A DNA stretch of 64,000 nucleotides from Pandoraea sputorum (GTDB lineage Bacteria > Pseudomonadota > Gammaproteobacteria > Burkholderiales > Burkholderiaceae), in contig NZ_CP010431.2 of assembly GCF_000814845.2 (NCBI RefSeq), positions 4,464,001 through 4,528,000 of the forward strand. The letters are read 5' to 3'. Every line of letters begins with the position of its first letter. Within the stretch, counting starts at the first letter, position 1. Positions 1 through 64,000 of the stretch are shown piece by piece. A program made the position numbers and the translations under genes. The notes below the pieces were generated by a model, which did no database searches, was not told the DNA's origin, and saw only the letters and a program-made list of their open reading frames with translations.

Positions 1-215
1 GCGAGTCGTCCACGAATCCGCTCACGCAATTCTGCCGTCGCGGCATTCGTGAACGTCACGACAAGAATCTGCTCGACGGTCAGTTGCTTCTCAAGCAACA
101 ACCGTACATAGAGCGCGCAGATGTTCCACGTCTTGCCCGTACCAGCCGAGGCCTCGATCAAGCAGACGCCATCGAGATCGCAACCGAAAACATCGAGGTC
201 GATGAGCTGCGTCAT
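1..215 (-). CDS. recB: RecB, exodeoxyribonuclease V beta subunit (N-terminal fragment)
   Basis: Only the first 71 codons lie in the window and the gene runs off the left edge. The minus-strand translation begins MTQLIDLDVFGCDLDG and contains the UvrD/RecB-type Walker A segment EASAGTGKTWNI near residues 23-34, then VVTFTNAATAELRERI, which is typical of the RecB helicase N terminus. RecB is the 3'-5' helicase and nuclease of RecBCD, acting on double-strand DNA ends for recombination and phage degradation. The ATG (213-215) overlaps the recC stop in an ATGA arrangement, so the two are probably translationally coupled. Identity is strong despite the short length. Confidence 0.88.
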   Translation of the reverse strand, partial: MTQLIDLDVFGCDLDGVCLIEASAGTGKTWNICALYVRLLLEKQLTVEQILVVTFTNAATAELRERIRGRL

Positions 216-3200
216 GCGCCCTCCACGATTTCAAGGTGTTGCACCATCGGTCCGAACATCGTGTTCGCCAACAAGTCGAACGGCGACGCCAGCGGGTCTT
301 CCACACCCCGCCAGATCAGCTTGGTATAGGGATCATCGGCATCGCCGCGAGCGAATGCAGAGCCGGACCATGCGCTTTCGGTATCTGTCATTTTCCCAGT
401 GCTCGCCAGCTTCCATGCGCTCCGCACAAAGAACGGTAACGGCCGGGTCTGCCCCAGGCGATACAACGCCACCCATTGCGCGAGCAGTGCCGCCGCATCG
501 TCCACGGGACGCAGCGCAAATGTCTCGTCCTCTCCATACCAGAGTGTTCGTGGCGCGACCTCAAGCCCCGCATGTTCCGGTTGCTGCAAATGTGCACATA
601 GCGCGAGGTGGGCGAGCCAGGCCGCAAGCAGATCGCTCGGACGCATGCTGCCATAGCGATACATGACGAGTCCGTGGCGCGAAACCGGCGCCAGACGCCC
701 TTGCAGCAAGCAGTCTGCGCACAGCGTCGCATCGCCGTGCCAGATCGCATCCGTCGATCCCGTCCACGACGGTGGGAGCGCGGGCTTGAGCGGCAAGGTC
801 ACCAGCAATTCCTGTGTGCCATCTGCCTGCGCTTGTCTCACTTGCGTGGCCAGTGCGCGCAGTCCACCGAGTTCACGTCGACGCCATACCGCACCCGTCG
901 CACCTCCTGGCAGCTCATGACTGACGTTCGCAATGCGCTCGATCGCCGCCGCCTGAGCCTGAGGATCCCGACCGTCATCGCGCAACAGTCGCGGCAGCAA
1001 CCGCGCGGCGAGCGCGTCGCGCCCCGACCAGTCGAGTACGAACGGCTCTTCGTCTTCGACTTCGGTGAGCATGTCACCGAGCGACAAGCCCAGCCGGTCG
1101 CGTGCCCACGCCCGCCCCGGGTGACGCCAGAAGCGTAGCAAGTCGTCCAGCGTCAGATGCGTCTGCGCAATGGCGGGCAATGGCTCATGGACGAACGGCA
1201 ATTCGGCTGCGTCCGGTGCAGGCGATGCCAATTGGCCAACCAGTTGCTGAGCCGCCTCGCCGTTAGCAACGTCATAGCTGTACAGCGACGGCTTACGCCC
1301 GTCAAAGTACGCGGGCGAGAACGGTTGAAGCGGATGCAGTACGACAAGCGTCTCACGGGCTTTGCGTTGCTCATCGAGGTCGAATCCCTGCGATGCCGGC
1401 GCGAGCAATTGCCCCGTGAAGTCCAGCAATTCGTCCACGACCGTAGACGGCGGCAACGGCGCGTTATCGCGAACGCTTCGCCCCGTATAGGTGATGAGAA
1501 AGCGGTCCTGCGCACTCAGCATCAGATCGAGGAACAGATTGCGCTCGTCATCGCGACGCTGACGGTCGCCACGTTGTGGCAGCGCACGCATGAGATCGAA
1601 CTCGTCGGCGCGCACGCGCCCGGGCAACACGCCATCGTCCATGCCGATCATGCAGACCACGCGGTACGGCAACAGACGCAAGCTTGGAATCGCGGCAAAC
1701 GTCACGCGTCCCGACGGCACCCCACCGCGCGTCGGATCGTCGAGCGCGTCGGCCAGCACGCGCGCCACCACTTCCACCGGCACGCGCACCTCAGGCGCGC
1801 CGTCGGCAATGGCCGTACCGATCTGTTCAATGGCCATACGCACTTCGGCGACGTCATCGGCGAAACGCGGCTCATCCGAGAAGAACAGTTCCAGCATTGC
1901 CAGCAACTGATCGCGCCACGCGAGGCCAGTACGCTCAGTCTGGAGTGACACCGCCGTCATATCGAGATCGTCGATCAGCCGCGCCAGTTGCCCCAGCAAC
2001 TCGGCCCTGCCGCCTTCGATCCCGCCGACAGGCAACCAGTCGTCGACCGGCATGGCGTCGTCCGGCAAGGCGTAGCCGAGGAACAGGCGCATCATGGCGT
2101 CGCCCAGCGTGTGGCGCTCCAACGCAGGCGGTATGTCCGCACCGGCGCGGGTCATCGTGCGATCGCTTGACTTCTGTCCAGTGCCGTCAAGCCGCAGCAA
2201 GGCGTCTCCGCGCCAGCCCCGGCGTGCGCCAGCACTGTGCAACCAGTTCTGAATGGCGTCGAGCACATTGCCGCCCAGGTCGTAACGCTGGGCTACCGCC
2301 TCTGTACGCGCGAGTTCGACAAGGCTCGACGCCGCCACCCGCTGCTGCGGCAATGCAAGAATCGACGCGAAGGCACGTGCGACAGGGTTGGTCCGCGTCG
2401 GCGGCAAGCCGGTTACCAGATAAGGAATACGAGGCGTTGCGGTGCCGAACACTGCATCGATGAGCGGTGCCGCACGACCAAGGTCCGGCACGGTAATCAG
2501 CACATCGTCCGGACGCAGATCGGGAATTTCGTCGAAGCACGCCAGCAGGCGGTCGTGCAGCACCTCGATCTGACGCGCAAGGCTATGGCAGACGTGCACC
2601 TGCACCGAGCCATCGGCCGCGACGCCGTCGGGTGCGCCATGACGACCATCGTCCAGGGAAAGAATGCCGTTCTGCAAGGCGGCCAGCAGTGTGGGCTCCG
2701 GATTCGGCTGAAACAGCGCCCGGTCTTCCACCGCTTGCGGCGCAAGGTCCGCGTACAGCGCATCGATGTGCGACTGCGTCTGCCGTCCCCATTCCGCCAG
2801 TAAGGGGTGCCCCACCTCGCGGTGTGCCTTGCCGTCGCGTTGGGTCAGATACGACAGCCGCGACGGCGGCACGATGTCGAACCAGTAGCTCTCGCAGGGA
2901 TTGAGGACATAAAGATGCACGTCGATCAGGCGAGACATGGCCTTGAGCAACGCCATCGAAAGTGGCGGCATCGACGACAGCGCGAACACGCAAACCCGGG
3001 ACGGCCAGCCGACCGGAACCGTCTCCGGAGTGAGCTGTTCGATTCGGTCGATGGCCCGCAGCGTCGGGTGGCGCTCGCGAATCTCCAGATGCGCCAGTAC
3101 CTGCCGCCACAAGGCGCTTTGCCAAGCCTCGTCGGCACGCTGGACTTCGCCCCAGGTCGTCGACGCCCCCGGCGAAATGAATTCACCGGATTGCCACCGC

Positions 3201-3646
3201 TCCAGCCAGTCCGGCCGGTAAGTCAGGTATTGATCGTAGATGTGGGCCAGTCGATCGGCCAACTCGAATCGCATGACGTCGTCTGCCCCGGCCAGATAAC
3301 CCGCCAGCCGCGGCGACGACTCCCCCCACGGCTGCGCGAGACACTGGTACAGCGGCCAGACCAGCCGGTCGGGCGCGAACGGCGAACTTTCCGGCACGGT
3401 GAGCAGTTTGCCTGCCATGTCCCAAAGCCATTGCGCCAGATACGTCAGGCGGACGTTTGCACAAACGCCGAAGACGTCCGCATAGTCCAGCTCGAGTCGG
3501 CGGCGCACCGCCACGCTGGGCACAACAATGGTTTCCGTCTCAAAGGGATTCCCTGCCCCCGGCGACGCATCAGGGGCCTGTGCGATGTCGCGCAACAGGG
3601 CGGCTTCGAGCGTGGTGAACCGGTTGGAGAAGAATAGATGGAGCAT
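212..3646 (-). CDS. recC: RecC, exodeoxyribonuclease V gamma subunit
   Basis: The 1144-residue protein is close to the E. coli RecC length. It starts MLHLFFSNRFTTLEAALL, resembling the usual RecC opening, so I chose the ATG at 3644-3646. The open frame continues 68 codons upstream, but those codons look non-coding. RecC is the Chi-recognition subunit of RecBCD and carries a catalytically dead helicase fold and a nuclease-like C-terminal part. Segments such as VPSVAVRRRLELDYADVFG and the GRVTFAAIPSLRLLPYRVVC region match family blocks. The stop overlaps the recB start. Transcription is divergent from the FUSC gene, across a 279-bp gap that should hold both promoters. No strong Shine-Dalgarno is visible. 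Confidence 0.93.
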   Translation of the reverse strand: MLHLFFSNRFTTLEAALLRDIAQAPDASPGAGNPFETETIVVPSVAVRRRLELDYADVFGVCANVRLTYLAQWLWDMAGKLLTVPESSPFAPDRLVWPLYQCLAQPWGESSPRLAGYLAGADDVMRFELADRLAHIYDQYLTYRPDWLERWQSGEFISPGASTTWGEVQRADEAWQSALWRQVLAHLEIRERHPTLRAIDRIEQLTPETVPVGWPSRVCVFALSSMPPLSMALLKAMSRLIDVHLYVLNPCESYWFDIVPPSRLSYLTQRDGKAHREVGHPLLAEWGRQTQSHIDALYADLAPQAVEDRALFQPNPEPTLLAALQNGILSLDDGRHGAPDGVAADGSVQVHVCHSLARQIEVLHDRLLACFDEIPDLRPDDVLITVPDLGRAAPLIDAVFGTATPRIPYLVTGLPPTRTNPVARAFASILALPQQRVAASSLVELARTEAVAQRYDLGGNVLDAIQNWLHSAGARRGWRGDALLRLDGTGQKSSDRTMTRAGADIPPALERHTLGDAMMRLFLGYALPDDAMPVDDWLPVGGIEGGRAELLGQLARLIDDLDMTAVSLQTERTGLAWRDQLLAMLELFFSDEPRFADDVAEVRMAIEQIGTAIADGAPEVRVPVEVVARVLADALDDPTRGGVPSGRVTFAAIPSLRLLPYRVVCMIGMDDGVLPGRVRADEFDLMRALPQRGDRQRRDDERNLFLDLMLSAQDRFLITYTGRSVRDNAPLPPSTVVDELLDFTGQLLAPASQGFDLDEQRKARETLVVLHPLQPFSPAYFDGRKPSLYSYDVANGEAAQQLVGQLASPAPDAAELPFVHEPLPAIAQTHLTLDDLLRFWRHPGRAWARDRLGLSLGDMLTEVEDEEPFVLDWSGRDALAARLLPRLLRDDGRDPQAQAAAIERIANVSHELPGGATGAVWRRRELGGLRALATQVRQAQADGTQELLVTLPLKPALPPSWTGSTDAIWHGDATLCADCLLQGRLAPVSRHGLVMYRYGSMRPSDLLAAWLAHLALCAHLQQPEHAGLEVAPRTLWYGEDETFALRPVDDAAALLAQWVALYRLGQTRPLPFFVRSAWKLASTGKMTDTESAWSGSAFARGDADDPYTKLIWRGVEDPLASPFDLLANTMFGPMVQHLEIVEGA

Positions 3647-3925
3647 GCGGGCGTGGCGGCTTAGCGAGACTGTTCGCAAGCATAACAAATGCCCTGCGCC
3701 AAAGCCCATCGGACAGATCCGAAAGCTCACCCCGTCATAGGTAACGGCAGGGGGGCGGTGACCCGACACCATGCCTGGCGCGCATGCCTGGCCCACATCG
3801 GCGCCCCGCGTGTAACCGGCGGTATCCCCACTTCGCGGCACGCCGGGCATCGGCTAGACTCTCACTGCGCCGCGCCCCACCCCATCGCGCGGCCAGCTTT
3901 GCCGCGGAACCCTCGCACCCGACGC

Positions 3926-6148
3926 ATGGACTACCAGACCGATATCAAGAAGTTTCTCTATAGCCACTACTTTTTCAGCGGCACCCGGCAGGCGGTCGGC
4001 GTCATCCTGCCTGCGCTCGTCCTGTTCTGGGGGATGGATCAGCACCTGCTCGGCATCGAGGTCGCCTCCGGCGCGCTCTGCGCGAGCGTGGTCGACATCA
4101 ACGGGCCGCTGCGTCACAAGCACACCGAACTGCTGAGCTGCACACTCCTCGGTGCGCTGACGGTCCTGATCACTGGCATGGCGACGGCCGCACAGCCGTG
4201 GCAACTCTGGATCACCTCGCTGATTCTGACGTTCGGCCTGTCGATGCTCGTGGTCTATGGGCTGCGCGCGTCGCTCGTCAGCTTCGCCTGTCTCATGATG
4301 ATGGTCCTCAACGTCGAAGCGGACCTCACACGTCATCAAGCGGTGCTCGATGCCGGGGCCGTGCTCGCCGGGGGGCTTTGGTACACCTATTTCAGTCTGT
4401 TCGTCTGTCGTATCTGGTGGTTTCGCATCGAGCAGCAAACGCTGGCGGAGTGCTTCTTCGTCACGTCCGAGTATCTGGAAGCCAAAGCGGCCTTCTACGA
4501 TACGTCGACCGATATCGACGACTGCTACCGCCGTCTGATTGCTGCACAGGTCAATGTGGTGGAAAAGCAGCAGGCAGCGCGCGAGATCATTCTGCGTAAC
4601 TTGCCCCGGCTGCGCATCGGTGCGCTGGAACCGCGCCGCACCATGCTGTTCAATCTGTTCATCAACATCGTCGATCTGCATGAGACGGTGGTGTCGGTGC
4701 ATACCGACTATCCGATGTTGCGCCGCGAGTTCGCCAACAACGACGTGCTGCTGTTCTTCCGCGACATGATCCGCAAGATCGCCATCGAGGTGGACGCGAT
4801 TGGCTATGCCATTGCGACCAACGAGCCCTCGCGGGCACAACGCAGCTGGCGCGCAGAATTTCGTGCCATCGAGTACGAAATCGAACTGATGCGCAAGCAG
4901 TCGCTGCAACAGAAATCCCCGGAGGCCTATCAGGCGCTCACCAGCACGTTCCGCCGCGTGTGGAGCACCACGCGTATCGTCGAGCGTATGCACCGCAACA
5001 CCGACGTGAGCACCGCAGGCAACGCGACCGAAGTGCAGATCGACCAGGCCCTGCAACGCTTTACCTCGCGCCAGAGCTTTTCTCCGAAACTCCTCTGGAA
5101 GAATCTGACTTTTTCGTCGCCGAGTTTCCGTCACGCATTGCGGGTGACGATCGCCATCGCGGCCGGGCTGCTCATCTGCGAAAACTGGTCGTTGCTCGCC
5201 GGGCAGGATCACAGCTACTGGGTACTGCTCACGATCATCGTGATTTTAAAGCCGGGGTTCAGCCTGACGAAGCAGAAGAACGCGCAGCGTCTGACCGGCA
5301 CGTTGATCGGCTGTGTGAGCGTACTGGTGATTCTCTCCTTCGTTCACAAGGCCTGGGTTCTGCTCGCGCTCATGTTCTTCTGCATGGTCATGGGCAACAG
5401 CCTGTCGTTGTTCAACTACGGCTTGTCGGTTGTCTTTATGTCGTCGTACGTGCTGCTGCTGTTCCATTTCCTGTTGCCAGGCTCTCTCTCGGTGATCGGC
5501 GAGCGCGCCATCGACACACTGATCGGATCGGCCATTGCGCTGGTGTGTTCGTATCTGTTCCCGTATTGGGAATACCGGTTGATGGGGCCGCTGATCCGCA
5601 ATGCAGTGCAGTCCACGCGCACCTATCTCGAATCGAGCGCCGCGCTGGACGGCAAACGCGACGACTTCGCCTATCGCATGGCGCGCAAGGACATGCATAT
5701 TGCCTTCGGGAATTTCGGGGCCGCCTTCAAGCGGATGATGCTGGAACCGAAGTCCAAGCAGGTCGCTGTTGCAGAGCTGAACGATTTGCTGGTGCAAAAC
5801 CACGTGATGGCGTCGTACATTACGGGCCTGTCGGATGTGCTACCGCGGCAGATCGCGGCAGACAAGAGCGGGGAGTTAGGGCAGGTGGTTGCCGCGATCA
5901 GCGACCTGCTGTCGCAAGCGGTCGCCGCACCGGCGGCATCCGTGCCGACGGACACACAAGCCGCCACCGAGGCGATGCGCGATTATACGAAGCGTCTTGA
6001 TGCGCTGGTCGTCGCGCAGGAACAGCAACCCGACGCTGTCGACGCGCACGTGCAGGAGATCAAGCAGGTCGTGCATCAGCTCAAACAGATGTTGCGCGCG
6101 GGTGAGCTGATCCTGCGTGATATGCGGGCGATTCGTCTGCCCGCTTGA
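3926..6148 (+). CDS. FUSC-family inner-membrane protein (YccS/YhfK-like)
   Basis: The protein has 740 residues with the duplicated layout of the YccS/FUSC family. An N-terminal hydrophobic block covers about residues 20-165, a long soluble helical stretch about 165-400, and a second membrane block about 400-570 contains the FUSC signature VILKPGFSLTKQKNAQR (near 441). A cytoplasmic tail follows. Relatives include aromatic-acid and fusaric-acid exporters as well as uncharacterised YccS proteins, so a transport role is inferred and the substrate cannot be read. I chose ATG 3926 (MDYQTDIKKF) because the 79 upstream in-frame codons are low-quality and precede the conserved start. The gene stands alone, divergent from recC and convergent with the response regulator. 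Confidence 0.85.
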   Translation: MDYQTDIKKFLYSHYFFSGTRQAVGVILPALVLFWGMDQHLLGIEVASGALCASVVDINGPLRHKHTELLSCTLLGALTVLITGMATAAQPWQLWITSLILTFGLSMLVVYGLRASLVSFACLMMMVLNVEADLTRHQAVLDAGAVLAGGLWYTYFSLFVCRIWWFRIEQQTLAECFFVTSEYLEAKAAFYDTSTDIDDCYRRLIAAQVNVVEKQQAAREIILRNLPRLRIGALEPRRTMLFNLFINIVDLHETVVSVHTDYPMLRREFANNDVLLFFRDMIRKIAIEVDAIGYAIATNEPSRAQRSWRAEFRAIEYEIELMRKQSLQQKSPEAYQALTSTFRRVWSTTRIVERMHRNTDVSTAGNATEVQIDQALQRFTSRQSFSPKLLWKNLTFSSPSFRHALRVTIAIAAGLLICENWSLLAGQDHSYWVLLTIIVILKPGFSLTKQKNAQRLTGTLIGCVSVLVILSFVHKAWVLLALMFFCMVMGNSLSLFNYGLSVVFMSSYVLLLFHFLLPGSLSVIGERAIDTLIGSAIALVCSYLFPYWEYRLMGPLIRNAVQSTRTYLESSAALDGKRDDFAYRMARKDMHIAFGNFGAAFKRMMLEPKSKQVAVAELNDLLVQNHVMASYITGLSDVLPRQIAADKSGELGQVVAAISDLLSQAVAAPAASVPTDTQAATEAMRDYTKRLDALVVAQEQQPDAVDAHVQEIKQVVHQLKQMLRAGELILRDMRAIRLPA

Positions 6149-6154
6149 ACCCGT

Positions 6155-6199
6155 GCCGGTCCCCGTGCTTGAACTCGTCATCCTGCGCGCCGGACCGGC
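6155..6199. repeat. Inverted repeat between convergent genes
   Basis: GCCGGTCC (6155-6162) and GGACCGGC (6192-6199) are perfect 8-bp arms separated by 29 nt, in the gap between the FUSC gene and the convergent response regulator. There is no T-tract on either side, so it is a weak terminator candidate at best. Confidence 0.3.
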
Positions 6200-6210
6200 T
6201 TGCCTGTGCT

Positions 6211-6849
6211 TCAGGTAATGCCCGTTCGCGTCGCGTAGTGATAGAGATCGACATCCCGATCCAATCCCAACTTGCGCATAGCGTTGGTCTTCTGAGAGCT
6301 CACGGTCTTGACGCTGCGACTCAACTGGAATGCGATCTCGCTGATGGTCAGCCCGGAGACGAACAGGCGCACCACTTCGACTTCGCGCCCCGAGAGCTTC
6401 GACGCGTCGATTTCGAGGTCGTCGATCGCGGAGTCGTGCAAGCGCGTTGCCAGGCCAGCGGGAATGTAACGACTGCCATCGGCCACCACACACACGATGT
6501 CTGCAATCGAACTCTGTTCATCGAGCTTCGAGAGAATCGAGTGCACGCCAAGCTTGAGCATGCCGCGCAGAATGGCGAGATTCTCCAGCATCGTGACGAC
6601 GATGATCTTGATGTTGGGGAAGTAGCGGCGCACATAGCCGATGAGAAAGAGTCCGTCCTTGAAGTTGCCCCCGGGCATGGAGAAGTCGGTAACGAGGATG
6701 TCGCACGGCGCCTTGGCCAGCAGATTGACCAGCTCCGACGAATTCCCCGCCTCCCCGACCATGTGGATCATGTCCCGCTCTTCGAGCAGACGACGTATTC
6801 CAAATCGCACAATCGGATGGTCGTCAGCGACCACGACATTGATCGTCAT
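6211..6849 (-). CDS. RcsB-like NarL/FixJ-family response regulator (orphan)
   Basis: The protein has 212 residues. The receiver domain begins MTINVVVADDHPIVRFGIRR, with acidic pocket D9/D10, phospho-acceptor D55 in DILVTDFSMPGG, T86 and K108. The LuxR-type HTH covers about residues 150-205 and includes SGREVEVVRLFVSG and SVKTVSSQKTNAMRKLG. The D-F-S-M-P-G receiver block and the K-T-V/I-S-S-Q-K HTH block resemble RcsB more than NarL. The start at 6849 is supported by GAGGGG ten bases upstream. No histidine kinase or phosphotransfer protein lies beside it, so its partner must be elsewhere, or it may act without phosphorylation as some RcsB-type regulators can. Its targets are unknown. Confidence 0.85.
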   Translation of the reverse strand: MTINVVVADDHPIVRFGIRRLLEERDMIHMVGEAGNSSELVNLLAKAPCDILVTDFSMPGGNFKDGLFLIGYVRRYFPNIKIIVVTMLENLAILRGMLKLGVHSILSKLDEQSSIADIVCVVADGSRYIPAGLATRLHDSAIDDLEIDASKLSGREVEVVRLFVSGLTISEIAFQLSRSVKTVSSQKTNAMRKLGLDRDVDLYHYATRTGIT

Positions 6850-7267
6850 GTTGTCCCCTCTTCTCTTCGTTTGGCAGACCGTGGTGACCGCGCGACGCAC
6901 GCGGTGCTTCGCGTCGGCCGTCACAACGAAGCGGGTCCATTCTGGCAAAAAGGGAACGAGGCGACAGGATGGGAAACGTCACATAGTCATATCGAACACA
7001 GCGGCATGCCACGCGGTGTGCGCCATCCACAAGAAGCCCGCATGCAGCCTGATAGAGCGGGTACTGCATGCTAACTACTTGAAGTGGCTCGCACGGACGT
7101 GAAATTGCACAGCCACATAACGCAGGAGTTTGTGCTACTCGCGTCACCGGAATGCGGAGGATTCGCAGCGCGGGTTTCCGGCATTCCGGTTGCGAAAGTC
7201 GGAATTACCTTAAACACCTGCGCTGAATTTGATGGTCGGCGCGTTGCGCACCTCCCGAGATGCGTAG
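6850..7267. promoter_or_regulatory. Intergenic region with two inverted repeats
   Basis: This 418-bp gap is upstream of the RcsB-like regulator and downstream of the efflux outer-membrane gene. It holds GCATGCAG (7040-7047) / CTGCATGC (7064-7071), perfect 8-bp arms with a 16-bp spacer and so operator-like. It also holds CCGGAATGC (7147-7155) / GCATTCCGG (7181-7189), 9-bp arms with 25 nt between them and no T-run. I see no coding potential. The first repeat could regulate the response-regulator promoter, and the second could be the 3' hairpin of the efflux operon. Confidence 0.4.
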
Positions 7268-8782
7268 TTATTCCTGCGCAGAAGGCGCCGACGCGTTGCC
7301 GCCGTTCGGCGCATCGGTCCCGCTGCTGGCCGCGCCGCTCGCTGCCGCACCGTCATTCGGCAGTCCATGCCAGCCACCGCCGAGTGCCGTCACGAGCAAC
7401 ACGTTCGCCGTGAACTGTCGGCCGAGAATGGTCAGGGCTGTACGCTCCGTGGTGTATGCAGTCGCTTGCGCCGTCAGCACATTCTGGAATCCTACGGTCC
7501 CTGCCTTGTACTGGTTGAGGATCAGTTGCGCCGCTTCCTGAGCAGACTGCACCGCCTGATTCTGTACGGCCGCCTCGCGGCCCAGATAGTTAAGCGCCGC
7601 CAGATTGTCCTCGACGGCCTGGAATGCCGTGAGCACGGTCTGGCGGTACGTCGCGACTTGCGCGTCGTAGGCGGCAATCGCCGCGTCGGTCTGTGCGCGA
7701 CGCAAGCCGCCATCGAACAATGTGGCCGCCAGCGCCGGGCCGACCGACCAGAAACGGCTCGGCAATGTCAGCCAGTCGGCAAAGCTGTTGCTCTGGAAGC
7801 CCCCCGTTGCCGAGAGGGAAAGCGTCGGGAAAAATGCAGCCTTCGCCACACCGATCTTCGCGTTTGCCGCGACCACAGAACGTTCCGCAGACGCAATGTC
7901 GGGACGACGCTCCAACAGTTTCGACGGCAAGCTGACCGGCACAGGCGGCAAAGCGGCACGCAACGGTGCAGGCGTCAGAGAGAACACCGCCGGGGCCTTG
8001 CCGACGAGCAACGCGATGGCGTGCTCCAGTTGGGCGCGCGTCACTTCGATATCGAGCGCGGACGCCTGTGCCTGTTGCAGTTGTGTCTGCGCCTGAATGA
8101 CGTCCGAGCGTTGCGCGACGCCCACGGCATATTGATTCTGCGTGAGTTTCAGCGTCTGCTCATAGGCTGCGACGGTGCGCCCAAGCAGCGCCTTTTGGGC
8201 ATCCGTCACGCGCAGATCGAAGTAGTTTTGCGCGAGCAACGCCTGCGCCGACAGACGTGCGTTCGCCAGGTCCGCCGCACTGGCCTCGGCGCTCGCATTC
8301 CCGGCTTCCACCGACCGGCGCACGCTGCCCCAGATATCGAGTTCCCAGCTTGCCGTCCCCGACAAGCTGTAGCTGTTGGAAATCCCACCCACGCCCGATC
8401 CGCTAACGGCCGTATTGCTCACGCGCGAACTGCTGCGCGTCACACCGGCATTAGCACCGATCGTCGGGAAGAAGGCCGCGCGTGCCTGTCCCGCCACCGC
8501 CAGCGCCTGACGATAGTTCGCCTCGGCCAGCTTGATGTTCTGGTTGTTGATGTCGACCTGTGACATCAGATTGGCCAGCACCGGATCCTGATAGATGGCC
8601 CACCAATCGCCCTTGTCGGCCGCATCGTTCGGCTCGGCCAACTTCCAGTCACCGGTTTCCTTGAACGCTGCGGGCGTGTCGATTTCCGGGCGAACATAGT
8701 CGGGTCCGAGCGCGCAGCCCGCAAGCCACAATACCGCGCTCGCCGCGAGGAACGTTGCCGAACGACGCACGCGCGGCGACAT
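7268..8782 (-). CDS. Outer-membrane efflux lipoprotein, NodT/OprM family
   Basis: This is the outer-membrane channel expected to complete the MdtABC-like pump. Starting at 8782 gives 504 residues with a lipoprotein signal MSPRVRRSAT followed by a hydrophobic stretch and the lipobox LAGC (Cys23). After it come DYVRPEIDTPAAFKE and two OEP repeats (QALAVAGQARAAFFPTIGAN and IGVAKAAFFPTLSLSATGGF). GGGAG just upstream of 8782 supports this start, although the spacing is short. The frame is open to 9076, so an annotation starting at 9004, overlapping the mdtC stop, is possible, but that would bury the signal peptide about 75 residues in. It is last in the operon, after mdtC. Confidence 0.88.
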   Translation of the reverse strand: MSPRVRRSATFLAASAVLWLAGCALGPDYVRPEIDTPAAFKETGDWKLAEPNDAADKGDWWAIYQDPVLANLMSQVDINNQNIKLAEANYRQALAVAGQARAAFFPTIGANAGVTRSSSRVSNTAVSGSGVGGISNSYSLSGTASWELDIWGSVRRSVEAGNASAEASAADLANARLSAQALLAQNYFDLRVTDAQKALLGRTVAAYEQTLKLTQNQYAVGVAQRSDVIQAQTQLQQAQASALDIEVTRAQLEHAIALLVGKAPAVFSLTPAPLRAALPPVPVSLPSKLLERRPDIASAERSVVAANAKIGVAKAAFFPTLSLSATGGFQSNSFADWLTLPSRFWSVGPALAATLFDGGLRRAQTDAAIAAYDAQVATYRQTVLTAFQAVEDNLAALNYLGREAAVQNQAVQSAQEAAQLILNQYKAGTVGFQNVLTAQATAYTTERTALTILGRQFTANVLLVTALGGGWHGLPNDGAAASGAASSGTDAPNGGNASAPSAQE

Positions 8783-8996
8783 TCTCCCGCCACGCCCTTG
8801 TCCGCTCGCAACGCTCACGGCAGCGGCGTGGAAACGAACGTTGGAAACTTGACGATTCACGATACGGAGCATGGCAGACATCGGCCCTTCGGCCGCAACA
8901 GAGGTCACTGAATTAACGGGGGCAGCAGAGGCTTCAATCGGTGAGGAGGCCCCGCGAGACACGGCAGCCTTCGGCGAGCGCCCATCGCGCATTGCA

Positions 8997-11900
8997 TCAG
9001 CCATGGCCAACCTCCCCAACATCGCTGTGGCCCGTCTGACCACGTGCACGCCAGCGCATCCAGCGTAGCCGCACACGATCGAGATACAGGTACACCACCG
9101 GCGTCGTATAGAGCGTCAGTACCTGACTCACCAACAGGCCACCCACAATGGAAATGCCGAGCGGCTGGCGCAGTTCAGCCCCGTCGCCTGTGCCCAGCGC
9201 CAGCGGAATCGCGCCAAGCATGGCGGCCATCGTCGTCATCATGATCGGACGGAAGCGCAGCACGCACGCCTTGAAGATCGCCTCGCGCGGCGGCAGATTC
9301 TGACGCCGCTCCGCATCGAGCGCGAAGTCGATCATCATGATGGCGTTCTTCTTCACGATGCCGATCAGCAGAATCACACCGATGAGCGCGATGATGCTGA
9401 ACTCGGTATTGAACAGCAGTAGCGCCAGCAAGGCGCCAACGCCCGCCGACGGCAACGTCGACAGAATCGTGAGCGGGTGGATGTAGCTCTCGTAGAGTAC
9501 GCCCAGCACGATATACACCGTCAACAGCGCGGTCAGAATCAGGATGGGCTGCGAGGACAATGCGGACTGGAACGCCTGCGCCGTACCCTGGAAGCTGCCC
9601 TGCACCGACGTCGGCATGCCAAGACGTGCCACCGCATCGTTGATCGACGCCTGCGCCTGCGAAAGCGAGACGCCCGCCGGCAGGTTGAACGAAATCGTAC
9701 TCGCGGCGAACTGGCCCTGATGCGAGACGCCCAATGCCGTATTCGTCGGACGATAACGTGCGAAGGCCGAAAGCGGCACCTGAGCCCCCGCCGACGTCAC
9801 CACGTAGATGTCCTTGAGCGACTCCGGACTCTGCCACCATTGCGGGGCCACTTCCATTACGACCTTGTACTGATTGAGCGGATTGTAGATGGTCGAGACC
9901 TGGCGCTGACCGAACGCGTCGTTGAGCACGTTGTCGATCTGACTCATCGTCAGACCGAGCCGCGACGCCTGATCGCGATCGACGTCGAGCGTGGTCTGCA
10001 GGCCCTTGTCCTGCTGGTCAGTGTTCACGTCGGTGAGATTCGGCAGACGCGAAATCGCGTTGCGCACCTTCGGCTCCCACTCCCGCAACTGCTGAAGGTC
10101 GTCCGCCTGTAGGGTGTACTGATACTGCGCATTACTCGAACGCCCGCCCACGCGGATGTCCTGCACGGATTGCAGGTACAGCATCGCCCCCGGCTCCTTG
10201 GCCAGTTTGCCCCGCAGACGCGCAATCACCTGATCGGCCGTAATCTTGCGCTCGCCCAGCGGCTTGAGCGTGACGAACATCGAACCGCCGTTGCGATTCG
10301 AACCGCCGGTGAAGCCCGTGACCGTTGCGACATCGGGATCGGCCTGCACGATCTTGATGAAGTCTGCGAGCTTCTTCTCCATGGCCTGGAACGAGATCGC
10401 CTGGTCGGCCTGAATGAAGCCGATCATGCGCCCGGTGTCCTGCTGCGGGAAGAAGCCTTTCGGCACCACCATGTAGAGCCAGACGTTCAGACAAATCGTC
10501 GCCAGCAGAATTAGCAACATGAGCGGACCGTGGCGCAGCGCCCAAGCGAGCGAGCGCTCGTACTCGCGCAGCATCACCTCGAACATGCGCTCGGTCCAGT
10601 TGCCCATGCGCATCCAGACGGACGGTGGTTTGGGCGGTTCAGGCGCAAGCGGCGCGGTGCCAGCAGGCACACCCGGCGCGGCCCGCCCCTTGAGCAGCCG
10701 TGCGCACATCATTGGTGTGGTCGTGAGCGAAACGACGAGCGAGACCATGATCGCCGCCGACAGCGTGACGGCAAACTCGCGGAACAGGCGGCCGACGATG
10801 CCCCCCATGAGCAGCAGCGGGATGAACACCGCCACCAGCGAAATGCTCATCGAGAGCACGGTAAAGCCGACTTCACGCGTCCCTTTGAGCGCCGCCGCGA
10901 ACGGACTTAAGCCCTCTTCGATATGCCGGGAGATATTCTCCAGCACCACGATGGCGTCATCGACAACAAAGCCGGTCGCAATCGTGAGCGCCATAAGCGA
11001 CAGATTGTCGAGACTGAAACCGCACAGATACATGATCCCGAACGTGCCGATCAGCGAGACCGGCACGGCCACGCTCGGAATCAGCGTGGCGCGCCAGTTC
11101 CGCAGAAACAGGAATACGACCATGATCACAAGCGCAATCGAGATCAGCAGCGTGCGCTCGACTTCCTTGAGCGACGCCCGGATCGTCGGCGTCCTGTCCA
11201 TCACAACGTCGAGATTGATCGCCGCCGGAATCGAAGCGCGCAGGTTCGGCAGGATCTTGTTGATGCCGTCGACCGTCTGAATGATGTTCGCACCGGGCTG
11301 CGTCGTGATGATGAGCAGCACCGATGGTTTGCCGTTGGCGGAACCGGCATTGCGCACATCCTGCACCGAGTCGACTACATCCGCGATATCGGAGAGTCGA
11401 ACCGGACGCCCGTCCTGATAGGCAACGATGACCGGCAGGTATTCCTTGGCCGTCTTCGCCTGATCGTTGGCAAGAATCTGCCAGCGGCGGTCGCCGTCTT
11501 CAAGTGCACCCTTTGGTCGGTTCGCATTCACTGCCTGAATCGCCGTACGCACCGTTTCAAGCGGGATCTGATACTTGTTGAGCGCCGTGGGATTGAGTTC
11601 GACGCGCACTGCCGGCAGCGAGCTGCCGCCCACCGTCACATCGCCCACCCCTTCGAGTTGCGAGATCTTCTGCGCGAGGATGGTCGATGCCGCGTCGTAC
11701 ATCTGGCCACGCGTCATGCTCTCGGACGTCAGCGCGATGATCATCACCGGCGCACTCGCCGGGTTCACCTTGCGGTAGGTCGGATTGCTCGGCAATCCCG
11801 TCGGCAGCAAGCTGCGCGCCGCATTGATGGCCGCCTGCACGTCGCGTGCCGCGCCGTTGATATCGCGCGAAAGGTCGAACTGCAGAGTGATGCGAGTTGA

Positions 11901-12161
11901 GCCGAGCGAGCTGTTCGACGTCATTTCCGTCACACCGGCGATGCGTCCGAGCGAACGCTCCAGCGGCGTGGCCACGCTGGCCGCCATCGTTTCCGGACTC
12001 GCGCCGGGGAGCGACGCCGACACCGATATCGTCGGAAAGTCCACTTGCGGCAACGGCGAGACCGGCAACAACCCGAAGGCAACGATGCCCGCCAGCGTCA
12101 CCCCGATGGTGAGCAGAACGGTCGCGACCGAGCGCTTGATGAAGACAGCCGACAGGTTCAT
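8997..12161 (-). CDS. mdtC: RND multidrug efflux permease, MdtC/MuxC type
   Basis: The protein has 1054 residues. It is an inner-membrane RND proton antiporter that forms a heteromultimeric pump with MdtB. The N terminus ([20 protein letters not shown], then [20 protein letters not shown]) and the block [20 protein letters not shown] follow E. coli MdtC closely. The core TM4 segment [20 protein letters not shown] contains the paired Asp residues of the proton relay. Twelve TM segments and two large periplasmic loops are expected from length and hydropathy. The start ATG overlaps the mdtB stop (ATGA). Substrates in this organism are not evident; known relatives export novobiocin, bile salts and some beta-lactams. 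Confidence 0.93.
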
Positions 12162-15100
12162 CGTGCCGGGCCGTCCGTTGTCACCGCACCAGCGGGACCG
12201 GAATCACCCGGGCCGCCATGACCATCTTGACCGTCGTGATTCTCGCTATCCGACGGTCCGAAGCGGCGCTCGCGCCACGCCCGCGCCCGCATCGCCCAAC
12301 GGTCGAACCACAGGTAGATCACCGGCGTAGTAAAGAGCGTGAGCACCTGACTGACCATGAGACCGCCGACCATCGTGATACCGAGCGGCTGACGCAACTC
12401 GGAGCCGACACCGGAGCCGAGCATCAGCGGCAGCGCGCCCAGCACGGCGGCCATCGTCGTCATCAGAATCGGCCGGAAACGCAGCAGGCACGCCTGATAA
12501 ATTGCCTCGCGCGGTGCTATGCCGTGTTCGCGCTCCGCTTCGAGCGCGAAGTCGATCATCATGATGGCGTTCTTCTTCACGATACCGATCAGCAGAATGA
12601 TGCCGATGATCGCGATGATGCTGATGTCGTTGCCCGAGACCATCAGCGCAAGCAGCGCGCCCACGCCGGCCGACGGCAGCGTCGACAAGATGGTAATCGG
12701 GTGGATGTAGCTCTCGTAGAGCACGCCCAGCACGATATACATCGTGACAACCGCCGCGAGAATCAGCCACAGCGTATTCGAGAGGGACGCCTGGAACGCC
12801 TGCGCAGCCCCCTGGAACGTCGTCTGCGTGCTCACCGGCAAGCCGATGGACTGTTCCGCTTCGGTAATCGCTTTCACCGCTTCACCAAGCGATGCCCCCT
12901 TGGCCAGATTGAACGAGATCGTCGCCGCCGGGAATTGCGCCTGATGGTTGATCGCCAGCGGCGTGGGTTTCTCGATAATTTTCGCGAAAGACGTGAGCGG
13001 CACCTGCACGCCAGTCGTCGACGCGACGTAAATGCCCTTGAGCGCATCCGGCCCGCGCTGGAAGTCGTTGGCTACTTCCAGCACCACGCGATACTGCGAC
13101 GCCTGCGTATAGATCGTGGAAATCAGACGCTGACCGAAAGCGCTGTATAGCGTCTGATCGACGGCCGCAGGTTTCACGCCCAGACGACTCGCCGTATCGC
13201 GATCGATCTCCACATACGCCTGCAAGCCATTGACCTGCAAGTCGCTCGTCACATCGGCCAGTTGCGGCACGTGTTGCAGCTTGTCGACGAGCTTCGGCAC
13301 CCAGACGCTCAGCGTATCCAGACTCGGATCCTGCAACGTGAACTGATACTGCGTGCGGCTGATACGGTCTTCAATCGTCAGATCCTGCACCGGCTGCATA
13401 TAGAGCGCGATGCCGGGAACCTTCGCGACTTCGGGCTGAATGCGGCGAATCACCTCGGAGGCGTCGATCCCGCGCGTTGCCTTGTCTTTCAGGTTGATGA
13501 GCAGACGCCCGCTGTTGAGCGTTGCGTTCACACCATCCACGCCGATGAACGACGAGACCGACTCGACTGCGGGATCCTTGATCACCTCCGCGACCAGCGC
13601 CTGCTGACGCTCGCCCATCGCCGCAAACGAGATGGACTGTGGCGCTTCGGAAATGCCCTGAATCACACCGGTGTCCTGCACCGGGAAGAAGCCCTTGGGC
13701 ACCCACATATAGAGCAGCACCGTCAGCACCAGCGTGCCGAGCGCGACGAGCAGTGTGGCCGGCTGACGGTCGAGTACCCACGTGAGCCATTCGCCGTACT
13801 TCGCAATAATGCGGTCGAACAACTCGCCGGTCTTGCGATAGAACTTGCCCTGCTTCTCATCAGGCACGTGACGCAGCAACTTCGCGCACATCATTGGCGT
13901 GAGCGTCAACGACACCACGGCCGAAATCAGAATCGATACCGCCAACGTCACCGCGAACTCGCGGAATAGGCGTCCCACCACGTCGCCCATGAACAGCAGC
14001 GGAATCAGCACCGCGATCAGCGAGAACGTGAGCGAAATGATAGTGAAGCCGATCTGCTCGGCCCCCTTGAGCGCCGCCTGCAACGGTTTCTCACCCTGCT
14101 CCATATATCGGGCGATGTTCTCGATCATCACGATGGCGTCATCGACCACGAAACCGGTCGCAATGGTCAGCGCCATGAGCGTCAGGTTATTGATCGAGAA
14201 GCCAGCGAGATACATGACGCCGAAGGTACCGATCAGCGAGAGCGGCACGGCGACACTCGGAATAATGGTGGCCGATACGTTGCGCAGGAAGACGAAAATC
14301 ACCATCACTACCAGAGCGACGGCAAGAATCAGCTCAAACTGAACGTCTGAAACCGACGCACGGATCGTCGTGGTGCGATCGGTCAGCAGTTGCACGTCGA
14401 TGCTGCCCGGCAGCGCCGCCTGCAATTGCGGGAGCAATGCTTTGACCCTATTGACGGTCTCGATCACGTTCGCGCCCGGCTGGCGTTGCACGTTCAGCAC
14501 GATGGCCGGGGTGGTGTCTGCCCACGCGGCGAGCTTGGTGTTCTCCGCGCCGTCGATCACATCGGCAATGTCGGACAGCCGAATCGGCCCGCCATTCTTA
14601 TAGGCGATGACGAGATTTCGGTATTCGTCTGCCGACGCCAACTGGTCGTTTGCGTCGATGGTCGACGCGCGCAGCGGACCGTCGAAACTCCCCTTCGCCT
14701 GATTGACGTTGGCGGCCGCAATCGAGGTACGAACGTCTTCGATGTTCAGCCCATAGGAGGTGATGGCGCGCGGGTTGACCTGAATGCGCACGGCCGGGCG
14801 CTGCCCGCCAGAAATACTCACCAGACCGATGCCCGGCAACTGTGAAATCTTCTGCGCCACGCGCGTGTCGACCAGGTCCTGCAGCTTCGGCAGCGGCATG
14901 GTCTTGGACATGATCGCCAGCGTCAGGATCGGGGTGTCCGCCGGATTGACCTTGTTGTAGATCGGCGGCATCGGCAGATCGCTCGGCAGCAGATTGCTGG
15001 CGCTGTTGATCGCGGCCTGCACCTCCTGCTCGGCCACGTCGAGGCCGAGGTCGAGCGAGAACTGCAGCGTAATCACCGACGCACCGCCCGAGCTGGTCGA

Positions 15101-15343
15101 CGACATCTGGTTCAGCCCCGGCATTTGCCCGAACTGCCGCTCCAACGGCGCGGTCACCGATGAGGTCATCACATCGGGGCTCGCGCCCGGATAAAGCGTG
15201 ACGACCTGAATGGTCGGATAGTCGACTTCCGGCAGTGCCGAGAGCGGCAACAGCCGGTAAGCGACGAAACCGGCGAGCAGAATCGCCAGCATCAGCAACG
15301 ATGTGGCGACCGGTCGGAGAATAAACTGACGTGACGGATTCAT
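12158..15343 (-). CDS. mdtB: RND multidrug efflux permease, MdtB/MuxB type
   Basis: The protein has 1061 residues. It starts [20 protein letters not shown] and continues [20 protein letters not shown] and [20 protein letters not shown], which are diagnostic of MdtB rather than MdtC. The TM4 relay segment [20 protein letters not shown] is intact. It would work with MdtC as the transporter layer and with MdtA as adaptor. The start is 18 bp after the mdtA stop and lacks an obvious Shine-Dalgarno, so coupling to mdtA is likely. The C-terminal tail after the last TM is Gly/Asp/His-rich, with no recognised function. Confidence 0.93.
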
Positions 15344-15361
15344 TAGCGACGTTAATCTAGC

Positions 15362-16726
15362 TCACTGCGCCTGACGGCGATGTCCGCCGCCGTTGCCGTT
15401 ACGCTTCTCGCCCGAGGCGCGCGGCGCCACCGCAGCGGCTCGGCTCTCTGCCGTGATCACTTCGACCTTCGCGCCATCGCGCAGCTTGTCCATACCGTCG
15501 ATCACGAGCTTCTCGCCAGGATCGATCCCGGACTCCACCGCCGTGTTCGTGCCGTCGGTCGGTCCGAGCTTCACCGTCTTGAGCTTGACCGTCTGATCCG
15601 GCTGGACGGTGTAGACAAAGCTGCCCTGCGTGCCGCGCTGAACTGCCGCGCTCGGGATGAGCGTCACGCCCTTGAGCGTGTCCACCAGCATCTTCACGTT
15701 GACGAACTGATTCGGGAACAGCGTGCCGTCGGCGTTGGCGAACTCAGCCTTGAGCTTGACCGTGCCCGTCGTCGTATCGATCTGGTTGTCGATGGAGGCG
15801 AGCTTGCCGTCGGCCAGCTTGGTCTTGCCTGCCCGGTCGAACGCCTCGACGGGTAGCGTCTCGCCGCCGCGTGAGCGCTTGACGACTTTCGGCAGATTGT
15901 CTTCCGGAATGGTGTAGACGACGGTGATCGGCGTGACTTCGTTGATGATCACGATCCCGTTGGTATCCGAAGCGTGGATGATGTTGCCCGGATCGACCTG
16001 ACGCAGGCCTGCGAGGCCGGAGACCGGTGCCGTCACACTTGCATAGTTCAGTTGCAGGCGGGCATTGTCGAGCTGCCCCTGATCGGACTTGACGGTCCCT
16101 TCGTACTGCTTGACGAGCGCGCGCTGCGTGTCGACCGTCTGCGTGGCAATCGAATCCTGCTTGAGCAGCGTTTCGTATCGTGCGAGGTCGAGCTGCGCGT
16201 TCTTGAGCAGCGCCTGATCGCGCGCCAGTTGGCCTTCCATCTGGGTGACCTGCACCTGGAACGGACGCGGATCGATCTCGGCGAGCAATTGGCCCGCCTT
16301 GACGAGATCGCCTTCTTTGAAATGCACCTTCATGAGCTGGCCGTCCACGCGCGAGTGCACAGTGACGCTGCGTGTCGGCGTAACAGTGCCCAGCCCGTTG
16401 AGGAATACCGGAAGATCGCCGGTCTTCGCCGCGACTGCCGTGACCGGTGTAGCCGGTGCACCCGCGCCTGCCATGCCTGCTGGCGGACCGCCCCGGCGTC
16501 CACCGGCCTGTGCCGGTCCCTGCGCGTTCTGCGAGTGCAGACGGTAGTAGACACCCCCGGCGATAAGCACGACGATCAGTCCGAGGATGCCCGGCACAAA
16601 CCAGCGGCGCTTACGCGACGGCTCGGTGGATGTCGGCGAAACCGGTGGTGTCTGCGGCACCTGCGGGGCAGGCGAGCGCTCAGAACCGTTCGGTTTTTCG
16701 GAACCGTGGGGACCGTGCTCGGTCAT
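15362..16726 (-). CDS. mdtA: RND efflux periplasmic adaptor, MdtA/MuxA type
   Basis: The protein has 454 residues and is the first gene of the mdtABC-outer-membrane operon. A Pro-rich cytoplasmic N terminus of about 40 residues precedes one TM anchor (WFVPGILGLIVVLIAGGVYY). Then come the lipoyl/barrel-sandwich halves (VTPTRSVTVHSRVDGQLMKV and LNYASVTAPVSGLAGLRQVD), an alpha-hairpin about 170-230, and a beta-barrel and membrane-proximal domain. This is the standard HlyD/AcrA membrane-fusion layout. GAGGAAG seven bases upstream supports ATG 16724-16726. The gene is divergent from the OmpR/EnvZ-type pair, whose regulator is the obvious candidate controller. Confidence 0.92.
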   Translation of the reverse strand: MTEHGPHGSEKPNGSERSPAPQVPQTPPVSPTSTEPSRKRRWFVPGILGLIVVLIAGGVYYRLHSQNAQGPAQAGGRRGGPPAGMAGAGAPATPVTAVAAKTGDLPVFLNGLGTVTPTRSVTVHSRVDGQLMKVHFKEGDLVKAGQLLAEIDPRPFQVQVTQMEGQLARDQALLKNAQLDLARYETLLKQDSIATQTVDTQRALVKQYEGTVKSDQGQLDNARLQLNYASVTAPVSGLAGLRQVDPGNIIHASDTNGIVIINEVTPITVVYTIPEDNLPKVVKRSRGGETLPVEAFDRAGKTKLADGKLASIDNQIDTTTGTVKLKAEFANADGTLFPNQFVNVKMLVDTLKGVTLIPSAAVQRGTQGSFVYTVQPDQTVKLKTVKLGPTDGTNTAVESGIDPGEKLVIDGMDKLRDGAKVEVITAESRAAAVAPRASGEKRNGNGGGHRRQAQ

Positions 16727-17334
16727 GACTTCCTCGTAACAGCGGAGTAGTTAGCGGATTCGTCCAATGCGGACGACGTTCTTTTCTTTGGTTTGCTGCG
16801 GCGCGGCAAACTGCCCGGGAAGCCCCGAAACAGCGGCATGCACCTCATTGGCTGACCAGCATAGCAGACGGTTGTAACAGCTCGATGGGATGGCTTGTTA
16901 CAAGAGTTTTCTCTGTGCCGTCGATCAGAATTGTCCGACGCTGCTAAATGACCGGCCGGATGAACGATGGTTCGCACCTGCGCGCCGATCGTGTCCGCCG
17001 ATGCCTTGCATCGCCTTACCCTGCATCGCTTTGCAGTGCCTTGGCGCAGCGTCCCGTGAGGTGAGACGTGCGATTGGGTGTGCGATTTGCTGCCAGACCG
17101 ACCGCCTGGTAAGGATGACGCGATGACGCGCGACGAATCACTGTCAAAACCGATTCCGTCACGGCTAATCAGGCAGTCTGATTAAGAGACCGAAGCTTAC
17201 TCGACGCGGGTGAAATTCGTGCGTGTTTCCTGCGTTATTGCGGCTCGCACTATTATTACGCATCGTTACAGGCGACCAAGACTGTAATTTCCGGAAACAA
17301 AACACGTGCAAAGCCGCGCAGCGAGGCCACTATC
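16727..17334. promoter_or_regulatory. Divergent promoter region between mdtA and the OmpR-type regulator
   Basis: No convincing ORF lies in these 608 bp. Two operator-like repeats stand out. TTGTAACA (16872-16879) / TGTTACAA (16896-16903) has perfect 8-bp arms and a 16-bp spacer and can also be read as direct repeats TTGTAAC/TTGTTAC 23 bp apart. TAATCAG (17166-17172) / CTGATTA (17178-17184) has perfect 7-bp arms and a 5-bp spacer. A 10-bp palindrome TTTCCGGAAA sits at 17288-17297, near the regulator start. The mdt-proximal repeat is about 150 bp upstream of mdtA. Binding by the neighbouring regulator is an inference. Confidence 0.45.
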
Positions 17335-18081
17335 ATGACGACACAACCTGTCCGAGCGAATATGAAGATTCTTGTTGTCGACGACGATCCCGATCTGCGT
17401 GACCTGCTGCGCGAGTATTTGAGCCGCCACGGCTTCTCCGTTGCAGTCATGCACGACGGCGAGGGGCTGGCCGCACGCCTTGAGCGCGAGCGCCCCGCCC
17501 TGATCGTGCTTGATCTGATGATGCCCAAGGTCGATGGCCTGACCGCACTGCGCGACCTGCGCGCGCGCAACGACGACGTGCCGGTGATTCTGCTCACCGC
17601 ACGCAGCGACGAAATCGACCGTATCGTCGGGCTGGAAATCGGGGCCGACGACTATCTGGGCAAGCCCTTCAGTCCGCGCGAACTGCTCGCCCGTATCAAC
17701 GCCGTGCTGCGCCGTCGCAAGACGCCCGACGCCGCAGTGCCTGAGCAGCGCGAAAATTACGCGTTCGGCCCGTTCATGCTCGACTTCCGTAGCCGCACGC
17801 TGACCCGCGATTCGCAGTTGCTCACGCTCTCGGATGGGGAATACGGCCTGCTGCGGCTGCTGGTGAATCACGCGATGCAAGTTCTGTCGCGCGAACGCAT
17901 CATCGAATTGCTTTACGGCGCCGACAGCGACGTGAACGATCGCGGCATCGACGTGCAGATCTGGCGCCTGCGCCGTCTGCTCGACGAGGACGCGCAAAGC
18001 CCGCGGTTTATTCAGACCGTGCGCGGGCGCGGCTATATCTTTGTTCCCGACGGCCAACGCGCCGACATGGCCACCGCATGA
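17335..18081 (+). CDS. OmpR-family response regulator
   Basis: The protein has 248 residues. The receiver domain (KILVVDDDPDLRDLLREYLS) has acidic residues D16-D18, phospho-acceptor D60 (LIVLDLMMPKVDG), the switch segment ILLTARSD and Lys in YLGKPFSP. The winged-helix DNA-binding domain covers about residues 137-240 and ends VRGRGYIFVPDG. GAGG eight bases before ATG 17335 supports this start, and a second in-frame ATG (17362) is possible. The following kinase overlaps by ATGA. It is divergent from mdtABC, which it may regulate, as BaeR does for mdtABC in E. coli, but the sequence is OmpR-like rather than clearly BaeR. Confidence 0.9.
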   Translation: MTTQPVRANMKILVVDDDPDLRDLLREYLSRHGFSVAVMHDGEGLAARLERERPALIVLDLMMPKVDGLTALRDLRARNDDVPVILLTARSDEIDRIVGLEIGADDYLGKPFSPRELLARINAVLRRRKTPDAAVPEQRENYAFGPFMLDFRSRTLTRDSQLLTLSDGEYGLLRLLVNHAMQVLSRERIIELLYGADSDVNDRGIDVQIWRLRRLLDEDAQSPRFIQTVRGRGYIFVPDGQRADMATA

Positions 18082-19355
18082 AAGGCCGTTTTGACACGCT
18101 GTTCGGCCGGCTCGCGGTGCTTATCATCGCGGCGCTGGTCATCAGTCACTTCTCGTATCTCACGATCCTTCGCAGCGATCACGACGAGATGCGCGTGCAA
18201 AACGCCGCCGAACAGATGGCGTTCATCATCAAGGCGGCGTCCGAAGTCCACGAAGGCAATTCGACGCTCACGCTGCCCGATCTCGTTCAGGTCGTGCCCG
18301 TCTCGTTCGCGCATGGCGATGTCTTCGAGCCGGCCAGCAAGAGCGCGCGCCTGACGACCGAACTCGCCCGCCGTCTGCCCGCCGGTACGCAATTACGCGT
18401 GGAGCGCACGCCGCCGCCACGGATCTGGGCGCGTCTGCCGGGCCGTGACTACTGGATCGCAACGCCCGTATTGTCCGTACGAAATCCGCCGGGGACGGCG
18501 ACGATTCTGCCGGGCCTGGCTGCCGTGCTGGGGATTACCGTCATCTTCGCGTTGTTCGCAGCGTGGCAATTGCAGCGCCCGGTGCGGGACATGGCGGCCG
18601 CCGCCGAACAACTGGCGACCCACCGTGTTCGAACACAGGTCAAAGAGCGCGGCCCGCTGGAGCTGCGGCAATTGACGGAGCGTTTTAATCGCATGAGTCA
18701 GGACATCGTGCAGACCGACCGTGAGCGCAATACGATGCTCGCCGGTATTGCACACGATCTGAAAACGCCGCTCGCACGGCTACGTCTGCGCGCGGAGATG
18801 CTTGACGACGTGCAGATGAGCGAAGGCATCACCCGCGACGCCGAATCGATGACGCGCATCGTCGACCAGTTCCTGCTGTTCGCGCGTGGCGTCGAGCTCG
18901 ACAGTGCCGCCTCGCCGGTCGAAGCGCGTATCCCGTCGCTGATCGCGCCGTTCCTCGATCTGGGATACACCATCGACCTGGACTTGCAGGCGGGCCCTGG
19001 CTTCAAACTGCGCCAGACGTATCTGGAGCGCATCGTGAACAATCTGCTCGATAACGCCGTGACGTACGGTCGCGCGCCATTGACGATCCGCACGTCGCAA
19101 GACGCAAGCGGCTGGCGTCTCGTGATCGAGGACAGCGGCCCGGGCATTCCCAACGAAGACATCAATCGCATCGTGCGCCCGTTCGTGCGCCTCGATCCGG
19201 CGCGCGGTGGCAATGCCCATTGCGGCCTCGGTCTCGCCATCGTCGATAAGCTTACCCAGCAACTCGGCGGACGCGTCTCCTTCGCCAACCGCGCCTCCGG
19301 TGGCTTGCAAGTCACGTTGATGTTCCCGCCGGACGATCGCAGCGCTGAGGGATAA
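18078..19355 (+). CDS. EnvZ-like sensor histidine kinase
   Basis: The protein has 425 residues. TM1 is about 10-31, a periplasmic sensor about 32-143, TM2 about 144-163, and HAMP about 165-215. The HisKA motif is NTMLAGIAHDLKTPLARLRL with phospho-acceptor H226. The ATPase domain shows an N box (ERIVNNLLDNAVTYG), G1 (EDSGPGIPNEDI) and G2 (HCGLGLAIV). It should phosphorylate the overlapping regulator (17335-18081). The ligand is unknown. The gene ends just before a bidirectional terminator at 19422. Confidence 0.9.
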   Translation: MKGRFDTLFGRLAVLIIAALVISHFSYLTILRSDHDEMRVQNAAEQMAFIIKAASEVHEGNSTLTLPDLVQVVPVSFAHGDVFEPASKSARLTTELARRLPAGTQLRVERTPPPRIWARLPGRDYWIATPVLSVRNPPGTATILPGLAAVLGITVIFALFAAWQLQRPVRDMAAAAEQLATHRVRTQVKERGPLELRQLTERFNRMSQDIVQTDRERNTMLAGIAHDLKTPLARLRLRAEMLDDVQMSEGITRDAESMTRIVDQFLLFARGVELDSAASPVEARIPSLIAPFLDLGYTIDLDLQAGPGFKLRQTYLERIVNNLLDNAVTYGRAPLTIRTSQDASGWRLVIEDSGPGIPNEDINRIVRPFVRLDPARGGNAHCGLGLAIVDKLTQQLGGRVSFANRASGGLQVTLMFPPDDRSAEG

Positions 19356-19421
19356 GAGGACAAGGGACAGGGGACAAAGCGCTTTGAATTGCGCTACGCC
19401 CGCGCCAATTCCCAGCCAATG

Positions 19422-19464
19422 AAAAAACCCGCCGTCGATTAACGAACGGCGGGTTTTGACTTTT
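19422..19464. terminator. Bidirectional intrinsic terminator
   Basis: AAAACCCGCCGT (19424-19435) and ACGGCGGGTTTT (19446-19457) form a perfect 12-bp stem with a 10-nt loop. The stem has A residues on the left and T residues on the right, so it can stop the kinase operon on the plus strand and the H-NS-like gene on the minus strand. Confidence 0.85.
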
Positions 19465-19656
19465 ACGGCACTGCATCACATCAAGCCACAGCCAGGCGAT
19501 CCGGGTTGGGGGGCAATGCGACTACTGGGCTGCGCTTTACTGCTCACAGGGACACGATGGAGATGGCAAAGACTGTGCGAGTGAGGCACAGCCCTATTGA
19601 CTCCCCAACCTCCCTGGCATGTGACCCGCAATGCCAGTCCGGCTAACGCCGGCGAA

Positions 19657-19950
19657 TTACTTCGCGATCAGGAATTTCTCGCGGCTCTTGCCAATCCACT
19701 TCGGCGCGCGACCACGGCCCGACCAAACTTCGCCGGTCTCGGGGTTGCGGTACTTCGGAGCGATGGGTGCACGGGCCGGGCGGCGGCGGCCGTCCGTCGT
19801 AGCAAGACCGAGATCCTTCGCGGTGAGCTCGTATTCCTCGATCTTCTGTTTGACTGCGGCAATGACCTGAGCCACTTCACGGGCGCGGGCCTCTTCGATC
19901 TGCTTTTCGATTTTGTCGCGTTGCGCGACGAGTTCCTTATAGCTTGCCAT
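19657..19950 (-). CDS. H-NS-family histone-like nucleoid protein
   Basis: The protein has 97 residues. An N-terminal coiled-coil (MASYKELVAQRDKIEKQIEE through about residue 50) is followed by a basic linker (TTDGRRRPARAP). The C-terminal DNA-binding motif YRNPETGEVWSGRGRAPKWI is the hallmark of the H-NS family in Burkholderia and Bordetella relatives. Such proteins bind AT-rich curved DNA and silence acquired genes. The upstream region is unusually AT-rich for this window, which suits autoregulation or a silencing target. Monocistronic; the shared terminator at 19422 lies downstream. Confidence 0.93.
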   Translation of the reverse strand: MASYKELVAQRDKIEKQIEEARAREVAQVIAAVKQKIEEYELTAKDLGLATTDGRRRPARAPIAPKYRNPETGEVWSGRGRAPKWIGKSREKFLIAK

Positions 19951-20786
19951 CTGGCGTGTCCTTACCTTGTTAAAAATGGATCGCCACTTAAAATAGCACG
20001 AGTTTTAATAATTTGAAAACCGCATTTCCATCAAATGAGTCTGTGCGCGCAGAAATTGCATTGAATTGTCCGAGGGACACTTCAGAAAATGCACAGAATC
20101 GGGGCATATATCCGGGATTTCCGTCACAGTCCTTCGCCCCATAATCCCTCCGAAAACAAGTTGGGGTCACCGTCAATTCCCTCGGAATATGAGATGAATC
20201 CTCTGACCAGTGATGAGGACTCCACACAGCACTATTGGTTCACGCTTCATGCTGCAAGGGTTAGAAAGCTTTCCCCGCGCATCCCCTCGACTCACCCGGC
20301 GTATCGCGTTTTCACATAAATCGACGCATCGAAATATACGATCACAAATATTTAAGCGCAATCCGATCATTCTGTTATCCGAAGCACTGTAATCATTCGG
20401 ACAATTCTCAACCGGCTGCCGCAATTTACGGATAAGTTGAGTTGAGGATTTAGCAAAATACGTCCACTCATTGGCCGCACTTCAGGCGAAGAGCGTCCAC
20501 AAGTCGGCATAGGGATAAATTGCGACGTGAGGCAAACTGTCATTTTTTTGTTGACGTATACGTCAAACCCATACGGGAATCTGATTTCACGAATCCGGGA
20601 AGTTTTCGTAAGATAAGCTAATTCGACAGCATCCCGATGCCCGCCAAAGCCAGTTCTGTCGGGCCAGTCGGACGAAATGCCATAACCCCAACGGTCAAAT
20701 TAAGCTTTTGCTGATTAACCGAAATCGCCAATTCCCGAATTGAATTGGCGTCGACTTCCTACGGATTGGGACGCATGAAGGAACGC
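19951..20786. promoter_or_regulatory. AT-richer intergenic region with a 16-bp palindrome
   Basis: These 836 bp lie between the H-NS-like gene and the GNAT gene. Composition is visibly more AT-rich than the flanks. No ORF has family resemblance; the short ones seen are not credible. A perfect palindrome TTGACGTATACGTCAA occupies 20551-20566, directly after a T7 run. The H-NS promoter should lie within the first 150 bp. I see no recognisable RNA gene. Confidence 0.45.
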
Positions 20787-21413
20787 ATGACGACATCGAC
20801 GACGACCTCGGATTCACGCTCGCCTTTCGACACCGAGGCAACCACGATCACGACCGGCCGCACGATTCTGCGCCAGTGGCGCACCAGCGACCTGCCGCTG
20901 TTCGCCGCGCTCAACGCCGATCGGGAAGTCATGCGGCACTTTCCGACGACACTCGATCGAGCACAGAGCGACGCAGTCGCGCTCCGGCTGGCACAGCATC
21001 TGGACACCCACGGCTATGGCCCTTGGGCGCTGGAGATCCCTGGCGTCACGCCTTTCGCCGGATTCGTCGGGCTGATGCGCGTCGGGTTCGACGCGCCCTT
21101 CGTCCCGGCCGTCGAAATCGGCTGGCGGCTCGCCCGTGCCTGGTGGTCGGAGGGATATGCGACGGAAGCGGCCAACGCCGCAGCCCACTATGCCTTCGAG
21201 ACGCTGGGCATGGACGACCTCGTCTCCTTCACGGTGCCGGGCAACATTCGCTCACGCGCCGTGATGCAACGTATCGGCATGCGCCACTGCCCCGACGAAG
21301 ACTTTCTGCACCCGCTGATCCCGCCCGGCCACCGGCTGCGCCGCCACGTGCTTTACCGGCTGGACGCCGCCGATTGGCGGCAAACAAGGGATGAACGTCG
21401 CTTGCGAGATTGA
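20787..21413 (+). CDS. GNAT-family N-acetyltransferase (RimJ/RimL-like)
   Basis: The protein has 208 residues with the Acetyltransf_3 layout. The opening TTGRTILRQWRTSDLPLFAA is followed by FAGFVGLMRVGF, the EIGWRLARAWWSEGYATEAA block that contributes to acetyl-CoA binding, and VPGNIRSRAVMQRIGM. It probably acetylates an amino group of a protein N terminus or small molecule; the substrate is unknown. ATG 20787 is preceded by AAGGAA at good spacing. ATG 20775 and a TTG at 20745 are alternative in-frame starts. The MFS exporter follows 57 bp downstream in the same direction. Confidence 0.82.
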   Translation: MTTSTTTSDSRSPFDTEATTITTGRTILRQWRTSDLPLFAALNADREVMRHFPTTLDRAQSDAVALRLAQHLDTHGYGPWALEIPGVTPFAGFVGLMRVGFDAPFVPAVEIGWRLARAWWSEGYATEAANAAAHYAFETLGMDDLVSFTVPGNIRSRAVMQRIGMRHCPDEDFLHPLIPPGHRLRRHVLYRLDAADWRQTRDERRLRD

Positions 21414-21470
21414 AGCAAACGCTTAAATCGTGGGAGAATCCGACTCTTTGCGCCAGCCGTTCCCCCCATC

Positions 21471-22853
21471 GTGTCGCGCGCCGTCATTATCCCGCTCATC
21501 ATCGCCTGCGCTTTGTTCATGGAGAACATCGACGCCACGGTGATTACCACTTCGCTGCCAGCCATGGCGCGCGACCTCCATCAGGATCCGATTTCACTGA
21601 AGATGGCGCTCACGGCATACGTGGTCGGCCTGGGCATCTTCATTCCGATCTGCGGATGGGTCTCCGACCGCTTCGGCGCGCGTAATGTGTTCCGCACCGC
21701 CATCGGCATCTTCATGGCCGGTTCGATTCTCTGCGCGGTGTCGTTTTCGCTGCCGACGTTCGTCTTCGCCCGCTTCCTGCAAGGCGTGGGTGGCGCGATG
21801 ATGGTGCCGGTCGGTCGGCTCGTGATCTTCCGGGCGGTGCCCAAGCACGATCTGGTGAAAGCCATCGGGTATCTGACCATGCCCGCCCTGCTCGGCCCGG
21901 TCATCGGGCCGCCGCTCGGGGGCGCCATCACCGCCTATCTGCACTGGCGCTGGATCTTCTTCGTCAATATTCCGGTGAGTCTGCTCGGCATCTATCTCGC
22001 GGGGAAGTACATCGATAACGAGCGTGGTGGCGATGCAGGTCCTCTGGACGCGATCGGCTTTATCCTCTCGGCGCTCGGCAGCGGTCTGCTGATGCTGGGG
22101 TTGGCAATGATCGGCGAGCATCAGGTCAGCGACACGGTCGTGATCGCCATGTGTGTGCTGGGCGGCGTATTCGTCTACGCATACTGGCGACACGCTAATC
22201 GTGTCGAAACACCGCTGCTGGACTTCCGTCTGATGCGCATTCCCACGTTCCATGCGAGCGTGGTCGGCGGTTCGCTCTTTCGCATCGGCCTGGGGGCGGT
22301 GCCCTTCCTGTTGCCGCTGGCGTTGCAGGAAGGTCTGCACATGGACCCGTTCGAGTCCGGCATGATCACCTGCGCCTCGGCGTTCGGCGCGATTTTCATG
22401 AAGGCGATTGCCCAGCGGGTGCTGGCGCGATTCGGCTTCCGTCAGGTGCTTATCGTGAACGCCGCGCTGGCCGGGCTGGCGCTCGCCTCATACGGCCTCT
22501 TCACGCACAACACGCCAGTCATCGTCATGCTCGGCGTCGTGGCGTTCGGCGGCTTCTTCCCCTCGCTGCAATTCACCTGCCTGAACTCCATCGTCTACGC
22601 CGACATCGCGAGCGAGGATGCGAGTCGCGCCACCAGTCTCGCCAGCGTCGTTCAGCAACTGTCGCTGGGGCTTGGGGTGACGATTTCCGGGATGGTGCTT
22701 CAGGCGAGCAGCCGACTGGCCGGCCACACCGAACTGGTGGCCAGCGACTTCCTCCCGGCCTTCCTCGTGATCGGCCTGTTTTCGTGGCTATCCATTCCCG
22801 TCACGCGGCAACTGCCGGCAGACGCCGGGACGGAACTCGCACGCAAGCACTGA
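21471..22853 (+). CDS. MFS multidrug transporter, DHA2/EmrB-like
   Basis: The protein has 460 residues. TM1 carries the family start ALFMENIDATVITTSLPAMA, followed by the loop 2-3 motif GWVSDRFGARNVFR and the motif C-like stretch LLGPVIGPPLGGAI in TM5. Hydropathy and length agree with 14 TM segments (DHA2 drug:H+ antiporters). It is an inner-membrane exporter of unknown substrate. The start is GTG at 21471 with no clear Shine-Dalgarno; the next in-frame ATG falls inside TM1. It is convergent with the YeeE pair and may be co-transcribed with the GNAT gene. Confidence 0.88.
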   Translation: MSRAVIIPLIIACALFMENIDATVITTSLPAMARDLHQDPISLKMALTAYVVGLGIFIPICGWVSDRFGARNVFRTAIGIFMAGSILCAVSFSLPTFVFARFLQGVGGAMMVPVGRLVIFRAVPKHDLVKAIGYLTMPALLGPVIGPPLGGAITAYLHWRWIFFVNIPVSLLGIYLAGKYIDNERGGDAGPLDAIGFILSALGSGLLMLGLAMIGEHQVSDTVVIAMCVLGGVFVYAYWRHANRVETPLLDFRLMRIPTFHASVVGGSLFRIGLGAVPFLLPLALQEGLHMDPFESGMITCASAFGAIFMKAIAQRVLARFGFRQVLIVNAALAGLALASYGLFTHNTPVIVMLGVVAFGGFFPSLQFTCLNSIVYADIASEDASRATSLASVVQQLSLGLGVTISGMVLQASSRLAGHTELVASDFLPAFLVIGLFSWLSIPVTRQLPADAGTELARKH

Positions 22854-22865
22854 ACGCGGGGGACG

Positions 22866-23315
22866 TTACTTCGCAGCTTTCTCGCTGGCAGAAGCGGCCG
22901 AATGGCCTGACGTGACCACGGCATGCACCGCCATGCCGACGACCATCGCCACGACAAACACCAGTGCCTTGCCCGATCCCGCGCCAAGCAGCACGAGCGC
23001 GGGACCGGGACAAATCCCGGCAATCCCCCAGCCGACGCCGAACAGCAACGCGCCCCCCACCAGCCGCTTGTCGAGCCCCTTCAAGGCAGGCCAGACGCGA
23101 GGCTCGCCGGTCCACGCCAGCGCCTGGGAGTGCGCAAGCCGAAACCCCACGAGCCCCACCGCGACCGCGCCGCCCATCACGAAGGCGAGCGACGGGTCCC
23201 ACTTGCCTGCGATGTCCAGAAACCCGAGCACCTTCGCGGGATTCGCCATGCCCGCGAGGATCAGTCCCACCCCGAACACCAGTCCGCCGATGAGGGCAAA
23301 GAGAATCTTCTTCAT
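22866..23315 (-). CDS. YeeE/YedE half-transporter (DUF6691-like), second subunit
   Basis: The protein has 149 residues and four to five hydrophobic segments. It starts [20 protein letters not shown] and contains the Cys-bearing block [19 protein letters not shown], the equivalent of one half of the thiosulfate transporter YeeE/TsuA. ATG 23313-23315 overlaps the upstream stop (ATGA) and is preceded by GGAGGT. Together with the preceding gene it would form a split sulfur-compound permease. It sits in an operon with a BigR-like repressor, which supports a role in moving reduced sulfur. Confidence 0.82.
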
Positions 23316-23758
23316 GCGGCACCTCCGATGTGAAGCACATGACGCACGACGTACACCGTCAGGAATCCCGTCGCCATGAAGCACAGCGTTGCGACGAGCG
23401 AGCGCCACGACAGACGTGACAGCCCGCACACACCGTGTCCGCTGGTACAGCCCGAGCCGAGCCGGGTGCCGAAGCCGACCAGCAGCCCCGCAGCGACGAG
23501 CGTCGCCGCGCTCGCCTCCACCTGCACCTCGGGCACGATCGCCACGGCGCGGTACACCCATGGCGCAGCCATCAGGCCGACGATGAATGCGACGCGCCAG
23601 GCCACGTCGCCTGCACGCGGCCGCAACAACCCGCCTGCGATGCCGGAGATGCCAGCAATTCGTCCGGCAGACAACATCAGCCAGACGGCCGCAATGCCGA
23701 TCAGCACGCCTCCCGCGAGCGATGCCCACGGCGTGAAATGAAGGGAGTCGAGTGTCAT
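23312..23758 (-). CDS. YeeE/YedE-family half-transporter, first subunit
   Basis: The protein has 148 residues, mostly hydrophobic. The motif [20 protein letters not shown] (about 94-113) is the conserved Cys-containing pore signature of YeeE/YedE sulfur transporters, in which the Cys residues relay thiosulfate or sulfane sulfur. It is 22 bp downstream of the ArsR gene and overlaps the second half-transporter. Co-location with a BigR-like repressor and a metallo-hydrolase fits a sulfide or persulfide detoxification operon. Confidence 0.85.
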
Positions 23759-23780
23759 GAGGAGAGGCTCCGTCGTGGAA

Positions 23781-24134
23781 TCAGGATTTCGGACAGAACT
23801 GATCGTAGAGGCACGCCAGCACGGCCAGCACCGCGCCGTCGGCCACGGCGTAATAGATGCGCTTGCCGTCGCGCCGGGTCGTCACCAGTGCTTCGCTGCG
23901 TAGAACGGCGAGTTGCTGAGAGAGCGTTGGCTGCCGGATATCGAGCTGCGCTTCAAGTTCGCCCACCGATAACTCGCCCTGCGTGAGCTGACACAGGATG
24001 AGTAGACGGTCCTCGTTGGCGAGGGCTCGCAACAGTGCCGTCGCGTCGTGCGCCGCGGCACGCAGGCGCGCGAGATCGAGCGAAGCCGCCGGGGCGACAG
24101 GCGCAACAGGGGATAGCGCAGTGACTCGTGGCAT
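23781..24134 (-). CDS. ArsR-family repressor, BigR/SqrR-like persulfide sensor
   Basis: The protein has 117 residues with a winged HTH ([20 protein letters not shown], about 56-75). Two cysteines, C48 in [16 protein letters not shown] and C114 in the C-terminal DQFCPKS, sit where BigR and SqrR have the thiol pair that forms a polysulfide bridge to release DNA. A third Cys, C108, is also present. Metal-site residues of ArsR/SmtB are not evident. It is divergent from the metallo-hydrolase and upstream of the YeeE genes, exactly the context of known BigR regulons. Assignment is by motif and context. Confidence 0.85.
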
Positions 24135-24223
24135 GGCAGGATCGATGCAAATCAGGAAACCGGACCGCGACGAGATGCCGCGCCCATTCGAAAGATGTCA
24201 CGCGTAGCGCGTACACTTTACTG

Positions 24224-24248
24224 ATTTATAATATATGAATCGATAAAT
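24224..24248. promoter_or_regulatory. Candidate BigR-like operator
   Basis: ATTTAT (24224-24229) and ATAAAT (24243-24248) are inverted arms with a 13-bp spacer inside a distinctly AT-rich patch. The patch lies between the divergent repressor and metallo-hydrolase starts, and ArsR-family sites are typically AT-rich imperfect dyads. It could control both directions. Confidence 0.5.
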
Positions 24249-24265
24249 TTTTGCAGGAGCCGGTC

Positions 24266-25135
24266 ATGTCAGCCACGCCAGCACACATCGAAGCCTTTTT
24301 CGACACGGCCACCTCCACGGTGACTTACGTCGTGTTCGATGCGCCCGGTGGTCGCGCGGCGATCATCGACCCGGTGCTCGATTACGACCCGAAGGCGGGC
24401 CGCACGCACACCGGTTCGGCCGAGCGCGTGCTCGACTTCGTCGCCGCGCAGAAGCTGAGCGTCGACTGGATTCTGGAGACGCATGCGCACGCCGACCATC
24501 TGTCGTCGGCCCGCTGGCTCAAGGAACGCGTGGGCGGGCGTATTGCGATCGGTGCACACATCCGCGACGTGCAACACGTGTTCAAGAAGCTCTTCCATCT
24601 GGGCGCGGACGTGCCGCCCGACGGCTCGCAATTCGACCATCTTTTCGAAGATGGGGAGACGTTCGCCATCGGCACATTGCAGGCCGAGGCGATGTTCGTA
24701 CCGGGCCACACACCGGCGGACATGGCGTACCGGGTGGGCGATGCCGTCTTCGTGGGCGACACCCTGTTCATGCCCGACGTGGGCACCGCACGATGCGACT
24801 TCCCCGGCGGCAACGCGCACACGTTGTTCCGCTCGATCCGACGCTTGCTGACCCTCCCCGAATCGACACGTCTGTACATGTGTCACGACTATCCGCCCGC
24901 CGGGCGCACGGCGCATTGGCAGACGACCGTAGGCGAGCAGCGGCGCGCGAACATCCATGTGCATGACGGCATCGACGAGGACGCCTTCGTCGCCATGCGC
25001 GAAGCGCGCGACCGCACGCTCGACATGCCGACGCTGATCCTGCCCGCCGTGCAGGTCAACATCCGCGCAGGCGACATGCCCGCGCCGGAGGCGAACGGCA
25101 CGCGCTATCTGAAGATTCCGCTCAACGCGTTGTAA
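24266..25135 (+). CDS. MBL-fold metallo-hydrolase, Blh/ETHE1-like persulfide dioxygenase
   Basis: The protein has 289 residues. The metal motif is ILETHAHADHLSSA (H73, H75, D77, H78), with further ligands in FVPGHTPADMAYRVGD, VFVGDTLFMPDVGTARCDFP and YMCHDYPP. The FPGGNAHTLFRSIRRLL segment matches ETHE1/Blh persulfide dioxygenases, which oxidise glutathione persulfide to sulfite with a single Fe(II). There is no fused rhodanese domain. AGGAG six bases upstream supports ATG 24266 over the in-frame TTG at 24251. It is divergently paired with the BigR-like repressor and overlaps the convergent LysR gene by 14 bp. Confidence 0.87.
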   Translation: MSATPAHIEAFFDTATSTVTYVVFDAPGGRAAIIDPVLDYDPKAGRTHTGSAERVLDFVAAQKLSVDWILETHAHADHLSSARWLKERVGGRIAIGAHIRDVQHVFKKLFHLGADVPPDGSQFDHLFEDGETFAIGTLQAEAMFVPGHTPADMAYRVGDAVFVGDTLFMPDVGTARCDFPGGNAHTLFRSIRRLLTLPESTRLYMCHDYPPAGRTAHWQTTVGEQRRANIHVHDGIDEDAFVAMREARDRTLDMPTLILPAVQVNIRAGDMPAPEANGTRYLKIPLNAL

Positions 25136-26054
25136 CCGAAGTAGCTGACGGAGCCGAAGTCAGCGACGCAGACGTCGTCAGATGTTCGGCCAGTGCGTCG
25201 CGGGCCTGCGTCACCCACTCGGGCTCGCCACGCCGCGCCGGTAGCAGATGAAACTCGGCTTCCGGCAGCGGCGGCAAGCGCCGCCCCGGCATCAGCTTGT
25301 CGACGCGCGCGAGCGACGGCCCCGCCGCCGACGTATTCAGACACGCCACGCCCAACCCCGCACTCAACGCCAACTGCAACCCCGCCACGCCCGACGCCAC
25401 ATGCGCGATCGTGTACGGTACCTGCTGCTCGTCGAGCCATTGCGTCGTGAAGCGATGCAGCGCGCACGTGTCGGGCAGCACCAGCAGCGGTAGCGGCGCA
25501 TCCGCGTCCAGCACGAAATCCGAAGACGCCACCCAATCGAGCGACTCGCGGCCGAGCGCACGGGTGCCTGCGACGGCGTCGCGCCCCAGCGACTTGCCAA
25601 GAATGCGCATCGACAAGCCGATGTCGAAATCACCCGTGTCGTAACCGCTCTCGATCACGCCGCTCTTCAGAATCGTCACGTGGATGCGCAACGACGGATA
25701 CGCCACACCGAGATGCCGGAGCATGCGCGCCACATCGCCAGGACGAAAGTAGTCGGTGATCGCCAGCCGCAACTCTCCCGAGAGCGAGAAACCGCGCACG
25801 TCGTGCCAGGCACTTTCCGACTGCGCGAGCAGATGTCTCGCATGCCCGAGCAACCGCTCGCCGGCCGGCGTCGTGGCCACGCCCTGCTTGCCGCGCGTGA
25901 ACAACGTCACGCCGATACGCTCTTCGAGCTTGCGCATCTGTTCACTGACAGAGGATTGCGACAGAAACACGCGAGGGGCTGCGGCCGACAGACTGCCAGC
26001 CTCGGCAACGGCGACAAAGGTACGCAACTGATCGAAATCGAAACCGGGGGCCAT
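25122..26054 (-). CDS. LysR-family transcriptional regulator (LrhA-like)
   Basis: The protein has 310 residues. The N-terminal HTH FDFDQLRTFVAVAEAGSLSA continues with SQSSVSEQMRKLEERIGVTL, and the effector domain includes RLAITDYFRPGDVARMLRHL. ATG 26052-26054 has GGTGAG just upstream; an in-frame ATG at 26066 is the alternative. It is divergent from the tautomerase gene across 122 bp, which is the usual LysR target geometry. Its stop overlaps the end of the convergent metallo-hydrolase. The C-terminal tail is Ser/Thr-rich. The inducer is unknown. Confidence 0.87.
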   Translation of the reverse strand: MAPGFDFDQLRTFVAVAEAGSLSAAAPRVFLSQSSVSEQMRKLEERIGVTLFTRGKQGVATTPAGERLLGHARHLLAQSESAWHDVRGFSLSGELRLAITDYFRPGDVARMLRHLGVAYPSLRIHVTILKSGVIESGYDTGDFDIGLSMRILGKSLGRDAVAGTRALGRESLDWVASSDFVLDADAPLPLLVLPDTCALHRFTTQWLDEQQVPYTIAHVASGVAGLQLALSAGLGVACLNTSAAGPSLARVDKLMPGRRLPPLPEAEFHLLPARRGEPEWVTQARDALAEHLTTSASLTSAPSATSVTTR

Positions 26055-26176
26055 GATCTCACCCATTGAAGAAACCGATGGATAAAATCGTATATTCCCG
26101 CTTTTCCGATGTCAAACATCTCCCTAGACTGAAGTCGTTGTCACTGCACCGACTCTCACTCTCAAGGAGCTTCACC

Positions 26177-26578
26177 ATGCCGCACATCGTCCTGCAACTC
26201 TCCGGCACGCCCGACGACACGCTCTCGCGCAATGCTGTTCGCATCGTCTCGCAACTGACTGTCGACACCTTGCACAAGGCACCGGAAGTCATCGCCGTGA
26301 CCGTCGATTACATTCCGCACGAACGCTGGTTCATCGGCGGCGCACCGCTCTCGGAGCAAGGCAAGAACGCGTTCCATCTGGATATCAGCGTGACGGACGA
26401 AACGAATACGAAAGCCGAAAAGGCGCGGTTCATCGCACAGGTATTCGAATCGCTGTCCGGCCTGCTCGGCAACGTGCACGAATGCTCGTACATCCATGTG
26501 ATCGACGCGCGTGCTGCGGCGTATGGTTACGGCGGTCGCACGCAGGAGTACCGGCATCAGCGTGCGCCCTCACTGTAA
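26177..26578 (+). CDS. Tautomerase-family protein (4-oxalocrotonate tautomerase-like)
   Basis: The protein has 133 residues. The start MPHIVLQLSG leaves Pro as the N-terminal residue after Met removal, the catalytic base of the tautomerase superfamily. AGGAG eight bases upstream fixes ATG 26177, although the frame is open from 26066. At about 130 residues it matches the longer single-chain members rather than the 62-residue 4-OT. It probably catalyses keto-enol tautomerisation or a hydrolytic dehalogenase-like step; the substrate is unknown. Likely controlled by the divergent LysR regulator. Confidence 0.8.
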   Translation: MPHIVLQLSGTPDDTLSRNAVRIVSQLTVDTLHKAPEVIAVTVDYIPHERWFIGGAPLSEQGKNAFHLDISVTDETNTKAEKARFIAQVFESLSGLLGNVHECSYIHVIDARAAAYGYGGRTQEYRHQRAPSL

Positions 26579-26754
26579 GGTGGATGTGCGCAAAGCCGAC
26601 CGACGGTCAATGCCACCGAAGCTAATGTTCACGCGGCTTCTCGCGGGACGAAACGAAACAATTTCAACATTTTCTTACGACTATTAGCTTCGTAACCGAC
26701 GCGCCCCCTCGTACGATGAAGGTGTACCAAGACATCGCTTGCAAGGGGGCGAAA

Positions 26755-27153
26755 ATGAAAAAACTGACGTTGACCATCGCGCTCGTTACTGCCACGCTCG
26801 GCGGCTTTGCCGTAGCACCGGCTCACGCTCAGGTGGGCGTGTCCATTAGCATCGGCGCGCCGCCGCCGCCGCGTTATGAACCGGTCCCGCCGCCGCGTGC
26901 GGGTTACGTCTGGGCCCCGGGCTTCTGGGACTGGGACGGCCATCGTCACGACTGGCGCGCCGGTCACTGGGAACGTGCGCGCCCGGGGTATGCCTACCGT
27001 GCACCGGCCTGGCATCAGGGTCCGCGTGGCTGGGAGTTGAACCGTGGCGGATGGGATCATGGTGGCGGCCCGAACCGACATGACGATCGTGGCCACGGCG
27101 GTCATGGCGACCATGGCGATCACGACCACGACCATGACCGCTATCACGGGTAA
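26755..27153 (+). CDS. YXWGXW-repeat exported protein with His-rich tail
   Basis: The protein has 132 residues. A signal peptide (MKKLTLTIALVTATLGGFAV, cleavage after AHA) is followed by PPPPRYEPVPPP. Repeated aromatic motifs follow (GYVWAPGFWDWDG, HDWRAGHWERARPGY, RAPAWHQGPRGW), as in the YXWGXW family common in Burkholderiaceae. The last 35 residues are Gly/His/Asp-rich, ending DHDHDHDRYHG, and could chelate metal. GGGGGC before ATG 26755 supports this start over 26716. It is monocistronic with its own terminator; function in the periplasm is unknown. Confidence 0.82.
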   Translation: MKKLTLTIALVTATLGGFAVAPAHAQVGVSISIGAPPPPRYEPVPPPRAGYVWAPGFWDWDGHRHDWRAGHWERARPGYAYRAPAWHQGPRGWELNRGGWDHGGGPNRHDDRGHGGHGDHGDHDHDHDRYHG

Positions 27154-27180
27154 TCGTTTCTGATTCAAGACGTGGTATCG

Positions 27181-27212
27181 AAACGCCGGCGCTTATCAGC
27201 GCCGGCGTTTTG
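27181..27212 (+). terminator. Intrinsic terminator after the YXWGXW gene
   Basis: AAACGCCGGCGC (27181-27192) and GCGCCGGCGTTT (27199-27210) form a perfect 12-bp stem with the 6-nt loop TTATCA, ending in a short T-run. Confidence 0.8.
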
Positions 27213-27315
27213 CTAAGGAAAATCGGTTGGTTGGGCACGAGCGCTCGCGCCGTTATCGTAGACATCCGCTCGCTGCTATCCGCAACGATCTACGAAAATC
27301 GGAGCCCAACAGGCC

Positions 27316-28161
27316 ATGCAAAACAATATTCGCCAGCCACGCACACGTCTTGCCGTTTCCTCAATTGCTGCGGCAATCATGTCCATCGCAGCCCTCGTGC
27401 CGCTCGCCGCACACGCCGACAAGCTCGACGACATCAAGAAGGCGGGTGTGCTGCGCGTCGCGACCTTCGACAGCAATCCGCCGTTCGGCTACGTCGACGC
27501 GAAGTCGCACAAGATTGTCGGCCTCGATGTCGATTACGCGAAGGCACTGGCCGACAAGCTCGGCGTGAAGCTCGAACTGCAACCGACGAACCCTGCCAAC
27601 CGAATTCCGTTCCTCACGTCCAAGAAGGTCGATCTCGTACTGGCCAACTTCACGATCACGGACGAGCGCGCCAAGCAAGTCGACTTCAGCATTCCCTATT
27701 TCTCCTCGGGCCAGCAGTTCCTCGCGAAGAAGGGCACGTTGTCGTCGCCGGATCAGTTGAGTGCGCTGCGCATCGGTGCAGACAAGGGCACGACGAACGA
27801 AATCACGCTTCGTGAGAAATTCCCGAAAGCGACCATCGTCGCGTTCGACGACACTCCGTTCGCTTTCGCAGCGCTGCGTACGGGCACCGTGCAAGCCATC
27901 ACGCAGGACGGGCCGAAGCTCGTCGGCCTGCTCGCCAATGTGCCGGACAAGCAGAACTACGAGATTCCTGCCTTCACGATTTCGAACGACTACATGGGGG
28001 TGGGCGTACCCAAGGGTGAGGCGCGGCTGACGGCGTTCGTGAACGACACGCTGCGCGATCTGGAAAAGGACGGCACCGCCGCCAACATCTACGACCGCTG
28101 GTTCGGTCCGAAGTCGGCCCAGCCGTTGCCGCGTCTGTTCAAGATCGGCGACAAGGCGTGA
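27316..28161 (+). CDS. Polar amino-acid ABC transporter substrate-binding protein
   Basis: The protein has 281 residues. The signal peptide covers about 1-34 (cleavage after AAHA). The mature protein opens DKLDDIKKAGVLRVATFDSN, followed by PPFGYVDAKSHKIVGLDVDY and VDLVLANFTITDERAKQVDF, the usual SBP_bac_3 blocks. It binds an amino acid or related compound in the periplasm and delivers it to the two permeases downstream. Its stop overlaps the next gene's GTG start. The ligand cannot be assigned from sequence. Confidence 0.9.
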   Translation: MQNNIRQPRTRLAVSSIAAAIMSIAALVPLAAHADKLDDIKKAGVLRVATFDSNPPFGYVDAKSHKIVGLDVDYAKALADKLGVKLELQPTNPANRIPFLTSKKVDLVLANFTITDERAKQVDFSIPYFSSGQQFLAKKGTLSSPDQLSALRIGADKGTTNEITLREKFPKATIVAFDDTPFAFAALRTGTVQAITQDGPKLVGLLANVPDKQNYEIPAFTISNDYMGVGVPKGEARLTAFVNDTLRDLEKDGTAANIYDRWFGPKSAQPLPRLFKIGDKA

Positions 28162-28880
28162 CGGACTGGCTCGCTCCCAAGTATCTCGACTGGCTGTTCA
28201 CGGGCTTCGGCGTCACCGTCGCACTGGCTGTCGCGGCCAGCGCGACGGCGACGCTGCTCGGCTTCGCGCTGGCCGTGGCGCGCAACTCGCACAGCGCGTT
28301 GTTCGCCCGCCCTGCGACCGCGTACGTTGCGCTCATGCGCAACACGCCGCTGCTCGTCCAGCTCTTCTTCTGGTACTTCGGCGTCGCCGCGTTGCTGCCT
28401 GCGAGCGCCGTGCAATGGCTCTCGCAGGCGCATGTCTGGCATGTTGTGGTGTTCGACATTCGCTGGCCCACGCTGGAGACGCTCGCCGGTTTCATCGGCC
28501 TCACGCTTTACACAACGGCGTTCATCGGCGAAGAGATTCGCGCGGGCCTGCGAGGGGTGCCTGCCGGACAAACGCACGCGGGCGCTGCGCTAGGCCTGAG
28601 CCGCTTCGCGATCTTCCGTCATGTCGTGCTGCCGCAGGCGGTGCGCATCGCGATGCCACCATTGTTCGGGCAATACATGAACGTGGTGAAGAACTCTTCG
28701 CTGACGATGGCGATCGGCCTCGCGGAACTCTCATATGCCTCGCGTCAGGTCGAGACCGAAACGTTCAAGACGTTTCAGGCGTTCGGCATTGCCACGCTGC
28801 TTTATGTCGGCGCGATTGCACTGATCGAAGCCGTCAGCATGGCCACGACGCATCGTCACGCCGCGGCCCCTTCACGCTGA
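28158..28880 (+). CDS. Polar amino-acid ABC transporter permease 1 (HisQM type)
   Basis: The protein has 240 residues. It shows the PAAT permease signatures YVALMRNTPLLVQLFFWYFG and the EAA loop EEIRAGLRGVPAGQTHAGAA followed by LGLSRFAIFRHVVLPQAVRI. About five TM segments are expected. The GTG start at 28158 overlaps the stop of the binding-protein gene, which implies coupled translation. The stop codon lies in the first unit of a 9-bp tandem repeat. Confidence 0.88.
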   Translation: MTDWLAPKYLDWLFTGFGVTVALAVAASATATLLGFALAVARNSHSALFARPATAYVALMRNTPLLVQLFFWYFGVAALLPASAVQWLSQAHVWHVVVFDIRWPTLETLAGFIGLTLYTTAFIGEEIRAGLRGVPAGQTHAGAALGLSRFAIFRHVVLPQAVRIAMPPLFGQYMNVVKNSSLTMAIGLAELSYASRQVETETFKTFQAFGIATLLYVGAIALIEAVSMATTHRHAAAPSR

Positions 28881-28912
28881 GTTAGCTGAGTTAGCTGAGT
28901 CAACTGAGTTAG
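28877..28912 (+). repeat. Four tandem 9-bp repeats
   Basis: CTGAGTTAG units occupy 28877-28885, 28886-28894 and 28904-28912, with the variant CTGAGTCAA at 28895-28903. They begin at the permease 1 stop codon and lie 48 bp before permease 2. Because the unit is a multiple of three, copy-number change would not shift any frame. Confidence 0.85.
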
Positions 28913-28959
28913 CTGTCCCTACCGCACCCGACGCCAGCGCCCTCCCCTCTAACGTCCTC

Positions 28960-29818
28960 ATGAATTTCTCCGCCGTCTTCGACAACCTGCCCTACCTGCT
29001 CTGGGGCGACTTTCCCGACGGCCCGCTCTCCGGCGCCGCGCTCACGCTGGTGCTCGCCACGGTGAGCGCAGTGGCGTCCGGCGTACTGGGTCTGGCAGGC
29101 GGCATCGCCCTCGCGATGCTCGGCGGCCCGGCGCGCTGGGTACTGACTTTCGTGATCGGCTTCTTTCGCGCCATTCCGGTGCTGATGCTGATCTTCTGGA
29201 CGTACTTTCTGCTGCCGATCCTGTTCGGCGTCGACGTGCCGGGACTCGCCACGGTGGCGTGCGCGCTCGCGCTGATCGGCGGCGCATACCTCTCGCACAC
29301 GGTCTACGCGGGGATTCGTGGTGTGGGCACGGCGCAATGGCAGGCGGGCATGTCGCTCGGCCTGACACGCGTGCAGACTTTGCGCCACGTCGTGCTGCCG
29401 CAGGCGCTGCGCATCATGACACCGTCGTTCGTCAATCAGTGGATATCGCTGGTGAAGGACACCTCGCTCGCGTACATCGTCGGCGTGGCGGAGTTGTCGT
29501 TCGTCGCCACACAGGTGAACAGCCGACTGATGGTCTACCCGGCGGAAGTGTTCGCGTTCGTCGCGCTGATCTACTTTGTGATGTGCACCGCGCTCGAATG
29601 GCTTTGCACGACGCTGCTCGGCAAACCTCTGCAACCGCAAGCCAGCGCTCCGGACGACGCAAAAGCAAAGCCCCGGCGGGGCTGGCAACGCATCGTATCG
29701 ATACGGTTGCCGAACTCGCCGGGGCTTGCAAGATTCACTCGATGGCTAAGCCGTCTGGCACATCGCGACCGACGTCGCGCCCCGGAACAACTGCCGGAGC
29801 ATCGACGCCGGGTGGACT

Positions 29819-29841
<23 letters not shown>
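28960..29841 (+). CDS. Polar amino-acid ABC transporter permease 2 with basic C-terminal tail
   Basis: The protein has 293 residues. The HisM-type core includes GFFRAIPVLMLIFWTYFLLP, YAGIRGVGTAQWQAGMSLGL, TRVQTLRHVVLPQALRIMTP and VKDTSLAYIVGVAELSFVAT. Family members normally end near residue 230. Here about 65 further residues, basic and low in similarity, are encoded through the hairpin at 29669-29726 and into the 3' end of maeB (23-bp overlap). No ATP-binding subunit gene follows. The core assignment is firm; the tail may reflect loss of an earlier stop. Confidence 0.86.
29660..29726 (-). terminator. Hairpin terminator for maeB inside the permease 3' end
   Basis: The compact stem AGCCCC-GGC-GGGGCT (29669-29683) is followed on the minus strand by TTTGCTTTTGC. 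It is nested in a larger dyad AGCCCCGGCG (29669-29678) / CGCCGGGGCT (29717-29726) that also contains GGCAAC/GTTGCC arms and the palindrome CGTATCGATACG (29694-29705). It suits termination of maeB. Confidence 0.65.
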
Positions 29842-32107
<2,266 letters not shown>

Positions 32108-32314
32108 GGCAATGTCGTCCTCGTAGGTTCTCTGAACTTGTGTCTCGCTCTGTTTTGCGCGGCGAACCGTTCTGGTGACGGCTGTCGACCCTGACGCATA
32201 GAGGTGAGGCCATTCTAGGGAGCCGCCAGCGGGGGGCGATTCTGAATTACTATGGGGGCATCATGTTTTCGATATAAGCCCCGAGCATCGGGGGTTTCAG
32301 GGGATTCAGGACAG

Positions 32315-33286
32315 ATGGTGGCGATGCCTTTCGATACCGGGGAAGTGGTCCGGCGGCTGACGACCCGGCTCAAGATGCGTCATCTCGTGCTGTTGTTGCA
32401 GATTCAGCAGCACGGCTCGCTCACGCGCGTGGCCGAGCATATGGCGACGAGCCAGCCAGCCGTGACCAGCGCGCTGGCCGAGCTGGAAAGCATGCTGGGC
32501 GGCCCGCTATTCGACCGCACCCCGCGTGGCATGACGCCGACACCGCTTGGCGACGTGGTGCTGGCCCGCGCGCAGGCGATGGTCCACGATCTCGATCACC
32601 TGACCCGCGATATCGAAGCCGTCATGGCCGGGCATGCTGCCCGCCTTCAGGTCGGTGTGATCCCGTATATCTCCGGCAAGACCCTCTCCGCCGCCATCCA
32701 GCAGACGCTGGCCCAGATTCCCCAACGCCTGACCGTCACGTTGCATGAAGGCACGAGCGAATCGCTGATGGCGCAATTGCGCGATCACACGCTGGACGTG
32801 GTGATCGCCCGCGCGGCGGCGAACGTCGACGTCACGCAGGTGCAGTTCGAAGTCCTGCACCACCAGGCCCCGCGCGTGGTGGCGAGCCGTCGTCTGGCCG
32901 CCCGACTGGGGCGCGGTGCCCCGGTGTGGGCGCAACTGGCAGAACTCGACTGGGTGATGGGCGCACCGAATACGCCGATGCGCGACCAGCTCTCCGACCT
33001 CTTCCTGCATGCCGGGGTGGTGCCGCCGGTGCCGGTGGTGGAGAGTTTTTCGTCCCGGTTGACGGGCGAATTGCTGGCCAGCAGCGAGCGCGCGGTGTCG
33101 CTGCTACCGGCGGATATCGCCGAGGAACTGGTACGCATCGCGGGCGTGGCCATCGTGCCGTGGTCGCTCACGTGGACACTGCCGCCGGTGGCCATGTTCA
33201 CCCGCCGCGAGAACCCTCGCGAGACGCACCGACTCTTTACGCAGGCGCTGCGCGCGCAGTATCAGTTGGTGGCTGGAACGTCCTGA
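32315..33286 (+). CDS. LysR-family transcriptional regulator (GbpR-like)
   Basis: The protein has 323 residues. The HTH region LKMRHLVLLLQIQQHGSLTR is followed by SQPAVTSALAELESMLGGPL and RTPRGMTPTPLGDVVLARAQ, as in GbpR/galactose-binding-protein regulators. The effector domain covers about 95-310. AGGA precedes ATG 32315; a second ATG at 32324 is possible. It is divergent from maeB across about 200 bp and may regulate it, but the effector and targets are unproven. Confidence 0.87.
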   Translation: MVAMPFDTGEVVRRLTTRLKMRHLVLLLQIQQHGSLTRVAEHMATSQPAVTSALAELESMLGGPLFDRTPRGMTPTPLGDVVLARAQAMVHDLDHLTRDIEAVMAGHAARLQVGVIPYISGKTLSAAIQQTLAQIPQRLTVTLHEGTSESLMAQLRDHTLDVVIARAAANVDVTQVQFEVLHHQAPRVVASRRLAARLGRGAPVWAQLAELDWVMGAPNTPMRDQLSDLFLHAGVVPPVPVVESFSSRLTGELLASSERAVSLLPADIAEELVRIAGVAIVPWSLTWTLPPVAMFTRRENPRETHRLFTQALRAQYQLVAGTS

Positions 33287-33410
33287 GCCGGCACCGGAAA
33301 GGCGCTGAAAGTCCCTTTGCCGTCAAAACCGGCGAATTTCGGGAAATGAGGCCTTTTCAGCTCGTTTCCCGCACGATTGCCCGATTTGTGTCCGTCGTAT
33401 CGTGTGGCCC

Positions 33411-34727
33411 ATGAACGACGCCGTCTCCCTCCCCCCTCAGAACACCACGACATCGGACGCCCCTGCATCGGCCGGGACGCCGCCTGTCACGCCACCTGTC
33501 ACGCCGCCCATCACGCCATTCGTCGCATCTCCGCACCAGATCTTTCTGGCTCCGGCGTTGCTACCTACGCAGGTCGGCCCTGCCGGGCTGCGCTTCGACT
33601 TCAACGACGGCGCGCGCGTGGTCATCCCCGACTTCGGTCAACCGCTGCCTTGGCGCGTGCGCATCAGCGATTTGCGCGACGAGAGCACGCTCACGGAAGT
33701 CTCGCTGTCGTCAGGCGTGGTGCGCAGCCCGGCGAAGTACTACGTGCCGTATGGCATCACGATCTGGCTGAACGACGTGGTGGTCTTCGAGCATCGCTTC
33801 GACCTCCGCGATCAGGACGTGCTGATCCAGATTCCGCTGGCGGCCCTGGGCGATGTGCTGGGATGGATACCGTACGCCCTGCGCTTCAAGGACGTGCATG
33901 GCTGCCGTCTGGCGTGCGTGGTCACGCCAGCGGTGGCCGCGCTGTTCCGCGACGCGCATCCCGACGTCGAATTCGTTGAACAGGAGAAGGTGGAGCGACG
34001 CAAGTACTACGCGACGTACAACATCGGCCTGTTCTTCGACGATAAGGAATTCGTCCAGCAACCACGCGACTTTCGCGAGACGGGACTGCACCGTACGGCT
34101 GCGCACATTCTCGGCGTCGACGAGACGGAAGCACGGGCGAAGACGGCGTTGCCGGATGTGTCTCGTCCGATGGCCGAGCCTTATGTGTGTATCGCCGTGC
34201 AGAGTACGGCGCAGTGTAAATACTGGAACCACCCCGGGGGATGGGACGCCGTCGTGGCAGGCTTGCGCGAGCGCGGCTTCCAGGTGGTCTGTGTCGATCA
34301 GAAGCCGCGCTACGGCAAAAACGATTTCTGGCAGTCGATCCCCGTAGGGGCCATCGATGCGACGGGTGACCTGCCGCTGACCGAACGCGCGCGCTGGCTG
34401 ACGCATGCGAGCGCCTTCATCGGCTTGTCGAGCGGCCTGTCGTGGCTGGCATGGACGATGGACACACCGACGGTCCTGATCTCAGGCTTCACCTTGCCGC
34501 ACAACGAGTTCGCGACCCCGTACCGCGTGATCAACCCCGACGTCTGCACCGGCTGCTGGCACGACCCCGCCATCCGCTACAACCACGACGACTTCCACTT
34601 CTGCCCGCGCCACAAGGGCACGGAACGCGCGTTCGAATGCACTACGTCGATTACGCCGGAAGCGGTGTTGTCGGCGGTGGATCGGGTACCGGGGATGCGT
34701 CGAACACCGGACGCCTCGTGTTCGTGA
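33411..34727 (+). CDS. Autotransporter strand-loop-strand O-heptosyltransferase (TibC/BAHT family)
   Basis: The protein has 438 residues. The N terminus is Pro/Thr-rich (TPPVTPPVTPPITPF), followed by FLAPALLPTQVGPAGLRFDF and a glycosyltransferase region with PYVCIAVQSTAQCKYWNHPG, WDAVVAGLRERGFQVVCVDQ and ASAFIGLSSGLSWLAW. The C-terminal cysteines C379 and C382 (VCTGCW), C398 (HFC) and C410 (FECT) match the iron-finger of TibC-type enzymes, which add heptose to Ser/Thr of autotransporter passenger domains in the cytosol before secretion. No autotransporter gene is in the window. ATG 33411 was chosen; GTG 33402 is in frame. Confidence 0.88.
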   Translation: MNDAVSLPPQNTTTSDAPASAGTPPVTPPVTPPITPFVASPHQIFLAPALLPTQVGPAGLRFDFNDGARVVIPDFGQPLPWRVRISDLRDESTLTEVSLSSGVVRSPAKYYVPYGITIWLNDVVVFEHRFDLRDQDVLIQIPLAALGDVLGWIPYALRFKDVHGCRLACVVTPAVAALFRDAHPDVEFVEQEKVERRKYYATYNIGLFFDDKEFVQQPRDFRETGLHRTAAHILGVDETEARAKTALPDVSRPMAEPYVCIAVQSTAQCKYWNHPGGWDAVVAGLRERGFQVVCVDQKPRYGKNDFWQSIPVGAIDATGDLPLTERARWLTHASAFIGLSSGLSWLAWTMDTPTVLISGFTLPHNEFATPYRVINPDVCTGCWHDPAIRYNHDDFHFCPRHKGTERAFECTTSITPEAVLSAVDRVPGMRRTPDASCS

Positions 34728-34766
34728 AATCGAGCCTTGGCTGCACAAAGATCGATTTCACGAACA
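34719..34766. repeat. Perfect 15-bp inverted repeat spanning a stop codon
   Basis: TGTTCGTGAAATCGA (34719-34733) and TCGATTTCACGAACA (34752-34766) are exact complements separated by 18 nt. The left arm contains the TGA stop (34725-34727) of the heptosyltransferase. No T-tract follows, so it is not a standard terminator; it may be a Rho-related or mRNA-stability hairpin, or a protein-binding site. Confidence 0.75.
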
Positions 34767-34864
34767 TGTGCGGAGTGAACCTACGCTCACGTTAGCGGCC
34801 GCTCGGACGGCATGACGCGTGTTGGGCCTAAACTACCCACACCTTCCCTGCGCCGTCAGCCCTC

Positions 34865-35404
34865 ATGCCCGCTAAAGCACGCAGCCGCGTCATCGCTACG
34901 CCTACCGAGCCGCCTGCGGCCGCCCCCGTGCAATCGCCTGCGCTGCTGCGCCGCTTGCTGCGCGCCAAAGACCGCATGGACGCCGCCTCGCACGAGGCAT
35001 GGCCCGTCAAGCGGCTAGCGGACGTCAGCGGCACGTCCGAAGCGCACTTCTCCCGTTCGTTCAAACAGGCTTTCGGACTCCCCCCGCATCGCTATCTGCT
35101 GACCCGGCGCATCGAACAGGCCAGCACCCTCCTGCGTGACACCGACTTCAGCGTTACGGAAATCGCTTTCGCAACCGGCTGGGAGAGCATCGGCACCTTC
35201 GGACGGATCTTTCGCGACATCACAGGGCAGAGTCCCGGCGAATTTCGCGAGCAGGCCCGGGTCAACGGCACGCCGTTCGATCAGGTACCAGGCTGCGTCC
35301 TGAAGGCCGCCCAACGTCCCGATCTCAATATCGCAGTTTTGGAGAAGCGCCGCCGGATGGCCAACGGTAAAGTCCCTCCATCAACCAACGAGGAGGTCTT
35401 ATGA
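34865..35404 (+). CDS. AraC-family transcriptional regulator (short)
   Basis: The protein has 179 residues, essentially one AraC/XylS DNA-binding domain. HTH1 is WPVKRLADVSGTSEAHFSRS and HTH2 is FSVTEIAFATGWESIGTFGR, followed by IFRDITGQSPGEFREQA. A basic, Pro/Ala-rich N-terminal stretch precedes them, and no effector domain is present. The TGA stop overlaps the ATG of the VOC gene, so the pair is coupled and probably autoregulated. No ligand can be inferred. Confidence 0.87.
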   Translation: MPAKARSRVIATPTEPPAAAPVQSPALLRRLLRAKDRMDAASHEAWPVKRLADVSGTSEAHFSRSFKQAFGLPPHRYLLTRRIEQASTLLRDTDFSVTEIAFATGWESIGTFGRIFRDITGQSPGEFREQARVNGTPFDQVPGCVLKAAQRPDLNIAVLEKRRRMANGKVPPSTNEEVL

Positions 35405-35817
35405 ACGAAGGAATTGGCGTGGTGGGGCTGTATGTCGACGATCAGGACGAAGCACTGGCGTTCTATGTCGACAAGCTCGGTTTTCGCGTGCACACCGATG
35501 TGCGCAACGGCCCGTACCGTTGGCTGACGGTGCAGCATCCCGATCAGCCCGCGTTCCAGCTCGGCCTGTTCGCACCCGGCGCACCGATTCACGACGACGC
35601 CACCGCGCAAACGCTACGTGCCATGGTCGCCAAGGGCGCCATGCCGCCACTCGTGCTCTACGTGGCCGATTGCCGCGCGCACTACGCGCGCCTGAAGGAG
35701 AAAGGCGTGGAATTCACGCAGGAGCCGGTGGATCGCTACGGCAGCGTCGACGCCGGTTTCCGGGATCCGGCAGGCAACGGCTGGAAGATGATTCAGCCGC
35801 CGAAAGAAGCGAAGTAA
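35401..35817 (+). CDS. VOC-family protein (glyoxalase/bleomycin-resistance fold)
   Basis: The protein has 138 residues with two beta-alpha-beta-beta-beta modules. The first is GVVGLYVDDQDEALAFYVDK and LGFRVHTDVRNGPYRWLTV; the second begins LVLYVADCRAHYARLKEKGV and ends RDPAGNGWKMIQPP. GAGGAGG before ATG 35401 is the strongest ribosome site nearby. Such proteins act as metal-dependent isomerases, dioxygenases or drug-binding proteins. Its coupling to an AraC regulator suggests inducible detoxification, which is an inference. Confidence 0.87.
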   Translation: MNEGIGVVGLYVDDQDEALAFYVDKLGFRVHTDVRNGPYRWLTVQHPDQPAFQLGLFAPGAPIHDDATAQTLRAMVAKGAMPPLVLYVADCRAHYARLKEKGVEFTQEPVDRYGSVDAGFRDPAGNGWKMIQPPKEAK

Positions 35818-35843
35818 GGAAGTCACGCAAGCCCAGTGAAATG

Positions 35844-35880
35844 GATGCGCCGCTATACCCGTCGGGGTAAGCGGCGCATC
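35844..35880. terminator. Hairpin between convergent VOC and EAL genes
   Basis: GATGCGCCGCT (35844-35854) and AGCGGCGCATC (35870-35880) are perfect 11-bp arms. The inner arms TACCC (35856-35860) and GGGTA (35865-35869) extend the stem past a single bulged A. No strong T-run is present. The position between converging genes favours a terminator. Confidence 0.6.
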
Positions 35881-35892
35881 GCTACGTCGCAC

Positions 35893-38085
35893 TCACGCTT
35901 GATTCAACTGCCGTCCCACGTCGAACATCTCACCGAATTCGACGGCAGGCATGGGCATGCCGAACAGGTATCCCTGCCCCTCGTCGCAGCCGAGGCGACG
36001 CAGGTTGTCGCGCTGCTGCTCCGTCTCCACACCCTCGGCGATCGTGCGTAGATCGAAGCTGCGCGTCATGTCCACCAGTGCACGCACCACGGACGCATCG
36101 CGCTCCGACTCCATCATCCCCTGGACGAACGACCGATCGATCTTGATACGACTTAACGGATAGCGTCGCAGCATGCTGATCGACGCGTAGCCGGTGCCGA
36201 AGTCGTCGAAGGCGATACTCACACCGTACGCATGCAAACGCTGCAACGCTTCGAGCACGACGTCGTCATCCAGCACGATGCTCTCCGTCACCTCAAGCTC
36301 AAGCGCCTGCGGCGGCAGCCCGTGCCGGCTAAGCACCGCGACCACCTCGTCGAAGATGCTGCCGATGCGAAATTGCAGTCCGAACAAGTTGACGCCGATC
36401 CGGAAACACGGCGCCCCATTGCGTCGCCAATACGCGGCCTGTGCGCACGCCTCGTCAAGCACCCACGCACCCACCGACGCCGCCAGCGGCCCGCGTTCGA
36501 GCGCCGGTAGAAACGCGGCGGGCGACAGCAGTCCACGTTGCGGATGCCGCCAGCGAATCAGCGCCTCGGCCCCCGTCAGCGAGCCATCGGCGAAATCCAC
36601 CTGCGGTTGATAGAAGAGCACGAACTCGCCGTCGTTCACCGCACGATGCAGCTCGATGTTGTAGACGCGCCGCGCCGCCGCTTCGATGCGCAGCGCGTCG
36701 ACGAAAACGAACGTTTGCCCGGCCCCATGCTGTTTCGCCCGCGACAGCGCCAGATCGGCGTTGCTGATCAGACTCAACGCCTCCTCCGCCTGCTGCGGAA
36801 CGACAGCAATGCCGCAGCAAGCGCTCACGCGCACATCGAACCCGCCGATCACCATCGGTTCGGCAATCGCCAACAGCGCCGCATCGGCGCGGCGACGGGC
36901 CTCCACCGCATCCGTCACGCCCCAAAGCAGCAATGCGAGTTCGTCCGCGCCGATGCGCGCCACCGTGTCGACCGTGCGCACGAGACGCGTCAAACGTCGC
37001 GCCACTTCACACAGAATGCCGTCGCCGACCGCATGGCCCAGCGTATCGTTGATGTCCTTGAACCCATCGAGATCGAATATCGCGACGGCTGCGCCGCGCA
37101 GACAGACCGACGCCACCTCCGCGTCGCGATAGAAGCTCGCGCGATTCGCGATGCCCGTCAGCACGTCGGTGTTCGCGAGCCGCCGCAACACGTCCCCGCC
37201 CTCACGCAGCGTGCTGAGGTCATGCAGGTGCGCGTTGAACGTCTGCACATCGTTCTCGACCCAGCAGAATAGCGAGAGACTCATCGGAAACTCGCGACCG
37301 TCGCGACGCAGGCCATAGACCTCCGAGGGCATCGTCATACCATCGACCGAGCCAGCGCTCACCGCCTGTGTGATCTGATCGCGAAGCGCCGAGCGGCTAC
37401 GCCCGGCGAGCAGCGTCTCCAGCGAACGCCCCGGGCCGTCGGCCATCGCGTAGCCGAACATCGTCAATGCCGCATGGTTCCAGTCGAGGATCTCGCCGAA
37501 GGCGTCGAAGCGGATCATCGCCGTGGGCGAATAGCGCTCCGGCTCGGCAAAGGTGCGCCGTTCGCGTTCGATGAACAGCTCCACGCGACGTAATTCCAGC
37601 CGGTCGGACGCCATGCGTCCCAGCTCGCGCAAGCGCTCACGATCCACTTCGGAGAATGTGTGATTCGGCTTGTTGTCGATGACGCACAGCGCACCGAGTG
37701 CGTGACCGTCCACCGACACAAGCGGCACGCCCGCGTAAAAGCGCACTTGTGCGTTGCCCGTCACGAGCGGGTTGTCGTGAAAACGCTCGTCTGCCGTGGC
37801 GTCGGGCACCACCATCACACCGTCGCCATTGATCGCGTGCGCGCAGAAAGATGCGTCGCGGCTCATGTCGACATCGGTATTGGTGCAGGAAAAGCCCGTG
37901 GCCGCCGCGAAAAATACGTGATCGTTGCCCACCATGTTGACGGCCGCGACCGGCACGCCAAACATGTGCGCGGCAATATGCACAACGGCATCGAGGCTCG
38001 GAAGCGGACGTTCACTGCCCAGGCCGTACTCCGCCAGTGCAGCTAGCCTCTGCGTTTCCATGGGCAATACAGCGGGACACTTCAT
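35893..38085 (-). CDS. GAF-PAS-GGDEF-EAL protein, predicted c-di-GMP phosphodiesterase
   Basis: The protein has 730 residues and no TM segment. A GAF domain lies about 20-165 (FCAHAINGDGVMVVPDATAD), PAS about 190-300, a GGDEF-like domain about 310-465 and EAL about 480-725. The GGDEF site reads RIGADELALLL (about residue 378), so one catalytic Gly is Ala and the Phe is Leu, which argues against diguanylate cyclase activity. The EAL site keeps AEALIRWRHP (about 507), FDDFGTGYASIS, KIDRSFVQGM and AEGVETEQQ, so c-di-GMP hydrolysis is likely. GAGGAGA upstream of ATG 38083-38085 fixes the start, although the frame is open to 38184. Single gene. Confidence 0.88.
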   Translation of the reverse strand: MKCPAVLPMETQRLAALAEYGLGSERPLPSLDAVVHIAAHMFGVPVAAVNMVGNDHVFFAAATGFSCTNTDVDMSRDASFCAHAINGDGVMVVPDATADERFHDNPLVTGNAQVRFYAGVPLVSVDGHALGALCVIDNKPNHTFSEVDRERLRELGRMASDRLELRRVELFIERERRTFAEPERYSPTAMIRFDAFGEILDWNHAALTMFGYAMADGPGRSLETLLAGRSRSALRDQITQAVSAGSVDGMTMPSEVYGLRRDGREFPMSLSLFCWVENDVQTFNAHLHDLSTLREGGDVLRRLANTDVLTGIANRASFYRDAEVASVCLRGAAVAIFDLDGFKDINDTLGHAVGDGILCEVARRLTRLVRTVDTVARIGADELALLLWGVTDAVEARRRADAALLAIAEPMVIGGFDVRVSACCGIAVVPQQAEEALSLISNADLALSRAKQHGAGQTFVFVDALRIEAAARRVYNIELHRAVNDGEFVLFYQPQVDFADGSLTGAEALIRWRHPQRGLLSPAAFLPALERGPLAASVGAWVLDEACAQAAYWRRNGAPCFRIGVNLFGLQFRIGSIFDEVVAVLSRHGLPPQALELEVTESIVLDDDVVLEALQRLHAYGVSIAFDDFGTGYASISMLRRYPLSRIKIDRSFVQGMMESERDASVVRALVDMTRSFDLRTIAEGVETEQQRDNLRRLGCDEGQGYLFGMPMPAVEFGEMFDVGRQLNQA

Positions 38086-38540
38086 CGTCGGTCTCCTCGC
38101 CTGAAAGCGGCTTGATGGACAACTTCGGATGCCGTGGTGAGGACGCGCGAAACACGGGCACTCCCCCGTGTCATTACGCGTCATTTAAACCGGCGATTGA
38201 TGCGCGCAACGCCATGCACCCCGTGATGACTTCGCAGGTTTGCGCGCAACCGCCCGGATATTCGACGCCCGATTCAGCGGATTATAAGGGGAAGACCGGA
38301 ATTCATGCCTCCGAATTGTTCGTTATGCAAACCTTATTTCAATTCGAACCGAGTACCCGTTCGTTAACATCTGAGGCGCCGTGCCCAATGGCGGCAAGCG
38401 CCGCCGCCGCGCGCACAAAGCCTCTTCGTCACATATTCACACGACTGTTTGGAATTTATATTTGAACATTGAAATTGCATGCAAATCGCAATGCACGACG
38501 CACACGATTTTCGCAATCGATATCAGCGAATACATTTAAT
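38086..38540. promoter_or_regulatory. Intergenic region upstream of the EAL gene
   Basis: This 455-bp region lies between the EAL gene start and the 3' end of a LysR gene. A 142-codon plus-strand frame here shows no family resemblance and I do not call it. Only a 10-bp palindrome TTGCATGCAA (38475-38484) in an AT-richer patch is noteworthy. The EAL promoter should lie in its left part. Confidence 0.35.
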
Positions 38541-39461
38541 TCATTGGGCGGTTTCGCCGACATCCCTATTCAATTCACGCGCCAGATAGCGCTCCATAAA
38601 CTCGACAAATAGCCGTACCTTGGCCGAGAGATTGAGCCGCTCCGGATAGATCGCGTAGATATCGGCGGCCGGTAATGCCCAGTCGCTTAGCAATTGCGTC
38701 AGTGCATTCGAAGCCAATGCGGATTGCACATCCCATTCCGATCTCACGAGTACGCCATGGCCGTCGAGCGCCCAGCGCAGTGTCGCTTCGCCGTCGTTGC
38801 TGCTCATCGCCCCGTGCACTTTCACCAGTTCGTGACGTTTGCCCTTGGTGAAATGCCATGTCCCGTACGCCGTATCGTTCTCGCGCAGCACGATGCACAG
38901 GTGATTGCGCAGATCGTCGGGCACCTTCGGCACACCGTGGCGCGCGAGGTATTTGGGGGAAGCACACACCAACCGCCGGTTCGCCGCGATGCGGCGTCCT
39001 ACGACGCGCTGGTCGGGTAGTTCGCCGAAGCGAATGCCGACGTCGAACGCGAACTCGGCCAGATTCATCGGGCGATCCGTCAGATCGAGCTGCACTTCGA
39101 CCTCGGGGTACTGCTCGCGAAATTCGGATAGCGCAGGCACGACATGGCGGCGTCCGAAGCCGAATGTCGCATTCACCTTCAGCAGACCGCGCGGCAGATC
39201 GCGGCTGCTCGACACCATGCGCTCCAGCTCCTGCACCTGTTCGATGATCTTCGAGCCGGTACCGAGATACAGCTCCCCCTCGTGCGTCATCGCCAGACGC
39301 CGGGTGGTGCGGTTCAGCAGCTTGACGCCGAGTCGTCGCTCCAGTTGGCTTAGCCGTGCGCTGATCGCAGGCGGTGTCACGCCAAGATCACGCGCTAGCG
39401 CCGACAGGCTGCCCAACGTCACCAGACGGGCGAAGAATTCCAGATCGGCGATGGCGTCCAT
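38541..39461 (-). CDS. LysR-family regulator of the adjacent LeuCD-like/2HCT operon
   Basis: The protein has 306 residues. The HTH segment LEFFARLVTLGSLSALARDL runs into GVTPPAISARLSQLERRLGV and NRTTRRLAMTHEGELYLGTG. The effector domain includes LTDRPMNLAEFAFDVGIRFG. It is divergent from the hydro-lyase gene, with an AT-rich intergenic region containing a LysR-like dyad. By context it probably senses the organic acid metabolised by that operon. Confidence 0.88.
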   Translation of the reverse strand: MDAIADLEFFARLVTLGSLSALARDLGVTPPAISARLSQLERRLGVKLLNRTTRRLAMTHEGELYLGTGSKIIEQVQELERMVSSSRDLPRGLLKVNATFGFGRRHVVPALSEFREQYPEVEVQLDLTDRPMNLAEFAFDVGIRFGELPDQRVVGRRIAANRRLVCASPKYLARHGVPKVPDDLRNHLCIVLRENDTAYGTWHFTKGKRHELVKVHGAMSSNDGEATLRWALDGHGVLVRSEWDVQSALASNALTQLLSDWALPAADIYAIYPERLNLSAKVRLFVEFMERYLARELNRDVGETAQ

Positions 39462-39469
39462 TATTAAAT

Positions 39470-39489
39470 TTAACTTAAAAATAGGTTAA
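39470..39489. promoter_or_regulatory. Candidate LysR operator
   Basis: TTAAC (39470-39474) and GTTAA (39485-39489) form a 20-bp dyad in the AT-rich gap between the divergent LysR and hydro-lyase genes. The half-sites are short but the position is typical. Confidence 0.4.
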
Positions 39490-39585
39490 GCGAATATGCA
39501 TTTTGCGATTCTATGAACGAATTAGACTGCACGCAAGGTTGCGAGACAGAGCAAAACGACGACCGCCCCCTTCGTGGAGTACCTC

Positions 39586-40998
39586 ATGGGACAAACGCTT
39601 TACCAAAAGATCGTGCGAAGCCACACGGCCTTCGACGTCGATGCGCAGCACGTCGCGCTCTATGCCGACCTGCACATCATGAACGAGTACACGAGCCCGC
39701 AAGCGTTCGCGGGACTGGCTGAGAAAGGCCTGCCGGTGCGCTGCCCGCAGAAGCAGATGGGGATCGTGGATCACGTCATTCCCACGCACCCGGTGCCGGT
39801 CGACAAACGCACCATCGTGATCGACGCCGCCGCCCATCAGGCCGCCAACTTCACCCGCAACTGCCACAAGCACGGCATTCATCTGTTCGACGTGACGGAC
39901 CCGGAGCAAGGCATCGAACACGTGGTGGCCCCGGAACTGGGGCTGATTCGTCCCGGCATGGTGGTACTTTGCGGCGACAGCCACACGACCACCTACGGCG
40001 CACTCGGCGCGCTGGGGTTCGGTATCGGCACATCGGAAGTCGAGCACGTGCTGGCGACGCAAACGCTCATTTACCGCGTGGCACGCGACATGCGAATCCA
40101 CGTCGACGGCGCGCTGGCGAGCGGCACCACGTCGAAAGACCTCGTGCTGTACATCATTGCCCGTATCGGTGCGCAAGGCGCGCGCGGCTTCGTCGTCGAG
40201 TACACGGGCGCGGCCATCGAGGCGCTGTCCGCCGAAGCTCGCATGACGTTGTGCAACATGACCGTCGAAGCGGGCGCGCGCGGTGCGCTCATCGCGCCAG
40301 ACACCACCACGCTGCAATACGTCGGCGACCACATTCGCGATCTGTCCGGCGACGCGCTGGAAGAGGCCAAGCACCGCTGGCTCGCGCTGCGCTCCGACGA
40401 GGATGCGACGTTCGACGTCACGCACCGCTTCGATGCCACCGACGTCGCGCCCTTCGTGACGTGGGGCACGAGCCCCGATCAGGCGATTGCGATCAACGCG
40501 CGGATTCCCTCGTTGTCGGAAGACGAGGGGGAGCGGCACAACGCATTGAAGGCGCTGGGCTACATGGGGCTCGACGCCGGTCAGTCGCTCGACGGTCTGC
40601 CCATCGATCACGTTTTCATCGGGTCCTGCACCAACGCGCGTATCGAAGACCTGCGCGCGATTGCGGAGATCGTACGGGGTCACAAGATGGCCGACGGCGT
40701 GCGTGCCATGGTCGTGCCGGGTTCGGGTCGCGTACGCGATCAGGCCGAGCGTGAAGGCATTGCGGATGCACTGAAAGACGCCGGTTTCGAATGGCGTCAG
40801 CCGGGCTGCTCGATGTGCCTCGCCATGAACGACGACATTCTCAAGCCCGCTCAGCGATGCGCGTCGACCACCAACCGCAATTTCGAGGGACGTCAGGGGC
40901 GTGGCGCACGCACGCACCTGATGAGCCCCGCCATGGCCGCCGCCGCCGCCATCGCTGGCCGCATCGTCGATATTCGCAAGGAGACCGCTCATGGCTGA
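39586..40998 (+). CDS. LeuC-like aconitase-superfamily hydro-lyase, large subunit
   Basis: The protein has 470 residues, the normal LeuC length. Cys ligands for a [4Fe-4S] cluster are in HVFIGSCTNARIEDL and QPGCSMCLAMN, and substrate-loop blocks include VVLCGDSHTTTYGALGALGF and GIGTSEVEHVLATQTL. ATG 39586 (MGQTLYQKIVRSH) has GGAG upstream; GTG 39574 is in frame. LeuCD isomerises isopropylmalate, but here the pair is followed by a 2-hydroxycarboxylate transporter and faces a LysR regulator, with no other leu gene. A catabolic dehydratase or hydratase for a malate-like acid (such as maleate, citraconate/citramalate or dimethylmalate) is more likely. Confidence 0.85.
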   Translation: MGQTLYQKIVRSHTAFDVDAQHVALYADLHIMNEYTSPQAFAGLAEKGLPVRCPQKQMGIVDHVIPTHPVPVDKRTIVIDAAAHQAANFTRNCHKHGIHLFDVTDPEQGIEHVVAPELGLIRPGMVVLCGDSHTTTYGALGALGFGIGTSEVEHVLATQTLIYRVARDMRIHVDGALASGTTSKDLVLYIIARIGAQGARGFVVEYTGAAIEALSAEARMTLCNMTVEAGARGALIAPDTTTLQYVGDHIRDLSGDALEEAKHRWLALRSDEDATFDVTHRFDATDVAPFVTWGTSPDQAIAINARIPSLSEDEGERHNALKALGYMGLDAGQSLDGLPIDHVFIGSCTNARIEDLRAIAEIVRGHKMADGVRAMVVPGSGRVRDQAEREGIADALKDAGFEWRQPGCSMCLAMNDDILKPAQRCASTTNRNFEGRQGRGARTHLMSPAMAAAAAIAGRIVDIRKETAHG

Positions 40999-41629
40999 GC
41001 ATACGATCGTGACCGGCACAGCCGCACCGCTGCCGCTGAACAATCTGGATACGGACCAGATCATGCCCAAGCAATTTCTGCTCGGCATCGACAAGTCCGG
41101 CCTCGCGCGCGGTGTGCTGTACGACCTGCGCACGAATGCCGACGGCACGCCCAACGACGCGTTCGTTCTGAACCGTCCCGCCTATCGCGACGCCCGCATT
41201 CTGGTGGCCGGGGCCAACTTCGGTTGCGGGTCGAGCCGTGAGCACGCGGTGTGGGGTTTGCAGCAATCGGGGATTGAAGCGGTCATCGCACCGAGCTTCG
41301 GCGAGATCTTCTACTTCAACGCGCAGAACAACCGTCTGCTATTGATCGTGCTCACCCCGGAGGACATCGCAAAGCTGACCGAGACAGTAAGCGATCCCGC
41401 GCAGAACGCGCTGACCATCGACGTCGAGCGCCAGTGCGTGGTGACGGCAAACGGAGACGCATTCGCGTTCGATCTGCCGGCGCGTCAGAAGCGCATGTTC
41501 GTGGAAGGTCTCGACATGATCCGCATGACGCTCAAGGACGGCGATGCCATCGGCGCATTCGAAGCCCGCCATCGCATCGATTTCCCCTGGATGCAAATCG
41601 ATCTGCCCAGACAACAACGTACCGCCTGA
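40991..41629 (+). CDS. LeuD-like aconitase-superfamily hydro-lyase, small subunit
   Basis: The protein has 212 residues. The swivel-domain motifs are LPLNNLDTDQIMPKQFL, ILVAGANFGCGSSREHAVWG and EAVIAPSFGEIFYFNAQNN, all typical of LeuD. The start overlaps the large-subunit gene by 8 bp, so the subunits are made together. It closes over the [4Fe-4S] active site of the large subunit. The true substrate is inferred from context to be other than isopropylmalate. Confidence 0.87.
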   Translation: MAEHTIVTGTAAPLPLNNLDTDQIMPKQFLLGIDKSGLARGVLYDLRTNADGTPNDAFVLNRPAYRDARILVAGANFGCGSSREHAVWGLQQSGIEAVIAPSFGEIFYFNAQNNRLLLIVLTPEDIAKLTETVSDPAQNALTIDVERQCVVTANGDAFAFDLPARQKRMFVEGLDMIRMTLKDGDAIGAFEARHRIDFPWMQIDLPRQQRTA

Positions 41630-41710
41630 GTGACAAGAGGCGCACGGCATTGAGTCAGTGCCGCGAGCGCCCTCACTCGCAACAGGTATTCCACCCTTTC
41701 AGGAGACACC

Positions 41711-43033
41711 ATGAAAAGCCAGGCCGCTCAGGCGAGCGCGACGCCGCTCGCCACCCCCTCTCTGATGTCGAAATTCACCATCGGCGGCGCACCGCTGCCG
41801 ATGTTCGTCGCCATTGCCGTCATCACTGGCCTTGCGGCTGTCACCGGACGCCTGCCTGCCGACATGATCGGCGGCTTCGCGGTGCTGATGATCGCAGGCA
41901 TGTTGCTCGGCGAGATCGGCGGCGCGATTCCGGTCTTCAAGCACATCGGCGGCCCTGCGATCCTCTGCCTGTTCGTACCGGCCGCCTTGCTCGGCAACGG
42001 GCTGATGGACGACGCGATCCTCAAGGCCATCACCGTCACGATGAAGACGGCCAATCTGCAATATCTCTATATCGCGTGTCTGGTCGCGGGCAGCATGCTC
42101 GGCATGAATCGAAAGATCCTGATTCAGGGCTTTCTGAAGATGTTCGTGCCGCTGCTGATCGGCACGCTCGCGGCCATTGCCGCCGGATGTCTCGCAGGAT
42201 TGCTGTTCGGCTTCAGCCCGCGTCACACGTTCTTCTTCATCGTGATGCCGATTCTCGGCGGCGGTATCGGCGAGGGCATTCTGCCGTTGTCGATCGGCTA
42301 TTCGGAGATTACGGGCGAGGCGCAGGGGCATCTGATTGCGACGATGGTCCCCGCCGCGCTCATCGGCAACGTCGTGGCGATTCTTTCGGCGGGGCTGCTC
42401 AAGCGCTTCGGCGAGAAGCGTCCGCATTACAACGGCAACGGCATGCTGGTGCGCAGTGGCGAAGATCGCGCACTGCTCGAAGGGCAGAACGTAGAACACG
42501 CGCTGGATCTGCGTTTGATGGGACACGGTTTGCTGCTGGCCTGCACGCTGTTCATTCTTGGTGCATTGCTTGCGCCTGTGACCGGCATTCCGGGGCCGGT
42601 GCTGATGATCGTCGCAGCGGCGGTGCTGAAGGTCTCGCGCCTGATTCCGGAAAGCATGGAGACCGGTGCGTATCAGATGTACAAGTTCATGTCGACGAAT
42701 CTGACGTTCGCGATTCTGGTCGGACTCGGGACGTTGTTCGTGTCGTGGGACAAACTCGTCGGCGCGTTTTCGACGGCCTACTTCGTGATCTGCGCGTCGA
42801 CGGTGATCGCGATGGTCGTCTCCGGATTCTTCGTCGGCATGTGGCTGAAGATGTTCCCGGTCGAGTCTGCCATCGTCACCGCCTGTCATAGCGGTCTTGG
42901 CGGCACGGGCGACGTGGCAATTCTGTCGTCATCGAATCGCATGGGACTGATGCCGTTCGCGCAGATTTCAACGCGTATCGGCGGTGCCGGGATGGTGGTG
43001 ATCGCAACGCTGCTGATGAAGTTCTGGCATTGA
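41711..43033 (+). CDS. 2-hydroxycarboxylate transporter (2HCT, CitS/MaeN family)
   Basis: The protein has 440 residues and about 11 TM segments. The two re-entrant loop signatures are present: MPILGGGIGEGILPLSIGYS in the first half and SGLGGTGDVAILSSSNRMGL in the second. Family members carry malate, citrate or lactate with Na+ or H+, or exchange them. It lies 81 bp after the LeuD-like gene in the same direction, which suggests uptake of the acid used by that enzyme. An A/G-rich AGGAGACACC precedes ATG 41711. Confidence 0.9.
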   Translation: MKSQAAQASATPLATPSLMSKFTIGGAPLPMFVAIAVITGLAAVTGRLPADMIGGFAVLMIAGMLLGEIGGAIPVFKHIGGPAILCLFVPAALLGNGLMDDAILKAITVTMKTANLQYLYIACLVAGSMLGMNRKILIQGFLKMFVPLLIGTLAAIAAGCLAGLLFGFSPRHTFFFIVMPILGGGIGEGILPLSIGYSEITGEAQGHLIATMVPAALIGNVVAILSAGLLKRFGEKRPHYNGNGMLVRSGEDRALLEGQNVEHALDLRLMGHGLLLACTLFILGALLAPVTGIPGPVLMIVAAAVLKVSRLIPESMETGAYQMYKFMSTNLTFAILVGLGTLFVSWDKLVGAFSTAYFVICASTVIAMVVSGFFVGMWLKMFPVESAIVTACHSGLGGTGDVAILSSSNRMGLMPFAQISTRIGGAGMVVIATLLMKFWH

Positions 43034-43080
43034 TGCGACAGCGCAATTAGTCCCCGAAGTCCCCCATCCCCTCGGGCAGC

Positions 43081-43107
43081 GGCGGTCCGGACCTCAGTCC
43101 GGCCGCC
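43081..43107. terminator. GC hairpin between 2HCT and zntB genes
   Basis: GGCGG and CCGGAC on the left (43081-43092) pair with GTCCGG and CCGCC (43097-43107) around the loop CTCA, with one bulged T. It covers the zntB stop. No T-run is present, so it is a weak convergent terminator candidate. Confidence 0.45.
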
Positions 43108-44110
43108 GCCGGAACGCCCACCAGCCTGCGGCCGCAGTGCCTGTCGCCACAATAAACACGAGCACCCAGAAGCCATGCGGATGATCCGAGAGCGGAATGC
43201 CGCCGACGTTCATCCCGAAAAAGCCCGCCACGATGTTGATGGGCAACGCGAGTACGGTCACGACCGTCAGCGTGTAAATGGTGCGGTCGGTGCGCTCGCT
43301 GACCATCGCCGCAATTTCTTCCTGAAGCAACTTGATGCGCTCCAGCAACGCCGACAGGTCGTTCAGGACGACGGCGAATTCTTCGGTTGCCTGGCGGAAT
43401 TCCTGAACGTCGTCGGCATGGCCCCATATCGGCGGGCGACTTAGCAGACGAAAAAGCGCCGCCGGCTCCGGGGCGAGCAGACGTTGCAGACGAACGAGCA
43501 CCCGGCGCAATGACCCGAGGTCGGCTCGGTTGCTCTCGATGCGCTGCTGCAACAGGCGATCTTCGACGGTGTCCACGCGGCGGCTCGTCTCGCGTACGAT
43601 GCGCTCAAGTACGTCCGCCTGATCGCGCAGCAGGTGCACGAGTAAAGCGAGCGGCGAGCGGAAGGCGTCGCCACGTTTGACGGATGCGCGCAGCTTGTCG
43701 ATGGAGCGCAGCGGTTTTACGCGTCCGGTCACGAGCAGGCGGGCGTTGGCCGCCACACGCAGCGTCGAGATCTCGGACTGCGCGATGTCGAACGCGAAAA
43801 TCACGTCGTTGATGACGGCCAGCAGCCAATCGTCGGAATGTTCGATGCGCGTGGAGCGCGACCCTTCGCTCAGGCTCTCGTAGAACTCTTCGGGCAGGTG
43901 CATCTGCTGCTTGAGCCACTTCTCGCACGCGGCGTGCGCGAAATTGAAATGCAGCCAGAGGAAGCCGTCGGCGTGCTCGCCTTTTGCCAGCCACGCCAAT
44001 GCCTCGGTCGAATCGACCGGTTGCGGGGGCGCGCCGTCAGTGAAACGATAGCCGTAGATCAGACCCGCCTGATCGCAGCCATATGCGTTGTGAGCTAATT
44101 CGGCGAACAT
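43094..44110 (-). CDS. zntB: CorA-family zinc transporter, ZntB type
   Basis: The protein has 338 residues. A large cytoplasmic domain rich in helices (about 1-270) is followed by two C-terminal TM segments, with the signature FFGMNVGGIP between them (GMN motif) and the variable loop DHPHGF. The length and opening (MFAELAHNAYGCDQAGLIYGY) fit ZntB rather than CorA. ZntB proteins move Zn2+, with uptake by proton coupling shown for one homologue. The gene is alone, convergent with the 2HCT gene and divergent from ppk2. Confidence 0.86.
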   Translation of the reverse strand: MFAELAHNAYGCDQAGLIYGYRFTDGAPPQPVDSTEALAWLAKGEHADGFLWLHFNFAHAACEKWLKQQMHLPEEFYESLSEGSRSTRIEHSDDWLLAVINDVIFAFDIAQSEISTLRVAANARLLVTGRVKPLRSIDKLRASVKRGDAFRSPLALLVHLLRDQADVLERIVRETSRRVDTVEDRLLQQRIESNRADLGSLRRVLVRLQRLLAPEPAALFRLLSRPPIWGHADDVQEFRQATEEFAVVLNDLSALLERIKLLQEEIAAMVSERTDRTIYTLTVVTVLALPINIVAGFFGMNVGGIPLSDHPHGFWVLVFIVATGTAAAGWWAFRRRPD

Positions 44111-44429
44111 GCGCGCGGTATCTGTGACGAGGCGTGGGGGACGGACGTGAACCGCCCCGTAGCACGGTGGGACTTGCCATCATGACAATGTCATATTTCA
44201 TTTTTGTGACAATTTCGGCGTGCTCGCGAATCCCAGGCAATACGGTGGCGGCACCGCCGGGCGGGGCACGCGAGGGAACTACGTCACACGGTATTCGTCA
44301 ACGCCATGTTGGTGTCATAAAATCGTCGCATACTGAAACGCATCATCGGGCGCGCATTTTGTCCGTCCGCCGTCACCCGGGGCAGTACGGGGTGCCTTTT
44401 GTGTTTGCTGGCCGTAAGAGATCGTCGCC
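44111..44429. promoter_or_regulatory. Divergent promoter region between zntB and ppk2
   Basis: This 319-bp gap has no ORF. The 13-bp dyad ATGACA-A-TGTCAT (44182-44194) is close to the zntB start, and a further TGACAAT (44207-44213) repeats its left arm 24 bp away. Either could be an operator for the metal transporter. Confidence 0.35.
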
Positions 44430-45350
44430 ATGACTAAATTCGATTCCGACGCCGACCACGACGCAATGCTTGCGCGTCGTCTCCAAGATGACCTGATCGA
44501 CAGCTACGACGAAGAGATCGAGATGGAAATCGACGATCTGCGTCTGCCCGGTCTGAACGATCTCAGCGCCGAGGCGCGCGACGACCGTCTTCACTATTTC
44601 CGCGAACTGTTCCGCCTTCAGGGCGAGCTGGTGAAGTTGCAGGACTGGGTCATCCGCAGCCGTCACCGTCTTGTGGTGATCTTCGAAGGCCGCGACGCCG
44701 CCGGCAAGGGCGGCGCGATCAAGCGCATCACGCAGCGCCTGAATCCTCGCGTGTGCCGTGTGGCCGCACTACCCGCGCCTAACGACCGCGAACGCACCCA
44801 GTGGTACTTCCAGCGCTATGTCCAGCATCTGCCTGCGGCTGGCGAGATCGTGCTGTTCGACCGAAGCTGGTACAACCGCGCCGGAGTCGAGCATGTGATG
44901 GGCTTTTGCACGGAGAACGAGTACGAGGAGTTCTTCCGCTCGGTGCCGGAGTTCGAAAAAATGCTGGTGCGCAGCGGCATCCAGATCGTCAAATACTGGT
45001 TCTCGATTTCGGACGAAGAGCAGGAAGCGCGCTTTATGGCCCGCATTCAGGATCCGCTCAAGCAGTGGAAGTTGAGCCCGATGGATCTGGAGAGCCGCAC
45101 GCGTTGGGAGAAGTACACGGTCGCAAAGGAAGTCATGCTCGAGCGCACGCACATTCCGGAAGCGCCGTGGTGGGTAGTGCAGGCCGACGACAAGAAGCGC
45201 GCGCGTCTGAACTGCATTCACCACCTGCTCAACCAGGTGCCGTATCACGACGTGGAGCGCTCGCAGGTGGTGTTGCCCGAGCGTGCCCGCAGCGAAAGCT
45301 ACATGCGCCACCCGGTGCCGCCGGAGATCATAGTGCCGGAGATTTATTGA
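44430..45350 (+). CDS. ppk2: Polyphosphate kinase 2
   Basis: The protein has 306 residues, class I single-domain PPK2. Walker A is VVIFEGRDAAGKGGAIKRIT, Walker B is EIVLFDRSWYNRAGVEHVMG, and the lid region includes NDRERTQWYFQRYVQHLPA. It transfers phosphate between polyphosphate and nucleoside diphosphates, usually favouring GTP or ATP formation from poly-P. An acidic N terminus of about 40 residues precedes the core. The last 23 bp overlap the convergent kinase gene, leaving no room for a terminator between them. Confidence 0.93.
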   Translation: MTKFDSDADHDAMLARRLQDDLIDSYDEEIEMEIDDLRLPGLNDLSAEARDDRLHYFRELFRLQGELVKLQDWVIRSRHRLVVIFEGRDAAGKGGAIKRITQRLNPRVCRVAALPAPNDRERTQWYFQRYVQHLPAAGEIVLFDRSWYNRAGVEHVMGFCTENEYEEFFRSVPEFEKMLVRSGIQIVKYWFSISDEEQEARFMARIQDPLKQWKLSPMDLESRTRWEKYTVAKEVMLERTHIPEAPWWVVQADDKKRARLNCIHHLLNQVPYHDVERSQVVLPERARSESYMRHPVPPEIIVPEIY

Positions 45351-46677
45351 ACATCGGCAGTTTGAGCGTCACACGCAATCCCCCGCCGGGCGATCGGTCG
45401 AGACGCACCGCACCGCCCAGCCCTTCCACGAGCCGTACGACGAGCGACAGCCCGAGTCCGCAGTGGCCTTCGCCACCCCGCGAGGCATCGAGTCGAACGA
45501 ACGGACGCATCGCGAGCGCCACCTGATCGTCCGGGATGCCTTTGCCGCAGTCACTGACTTCGATGTATCCCATCGCCTCGTCGCGCCATGTCGCCAGACG
45601 CACGGTTGGCTCACCGTGCTCAAGCGCATTGTCGACGAGGTTCGACATCACGCGATTGAGCAGCGTGCGCGGCAGCATGAATTCAGGCCCTGCGCGCAAG
45701 TTGCTGACGAATAGCGAAGCATCGTCGACGGCTTCGGCGGTTCGATCGATGGGGCCCGTGACAGCGCCGGAAACAGCGCCGGAAGCGGACGATTCTTCGT
45801 CTGCCGGAAATTGTTCGCGTAGGAACGCGTCGACGCCGATCAACGGGCTGGTGTCCGCTTCGTCTCTCGCATAGGCGAGAAATTGCTGAACGATGTGGTC
45901 GATGGACGCGATATCGCGCACGAAGCCATCGCGTGAAGTCTCACTATCGATGAGATCGGCGCGCAGGCGCAAACGCGTGAGCGGCGACTTGAGATCGTGC
46001 GCGATGCCCGCGAGCATGATGGCCTGATTGTCTTCGGCTTCGGCAAGCCGCTTGGCCATCTCGTTGAACGCGTGGGTCAGGTCACGCAGCTCGTGCGGTC
46101 CTTGCTCGGGCAACAATGCGGGACGCCGTCCGCGGGCGATCACCCGGGCGGCATGCGCAAGCCGGGCGATGGGTCGTTGCATCTGCCATGCCACGAGCAG
46201 CGCGAGCAGCACGGCACCGATAAGAATACCGACGGTCTCGCGCACGAACGGCGGCATCGGCGGAAGATCGAGTTCGATGACGATCCACTCGTCGCGCTGC
46301 GGCAACAGCACCCAGATATTGCTGCGTTTGCGATCGTTGACGATATGGAGTTGGGTGTCTGGCGGCAGACGCGAGAGCAGTTCGTGACGAAGACGCGTGC
46401 CGCGCTCGTCGTCGACTTCGTGGGTGAATGTCGGCGTTTGCGCCACAGGAACGCGACGCACGGCATGCGGTGGCGCGAGGCTGCCGGGGTCGACAGCCCG
46501 CTGATCGACGCTTTGAATGGCCACCAGCAAGCCTCGGGCGAAACCGTCGACTTGCTGGCGCGGGCGCTGGTAGAACACCAGCGCGCTCCACACGAGATGC
46601 ATCACCAACAGGACGGCAATGCCCAGCCATGCCATGCGCGCGAACAGCGAGTCGCGCAGCAACCAACGCAAATTCAC
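45328..46677 (-). CDS. EnvZ-like sensor histidine kinase of the macAB locus
   Basis: The protein has 449 residues. TM1 is about 13-35, a periplasmic sensor about 36-143, TM2 about 148-165, then HAMP. HisKA is AIMLAGIAHDLKSPLTRLRL with H227. The N box is NRVMSNLVDNALEHG, G1 is VSDCGKGIPDDQV and G2 is HCGLGLSLVVRL. A low-complexity insert SGAVSGAVTGP sits between the HisKA and ATPase domains. The start overlaps the regulator stop (ATGA). It is close in layout to the kinase at 18078, so the two systems are probably paralogous. The signal is unknown. Confidence 0.88.
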   Translation of the reverse strand: MNLRWLLRDSLFARMAWLGIAVLLVMHLVWSALVFYQRPRQQVDGFARGLLVAIQSVDQRAVDPGSLAPPHAVRRVPVAQTPTFTHEVDDERGTRLRHELLSRLPPDTQLHIVNDRKRSNIWVLLPQRDEWIVIELDLPPMPPFVRETVGILIGAVLLALLVAWQMQRPIARLAHAARVIARGRRPALLPEQGPHELRDLTHAFNEMAKRLAEAEDNQAIMLAGIAHDLKSPLTRLRLRADLIDSETSRDGFVRDIASIDHIVQQFLAYARDEADTSPLIGVDAFLREQFPADEESSASGAVSGAVTGPIDRTAEAVDDASLFVSNLRAGPEFMLPRTLLNRVMSNLVDNALEHGEPTVRLATWRDEAMGYIEVSDCGKGIPDDQVALAMRPFVRLDASRGGEGHCGLGLSLVVRLVEGLGGAVRLDRSPGGGLRVTLKLPMFNKSPAL

Positions 46678-47531
46678 GCAGCGGACTCCCGCCAGCCGCG
46701 CACGGTGCGCTTGCCTGCCGACGCCGTGGTAGCGAGCGACATACCGTCGTCGCCGACACTGCCGATATCACCGGCGTCGCCCATGCCATCGGCGCGCTCA
46801 CGGGCCTCAGACGTCGCGCCCTCGGTCAGCTCACCGCCCGGCACGAACACATAACCTTTGCCGCGAATGGTCTGGATATAGCGCGGCTCCGACGGGTCGG
46901 TTTCGATGAGTCTGCGCAGACGCCACACCGGCACGTCGAGGCTACGGTCGCGGAAGGCGATACCGTCGCCATACAGCATGGCGTGCAGTTTGACGCGCGG
47001 CAGCACCTGCATGGGATGCTGAGTGAATGCCTTGAGCATGGCGAATTCGGTATCGCGCAGCGGCAGGCGCTCGCCCTCGCGCTGAAGGGTGCGCAGCGTG
47101 TAATCGAGCTCGAACGGGCCGAATCGGTACGGTGCACGAGCGTCCGGCGCGCTGGCCGCGACCGGACCACGGCGGCGCAGCACCGCGTGGATACGCGCCA
47201 GCAACTCGCGCGGATCGAACGGCTTGGCAAGATAATCGTCGGCGCCCAGCTCAAGGCCCAGGGCACGATCGAGCGGGCCGCCACGCGCCGACAACATGAT
47301 GACGGGGATATCCTCGCCCGCCGCACGCAAGTCCTGCAATGCCCGCAGGCCGTCGCGCTCCGGCATCATGATGTCGAGCAAAATGACGGACGGTCGTTCG
47401 AGCTCCAACCGGCGCAGCAACGACGCGCCGTTGTGAAGTACCGAGACCTGCATGCCATTGGCGTGCAGCAATTCGCGCAATAGGTCGCGAACGACGGGAT
47501 CGTCATCGACCAGAAGAACATGCAGACTCAT
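46674..47531 (-). CDS. OmpR-family response regulator of the macAB locus
   Basis: The protein has 285 residues from ATG 47529-47531 (MSLHVLLVDDDPVVRDLLRE). D9-D11 form the acidic pocket, D53 is the phospho-acceptor (VILLDIMMPERDG), and the Lys is in YLAKPFDP. The winged helix ends IRGKGYVFVPGG near residue 233. A Gly/Asp/Ala-rich tail of about 50 residues follows, longer than in the regulator at 17335. Only a weak GAGA ribosome site is visible. A small ORF lies 17 bp upstream, and macAB is divergent beyond it; phased repeats there are plausible binding sites. Confidence 0.88.
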   Translation of the reverse strand: MSLHVLLVDDDPVVRDLLRELLHANGMQVSVLHNGASLLRRLELERPSVILLDIMMPERDGLRALQDLRAAGEDIPVIMLSARGGPLDRALGLELGADDYLAKPFDPRELLARIHAVLRRRGPVAASAPDARAPYRFGPFELDYTLRTLQREGERLPLRDTEFAMLKAFTQHPMQVLPRVKLHAMLYGDGIAFRDRSLDVPVWRLRRLIETDPSEPRYIQTIRGKGYVFVPGGELTEGATSEARERADGMGDAGDIGSVGDDGMSLATTASAGKRTVRGWRESAA

Positions 47532-47548
47532 GAATATTTCTCGGTAAA

Positions 47549-47770
47549 TTAAGTTGCGCGCGGTGCCGTCGCGTTTTGCGACAGTTTCACTGCATCGTCT
47601 TGCGTGACGGACACGGGCTCCGGCGTACTGGAGAGCGCCCGCAGCGCATTGGCATATCGATCTGCTCCCGACGCCGCACGATGTGTGCCGACCGTCGAAG
47701 CCGCCCCTTGTCCCGGCAAGCGCCAGGCACGATGCACCGCCGCATCCGGCGAACCAATGGCAATGGCCAT
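47549..47770 (-). CDS. Small hypothetical ORF (73 aa) preceding the regulator
   Basis: ATG 47768-47770 is preceded by AAGGAGGGG nine bases upstream, the best ribosome site in the region, and the frame runs 73 codons to a stop 17 bp before the response regulator. The product starts MAIAIGSPDAAVHRAWRLPG and is Ala/Ser-rich with no signal peptide or TM segment. I do not recognise it. It may be a short protein or a leader that couples translation to the regulator, whose own ribosome site is poor. Existence rests on the ribosome site and context. Confidence 0.5.
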   Translation of the reverse strand: MAIAIGSPDAAVHRAWRLPGQGAASTVGTHRAASGADRYANALRALSSTPEPVSVTQDDAVKLSQNATAPRAT

Positions 47771-48442
47771 GCTTTGTACCCCTCCTTGACGAGATACACC
47801 GCAGTTTGCGCGCCCGTCCAGTGAAGCGTTGACCGAAGCATCCAACAGAATGGCGTCCAATCCTTATTTCAGAAAGGATTGGTAAGGCAGGCTGAGACCA
47901 TTTCACGGCCCCACGGCGACACCCAAGGCCAAATAATCAAAATTTCGCCGACGTTGAGCGAATTAAGGCGAAATTATAGCGAATTTAGCGATCCCTCGTC
48001 GCAGCGCTTGCCTTACACGATGCTCCTCGGATCGACGCCGTACGCCGACGACGATCCGCAATCTTCACACTGTGCAGACCTTCCGTCGCCCCACCGTCAG
48101 CCCGTTCGAAATCCCTCTCGCCCTTACGGAATAAGGCGTTCACGCCCTTACTCACACCAAAACCACAACCCGCAGCGCCCCTTTCCGGCTCTCCACATTT
48201 CCCCTTCCCGCCGCCCCTACCACCTCCTCCCCTCGTAACGGACCGCCCCTCCTTTGCGCCGCTCGTCCTCCCGATCATTTGTTTCTTTTTGTCTCCATTG
48301 ATCGCGTCTCTTTGTTTTTTCTTTCTCGTTATCTCTGTTCACAAAGTCCCAACAACTTAAAACAGTTTGTCCCCCCACCTTTGTTTAGCATCCCCTCACG
48401 TTCGCCCCACCCAGCGACGGCTTTCGCCATTTCTTTCCATCA
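47771..48442. promoter_or_regulatory. Divergent promoter region of the TCS and macAB operons
   Basis: The left part holds phased GCGAA(A)TT repeats at 47958, 47968 and 47979 plus GCGA at 47988, and the dyad AATTTCGCC (47941-47949) / GGCGAAATT (47967-47975). The right part (about 48060-48442) is strikingly pyrimidine-rich on the plus strand; I count 136 pyrimidines in the 180 bases 48181-48360. No ORF is credible here. The pyrimidine stretch would form the macA mRNA leader. Confidence 0.55.
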
Positions 48443-49609
48443 ATGACGCGCCTCCTTTCTCGCTTCTCTTCTTTTCGCTTTACCCGACGTCGCAAGATCG
48501 GCGGCGCCGTCGTCGTCCTGTTCGCAACCCTCGTCGCATGGCAATGGCCCCGGCCCACGCCGCCCGCCTATCTTTTCGCTAAGGTCACCCGCGCCGATCT
48601 CGAAGACGCCGTCCTCGCCACCGGCGTCCTTCAACCCATTAAGCAAGTCGAAGTCGGCTCGCAAGCCAACGGACAACTTCGGTCGCTCAAGGTAGTGCTC
48701 GGCGATGCCGTCTCGAAGGGGCAACTGCTCGCTGAAATCGATCCGACGTCCAGCGATAACGACCTGCGCGAAGCCAACGCCGGACTCACCACACTCGCTG
48801 CCGACCGACGCGCTAAAACCATTCGCCACGCCCAAGCCGCTCGCGAACTCGCCCGTCAACAACAACTCGCCCACGACGACGCCACTTCGCCCCGTGACCT
48901 CGAAAAGGCCCGCACGGAAGCCGATGCCCTCTCGGCCGAACTCGCCTCCCTGGACTCCCAGATCAGTCAGCAAAAGGTGAAGGTCGATAAGGCACGCACG
49001 AATTTGTCCTATACGCGTATTACCGCGCCCATTAGCGGCACGGTCACCGCCATCACCACCCAGGAAGGCCAGACGGTCACCGCCATCTATCAAATCCCGA
49101 CGATCCTGAAGGTCGCCGACCTCTCGATGATGACGATTCGCGCGCAGGTTTCCGAAGCCGACGTCGTGCGCATCCGTGCAGGTCAACCCGTCTACTTCAC
49201 GATCCTCGGCGCCCCCGAACAGCGCTACGAAGGCAAGCTCCGCGTCATTCAACCCTCGCCCGAGAAGATCAATAACGCCATCTTCTTTAACGCCCTCTTC
49301 GATGTGCCCAATCCGGCGGGTGTCCTCCGTCCCGATATGACCGCGCAAGTGTCGATCGTGCGTGCGCGTATCGCGAATGCGCTGACGTTTCCTTCCGTCG
49401 CCCTCGGCGAGAAGCGCACCGACGGCCGTTATCGCGTCCGTGTGCTCGACGCCAAGGGCGTCGCCCACCCACGCTGGGTGAAGGTCGGACTCGACAACCG
49501 CCTGAGCGCGCAGGCCCTCGACGGACTCGCCGAAGGGGATCGTGTCGTGACGGCCGACCCCACCGACGCGCCGCCGTCCGGTAGCAACGACGCAGGAACC
49601 CTCCTGTGA
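48443..49609 (+). CDS. macA: MacA-like periplasmic adaptor (HlyD family)
   Basis: The protein has 388 residues. A basic N terminus precedes a TM anchor (IGGAVVVLFATLVAWQW). The lipoyl halves (VLATGVLQPIKQVEVGSQAN and LSYTRITAPISGTVTAITTQ), a hairpin about 110-175 and a beta-barrel (LSMMTIRAQVSEADVVRIRA) follow. It links MacB to an outer-membrane channel. No Shine-Dalgarno precedes ATG 48443; the leader is CU-rich instead. The stop overlaps the macB start (GTGA). It is divergent from the OmpR/EnvZ-like pair. Confidence 0.9.
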   Translation: MTRLLSRFSSFRFTRRRKIGGAVVVLFATLVAWQWPRPTPPAYLFAKVTRADLEDAVLATGVLQPIKQVEVGSQANGQLRSLKVVLGDAVSKGQLLAEIDPTSSDNDLREANAGLTTLAADRRAKTIRHAQAARELARQQQLAHDDATSPRDLEKARTEADALSAELASLDSQISQQKVKVDKARTNLSYTRITAPISGTVTAITTQEGQTVTAIYQIPTILKVADLSMMTIRAQVSEADVVRIRAGQPVYFTILGAPEQRYEGKLRVIQPSPEKINNAIFFNALFDVPNPAGVLRPDMTAQVSIVRARIANALTFPSVALGEKRTDGRYRVRVLDAKGVAHPRWVKVGLDNRLSAQALDGLAEGDRVVTADPTDAPPSGSNDAGTLL

Positions 49610-51672
49610 CGAACGCCTCCACCCCGCTCCTGCGACTCTCCGGCATCTCGCGCTCTTTCGGCGAGGGTGACGGCGCCGTCACGGTCCTGCGTGAGGTCGA
49701 ACTTGTCATCGAGCGCGGCGAGATGGTCGCGATCATGGGCCCCTCCGGCTCCGGTAAGTCGACACTCATGAACGTGCTCGGCTGCCTCGACCGGGCCACC
49801 CGCGGACGCTACGAAATCGACGGGCACGATGTCGCTTCACTCTCGGACGACGCGCTCGCACAGCTGCGCCGCGAGTACTTCGGCTTCATCTTCCAGCGCT
49901 ATCACCTGATGGGCCATCTCTCGGCCCAGGGCAACGTGGAAGTGCCCGCCGTCTACGCCAGCATTGCGCGCTCGCAACGATCGATGCGCTCCGCCGCGCT
50001 GCTCGAACGCCTCGGACTCGGCAAGCACCTCTCGCACCGGCCTTCGCAAATGTCCGGCGGCCAACAACAACGCGTCAGTATTGCCCGCGCGCTCATGAAC
50101 GGCGGCGACATCATCCTCGCCGACGAACCGACCGGCGCACTCGACAGTCACAGCGGGCTGGAAGTGATGCACATCCTGCGCGAACTCCACGCGCGCGGGC
50201 ACACGATCATCCTCGTCACGCACGATCCGAACGTCGCCGCATGGGCGCAACGCGTGATTGAAATCGCCGACGGACGCATCAAGTGCGATCGCCTGAACGA
50301 CACACCCCATGCGGTCGAAACTTCGGTGCCGGGCGAGACGCGCAGCGTGGCGTCCGGTCTCGGAAGATCGACGGACTCGTCGACGGACTCGTCGACAGAT
50401 TCGTCGACGGATTCGCGGGTCGCCGATGCGCCGGAAATGTCGCGCGGCAATTCGCTGACTCGCTGGATGAGTGGCTGGCCGACATTTGCGGAAAGCCTGT
50501 CGATGGCATGGCACGCGCTTGCCTCGCACCGCCTGCGCACTGGTCTCACGATGCTCGGCATCATCATCGGCATCACGTCGGTGGTCTCACTGTCGGCCAT
50601 CGGCGAAGGGACGAAGCGGCGCGTGCTCAACGATATCGGCAACATCGCCCCGAATACGATCACGGTGCTGCGCGGCAAGGACTTCAACGACGACAAGGCC
50701 GCAGAGATTCGTACGCTCCTGCCCCGCGACGCCGATCTGCTCGCCGCCCAGCCCTACACGGACAGCGTGACGGCACAAGTCGGCCCGCGCACGGCCCGCA
50801 TGCGCTTCGGTCGCATCGACACGGACGCGCAAGTGCACGGCGAGGGTGCCGACTTCATGCGTGCCAACGGTCTGAAACTCGCCCGTGGACGCAGCTTCGA
50901 CGCCAGTGAAGTGGAACGTCAGGCACAAGTTGCCCTGCTCGGTGAAAACACGCTGCGCAAGCTCTTGCCGAACGGCGGTGACCCCATCGGTCAAATCGTG
51001 CTCGCGGGTTCGCTCCCGCTGCGCGTGATCGGCGTTGTGCGCGATCGCTCGTCGATGTTCGTCAGCCGCTCGCTCAATGTCTACGTCCCCTGGACAACCG
51101 TCGCGAGCCGACTCGCCGGTCAACAACATCTGGAATCGATCACAGTCCGCATTCTCGACGGCCACCCGCCCGCCGCCGCCGAAGCCGGGATCATTCGCCT
51201 GCTCACGCGCGCCCACGGCAAGAAGGATTTCTTCACGTTCAACATGGACACGATCGTGAAGTCCATCTCACGCACGAGCCAGATGCTCACGTTGCTGCTC
51301 TCGTTCGTCGCCCTCATCTCGCTCGTGGTCGGTGGCATCGGCGTGATGAACATCATGCTGGTCTCGGTGACGGAGCGCACGCGAGAGATCGGCATCCGTC
51401 GCGCGATCGGCGCACGCCGACAGGACATCCTCCGGCAGTTCCTCATCGAAGCGGTTCTCGTCTGCCTGATGGGCGGCGCGGTCGGCGTGGTGCTGTCTTA
51501 CGCCATCGGCTGGCTGGTTGCGACGTTCGTGCCGCAGGTCTCGGTGGTCTTTTCGACGAATACGTTTGCCGCAGCCGTGGCTTGCGCCTGCGCCATCGGC
51601 ATGCTCAGTGGCTGGCTCCCGGCGCGCAGTGCCGCACGTCTCGATCCGGTGGATGCCCTGGCCCGTGAATGA
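49606..51672 (+). CDS. macB: MacB-like ABC efflux ATPase/permease
   Basis: The protein has 688 residues. The nucleotide-binding domain covers about 1-235 (Walker A MGPSGSGKSTLMNVLG, signature QMSGGQQQRVSIARAL, Walker B IILADEPTGALDS). A linker contains a Ser-Thr-Asp repeat (about 255-270). One TM (about 305-330), a large periplasmic domain and three C-terminal TM segments with GGIGVMNIMLVSVTERTREI complete the MacB plan. It uses ATP to drive a mechanotransmission pump for macrolides, peptides or siderophores; the substrate here is unknown. GTG start at 49606. Works with macA and the outer-membrane factor downstream. Confidence 0.92.
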   Translation: MTNASTPLLRLSGISRSFGEGDGAVTVLREVELVIERGEMVAIMGPSGSGKSTLMNVLGCLDRATRGRYEIDGHDVASLSDDALAQLRREYFGFIFQRYHLMGHLSAQGNVEVPAVYASIARSQRSMRSAALLERLGLGKHLSHRPSQMSGGQQQRVSIARALMNGGDIILADEPTGALDSHSGLEVMHILRELHARGHTIILVTHDPNVAAWAQRVIEIADGRIKCDRLNDTPHAVETSVPGETRSVASGLGRSTDSSTDSSTDSSTDSRVADAPEMSRGNSLTRWMSGWPTFAESLSMAWHALASHRLRTGLTMLGIIIGITSVVSLSAIGEGTKRRVLNDIGNIAPNTITVLRGKDFNDDKAAEIRTLLPRDADLLAAQPYTDSVTAQVGPRTARMRFGRIDTDAQVHGEGADFMRANGLKLARGRSFDASEVERQAQVALLGENTLRKLLPNGGDPIGQIVLAGSLPLRVIGVVRDRSSMFVSRSLNVYVPWTTVASRLAGQQHLESITVRILDGHPPAAAEAGIIRLLTRAHGKKDFFTFNMDTIVKSISRTSQMLTLLLSFVALISLVVGGIGVMNIMLVSVTERTREIGIRRAIGARRQDILRQFLIEAVLVCLMGGAVGVVLSYAIGWLVATFVPQVSVVFSTNTFAAAVACACAIGMLSGWLPARSAARLDPVDALARE
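50368..50415 (+). repeat. Four tandem 12-bp repeats in macB (STDS linker)
   Basis: TCGACGGACTCG is present twice (50368-50379, 50380-50391), followed by variants TCGACAGATTCG (50392-50403) and TCGACGGATTCG (50404-50415). They encode STDS units in the linker between the ATPase and the first TM, where length variation is tolerable. Confidence 0.85.
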
Positions 51673-51724
51673 TTGCCCCCGCCGTCCCGCTGCATCCCCC
51701 CTCAGGCTCGGGATGGCTTTTATA

Positions 51725-51763
51725 CCCCGCGCGCGATTCGGTGTCGCGCGCGGGGGTCTTTTT
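51725..51763 (+). terminator. Intrinsic terminator between macB and the outer-membrane factor
   Basis: CCCCGCGCGCGA (51725-51736) and TCGCGCGCGGGG (51744-51755) form a perfect 12-bp stem with a 7-nt loop, followed by GTCTTTTTG. It lies after the macB stop and before the lipoprotein start at 51774, so it would attenuate or separate expression of the third gene. Confidence 0.85.
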
Positions 51764-51773
51764 GACAGATTCG

Positions 51774-53243
51774 ATGAATTGCCTTTCAGGATTTTTCCGG
51801 CCACGCCCGGGCATCGCGCCGTCGCTGGTGGCGCTCGCCGTTTGCATGATGTTCAGCGCTTGCAGCCTGACCCGCACAGACTATGAACGCCCGACGTTGC
51901 ACGTCCCGTCGCAATACCGCACGCCCATCGACGGCGCTCAGCCAGGTGCAGCACAAGGGGAAAGCACACGCCCGGCAGACGACGCCGAGATTTCACCTTG
52001 GTGGCGCGCGTTTCGCGAACCGCAGCTCGACTCGCTCATCGCTCAGGCGCTCGCCGCCAACCCCGCACTCGCCCTCAAAGCCCTGCAAGCGGATCGCGAC
52101 GCGCTCCAGGCCGGACTGACGCACGCCAATCGCTGGCCACAATTTTCCGCCAGCATCACCGGCTCGAAGGCGCGCGCGCTCGACGGCGGACAAGCCGCGC
52201 AGCGCATGAACGGACAGACACAGACGACCTCCGGCGCAAGCGTCGGCATCAGCTACGAGGTCGATCTCTGGAACAAGCTCGCCGCGCAACGCGACGCCGC
52301 CAACTGGCAGGCCGCCGCCAGTGCATGGGACCGCCGCGCCGCCGCCCTCTCGCTCTCGAGCCAGGTCGCCTCGCTCTACTGGCGCGTCGCTTATCTGAAC
52401 GAGAATGTGCGCAGCGCGACGGAAGACCTCGCCGCAGCCGAGCGTGCCGTTGCTCTGGTCGCGGCGCGTCGGCGCGCCGGATCAGTGTCGGCCCTTGACC
52501 CCGTGCAGGCACAGCAAGATCGCGACGCCGTCGCAGGCGCACTCGCTGAATGGGAACGGTTGCGCGATGCCGCCCGGCACTCACTGGCGAACGCGCTGGG
52601 ACGTCCTGCGCAGACACGCTTCACTGAGCGCGATTCACTCGTCGTCGCGCAGTTGCCCGAGGTCGCGCCCGGTCTGCCTGCATCGCTTCTCGCACAGCGC
52701 CCGGACCTCGCGGCCGCCGAGACGCGTGTTCGCGCGCGTCTGGCAGATGTGGACGCCGCGCGTCTGTCGTTCTATCCATCGCTCACGCTCACCGGCACCG
52801 CGCAAACCACCAGCGAGTCGCTCTCGCGTCTGCTCGCGAATCCGGTCGGCACCCTCGCCGCTTCGATCGCGATGCCGTTCGTTCAGGTGCAAACGGCACG
52901 CTTTACGACAGCACTCGCGCGCAATGACTACGAGCAATCGGTTGCGACGTTTCGCAACACGTTACTCACCGCGCTGACGGAAGTCGAAGATGCCCTCTCG
53001 GCGCGCGAGCGAACGTCGTCGCAGTACGCGTCGCTCGCCAGCGCCGCTGCCCTGGCGCAACGAGCGGCCGAACTCTCGGAAGCACGCTATCGCGCAGGCG
53101 ACATCGACCTGCAATCGTGGCTCGACGCTCAACGCCTCGCACGCCAGGCCCGCCGCAACGCCGCGCAGTCCCGCCTCGCGCAGATCGACGCAACACTCTC
53201 GCTCGTCAAAGCGCTTGGTGGGACGTTGGGCAACGATGGTTAG
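51774..53243 (+). CDS. Outer-membrane efflux lipoprotein (NodT/OprM family) for MacAB
   Basis: The protein has 489 residues. The lipoprotein signal starts MNCLSGFFRPRPGIAPSLVA and ends in the lipobox FSAC (Cys30). OEP repeats follow (GISYEVDLWNKLAAQRDAAN and VDAARLSFYPSLTLTGTAQT). I chose ATG 51774 because the signal peptide begins there and an intrinsic terminator lies immediately upstream. The frame is open to 51669, overlapping the macB stop. It is the expected TolC-like partner of MacAB. Confidence 0.87.
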   Translation: MNCLSGFFRPRPGIAPSLVALAVCMMFSACSLTRTDYERPTLHVPSQYRTPIDGAQPGAAQGESTRPADDAEISPWWRAFREPQLDSLIAQALAANPALALKALQADRDALQAGLTHANRWPQFSASITGSKARALDGGQAAQRMNGQTQTTSGASVGISYEVDLWNKLAAQRDAANWQAAASAWDRRAAALSLSSQVASLYWRVAYLNENVRSATEDLAAAERAVALVAARRRAGSVSALDPVQAQQDRDAVAGALAEWERLRDAARHSLANALGRPAQTRFTERDSLVVAQLPEVAPGLPASLLAQRPDLAAAETRVRARLADVDAARLSFYPSLTLTGTAQTTSESLSRLLANPVGTLAASIAMPFVQVQTARFTTALARNDYEQSVATFRNTLLTALTEVEDALSARERTSSQYASLASAAALAQRAAELSEARYRAGDIDLQSWLDAQRLARQARRNAAQSRLAQIDATLSLVKALGGTLGNDG

Positions 53244-53248
53244 GTGAT

Positions 53249-54330
53249 CTAGGGTGATGCAAACGTCGACAACAGCGCCGCCACGTCGGGATACTTCAAC
53301 GTGTACCCGAGTTCGCGCTTGAGCCGCGTGTTTGCAAGGCGTCGCGACTCTGACATAAAGGAGAGCAACGTCGGCTCCAGTACCCGTTGTGCCTCTTCAC
53401 GAGACACACGCGGCGGCCGGGGCAAGCCCAGCGCATCCGCGACCCGGTCGAAGTACTCGCCCATGCGCCACTCGGTGTCGTCGCTCGCATGCACGACCCG
53501 CTGCGCCTTGCCACGCCACATGGCGCGAATCAGGATCGCCGCGAGGTCGTCGGCGTGGATATGGTTGGTGAAGACGTCGTCCGACGCCACTAACGCGGGC
53601 GTGCCCTTCTGCAAACGCGCCAGCGGCAGACGCTCAGCCGCATAGATCCCCGGAATCCGCACGACAGACGCCCGCCACGACACCCGTGCATGCACCGTCC
53701 GGCGCCACGACGCCTTCGTACCGGACATCGACGCCATACGTGCTCGCGCAGCCCCCGTCGTCAACACACGTCTCGGATCGCGGCCATGAAAGGACGGACG
53801 GCCCAGCGTGCGCACCGTGCGCTCGGCATCGACACGACGCTGCCCACGAGGCGAACGCGGGACCGGCGTACGGGTCTCGTCCACCAACGCGCCGCCACAG
53901 TCGCCATAGACGCCACTGGTGCTCGCGTAGACGAGAATCCGGCGCGGCGAGGGTGCCAGGTGAGCTAGGCCCGACACGGCGTGAAGCCCCCCTCGGGTAC
54001 AATATTGCGTTTCGACGGCCGGTTCAGCGCAGCGCGCAAACGGCGTGTACGCAGGTCCTGCGTACCGCTACCCGCGACCCCGGCAGGCGGTGCGAGATGC
54101 AACACCCGTGAGGCCAGACGACCCAAGCGGTGCAAGCTCGCAGCGTCATCCAGATTGGCAACGACGGGCACCGCGCCCGCCGCACGCAACGCCGCATGGC
54201 GCGCGTCGCTGGACGTCACGGCAAAGACACGAAAACGTTCGACGAGAGCCGGCAGTGCGCGCATGCCGACGTCGCCGCAGCCCACGATCAGCAGGCGCGG
54301 ACGACCGAGAGGTTTGGACGGTTTTTTCAT
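53249..54330 (-). pseudogene. NAD-dependent epimerase/SDR (YeeZ-like), frameshifted
   Basis: The N-terminal Rossmann half reads from ATG 54328-54330 (MKKPSKPLGRPRLLIVGCGD) to a stop at 53965. The C-terminal half continues in another frame from about 53990 to 53249, with ILVYASTSGVYGDCGGALVD, VVRIPGIYAAERLPLARLQK and NHIHADDLAAILIRAMWRGK. The two frames join cleanly if one G is added to a run of six (plus-strand C's 53987-53992), giving about 360 residues. It could be a real frameshift, phase variation or a sequencing error. Relatives are atypical short-chain NAD(P)-binding epimerases of unknown substrate. It is divergent from the flavoprotein gene, only 15 bp away. Confidence 0.78.
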
Positions 54331-54345
54331 TTTTCGGATTGTAGT

Positions 54346-55380
54346 ATGGCTTACAACGTTACCCTCGTGCCGAGCGGGCGCGAGTTCCAGATCGAAGATG
54401 GCGAGGCCGTCCTTTCCGCCGCACTGCGCCAGGGCATCGGCCTGCCTTACGGTTGCAAAAACGGCGGTTGCGGCTCGTGCAAAGCCAAACTGGTCGAAGG
54501 CACCGTCGAACACGGCGCACACGCCAGCTCGGCCCTCTCCAAGGACGAGGAAACCCGTGGCTTCGCCTTGCTCTGCTGCGCCCACACGAAAGGCGACCTC
54601 GTCATCGAGTCGCGTGAGGTCAAGGGCATCGGCGACATCCCGGTCAAGCGCCTGCCGTGCCGTGTGAATGCGCTGGAACGCCGCGCCGACGACGTCATCG
54701 TCATGCGCCTCCAACTGCCCGCCAACGAGCGCTTCCAGTACCTCGCCGGTCAATACATCGAATTCATCCTGAAAGACGGCAAACGTCGCAGCTATTCGAT
54801 GGCCACCGCGCCCCACGAAGAAGGCTTCCTCGAACTCCATCTGCGCCACATGCCCGGCGGCGTCTTCACCGACCATGTGTTCAACAACATGAAGGAGCGA
54901 GAGATCCTGCGCTTCGAAGGTCCGCTCGGCACGTTCTTCCTGCGGGAAGACTCCGACAAGCCGATCGTGCTGCTCGCCTCGGGCACCGGCTTCGCGCCGA
55001 TCAAGGCCATCGTCGAACACGCCGCACACAAGGGCCTTGACCGCCCGATGACGCTCTATTGGGGCGCGCGTCAGCTCAAAGACATCTACCTGCGCGAACT
55101 TGCCGAGCAATGGGCCCGTGAGATTCCCGGCTTCAAGTTCGTGCCGGTCCTCTCCGAAGCCGCGCCCGAAGACGCCTGGCAGGGCCGCACGGGCTTCGTG
55201 CACCGCGCCGTCGCCGAAGACCTGCCGGATATGTCGGGCTACGAGGTCTACGCCTGCGGTGCGCCCGTGATGGTGGAATCGGCCCGTCGCGACTTCATCG
55301 CTCATCACCAGTTGCCGGAAGACGCTTTCTTCGCCGATGCCTTCACCACCGAAGCCGATAACCCCGGCGGCGGCCAATGA
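54346..55380 (+). CDS. Ferredoxin-NAD(P)H reductase-like protein (CDP-6-deoxy-glucoseen reductase family)
   Basis: The protein has 344 residues. The N-terminal plant-type 2Fe-2S ferredoxin domain has ligands in LPYGCKNGGCGSCKAKL and LLCCAH (C-x4-C-x2-C and a distal C). An FAD domain follows (QYIEFILKDGKRRSYSMATA), then an NAD(P) domain (IVLLASGTGFAPIKAIVEHA, ending YEVYACGAPVMVESAR). It moves electrons from NAD(P)H through FAD and 2Fe-2S to an unknown acceptor. The usual annotation, CDP-6-deoxy-delta-3,4-glucoseen reductase, is a family label; no deoxysugar genes are nearby. ATG 54346 has no clear Shine-Dalgarno. Confidence 0.88.
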   Translation: MAYNVTLVPSGREFQIEDGEAVLSAALRQGIGLPYGCKNGGCGSCKAKLVEGTVEHGAHASSALSKDEETRGFALLCCAHTKGDLVIESREVKGIGDIPVKRLPCRVNALERRADDVIVMRLQLPANERFQYLAGQYIEFILKDGKRRSYSMATAPHEEGFLELHLRHMPGGVFTDHVFNNMKEREILRFEGPLGTFFLREDSDKPIVLLASGTGFAPIKAIVEHAAHKGLDRPMTLYWGARQLKDIYLRELAEQWAREIPGFKFVPVLSEAAPEDAWQGRTGFVHRAVAEDLPDMSGYEVYACGAPVMVESARRDFIAHHQLPEDAFFADAFTTEADNPGGGQ

Positions 55381-55466
55381 CCCCGTGACCATCAGGCCGT
55401 GACGTCCGGCGGCGCATCGAAGGGATGCGCAAAAGATGCATGCAAACCACACCGCATGCATTCCCT

Positions 55467-55496
55467 TTGACAAGCGCCGCGTCACCGCCTTATTCT
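55467..55496 (+). promoter_or_regulatory. Sigma70-like promoter of the argD-like gene
   Basis: TTGACA (55467-55472) is separated by 18 bp from TATTCT (55491-55496). Transcription would start about 55503-55504, at or next to the ATG of the arginine-rich leader ORF, which would then be leaderless or nearly so. Confidence 0.6.
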
Positions 55497-55503
55497 TGCC
55501 GAC

Positions 55504-55590
55504 ATGAACCTGATTGCCATCGCCTCGATCCGACGTCGCCGTACGCTGCCCCAACCGGGATGCCGCGCGGCACGCTATCGACTGCGATAA
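55504..55590 (+). CDS. Arginine-rich leader peptide (28 aa), candidate attenuator
   Basis: The ORF ATG 55504 to TAA 55588-55590 begins MNLIAIASIRRRR and continues TLPQPGCRAARYRLR. It holds eight Arg codons, four of them consecutive at codons 10-13 (55531-55542). It begins at the predicted transcription start and ends 24 nt before an intrinsic terminator that precedes an argD-like gene. This is the layout of amino-acid-specific ribosome-mediated attenuation. GGGATGCC (55557-55564) can pair with GGCACCC (55622-55628), with one bulged A, as an antiterminator. No Shine-Dalgarno is visible. The call rests on layout; it is not experimentally known to me. Confidence 0.6.
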   Translation: MNLIAIASIRRRRTLPQPGCRAARYRLR

Positions 55591-55614
55591 CACGCAAGTT
55601 CTCAAGCACAGCGA

Positions 55615-55642
55615 AGCCACGGGCACCCCCGTGGCTTTTTTT
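55615..55642 (+). terminator. Intrinsic terminator in the argD-like leader
   Basis: AGCCACGGG (55615-55623) and CCCGTGGCT (55628-55636) form a perfect 9-bp stem with loop CACC, followed by a run of T's to 55642. It lies 40 bp upstream of the argD-like ATG on the same strand, so it must be relieved for the gene to be expressed from the upstream promoter. Confidence 0.85.
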
Positions 55643-55681
55643 ATTCCTCCAGTCTCTTCTCACCTACCTTCGGAGACCGTC

Positions 55682-56950
55682 ATGTCGCTTGCTCAACCGT
55701 CCGCCGCCGCATCGTCAACCTCGCCCACCACGCCTAAGGCGGCACGTCACGCCAAGTTCGCGGATTTGCCCACACAGGCGCTGCTGCCGATTACCACGCG
55801 TCCCGAACTCGTGTTCACGCACGGCAAGGGCGGCTGGCTGTACGACCACGAAGGCAAGCGATATCTCGATTTCATCCAGGGCTGGGCCGTGAACAGCCTC
55901 GGCCATTGCCACCCGGTCATGCGCGACGCCCTCGCCACGCAAGGCTCGTTGCTGCTCAACCCGAGCCCCGCCTACTACAATCTGCCGATGATCGAGCTGG
56001 CCGACCTGCTCGCCAATCTCTCCGGCCTCGGCAAGGTTTTCTTCGCCAACAGCGGCGCGGAAGCCAACGAAAGCGCTATCAAACTTGCCCGGAAGTGGGG
56101 GCAACTGCACCCGAACAGCGCAGGCAAGGCTCGTTTCGAAATCATCACGTTCAAGAACGCCTTCCACGGCCGTACGCTCGCGACGATGTCTGCAAGCGGC
56201 AAGCCCGGCTGGGACACGATCTTCGCGCCGCAGGTGCCCGGCTTTCCGAAGGCCGAGCTGAACGACATCGCATCGGTCGAAGCCCTCATCGGGCCGGAGA
56301 CGGTGGCCGTGATGCTCGAACCGATTCAGGGCGAAGCCGGTGTCGTGCCCGCAACGCCTGAGTTCATGAAAGCGTTGCGCGAACTGACGACGGCGCGCGG
56401 GCTTCTGCTGATCGTGGACGAAGTGCAGACCGGCTGCGGACGCACCGGCACGCTCTTCCAGTATCAGCAGTCGGGCATCGTGCCCGACATCATGACGCTG
56501 GGCAAAGGCATCGGTGGCGGTGTGCCGCTGGCCGCCATGCTGTGCGGCGACGAGTTCGCCGTCTTCCAACCGGGCGATCAGGGCGGCACGTACAACGGCA
56601 ACCCGCTGATGTGCGCCGTCGGCCTCGCCGTGATGCGCACGGTCAGCTCCCCGGGCTTCCTCGAATTCGTGCGCGCGCAAGCGGATTATCTGAGCGCCGG
56701 ATTGCAGCATCTGTCGTCGCGCTACGGCGGTCAGGGGGAACGCGGCGCGGGTCTGCTGCGCGCGTTGCTGCTCGGTCGTGACATCGGCCCGCAACTGGTC
56801 GAAGCTGCACGCGACATGACACCGGACGGGCTGCTCCTCAACTCGGCGCGCCCGAACCTGCTGCGCTTCATGCCCGCACTGAACGTGAGTCGCGAAGAGA
56901 TCGATCAGATGCTCTCGATGCTCGACACGCTGCTCGCGAAGCACGTCTGA
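55682..56950 (+). CDS. argD: Acetylornithine aminotransferase-like PLP enzyme (ArgD family)
   Basis: The protein has 422 residues and is a class III aminotransferase. FANSGAEANESAIKLARKWG binds the cofactor phosphate, NAFHGRTLATMSASGKPGWD follows, LLIVDEVQTGCGRTGTLFQY holds the PLP-ring Asp, and MTLGKGIGGGVPLAAMLCG carries the Schiff-base Lys. GGAGA seven bases upstream fixes ATG 55682. ArgD converts N-acetylglutamate semialdehyde to acetylornithine in arginine synthesis; ornithine or GABA aminotransferases share the fold. The arginine-codon leader upstream supports the arginine role. Followed by a hairpin and a GNAT pair. Confidence 0.85.
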   Translation: MSLAQPSAAASSTSPTTPKAARHAKFADLPTQALLPITTRPELVFTHGKGGWLYDHEGKRYLDFIQGWAVNSLGHCHPVMRDALATQGSLLLNPSPAYYNLPMIELADLLANLSGLGKVFFANSGAEANESAIKLARKWGQLHPNSAGKARFEIITFKNAFHGRTLATMSASGKPGWDTIFAPQVPGFPKAELNDIASVEALIGPETVAVMLEPIQGEAGVVPATPEFMKALRELTTARGLLLIVDEVQTGCGRTGTLFQYQQSGIVPDIMTLGKGIGGGVPLAAMLCGDEFAVFQPGDQGGTYNGNPLMCAVGLAVMRTVSSPGFLEFVRAQADYLSAGLQHLSSRYGGQGERGAGLLRALLLGRDIGPQLVEAARDMTPDGLLLNSARPNLLRFMPALNVSREEIDQMLSMLDTLLAKHV

Positions 56951-56984
56951 ATGCACGTCTGAACTCAGCGTTTCGCATGACGAC

Positions 56985-57011
56985 ACTCGCCCGAATGTGA
57001 TTCGGGCGAGT
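56985..57011. terminator. Perfect 12-bp hairpin after argD-like gene
   Basis: ACTCGCCCGAAT (56985-56996) and ATTCGGGCGAGT (57000-57011) pair exactly around GTG. It lies between the aminotransferase stop and the next ribosome site. No T-run follows, so it may be a processing or partial termination hairpin. Confidence 0.55.
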
Positions 57012-57041
57012 CAGAACGTCACCTCATTGGAGACTCCATCG

Positions 57042-57539
57042 ATGAACGACATGAGCCAGGGCCACCCGACACCGCCCGCCGACGCCATCGTCGAGATTTC
57101 GGCCGATCCGGCGCGGCTCGACATCGGCTTCATCCACAATGCCTTGTCGACGCAAACGGCGTGGGCGCAAGGCATTCCGCGCCACACGCTCGTGCGCGCG
57201 ATCACGCACTCGCTTTGCTTCGGCGCGTACGCAACGCAGGTCGAAGGCGGTCCGGCACGTCAGGTCGGCTTCGCCCGCGTGATCACCGACCACGCCACGT
57301 TCGCCTATCTCGCCGACGTGTTCGTCGATCCGTCCATGCGCGGCCTGGGGATCGGCAAGCGCCTGTGCGAGGATGTGCTCGCGCATCCGGCACTGCAAGG
57401 GCTGCGCCGCTTCCTGCTCGCCACGACCGATGCCGCCAGTCTTTACTCGCGTTATGGCTTCGAACCGCTCGGCGCAGTGAACAAGATGATGCAGATTCAC
57501 CGGCCCGACATCTACACAGGCCAACAGGAAGCGCCATGA
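57042..57539 (+). CDS. GNAT-family N-acetyltransferase
   Basis: The protein has 165 residues. GNAT core: GFARVITDHATFAYLADVFV, then the acetyl-CoA loop DPSMRGLGIGKRLCEDVLAH (R/Q-x-x-G-x-G/A form), and LATTDAASLYSRYGFEPLG. GGAGA nine bases before ATG 57042 supports the start. The stop overlaps the second GNAT gene (ATGA), so the two are co-translated. Substrate unknown. Confidence 0.86.
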   Translation: MNDMSQGHPTPPADAIVEISADPARLDIGFIHNALSTQTAWAQGIPRHTLVRAITHSLCFGAYATQVEGGPARQVGFARVITDHATFAYLADVFVDPSMRGLGIGKRLCEDVLAHPALQGLRRFLLATTDAASLYSRYGFEPLGAVNKMMQIHRPDIYTGQQEAP

Positions 57540-58000
57540 ACCGCATGCCCACCGACATCCATATCCGCACGTTCGACGACGCGGATACCGACGCCGTTAT
57601 CGCGCTCTGGCGTGAAGCCTTTCCGGAGTACAACCGCGCCGACAAACCGCATCGCGAACCGCGACGCTCGATTGCCAACAAAGTGGCCATGAAGGATGAC
57701 CTGTTCTTCGTCGCCGTGCGCGAACGCAAGATCGTCGGCACCGTCATGGCCGGTTATGACGGACATCGCGGCTGGGTCTATTCGCTGGCCGTCGCGCATG
57801 CGCTGCGACGTCGCGGTGTGGCAAGCGCGCTGCTGCATCACGCCGAAATCGCGCTGGCCGCGCGCGGCTGCCTCAAGCTCAATCTGCAAGTGCTCACGCA
57901 GTCGCGCGAAGCCCTCGCGTTCTATAACGCACACGGCTACGCCGCCGACGATGTCGTAAGCCTCGGCAAGCGGCTGCCGCTGACGGCGGTGGCGCAATAG
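57536..58000 (+). CDS. GNAT-family N-acetyltransferase (YpeA-like)
   Basis: The protein has 154 residues. It opens DIHIRTFDDADTDAVIALWR, then FFVAVRERKIVGTVMAGYDG and the CoA loop VYSLAVAHALRRRGVASALL, ending REALAFYNAHGYAADDVVSL. This is the layout of the YpeA group. It overlaps the preceding GNAT gene by four bases and ends before a bidirectional terminator. Substrate unknown; tandem GNATs may act on the same or related molecules. Confidence 0.86.
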   Translation: MNRMPTDIHIRTFDDADTDAVIALWREAFPEYNRADKPHREPRRSIANKVAMKDDLFFVAVRERKIVGTVMAGYDGHRGWVYSLAVAHALRRRGVASALLHHAEIALAARGCLKLNLQVLTQSREALAFYNAHGYAADDVVSLGKRLPLTAVAQ

Positions 58001-58038
58001 GCGCTGCGTCGCGCAGTCTTCGAATGTCGTGAAAACAC

Positions 58039-58071
58039 AAAGGGCGCCGGAAGTTGCCTTCGGCGCCCTTT
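58039..58071. terminator. Bidirectional intrinsic terminator
   Basis: AAAGGGCGCCG (58039-58049) and CGGCGCCCTTT (58061-58071) form a perfect 11-bp stem with an 11-nt loop, shared by the GNAT pair on the plus strand and the liv operon on the minus strand. Confidence 0.85.
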
Positions 58072-58130
58072 GCTCATTCACCGACCGACTGACGACGGAT
58101 CGCCGTCGGTCGGTCACGCGAGTTCGACAC

Positions 58131-58843
<713 letters not shown>

Positions 58844-58844
<1 letters not shown>

Positions 58845-59617
58845 CAATGGCCTCCCGAACCCAGATACGCTTCAATCACCGCCGGATTCTTCTGCACATC
58901 CTGCGGCAAACCTTCGGCAATCACCTTGCCGTAATCGAGCACCGTCATGCGGTTGCACAAACCCATCACCAGCTTCACGTCGTGCTCGATGAGCAGAATC
59001 GTCTTGCCGTCGCTACGGATCTTGTCGAGCAAACCACGCAACTCGACCTTCTCCGTGGCGTTCATGCCAGCAGCCGGTTCGTCCAGCGCCAGCAACTTCG
59101 GATCGGTCGCCAATGCGCGTGCAATCTCCAGACGACGCTGGTGGCCGTACGAGAGGTTCGCTGCCGTGTAGTTGGCGTACTTCGCTACGCCCACGTATTC
59201 GAGCAACTCCATCGCACGATCGCGGATGGCGCGCTCCTCGGCCTTCGCCCCCGGATACCGGACGATGGCGCCGATCACGCCCATCTTCGTACGCACGTGA
59301 CGGCCCACCATCACGTTCTCGATGACGGTCATGCCGCCAAACAGACGAATGTTCTGGAACGTACGCGCGATACCGGCCTTGGCCACTTCGTGCACGGCGG
59401 TCGGCTTGTAAGCCGCGCCGTCGAGCTTGAATTCGCCGGAGTCCGGGGTGTAGAGACCGGTGATCACGTTGAAGAACGTGGTCTTGCCGGCGCCGTTCGG
59501 GCCGATCAGCCCGTAGATCTGCCCCGGCTTGATCTCCAGGCCCACGTCGGTGAGGGCCTGCAGACCGCCGAAGCGCTTGTTCACGCCCTTGACGGACAGA
59601 AGAATTTGTTCGCTCAT
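58844..59617 (-). CDS. livG: Branched-chain amino-acid ABC transporter ATPase LivG
   Basis: The protein has 257 residues. Walker A is LIGPNGAGKTTFFNVI, the family block FQNIRLFGGMTVIENVMVGR follows, then the signature LSYGHQRRLEIARALA and Walker B LLALDEPAAGMNATEK. It is longer than LivF because of the LivG-specific insert after the Q-loop. It pairs with LivF as the ATPase of the HAAT uptake system, 21 bp after livM. Confidence 0.93.
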
Positions 59618-59638
59618 ATTCAGGTCATCTCCCTCGAC

Positions 59639-60769
59639 TTACAGAGTCCGCTCTTCCGGACGCGGCGACGGCCACAGGCCGGCCGGACGGTACAGCATGA
59701 TCAGAATCATGGCCAGACCGTACAGCAACTGCCGGATCACTTCGGGATCGACGATGACGCTACCGAACAACTTCATCTGCAACGGGCCCATGGTCGAGCG
59801 CAGGATCTCGGGGAACGCCGAGAGCAGCACACCGCCCAGAATCACGCCCGGAATGTGGCCCATGCCGCCGAGCACCACCATCGAGAGCACAACGATCGAC
59901 TCCCAGAAAGTGAACGACTCGGGCGAGACGAAGCCCTGGAACGCGGAGAACATGCCACCTGCCACGCCGCCGAACGACGCCCCCATCGCGAACGCGAGCA
60001 GCTTGATGTTGCGCGTGTTGATGCCCATCGCCTTGGCGGCGATTTCGTCTTCACGGATGGCCACCCAGGCGCGTCCGATGCGCGAGTGCTGCAAGCGCAC
60101 GCAAATGAAGGCGATCAGCAACGCGAGGAACACGAACAGGTAGTAGTACATGTACACCGAGCTGACCTGGAACCCGAAGAAGTTGTGCGCCTTCGAGAAA
60201 TCGAAGCCGAACAACGACGCGGGCTGGATGCCGGTGATCCCCTTCGGGCCGTTGGTGATGTTGATCGGCCGGTCGAGGTTGTTCATGAAGATACGGATGA
60301 TCTCCCCGAAACCCAGCGTCACGATGGCCAGATAGTCCCCGCGCAGACGCAGCGTGGGCGCACCGAGCAAGATGCCGAAGATCGCCGCGACCGCAGCGCC
60401 GATCGGAATCGTGAACCACACGGGCACATGCAGCCCGCCGGGGAACATCGCACCGATCCACTCGAACTGCGTGCTCAGGTGAGGAGAACTCAGGAAGGCC
60501 GTGACGTACGCCCCCACGGCATAGAACGCGATGTAACCCAAATCGAGCAGGCCAGCAAAGCCCACCACGATGTTCAGGCCCAGCGCGAGCATGATGTAGA
60601 GCAGCGCGAAGTCGAGCACCCGCACCCAGTAGTTACCGCCGGCATAGCCGACGAGCACGGGCGCGAGAATGGCGGCCAGCAGGAAAAATGCGAGGCCTCG
60701 ATAAGCCTTGCGGGTCGCAGCGGCGGCAGAAATCTGCGTCACCGGCGACGTTTGCACGGGTTGATTCAT
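59639..60769 (-). CDS. livM: Branched-chain amino-acid ABC transporter permease LivM
   Basis: The protein has 376 residues. Family blocks are LALGLNIVVGFAGLLDLGYI, APTLRLRGDYLAIVTLGFGE and GRAWVAIREDEIAAKAMGIN, the LivM EAA-like loop. About eight to ten TM segments are expected. It forms the membrane channel with LivH. The hydrophilic start MNQPVQTSPVTQ precedes the first TM. The gap to livH is 18 bp. Confidence 0.93.
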   Translation of the reverse strand: MNQPVQTSPVTQISAAAATRKAYRGLAFFLLAAILAPVLVGYAGGNYWVRVLDFALLYIMLALGLNIVVGFAGLLDLGYIAFYAVGAYVTAFLSSPHLSTQFEWIGAMFPGGLHVPVWFTIPIGAAVAAIFGILLGAPTLRLRGDYLAIVTLGFGEIIRIFMNNLDRPINITNGPKGITGIQPASLFGFDFSKAHNFFGFQVSSVYMYYYLFVFLALLIAFICVRLQHSRIGRAWVAIREDEIAAKAMGINTRNIKLLAFAMGASFGGVAGGMFSAFQGFVSPESFTFWESIVVLSMVVLGGMGHIPGVILGGVLLSAFPEILRSTMGPLQMKLFGSVIVDPEVIRQLLYGLAMILIMLYRPAGLWPSPRPEERTL

Positions 60770-60787
60770 GATGTCGATCCTCCCCGC

Positions 60788-61738
60788 TTATGCACGATCT
60801 GCCACGCGCTCGCCGAGCAGACCGCTCGGACGGAACACCAGCACCACAATCAGCACGACAAACGCAAAGACGTCCTGATAGTTACTCCCGAACACGCCAC
60901 CGGTCAGATCGCCGATGTAGCCCGCGCCCAATGCTTCGATCAGGCCCAGCAGCACGCCGCCGACCATGGCGCCCTGCAAGTTGCCGATACCGCCGAGCAC
61001 CGCAGCGGTGAACGCCTTCATGCCGGGAATAAAGCCCATGTAGAAGTGCGCGTTGCCGTAGTTCGAGGCCATCATCACGCCCGCGAGCGCGGCGAGCGCG
61101 CCACCGAGGGCGAACGTCGCGGAGATCACGAAGTTCGGGTTCACGCCCATGAGACCGGCGACGTTGCGGTTTTCCGCCGTCGCACGCATGGCACGCCCGA
61201 GCTTGGTGCGGTTCACGAGCTGGGTCAGACCGAACATGACGAGGAACGCCACGACAACGATCACGATGCCGGTGCCGTTTGTGACCGCGCCGGGATGGTC
61301 GCCGCGCGGCGGAATGACGTTCATGGCGTCGGTCGGCAGCAGTTGCGGGAACGAGAGGGGGTTACGCGACCAGATCAGCATGGCGATCGTCTGCAGAAGC
61401 AGCGAGACGCCGATGGCGGTGATCAGAGGGGCCAGGCGCGGCGCATTGCGCAACGGCCGGTAGGCCACACGCTCGATCACGAAGTTGGCTATCGCACACA
61501 CGGGCATACACACGAGCGTGGCAATCGCCAGCATGAGCGCCGGGTTCATGTCCGGCGCGATCTTCAAAAGCAGGTTGATGGTGGACAGCGCGACCATCGC
61601 GCCGATCATCATCACATCGGCGTGGGCAAAGTTGATGATGCCCAGAATGCCGTAGACCATCGTATAGCCCAGTGCAATGATCGCGTAGACGCTGCCAAGC
61701 ACGAGGCCGTTCAAGATTTGTTGGATAAAAATATCCAT
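60788..61738 (-). CDS. livH: Branched-chain amino-acid ABC transporter permease LivH
   Basis: The protein has 316 residues. It opens MDIFIQQILNGLVLGSVYAI, then ALGYTMVYGILGIINFAHAD and the EAA-like region LGRAMRATAENRNVAGLMGV, with the late block FTAAVLGGIGNLQGAMVGG. First gene after the livK-livH hairpins. It works with LivM, LivG, LivF and the lipoprotein binding protein. Confidence 0.93.
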   Translation of the reverse strand: MDIFIQQILNGLVLGSVYAIIALGYTMVYGILGIINFAHADVMMIGAMVALSTINLLLKIAPDMNPALMLAIATLVCMPVCAIANFVIERVAYRPLRNAPRLAPLITAIGVSLLLQTIAMLIWSRNPLSFPQLLPTDAMNVIPPRGDHPGAVTNGTGIVIVVVAFLVMFGLTQLVNRTKLGRAMRATAENRNVAGLMGVNPNFVISATFALGGALAALAGVMMASNYGNAHFYMGFIPGMKAFTAAVLGGIGNLQGAMVGGVLLGLIEALGAGYIGDLTGGVFGSNYQDVFAFVVLIVVLVFRPSGLLGERVADRA

Positions 61739-61850
61739 GAAGCTAACTCCTTGTCCCGGAAACGGGCTCTCGACACGCTTGCCCGATAGGGCGCGCGAGG
61801 GGGCCGAGAGAACTGCGGGTTATGAGGCGTAATCCTGTGTCAGGAGGAGA

Positions 61851-61926
61851 GCCGTGCCCGTCATGCAGGCACGGCGTCTTTCCGCAGATAGTGATACGGC
61901 ACCGAACGGGTAGGCAGCGGTGCCGT
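61851..61926. repeat. Two stem-loops between livK and livH
   Basis: GCCGTGCC (61851-61858) / GGCACGGC (61868-61875) and ACGGCACCG (61896-61904) / CGGTGCCGT (61918-61926) are perfect dyads. Without T-runs on the minus strand they more likely stabilise the livK mRNA 3' end or attenuate into livHMGF than terminate fully. Confidence 0.65.
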
Positions 61927-61949
61927 TTCATGGCGCGAACGCCCGGGAC

Positions 61950-63158
61950 TTACATCTTCACCACGTCAAGCACGCTCTTCTTCTTATCCTTGTAGTTGTA
62001 GAGCGTGATCACCGGCTCCTTCATGTCGCCCTTGCTGTCGAAGGCGATGTGGCCGATGACACCCTTGTAGTCCGTGGCCGGCATAGCCGCCAGGATCTTG
62101 GCCGGGTCTGCCGAGTTGGCACGCTTCATCGCGTCGACGATCACGTTCACAGCGTCATACGTGAACGGGGCGTAGATCTGGATCGGCTGCTTGAAGCGGT
62201 CTTCGTAACGCTTCGAGAAGTCCGCACCGCCTTCCATCTTCGACAGCGCCATACCCGCTTCCGAGCAGACGATGTTGTCGATGGCGTCGCCAGCGAGTTC
62301 GGCCACCTTATCGGTACACACGCCGTCACCGGCCAGCACCTTGGCGCCAATACCCAGTTCCTTCGATTGCTTGGCGAACGGGCCGCCGGTGGCATCCATA
62401 CCGCCGTACATGATGATGTCCGGCTTCTCACCCTTGATCTTGGTCAGAATGGCGCGGAAGTCCGTGGCCTTGTCGTTGGTCGCGTCGTGCGAGAGCACCT
62501 TCAGGCCGTTGGCCTTGGCGGTCTTCTCGAACTCGTCGGCCAGACCCTTGCCGTACGCCGTGGCGTCGTCGACGATGGCGACCGACTTGGCATTAAGCGA
62601 CTTGGTCGCATAGTTAGCCAGTGCCGGGCCTTGCTGCGCGTCGGTAGCGACCACGCGGTAGGTCGTCTTGAAGCCCTGCAGCGTGTAAGCCGGGTTGGTC
62701 GCCGACGGCGAGATCTGCACGATGCCCGCATCGCTGTAGATCTTCGAGGCCGGGATCGTCGTGCCCGAATTCAAGTGGCCCACCACGGCGACGACCTTCT
62801 CGTCGACCAGTTTCTGAGCCACCTGCGTTGCGGTCTTCGGATCGGCGGCGTCGTCTTCTGCCACGAGCTCAAGCTTGACCGGCTTGCCATCGATGGTCAG
62901 ACCCGCCTTGTTGGCCTCTTCAATGGCCAGGCGTGCACCATTTTCGTTATCTTTGCCCAAGTGAGCAATTTGGCCCGTCAACGGTGCAACGTGACCGATC
63001 TTAATGACAACCGCATCGCCGCCCCCGCTGGCGGCCGTCGTCGCGGCAGGTGCAGAAGCGGCACCCGAATCGGCCTGCTTTTCTTCCTTCTTGCCGCAAG
63101 CCACCAGCAGCGTCACTGCGGCGACTACGGGCAGTACCTTCGCGAACTTGAGTTGCAT
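61950..63158 (-). CDS. livK: Branched-chain amino-acid binding lipoprotein (LivK/LivJ-like)
   Basis: The protein has 402 residues. ATG 63156-63158 has GGAGAT upstream and gives MQLKFAKVLPVVAAVTLLVA with lipobox LVAC (Cys21), so it is a lipoprotein. A Ser/Ala-rich linker follows, then IKIGHVAPLTGQIAHLGKDN, VVGHLNSGTTIPASKIYSDA and IMYGGMDATGGPFAKQSKEL, typical of periplasmic-binding type I folds (LivK). The frame is open to 63278, but the signal peptide decides the start. First gene of the liv cluster, 211 bp before livH. Confidence 0.92.
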   Translation of the reverse strand: MQLKFAKVLPVVAAVTLLVACGKKEEKQADSGAASAPAATTAASGGGDAVVIKIGHVAPLTGQIAHLGKDNENGARLAIEEANKAGLTIDGKPVKLELVAEDDAADPKTATQVAQKLVDEKVVAVVGHLNSGTTIPASKIYSDAGIVQISPSATNPAYTLQGFKTTYRVVATDAQQGPALANYATKSLNAKSVAIVDDATAYGKGLADEFEKTAKANGLKVLSHDATNDKATDFRAILTKIKGEKPDIIMYGGMDATGGPFAKQSKELGIGAKVLAGDGVCTDKVAELAGDAIDNIVCSEAGMALSKMEGGADFSKRYEDRFKQPIQIYAPFTYDAVNVIVDAMKRANSADPAKILAAMPATDYKGVIGHIAFDSKGDMKEPVITLYNYKDKKKSVLDVVKM

Positions 63159-63801
63159 GTGATTATCTCCAGATTGTCGGCGATTTAATAACGCCAAATC
63201 GATGTTTCGTATGCGAAACGCGCGCATTGTAACTCCATTCTTTGCGGCTGCGACGCCGGTAGCCACAGGGTTTTCCATAATGGAGGACTAAGGTTTTATA
63301 CCGACTTGTGCAACCCTATCTTTTCAAAAGCGCAACCCCGAATTTGTGAATGGTTTTACGCGCCCGTGCGCGACTCCCCGGGCGGCCTTATGGTGCAACC
63401 GGTGCACCATTCAAGGGCCCGGATGCCATACCAATCTAATAAGCAATTAGCATGCCCATTTGATTTGGAGTGTTCTTTCTAATTAAGCAAGCATATAAAT
63501 AATTAGATTCCGGAAATCCAGACGGTTTTTATTTTCTTTAATTCTATATCCGTTGAATTACGAATAACGTCATTCGGTTTTGACTGGCGAGACGTTAAAA
63601 CTTCCAATTTCGGACGTGCGGGGGTTGTGCGAAATATAGGGTGATGATGCGAAAACACCGCAACGGGTTTTTGCCGAGGACTGCGGGCGGATGGGCGAAC
63701 GGCGCTCGGTAACGTCAGGTGGCCTGATGCGACCGATAACGGAACAGGGGCGGGGGAGCAGGAAGCGCGCAGGGGGCGGCAGACGCGGCGCGGACTGGCG
63801 T
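63159..63801. promoter_or_regulatory. livK upstream region with a 19-bp dyad
   Basis: No credible ORF; a 112-codon minus-strand frame (63570-63908) runs through a terminator and has no family resemblance. TGGTGCA (63391-63397) / TGCACCA (63403-63409) is a perfect 7-bp dyad with a 5-bp spacer about 235 bp upstream of livK. An AT-rich stretch occupies about 63425-63580. Confidence 0.45.
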
Positions 63802-63838
63802 AAAAAAACCGGGGCCGTGAGGTACGGCACCCGGTTTA
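63802..63838 (-). terminator. Intrinsic terminator for the gene entering from the right
   Basis: On the minus strand, an AACCGGG/GCCGT arm pairs with ACGGC/CCCGGTT around ACCTC with one mismatch, followed by seven T's (plus-strand A's 63802-63808). It serves the gene whose 3' end is at 63927. Confidence 0.8.
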
Positions 63839-63926
63839 TCGGCCATGCGATGTAAGCACGGGCCGTGAGTCTTGCTGCTGGGTGGTCGGTGCGCCGCTGG
63901 CGCCGCAATCCAACCCGGCGTGCTGC

Positions 63927-64000
63927 TTAGCTCGCCATTTGGGTCAAGCCCTTGGGCAGCGGGAACGCGATGTTCTCTTCCACGCCGTCGAGCACCTTGA
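63927..64000 (-). CDS. 3' end of an unidentified protein-coding gene
   Basis: The last 24 codons before TAA (63927-63929) read KVLDGVEENIAFPLPKGLTQ followed by MAS. Codon use is typical of the window, and a terminator follows at 63802, so it is a real gene end. Too little is present to identify the product. Confidence 0.6.
   Translation of the reverse strand, partial: KVLDGVEENIAFPLPKGLTQMAS

Follow-up and report, generated by a model that had tools for sequence, protein, structure and literature searches.

Upstream of argD in Pandoraea sputorum lies a short leader which is very probably an arginine-specific, ribosome-mediated transcription attenuator of that gene. The window analysed here is a stretch of 64,000 nucleotides of this genome, and all coordinates refer to it (Table 1). 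Typical features of an attenuator are present: a leader open reading frame (ORF) with a repeated codon, an intrinsic terminator before the structural gene, and a target in the biosynthesis of the same amino acid. The antiterminator which takes up the 5′ arm of the terminator is seen by folding, and in the window it needs a ribosome on codons 2-4 of the arginine run. Arginine attenuation had been proposed for this locus in an initial annotation; the present analysis supports that reading, and the tests which could be run against it did not refute it.

Table 1. Features of the argD leader region, in window coordinates.
Feature	Position	Strand	Remark
sigma-70-type promoter: TTGACA 55467-55472, 18-nt spacer, TATTCT 55491-55496	55467..55496	+	-10 box-to-leader-ATG distance conserved
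Match to Rfam RF02884 BcKCsr7, whole model length	55490..55641	+	47.9 bits, E 7.2e-9 (351-base stretch)
28-codon leader ORF, predicted to be leaderless: ATG 7 nt past the -10 box, no Shine-Dalgarno site	55504..55590	+	
Arg run CGA CGT CGC CGT, proposed sensor codons	55531..55542	+	
Small predicted hairpin past the Arg run (CCC/GGG); proposed 1:2-type hairpin	55550..55559	+	
Antiterminator 5′ strand (predicted)	55558..55573	+	pairs with ribosome on Arg codons 2, 3 or 4
Antiterminator 3′ strand (predicted), overlaps terminator 5′ arm and loop	55613..55627	+	
Intrinsic terminator, GAAGCCACGGG/CCCGTGGCTTT and T-run	55613..55642	+	
argD, acetylornithine transaminase	55682..56950	+	NCBIfam NF002985

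The promoter, the 28-codon ORF, the arginine run and the argD start were all located where the initial annotation had placed them. The leader peptide, MNLIAIASIRRRRTLPQPGCRAARYRLR, is encoded by 28 codons between the ATG at 55504 and the TAA at 55588-55590; eight codons specify arginine, and four of these are consecutive (codons 10-13, 55531-55542). The ATG of argD at 55682 is preceded by GGAG at 55672-55675. The terminator had also been positioned correctly, but its stem comprises up to 11 pairs with a 4-nt loop (55613-55638) rather than 9. Likewise, the pairing described between GGGATGCC (55557-55564) and GGCACCC (55622-55628) was recovered, and it makes up the outer portion of a more extended helix, 55558-55573/55613-55627. 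The sequence TGCCGCGCGGCA, which had been taken for a competing palindrome, is mostly the 5′ strand of this antiterminator helix itself. In some relatives a hairpin longer than the one at 55550-55559 of the window is predicted around the leader stop codon.

The leader is real and more than a chance arrangement. In a 2-kb scan, 55467-55496 was the sole promoter (0.2 expected in shuffles) and 55613-55642 the sole terminator, terminator-like sites taken alone being no more frequent than chance (1 against a shuffle mean of 1.5). The segment 55500-55660 folds better than 200 of 200 shuffles (z -3.19). It is the combination of an ATG-initiated short ORF containing an Arg run with a terminator, and not the terminator alone, which exceeds chance.

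Beyond the window, the Arg codons, the ORF start and the terminator are kept in the genus and widely across the family, and they recur at some loci in other families. A 231-base DNA query matched 30 of 32 genomes of the genus. Since the RF02884 model contains the terminator, loci were also picked by similarity of ArgD to a Burkholderia sequence; the 80 named loci, the best 80 of at least 588, stem mostly from Burkholderia, Paraburkholderia, Caballeronia and Trinickia. An ATG-initiated short ORF in which three or more Arg codons stand in a row, with a terminator behind it, is present in 73 of these 80 loci, compared with 1 of 4000 dinucleotide shuffles. Two further loci of Ralstonia type (L241, L242) possess the leader and fail on the T-run rule only, and a 'Candidatus Burkholderia' (L239) has a leader with RRCR. 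An insect-symbiont assembly (L236) shows a stop at the place where the Arg run would begin, another 'Candidatus Burkholderia' (L231) is without leader, and none was found in the two Robbsia loci (L240, L243) of this ArgD-picked set. As a side observation, the leader is lost or degraded in the symbiont-type loci (L231, L236, L239), which might reflect a relaxed control of arginine synthesis. Elsewhere (L240, L249, L146, L161) argD, judged by eye, follows closely behind the upstream gene with neither leader nor terminator seen, as if joined to that transcript.

The first 100 loci included three which were not parsed: a divergent copy (L066), one with an N at the start codon (L088) and an arbitrary stretch (L091). 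In the 97 parsed loci, peptides range from 14 to 32 residues, yet the Arg run begins between codons 8 and 12; the terminator is present in 97 of 97, many of which had been picked with the model containing it. The initial annotation had named the Arg run, the stop position and the terminator as elements to compare: the run and the terminator are kept together with the ORF start, but the stop position varies widely, as does the rest of the peptide. Thirty further genomes gave an argD match at E 1e-110 in 19 cases, and 15 of these 19 loci, judged by reading the output, have a leader with at least two consecutive Arg codons, three of the 15 lying outside the family.

Counting each genome once, leaders with at least two consecutive Arg codons occur in 13 of 25 loci outside the family, spread over six families. 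All loci are positive in f3 (4/4), f24 (4/4), f15 (1/1) and f35 (1/1), and the results are mixed in f8 (2/3) and f39 (1/3). No Arg-run leader was counted in f4 (0/4), f21 (0/1) or f30 (0/1), the last having a run but no terminator seen. Family f5 was counted as 0/3, its leaders being rich in arginine but with at most RR.R or one RR. These f5 leaders (L274, L275, L276) contain CGA codons, no long run and a GGGCCACGG-like terminator, and they are possibly a differently built arginine sensor. The order-wide search gave an argD match at E 1e-100 in just 30 of 200 genomes, so that these counts speak for a minor part of the order.

The leader ORF is probably leaderless, since its promoter ends 6-8 nt from the ATG and it lacks a Shine-Dalgarno site. 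Of 162 distinct upstream sequences, 161 have the -10 box of their best promoter ending at this distance (5 of the 161 tie with another distance), a count which depends on taking the downstream ATG where two are found in frame (MLAxMN...). The downstream one was taken because the upstream ATG falls inside the -10 box. A distance of 7 nt alone is found in 117 of the 162. A Shine-Dalgarno-like word precedes the leader ORF in 0 of 162 sequences, as against 77 of 80 argD starts. A transcription start on the leader ATG or just beside it, as earlier proposed, agrees with the promoter position in the 161 sequences and with the length, 147 nt, of a B. cenocepacia transcript.

Codon choice within the run is narrow. 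Among 105 distinct leaders with at least three consecutive Arg codons (which leaves out the Cupriavidus-type RR..R), CGA is the first run codon in 104. The 407 run codons, which come from related sequences and are not independent events, comprise 108 CGA, 99 CGT and 200 CGC, with CGG, AGA and AGG at 0. For comparison, the argD genes of the 80 named loci use CGA for 40 of 1466 Arg codons (2.7%), and CGG, AGA and AGG together for 157 of 1466. Outside the family, CGA heads the run in 12 of 13 positive loci, and L270 has CGA second and third. Run codons 2-4 differ in their third base while still encoding arginine, in leaders which were chosen for having the run; a few other leaders have RRRH, RRRS or RRRC. 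CGA is poorly read by the tRNAs for CGU, CGC and CGA, and CGA-containing Arg pairs were highly de-attenuating in a Salmonella his-leader assay (PMC4046918). The near-fixed CGA at the head of the run and the coincidence of the ATG with the predicted transcription start suggest a sensor adjusted at the level of both codons and initiation.

The slow decoding of CGA pairs in that assay would also suit a leader which shares the attenuator layout but reacts to slow translation in general, or to free arginine by way of the nascent peptide, instead of to charged Arg-tRNA. Sensing of arginine by a nascent peptide exists in fungi. We consider such a sensor quite unlikely here: the residues around the run are unconserved, unlike the needs of a stall peptide, and what is kept are the Arg codons and their identity.

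How the arginine signal could reach the terminator was approached by folding. With a ribosome on Arg codons 2-4 and the RNA extended up to the terminator loop, 55558-55573 of the window is predicted to pair with 55613-55627; with the ribosome on the first run codon, the conserved CGA, this helix is not predicted (sequestration 0.31; other pairs form). All 68 distinct sequences folded are predicted to sequester the terminator 5′ arm to a greater extent than the mean of their shuffles (0.80 vs 0.53), up to 11 of 30 shuffles reaching the observed value in single sequences. Over 81 distinct sequences, placing the ribosome on the run gives the predicted antiterminator -6.4 kcal/mol, and placing it at the stop gives -3.1; the antiterminator is stronger in the former state in 72 of the 81, and 9 are out of the expected order. 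In the window itself the corresponding values are -7.5 vs -5.2 kcal/mol with sequestrations of 0.72 vs 0.68, a modest and weak predicted discrimination.

On average over 20 representatives, cognate combinations of upstream strand and terminator are favoured over non-cognate ones (-9.2 vs -6.8 kcal/mol; p 0.0007; as with all folding p-values here, relatedness is ignored), and individually this is so in 16 of the 20. The cognate partner was no better in Pandoraea, Burkholderia, a Cupriavidus-like genome and f39, and the window antiterminator ranks 11 of 20 against non-cognate ones, that is, no better. In f24, the leader strand TGCGGCC faces the terminator arm GGCCGCA, both strands differing from the Burkholderiaceae type. 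Eighteen loci of other genera and families show a small excess over shuffles (0.70 vs 0.57), with one clearly above its own shuffles; two of the 18, misplaced at first, give 0.76 and 0.77 when redone. In Caballeronia-type short leaders, the stop codon falls within the loop of a hairpin predicted immediately ahead of the antiterminator strand, which is the geometry needed by a trp-type switch.

Covariance folding had been suggested in the initial annotation as a check. A consensus fold of 40 sequences of all clades gave 3 pairs and no compensatory change, and does not support a common helix; the MAFFT alignment fails to line up the helix across genera. In three of four clade sets (Caballeronia, g13+g25, and the second Paraburkholderia set), a GGCU-type strand pairs with the terminator 5′ arm; a helix with this arm was not seen in the Burkholderia-Paraburkholderia clade set of 13. 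Few double changes are available, as the two strands are nearly invariant inside each clade. When full-length RNAs are folded to equilibrium, most of 26 representatives favour the terminator even if a ribosome is stalled on them; the switch would therefore have to be kinetic. The antiterminator logic put forward for the locus thus holds by folding over the sequence set, where the predicted helix is good on average, but only modestly in the window.

From these data we infer that the leader is translated, that ribosomes stall within it and that the outcome responds to arginine. Transcription would begin on the leader ATG or right beside it, and translation of the ORF would do without a Shine-Dalgarno site. 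Under a shortage of charged Arg-tRNA, the ribosome would stall on the CGA-CGY-CGC-CGY run and leave 55558-55573 free, which is predicted to pair with the terminator 5′ arm and loop; with this antiterminator formed, RNA polymerase would continue into argD. When arginine is plentiful, the ribosome is predicted to clear the run and reach the stop, where it would cover the antiterminator strand or let the upstream hairpin take this strand up. The terminator would then form and yield the short leader RNA alone, and this terminated product would be the BcKCsr7/nc5U30 transcript of B. cenocepacia.

The RNA itself is already catalogued (BcKCsr7, nc5U30 or RIT34) and is filed as an sRNA without assigned function. 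The window scores 47.9 bits with RF02884, under the gathering score of 59. At E 0.001 or better, 182 of 299 genomes of the family match the model; they belong to 9 of 25 genera, and 133 of the 299 exceed the cut-off. Among 300 genomes of the order 12 matched, 4 of them Burkholderiaceae (three over the cut-off, and the window); the remaining 8 are weak (E 1e-4 to 8e-4) and were left out of the counts, the range being extended by looking upstream of argD instead. In strain J2315, Bc_KC_sr7 (= nc5U30 = RIT34) occupies 2,967,641-2,967,787 of chromosome 1, or 147 nt; for B. cenocepacia nc5U30, expression in biofilms is listed, with lower levels during infection of C. elegans and higher ones with organic peroxide (PMC10987360). 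Leaderless transcripts are reported in the same B. cenocepacia strain (PMC4603805). The B. cenocepacia RNA is listed as a short 5′-UTR transcript, and for this class PMC5688073 describes 82 5′UTRs giving short transcripts through processing or attenuation; the main text of that paper is without the prefix 'nc5U'. The interval between the leader ATG and the T that opens the terminator run measures 142-151 nt across 14 argD loci of Burkholderia, with exactly 147 nt in 7 of them. In this comparison of length alone, the 147-nt transcript fits, indirectly, a 5′ end at the leader ATG.

Its listing among sRNAs by Rfam and by the B. cenocepacia catalogue, which gives the expression changes mentioned above, would be natural for a trans-acting RNA conserved for pairing with distant mRNAs, the ORF being incidental. 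This is very unlikely to be its main role, as the leader stands between promoter and argD in ArgD-anchored loci, and as peptide length and much of the sequence change whereas Arg codons, CGA choice and ATG position persist. In addition, a crude duplex test of the leader against the argG, carA and argJ starts of four genomes gave no signal against shuffles (12 pairs, lowest rank 6 of 100). A trans role added to attenuation is possible. That the ORF is untranslated, with the CGN run a by-product of a GC-rich structured leader ahead of a constitutive or otherwise controlled terminator, would agree with the missing Shine-Dalgarno site and with the pairing of the CGACGYCGC stretch in the window's ribosome-free fold, but is scarcely credible given the arginine kept under third-base variation at run codons 2-4 (with the selection and the few exceptions noted above), the frame open in several families despite differing lengths and sequences, the ATG fixed relative to the promoter, and a combination which almost never arises in shuffles.

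Attenuation of argD would place the control on arginine synthesis proper. The argD product scores 685.5 bits with NF002985 (cut-off 568), which by sequence makes it the biosynthetic acetylornithine transaminase. The nearest argD paralogue in the same genome (L108) is 39% identical and shows no such leader. An ATG-initiated Arg-run leader with terminator was not found upstream of argG (4 loci), carA (4), argJ (4) or seven transaminase paralogues; two of the four argG matches are weak (E 3e-17, 2e-19) with unfixed gene starts. Among the arginine genes looked at (argD, argG, carA, argJ), argD is the only one bearing the element.

The arginine repressor ArgR was searched as PF01316 only and within the family Burkholderiaceae, where it was found in 0 of 120 genomes; it was detected in 9 of 14 control genomes. 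Pseudomonas has an unrelated AraC-type ArgR, which falls outside a PF01316 search. ArgR is conserved in many gammaproteobacterial groups and absent from the other classes of the set considered in PMC5343134. With no ArgR found in the family, the attenuator would let the supply of arginine feed back directly on its synthesis.

In the window, argD is followed by two genes for GNAT-type acetyltransferases (57042-57539 and 57536-58000), the second matching NF002959 (PRK03624) with 178 bits (cut-off 124). By eye, one locus each of Burkholderia (L104) and Paraburkholderia (L103) shows a similar GNAT gene behind argD, and from this arrangement the GNAT gene may share the argD attenuator. Directly upstream of the leader lies a ferredoxin/flavin reductase-like gene (54334-55380) whose NCBIfam matches are all under cut-off; its 3′ end is recognisable by eye upstream of argD in several relatives.

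If the attenuator is true, arginine joins the amino acids sensed by leader-peptide attenuation, and a testable answer is at hand to how arginine synthesis is matched to supply in a family where ArgR was not found. The attenuator would also suggest a function for BcKCsr7, a catalogued RNA family filed as small RNA, and the varied natural leaders provide a good comparative set. By analogy with rnTrpL/peTrpL in Sinorhizobium, the leaderless CGA-led attenuator might even be a main arginine sensor of ArgR-less Betaproteobacteria, with the BcKCsr7 RNA or the Arg-rich peptide acting in trans on other arginine genes. We regard this wider proposal as unlikely; if true, one element would sense arginine in cis and broadcast it in trans.

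The initial annotation had suggested that an arginine attenuator of argD may be new, which holds in part. No paper giving this function was found, but the RNA was known under the names given above. The search covered the open-licence literature, outside which subscription papers mostly lie, and no arginine attenuator of argD was found there, which is weak evidence of absence. The main text of a genome-wide attenuator survey contains neither 'arginine' nor 'argD' (PMC2965389).

With the trp/his-type attenuators of Proteobacteria, the argD leader shares an end-product codon run in a leader ORF, an intrinsic terminator, a competing antiterminator and a matching pathway. Those attenuators respond to Trp, His, Leu, Ile, Thr or Phe; the argD leader differs from them by its arginine codons, the lack of a Shine-Dalgarno site and the CGA-led run. 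It is homologous to BcKCsr7 over the full Rfam model, unlike it in that BcKCsr7 is filed as an sRNA and the window remains under the gathering score. Sinorhizobium meliloti trpL is likewise leaderless, with a transcript starting at the leader ATG, and its termination frees a small RNA containing the leader ORF; in contrast, it has Trp codons, precedes trpE(G), and its small RNA and peptide act in trans (PMC7298713).

The closest described systems are the P. aeruginosa carA leader (PMC4997734) and Salmonella speF orf34 (PMC6386406). For carA, a leader peptide and possible attenuation are reported as well; however, the attenuation signal named for it is pyrimidines, arginine acts at transcription, and the gene is another one. 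An Arg-run leader with terminator was not seen upstream of carA in four genomes. The speF orf34 differs in having two consecutive Arg codons, in working via Rho, speF translation and RNase G, and in controlling polyamine rather than arginine synthesis, and its abstract names no intrinsic-terminator switch. Common to orf34 and the argD leader is an upstream ORF with successive Arg codons, at which a pausing ribosome reports, or in argD would report, low arginine.
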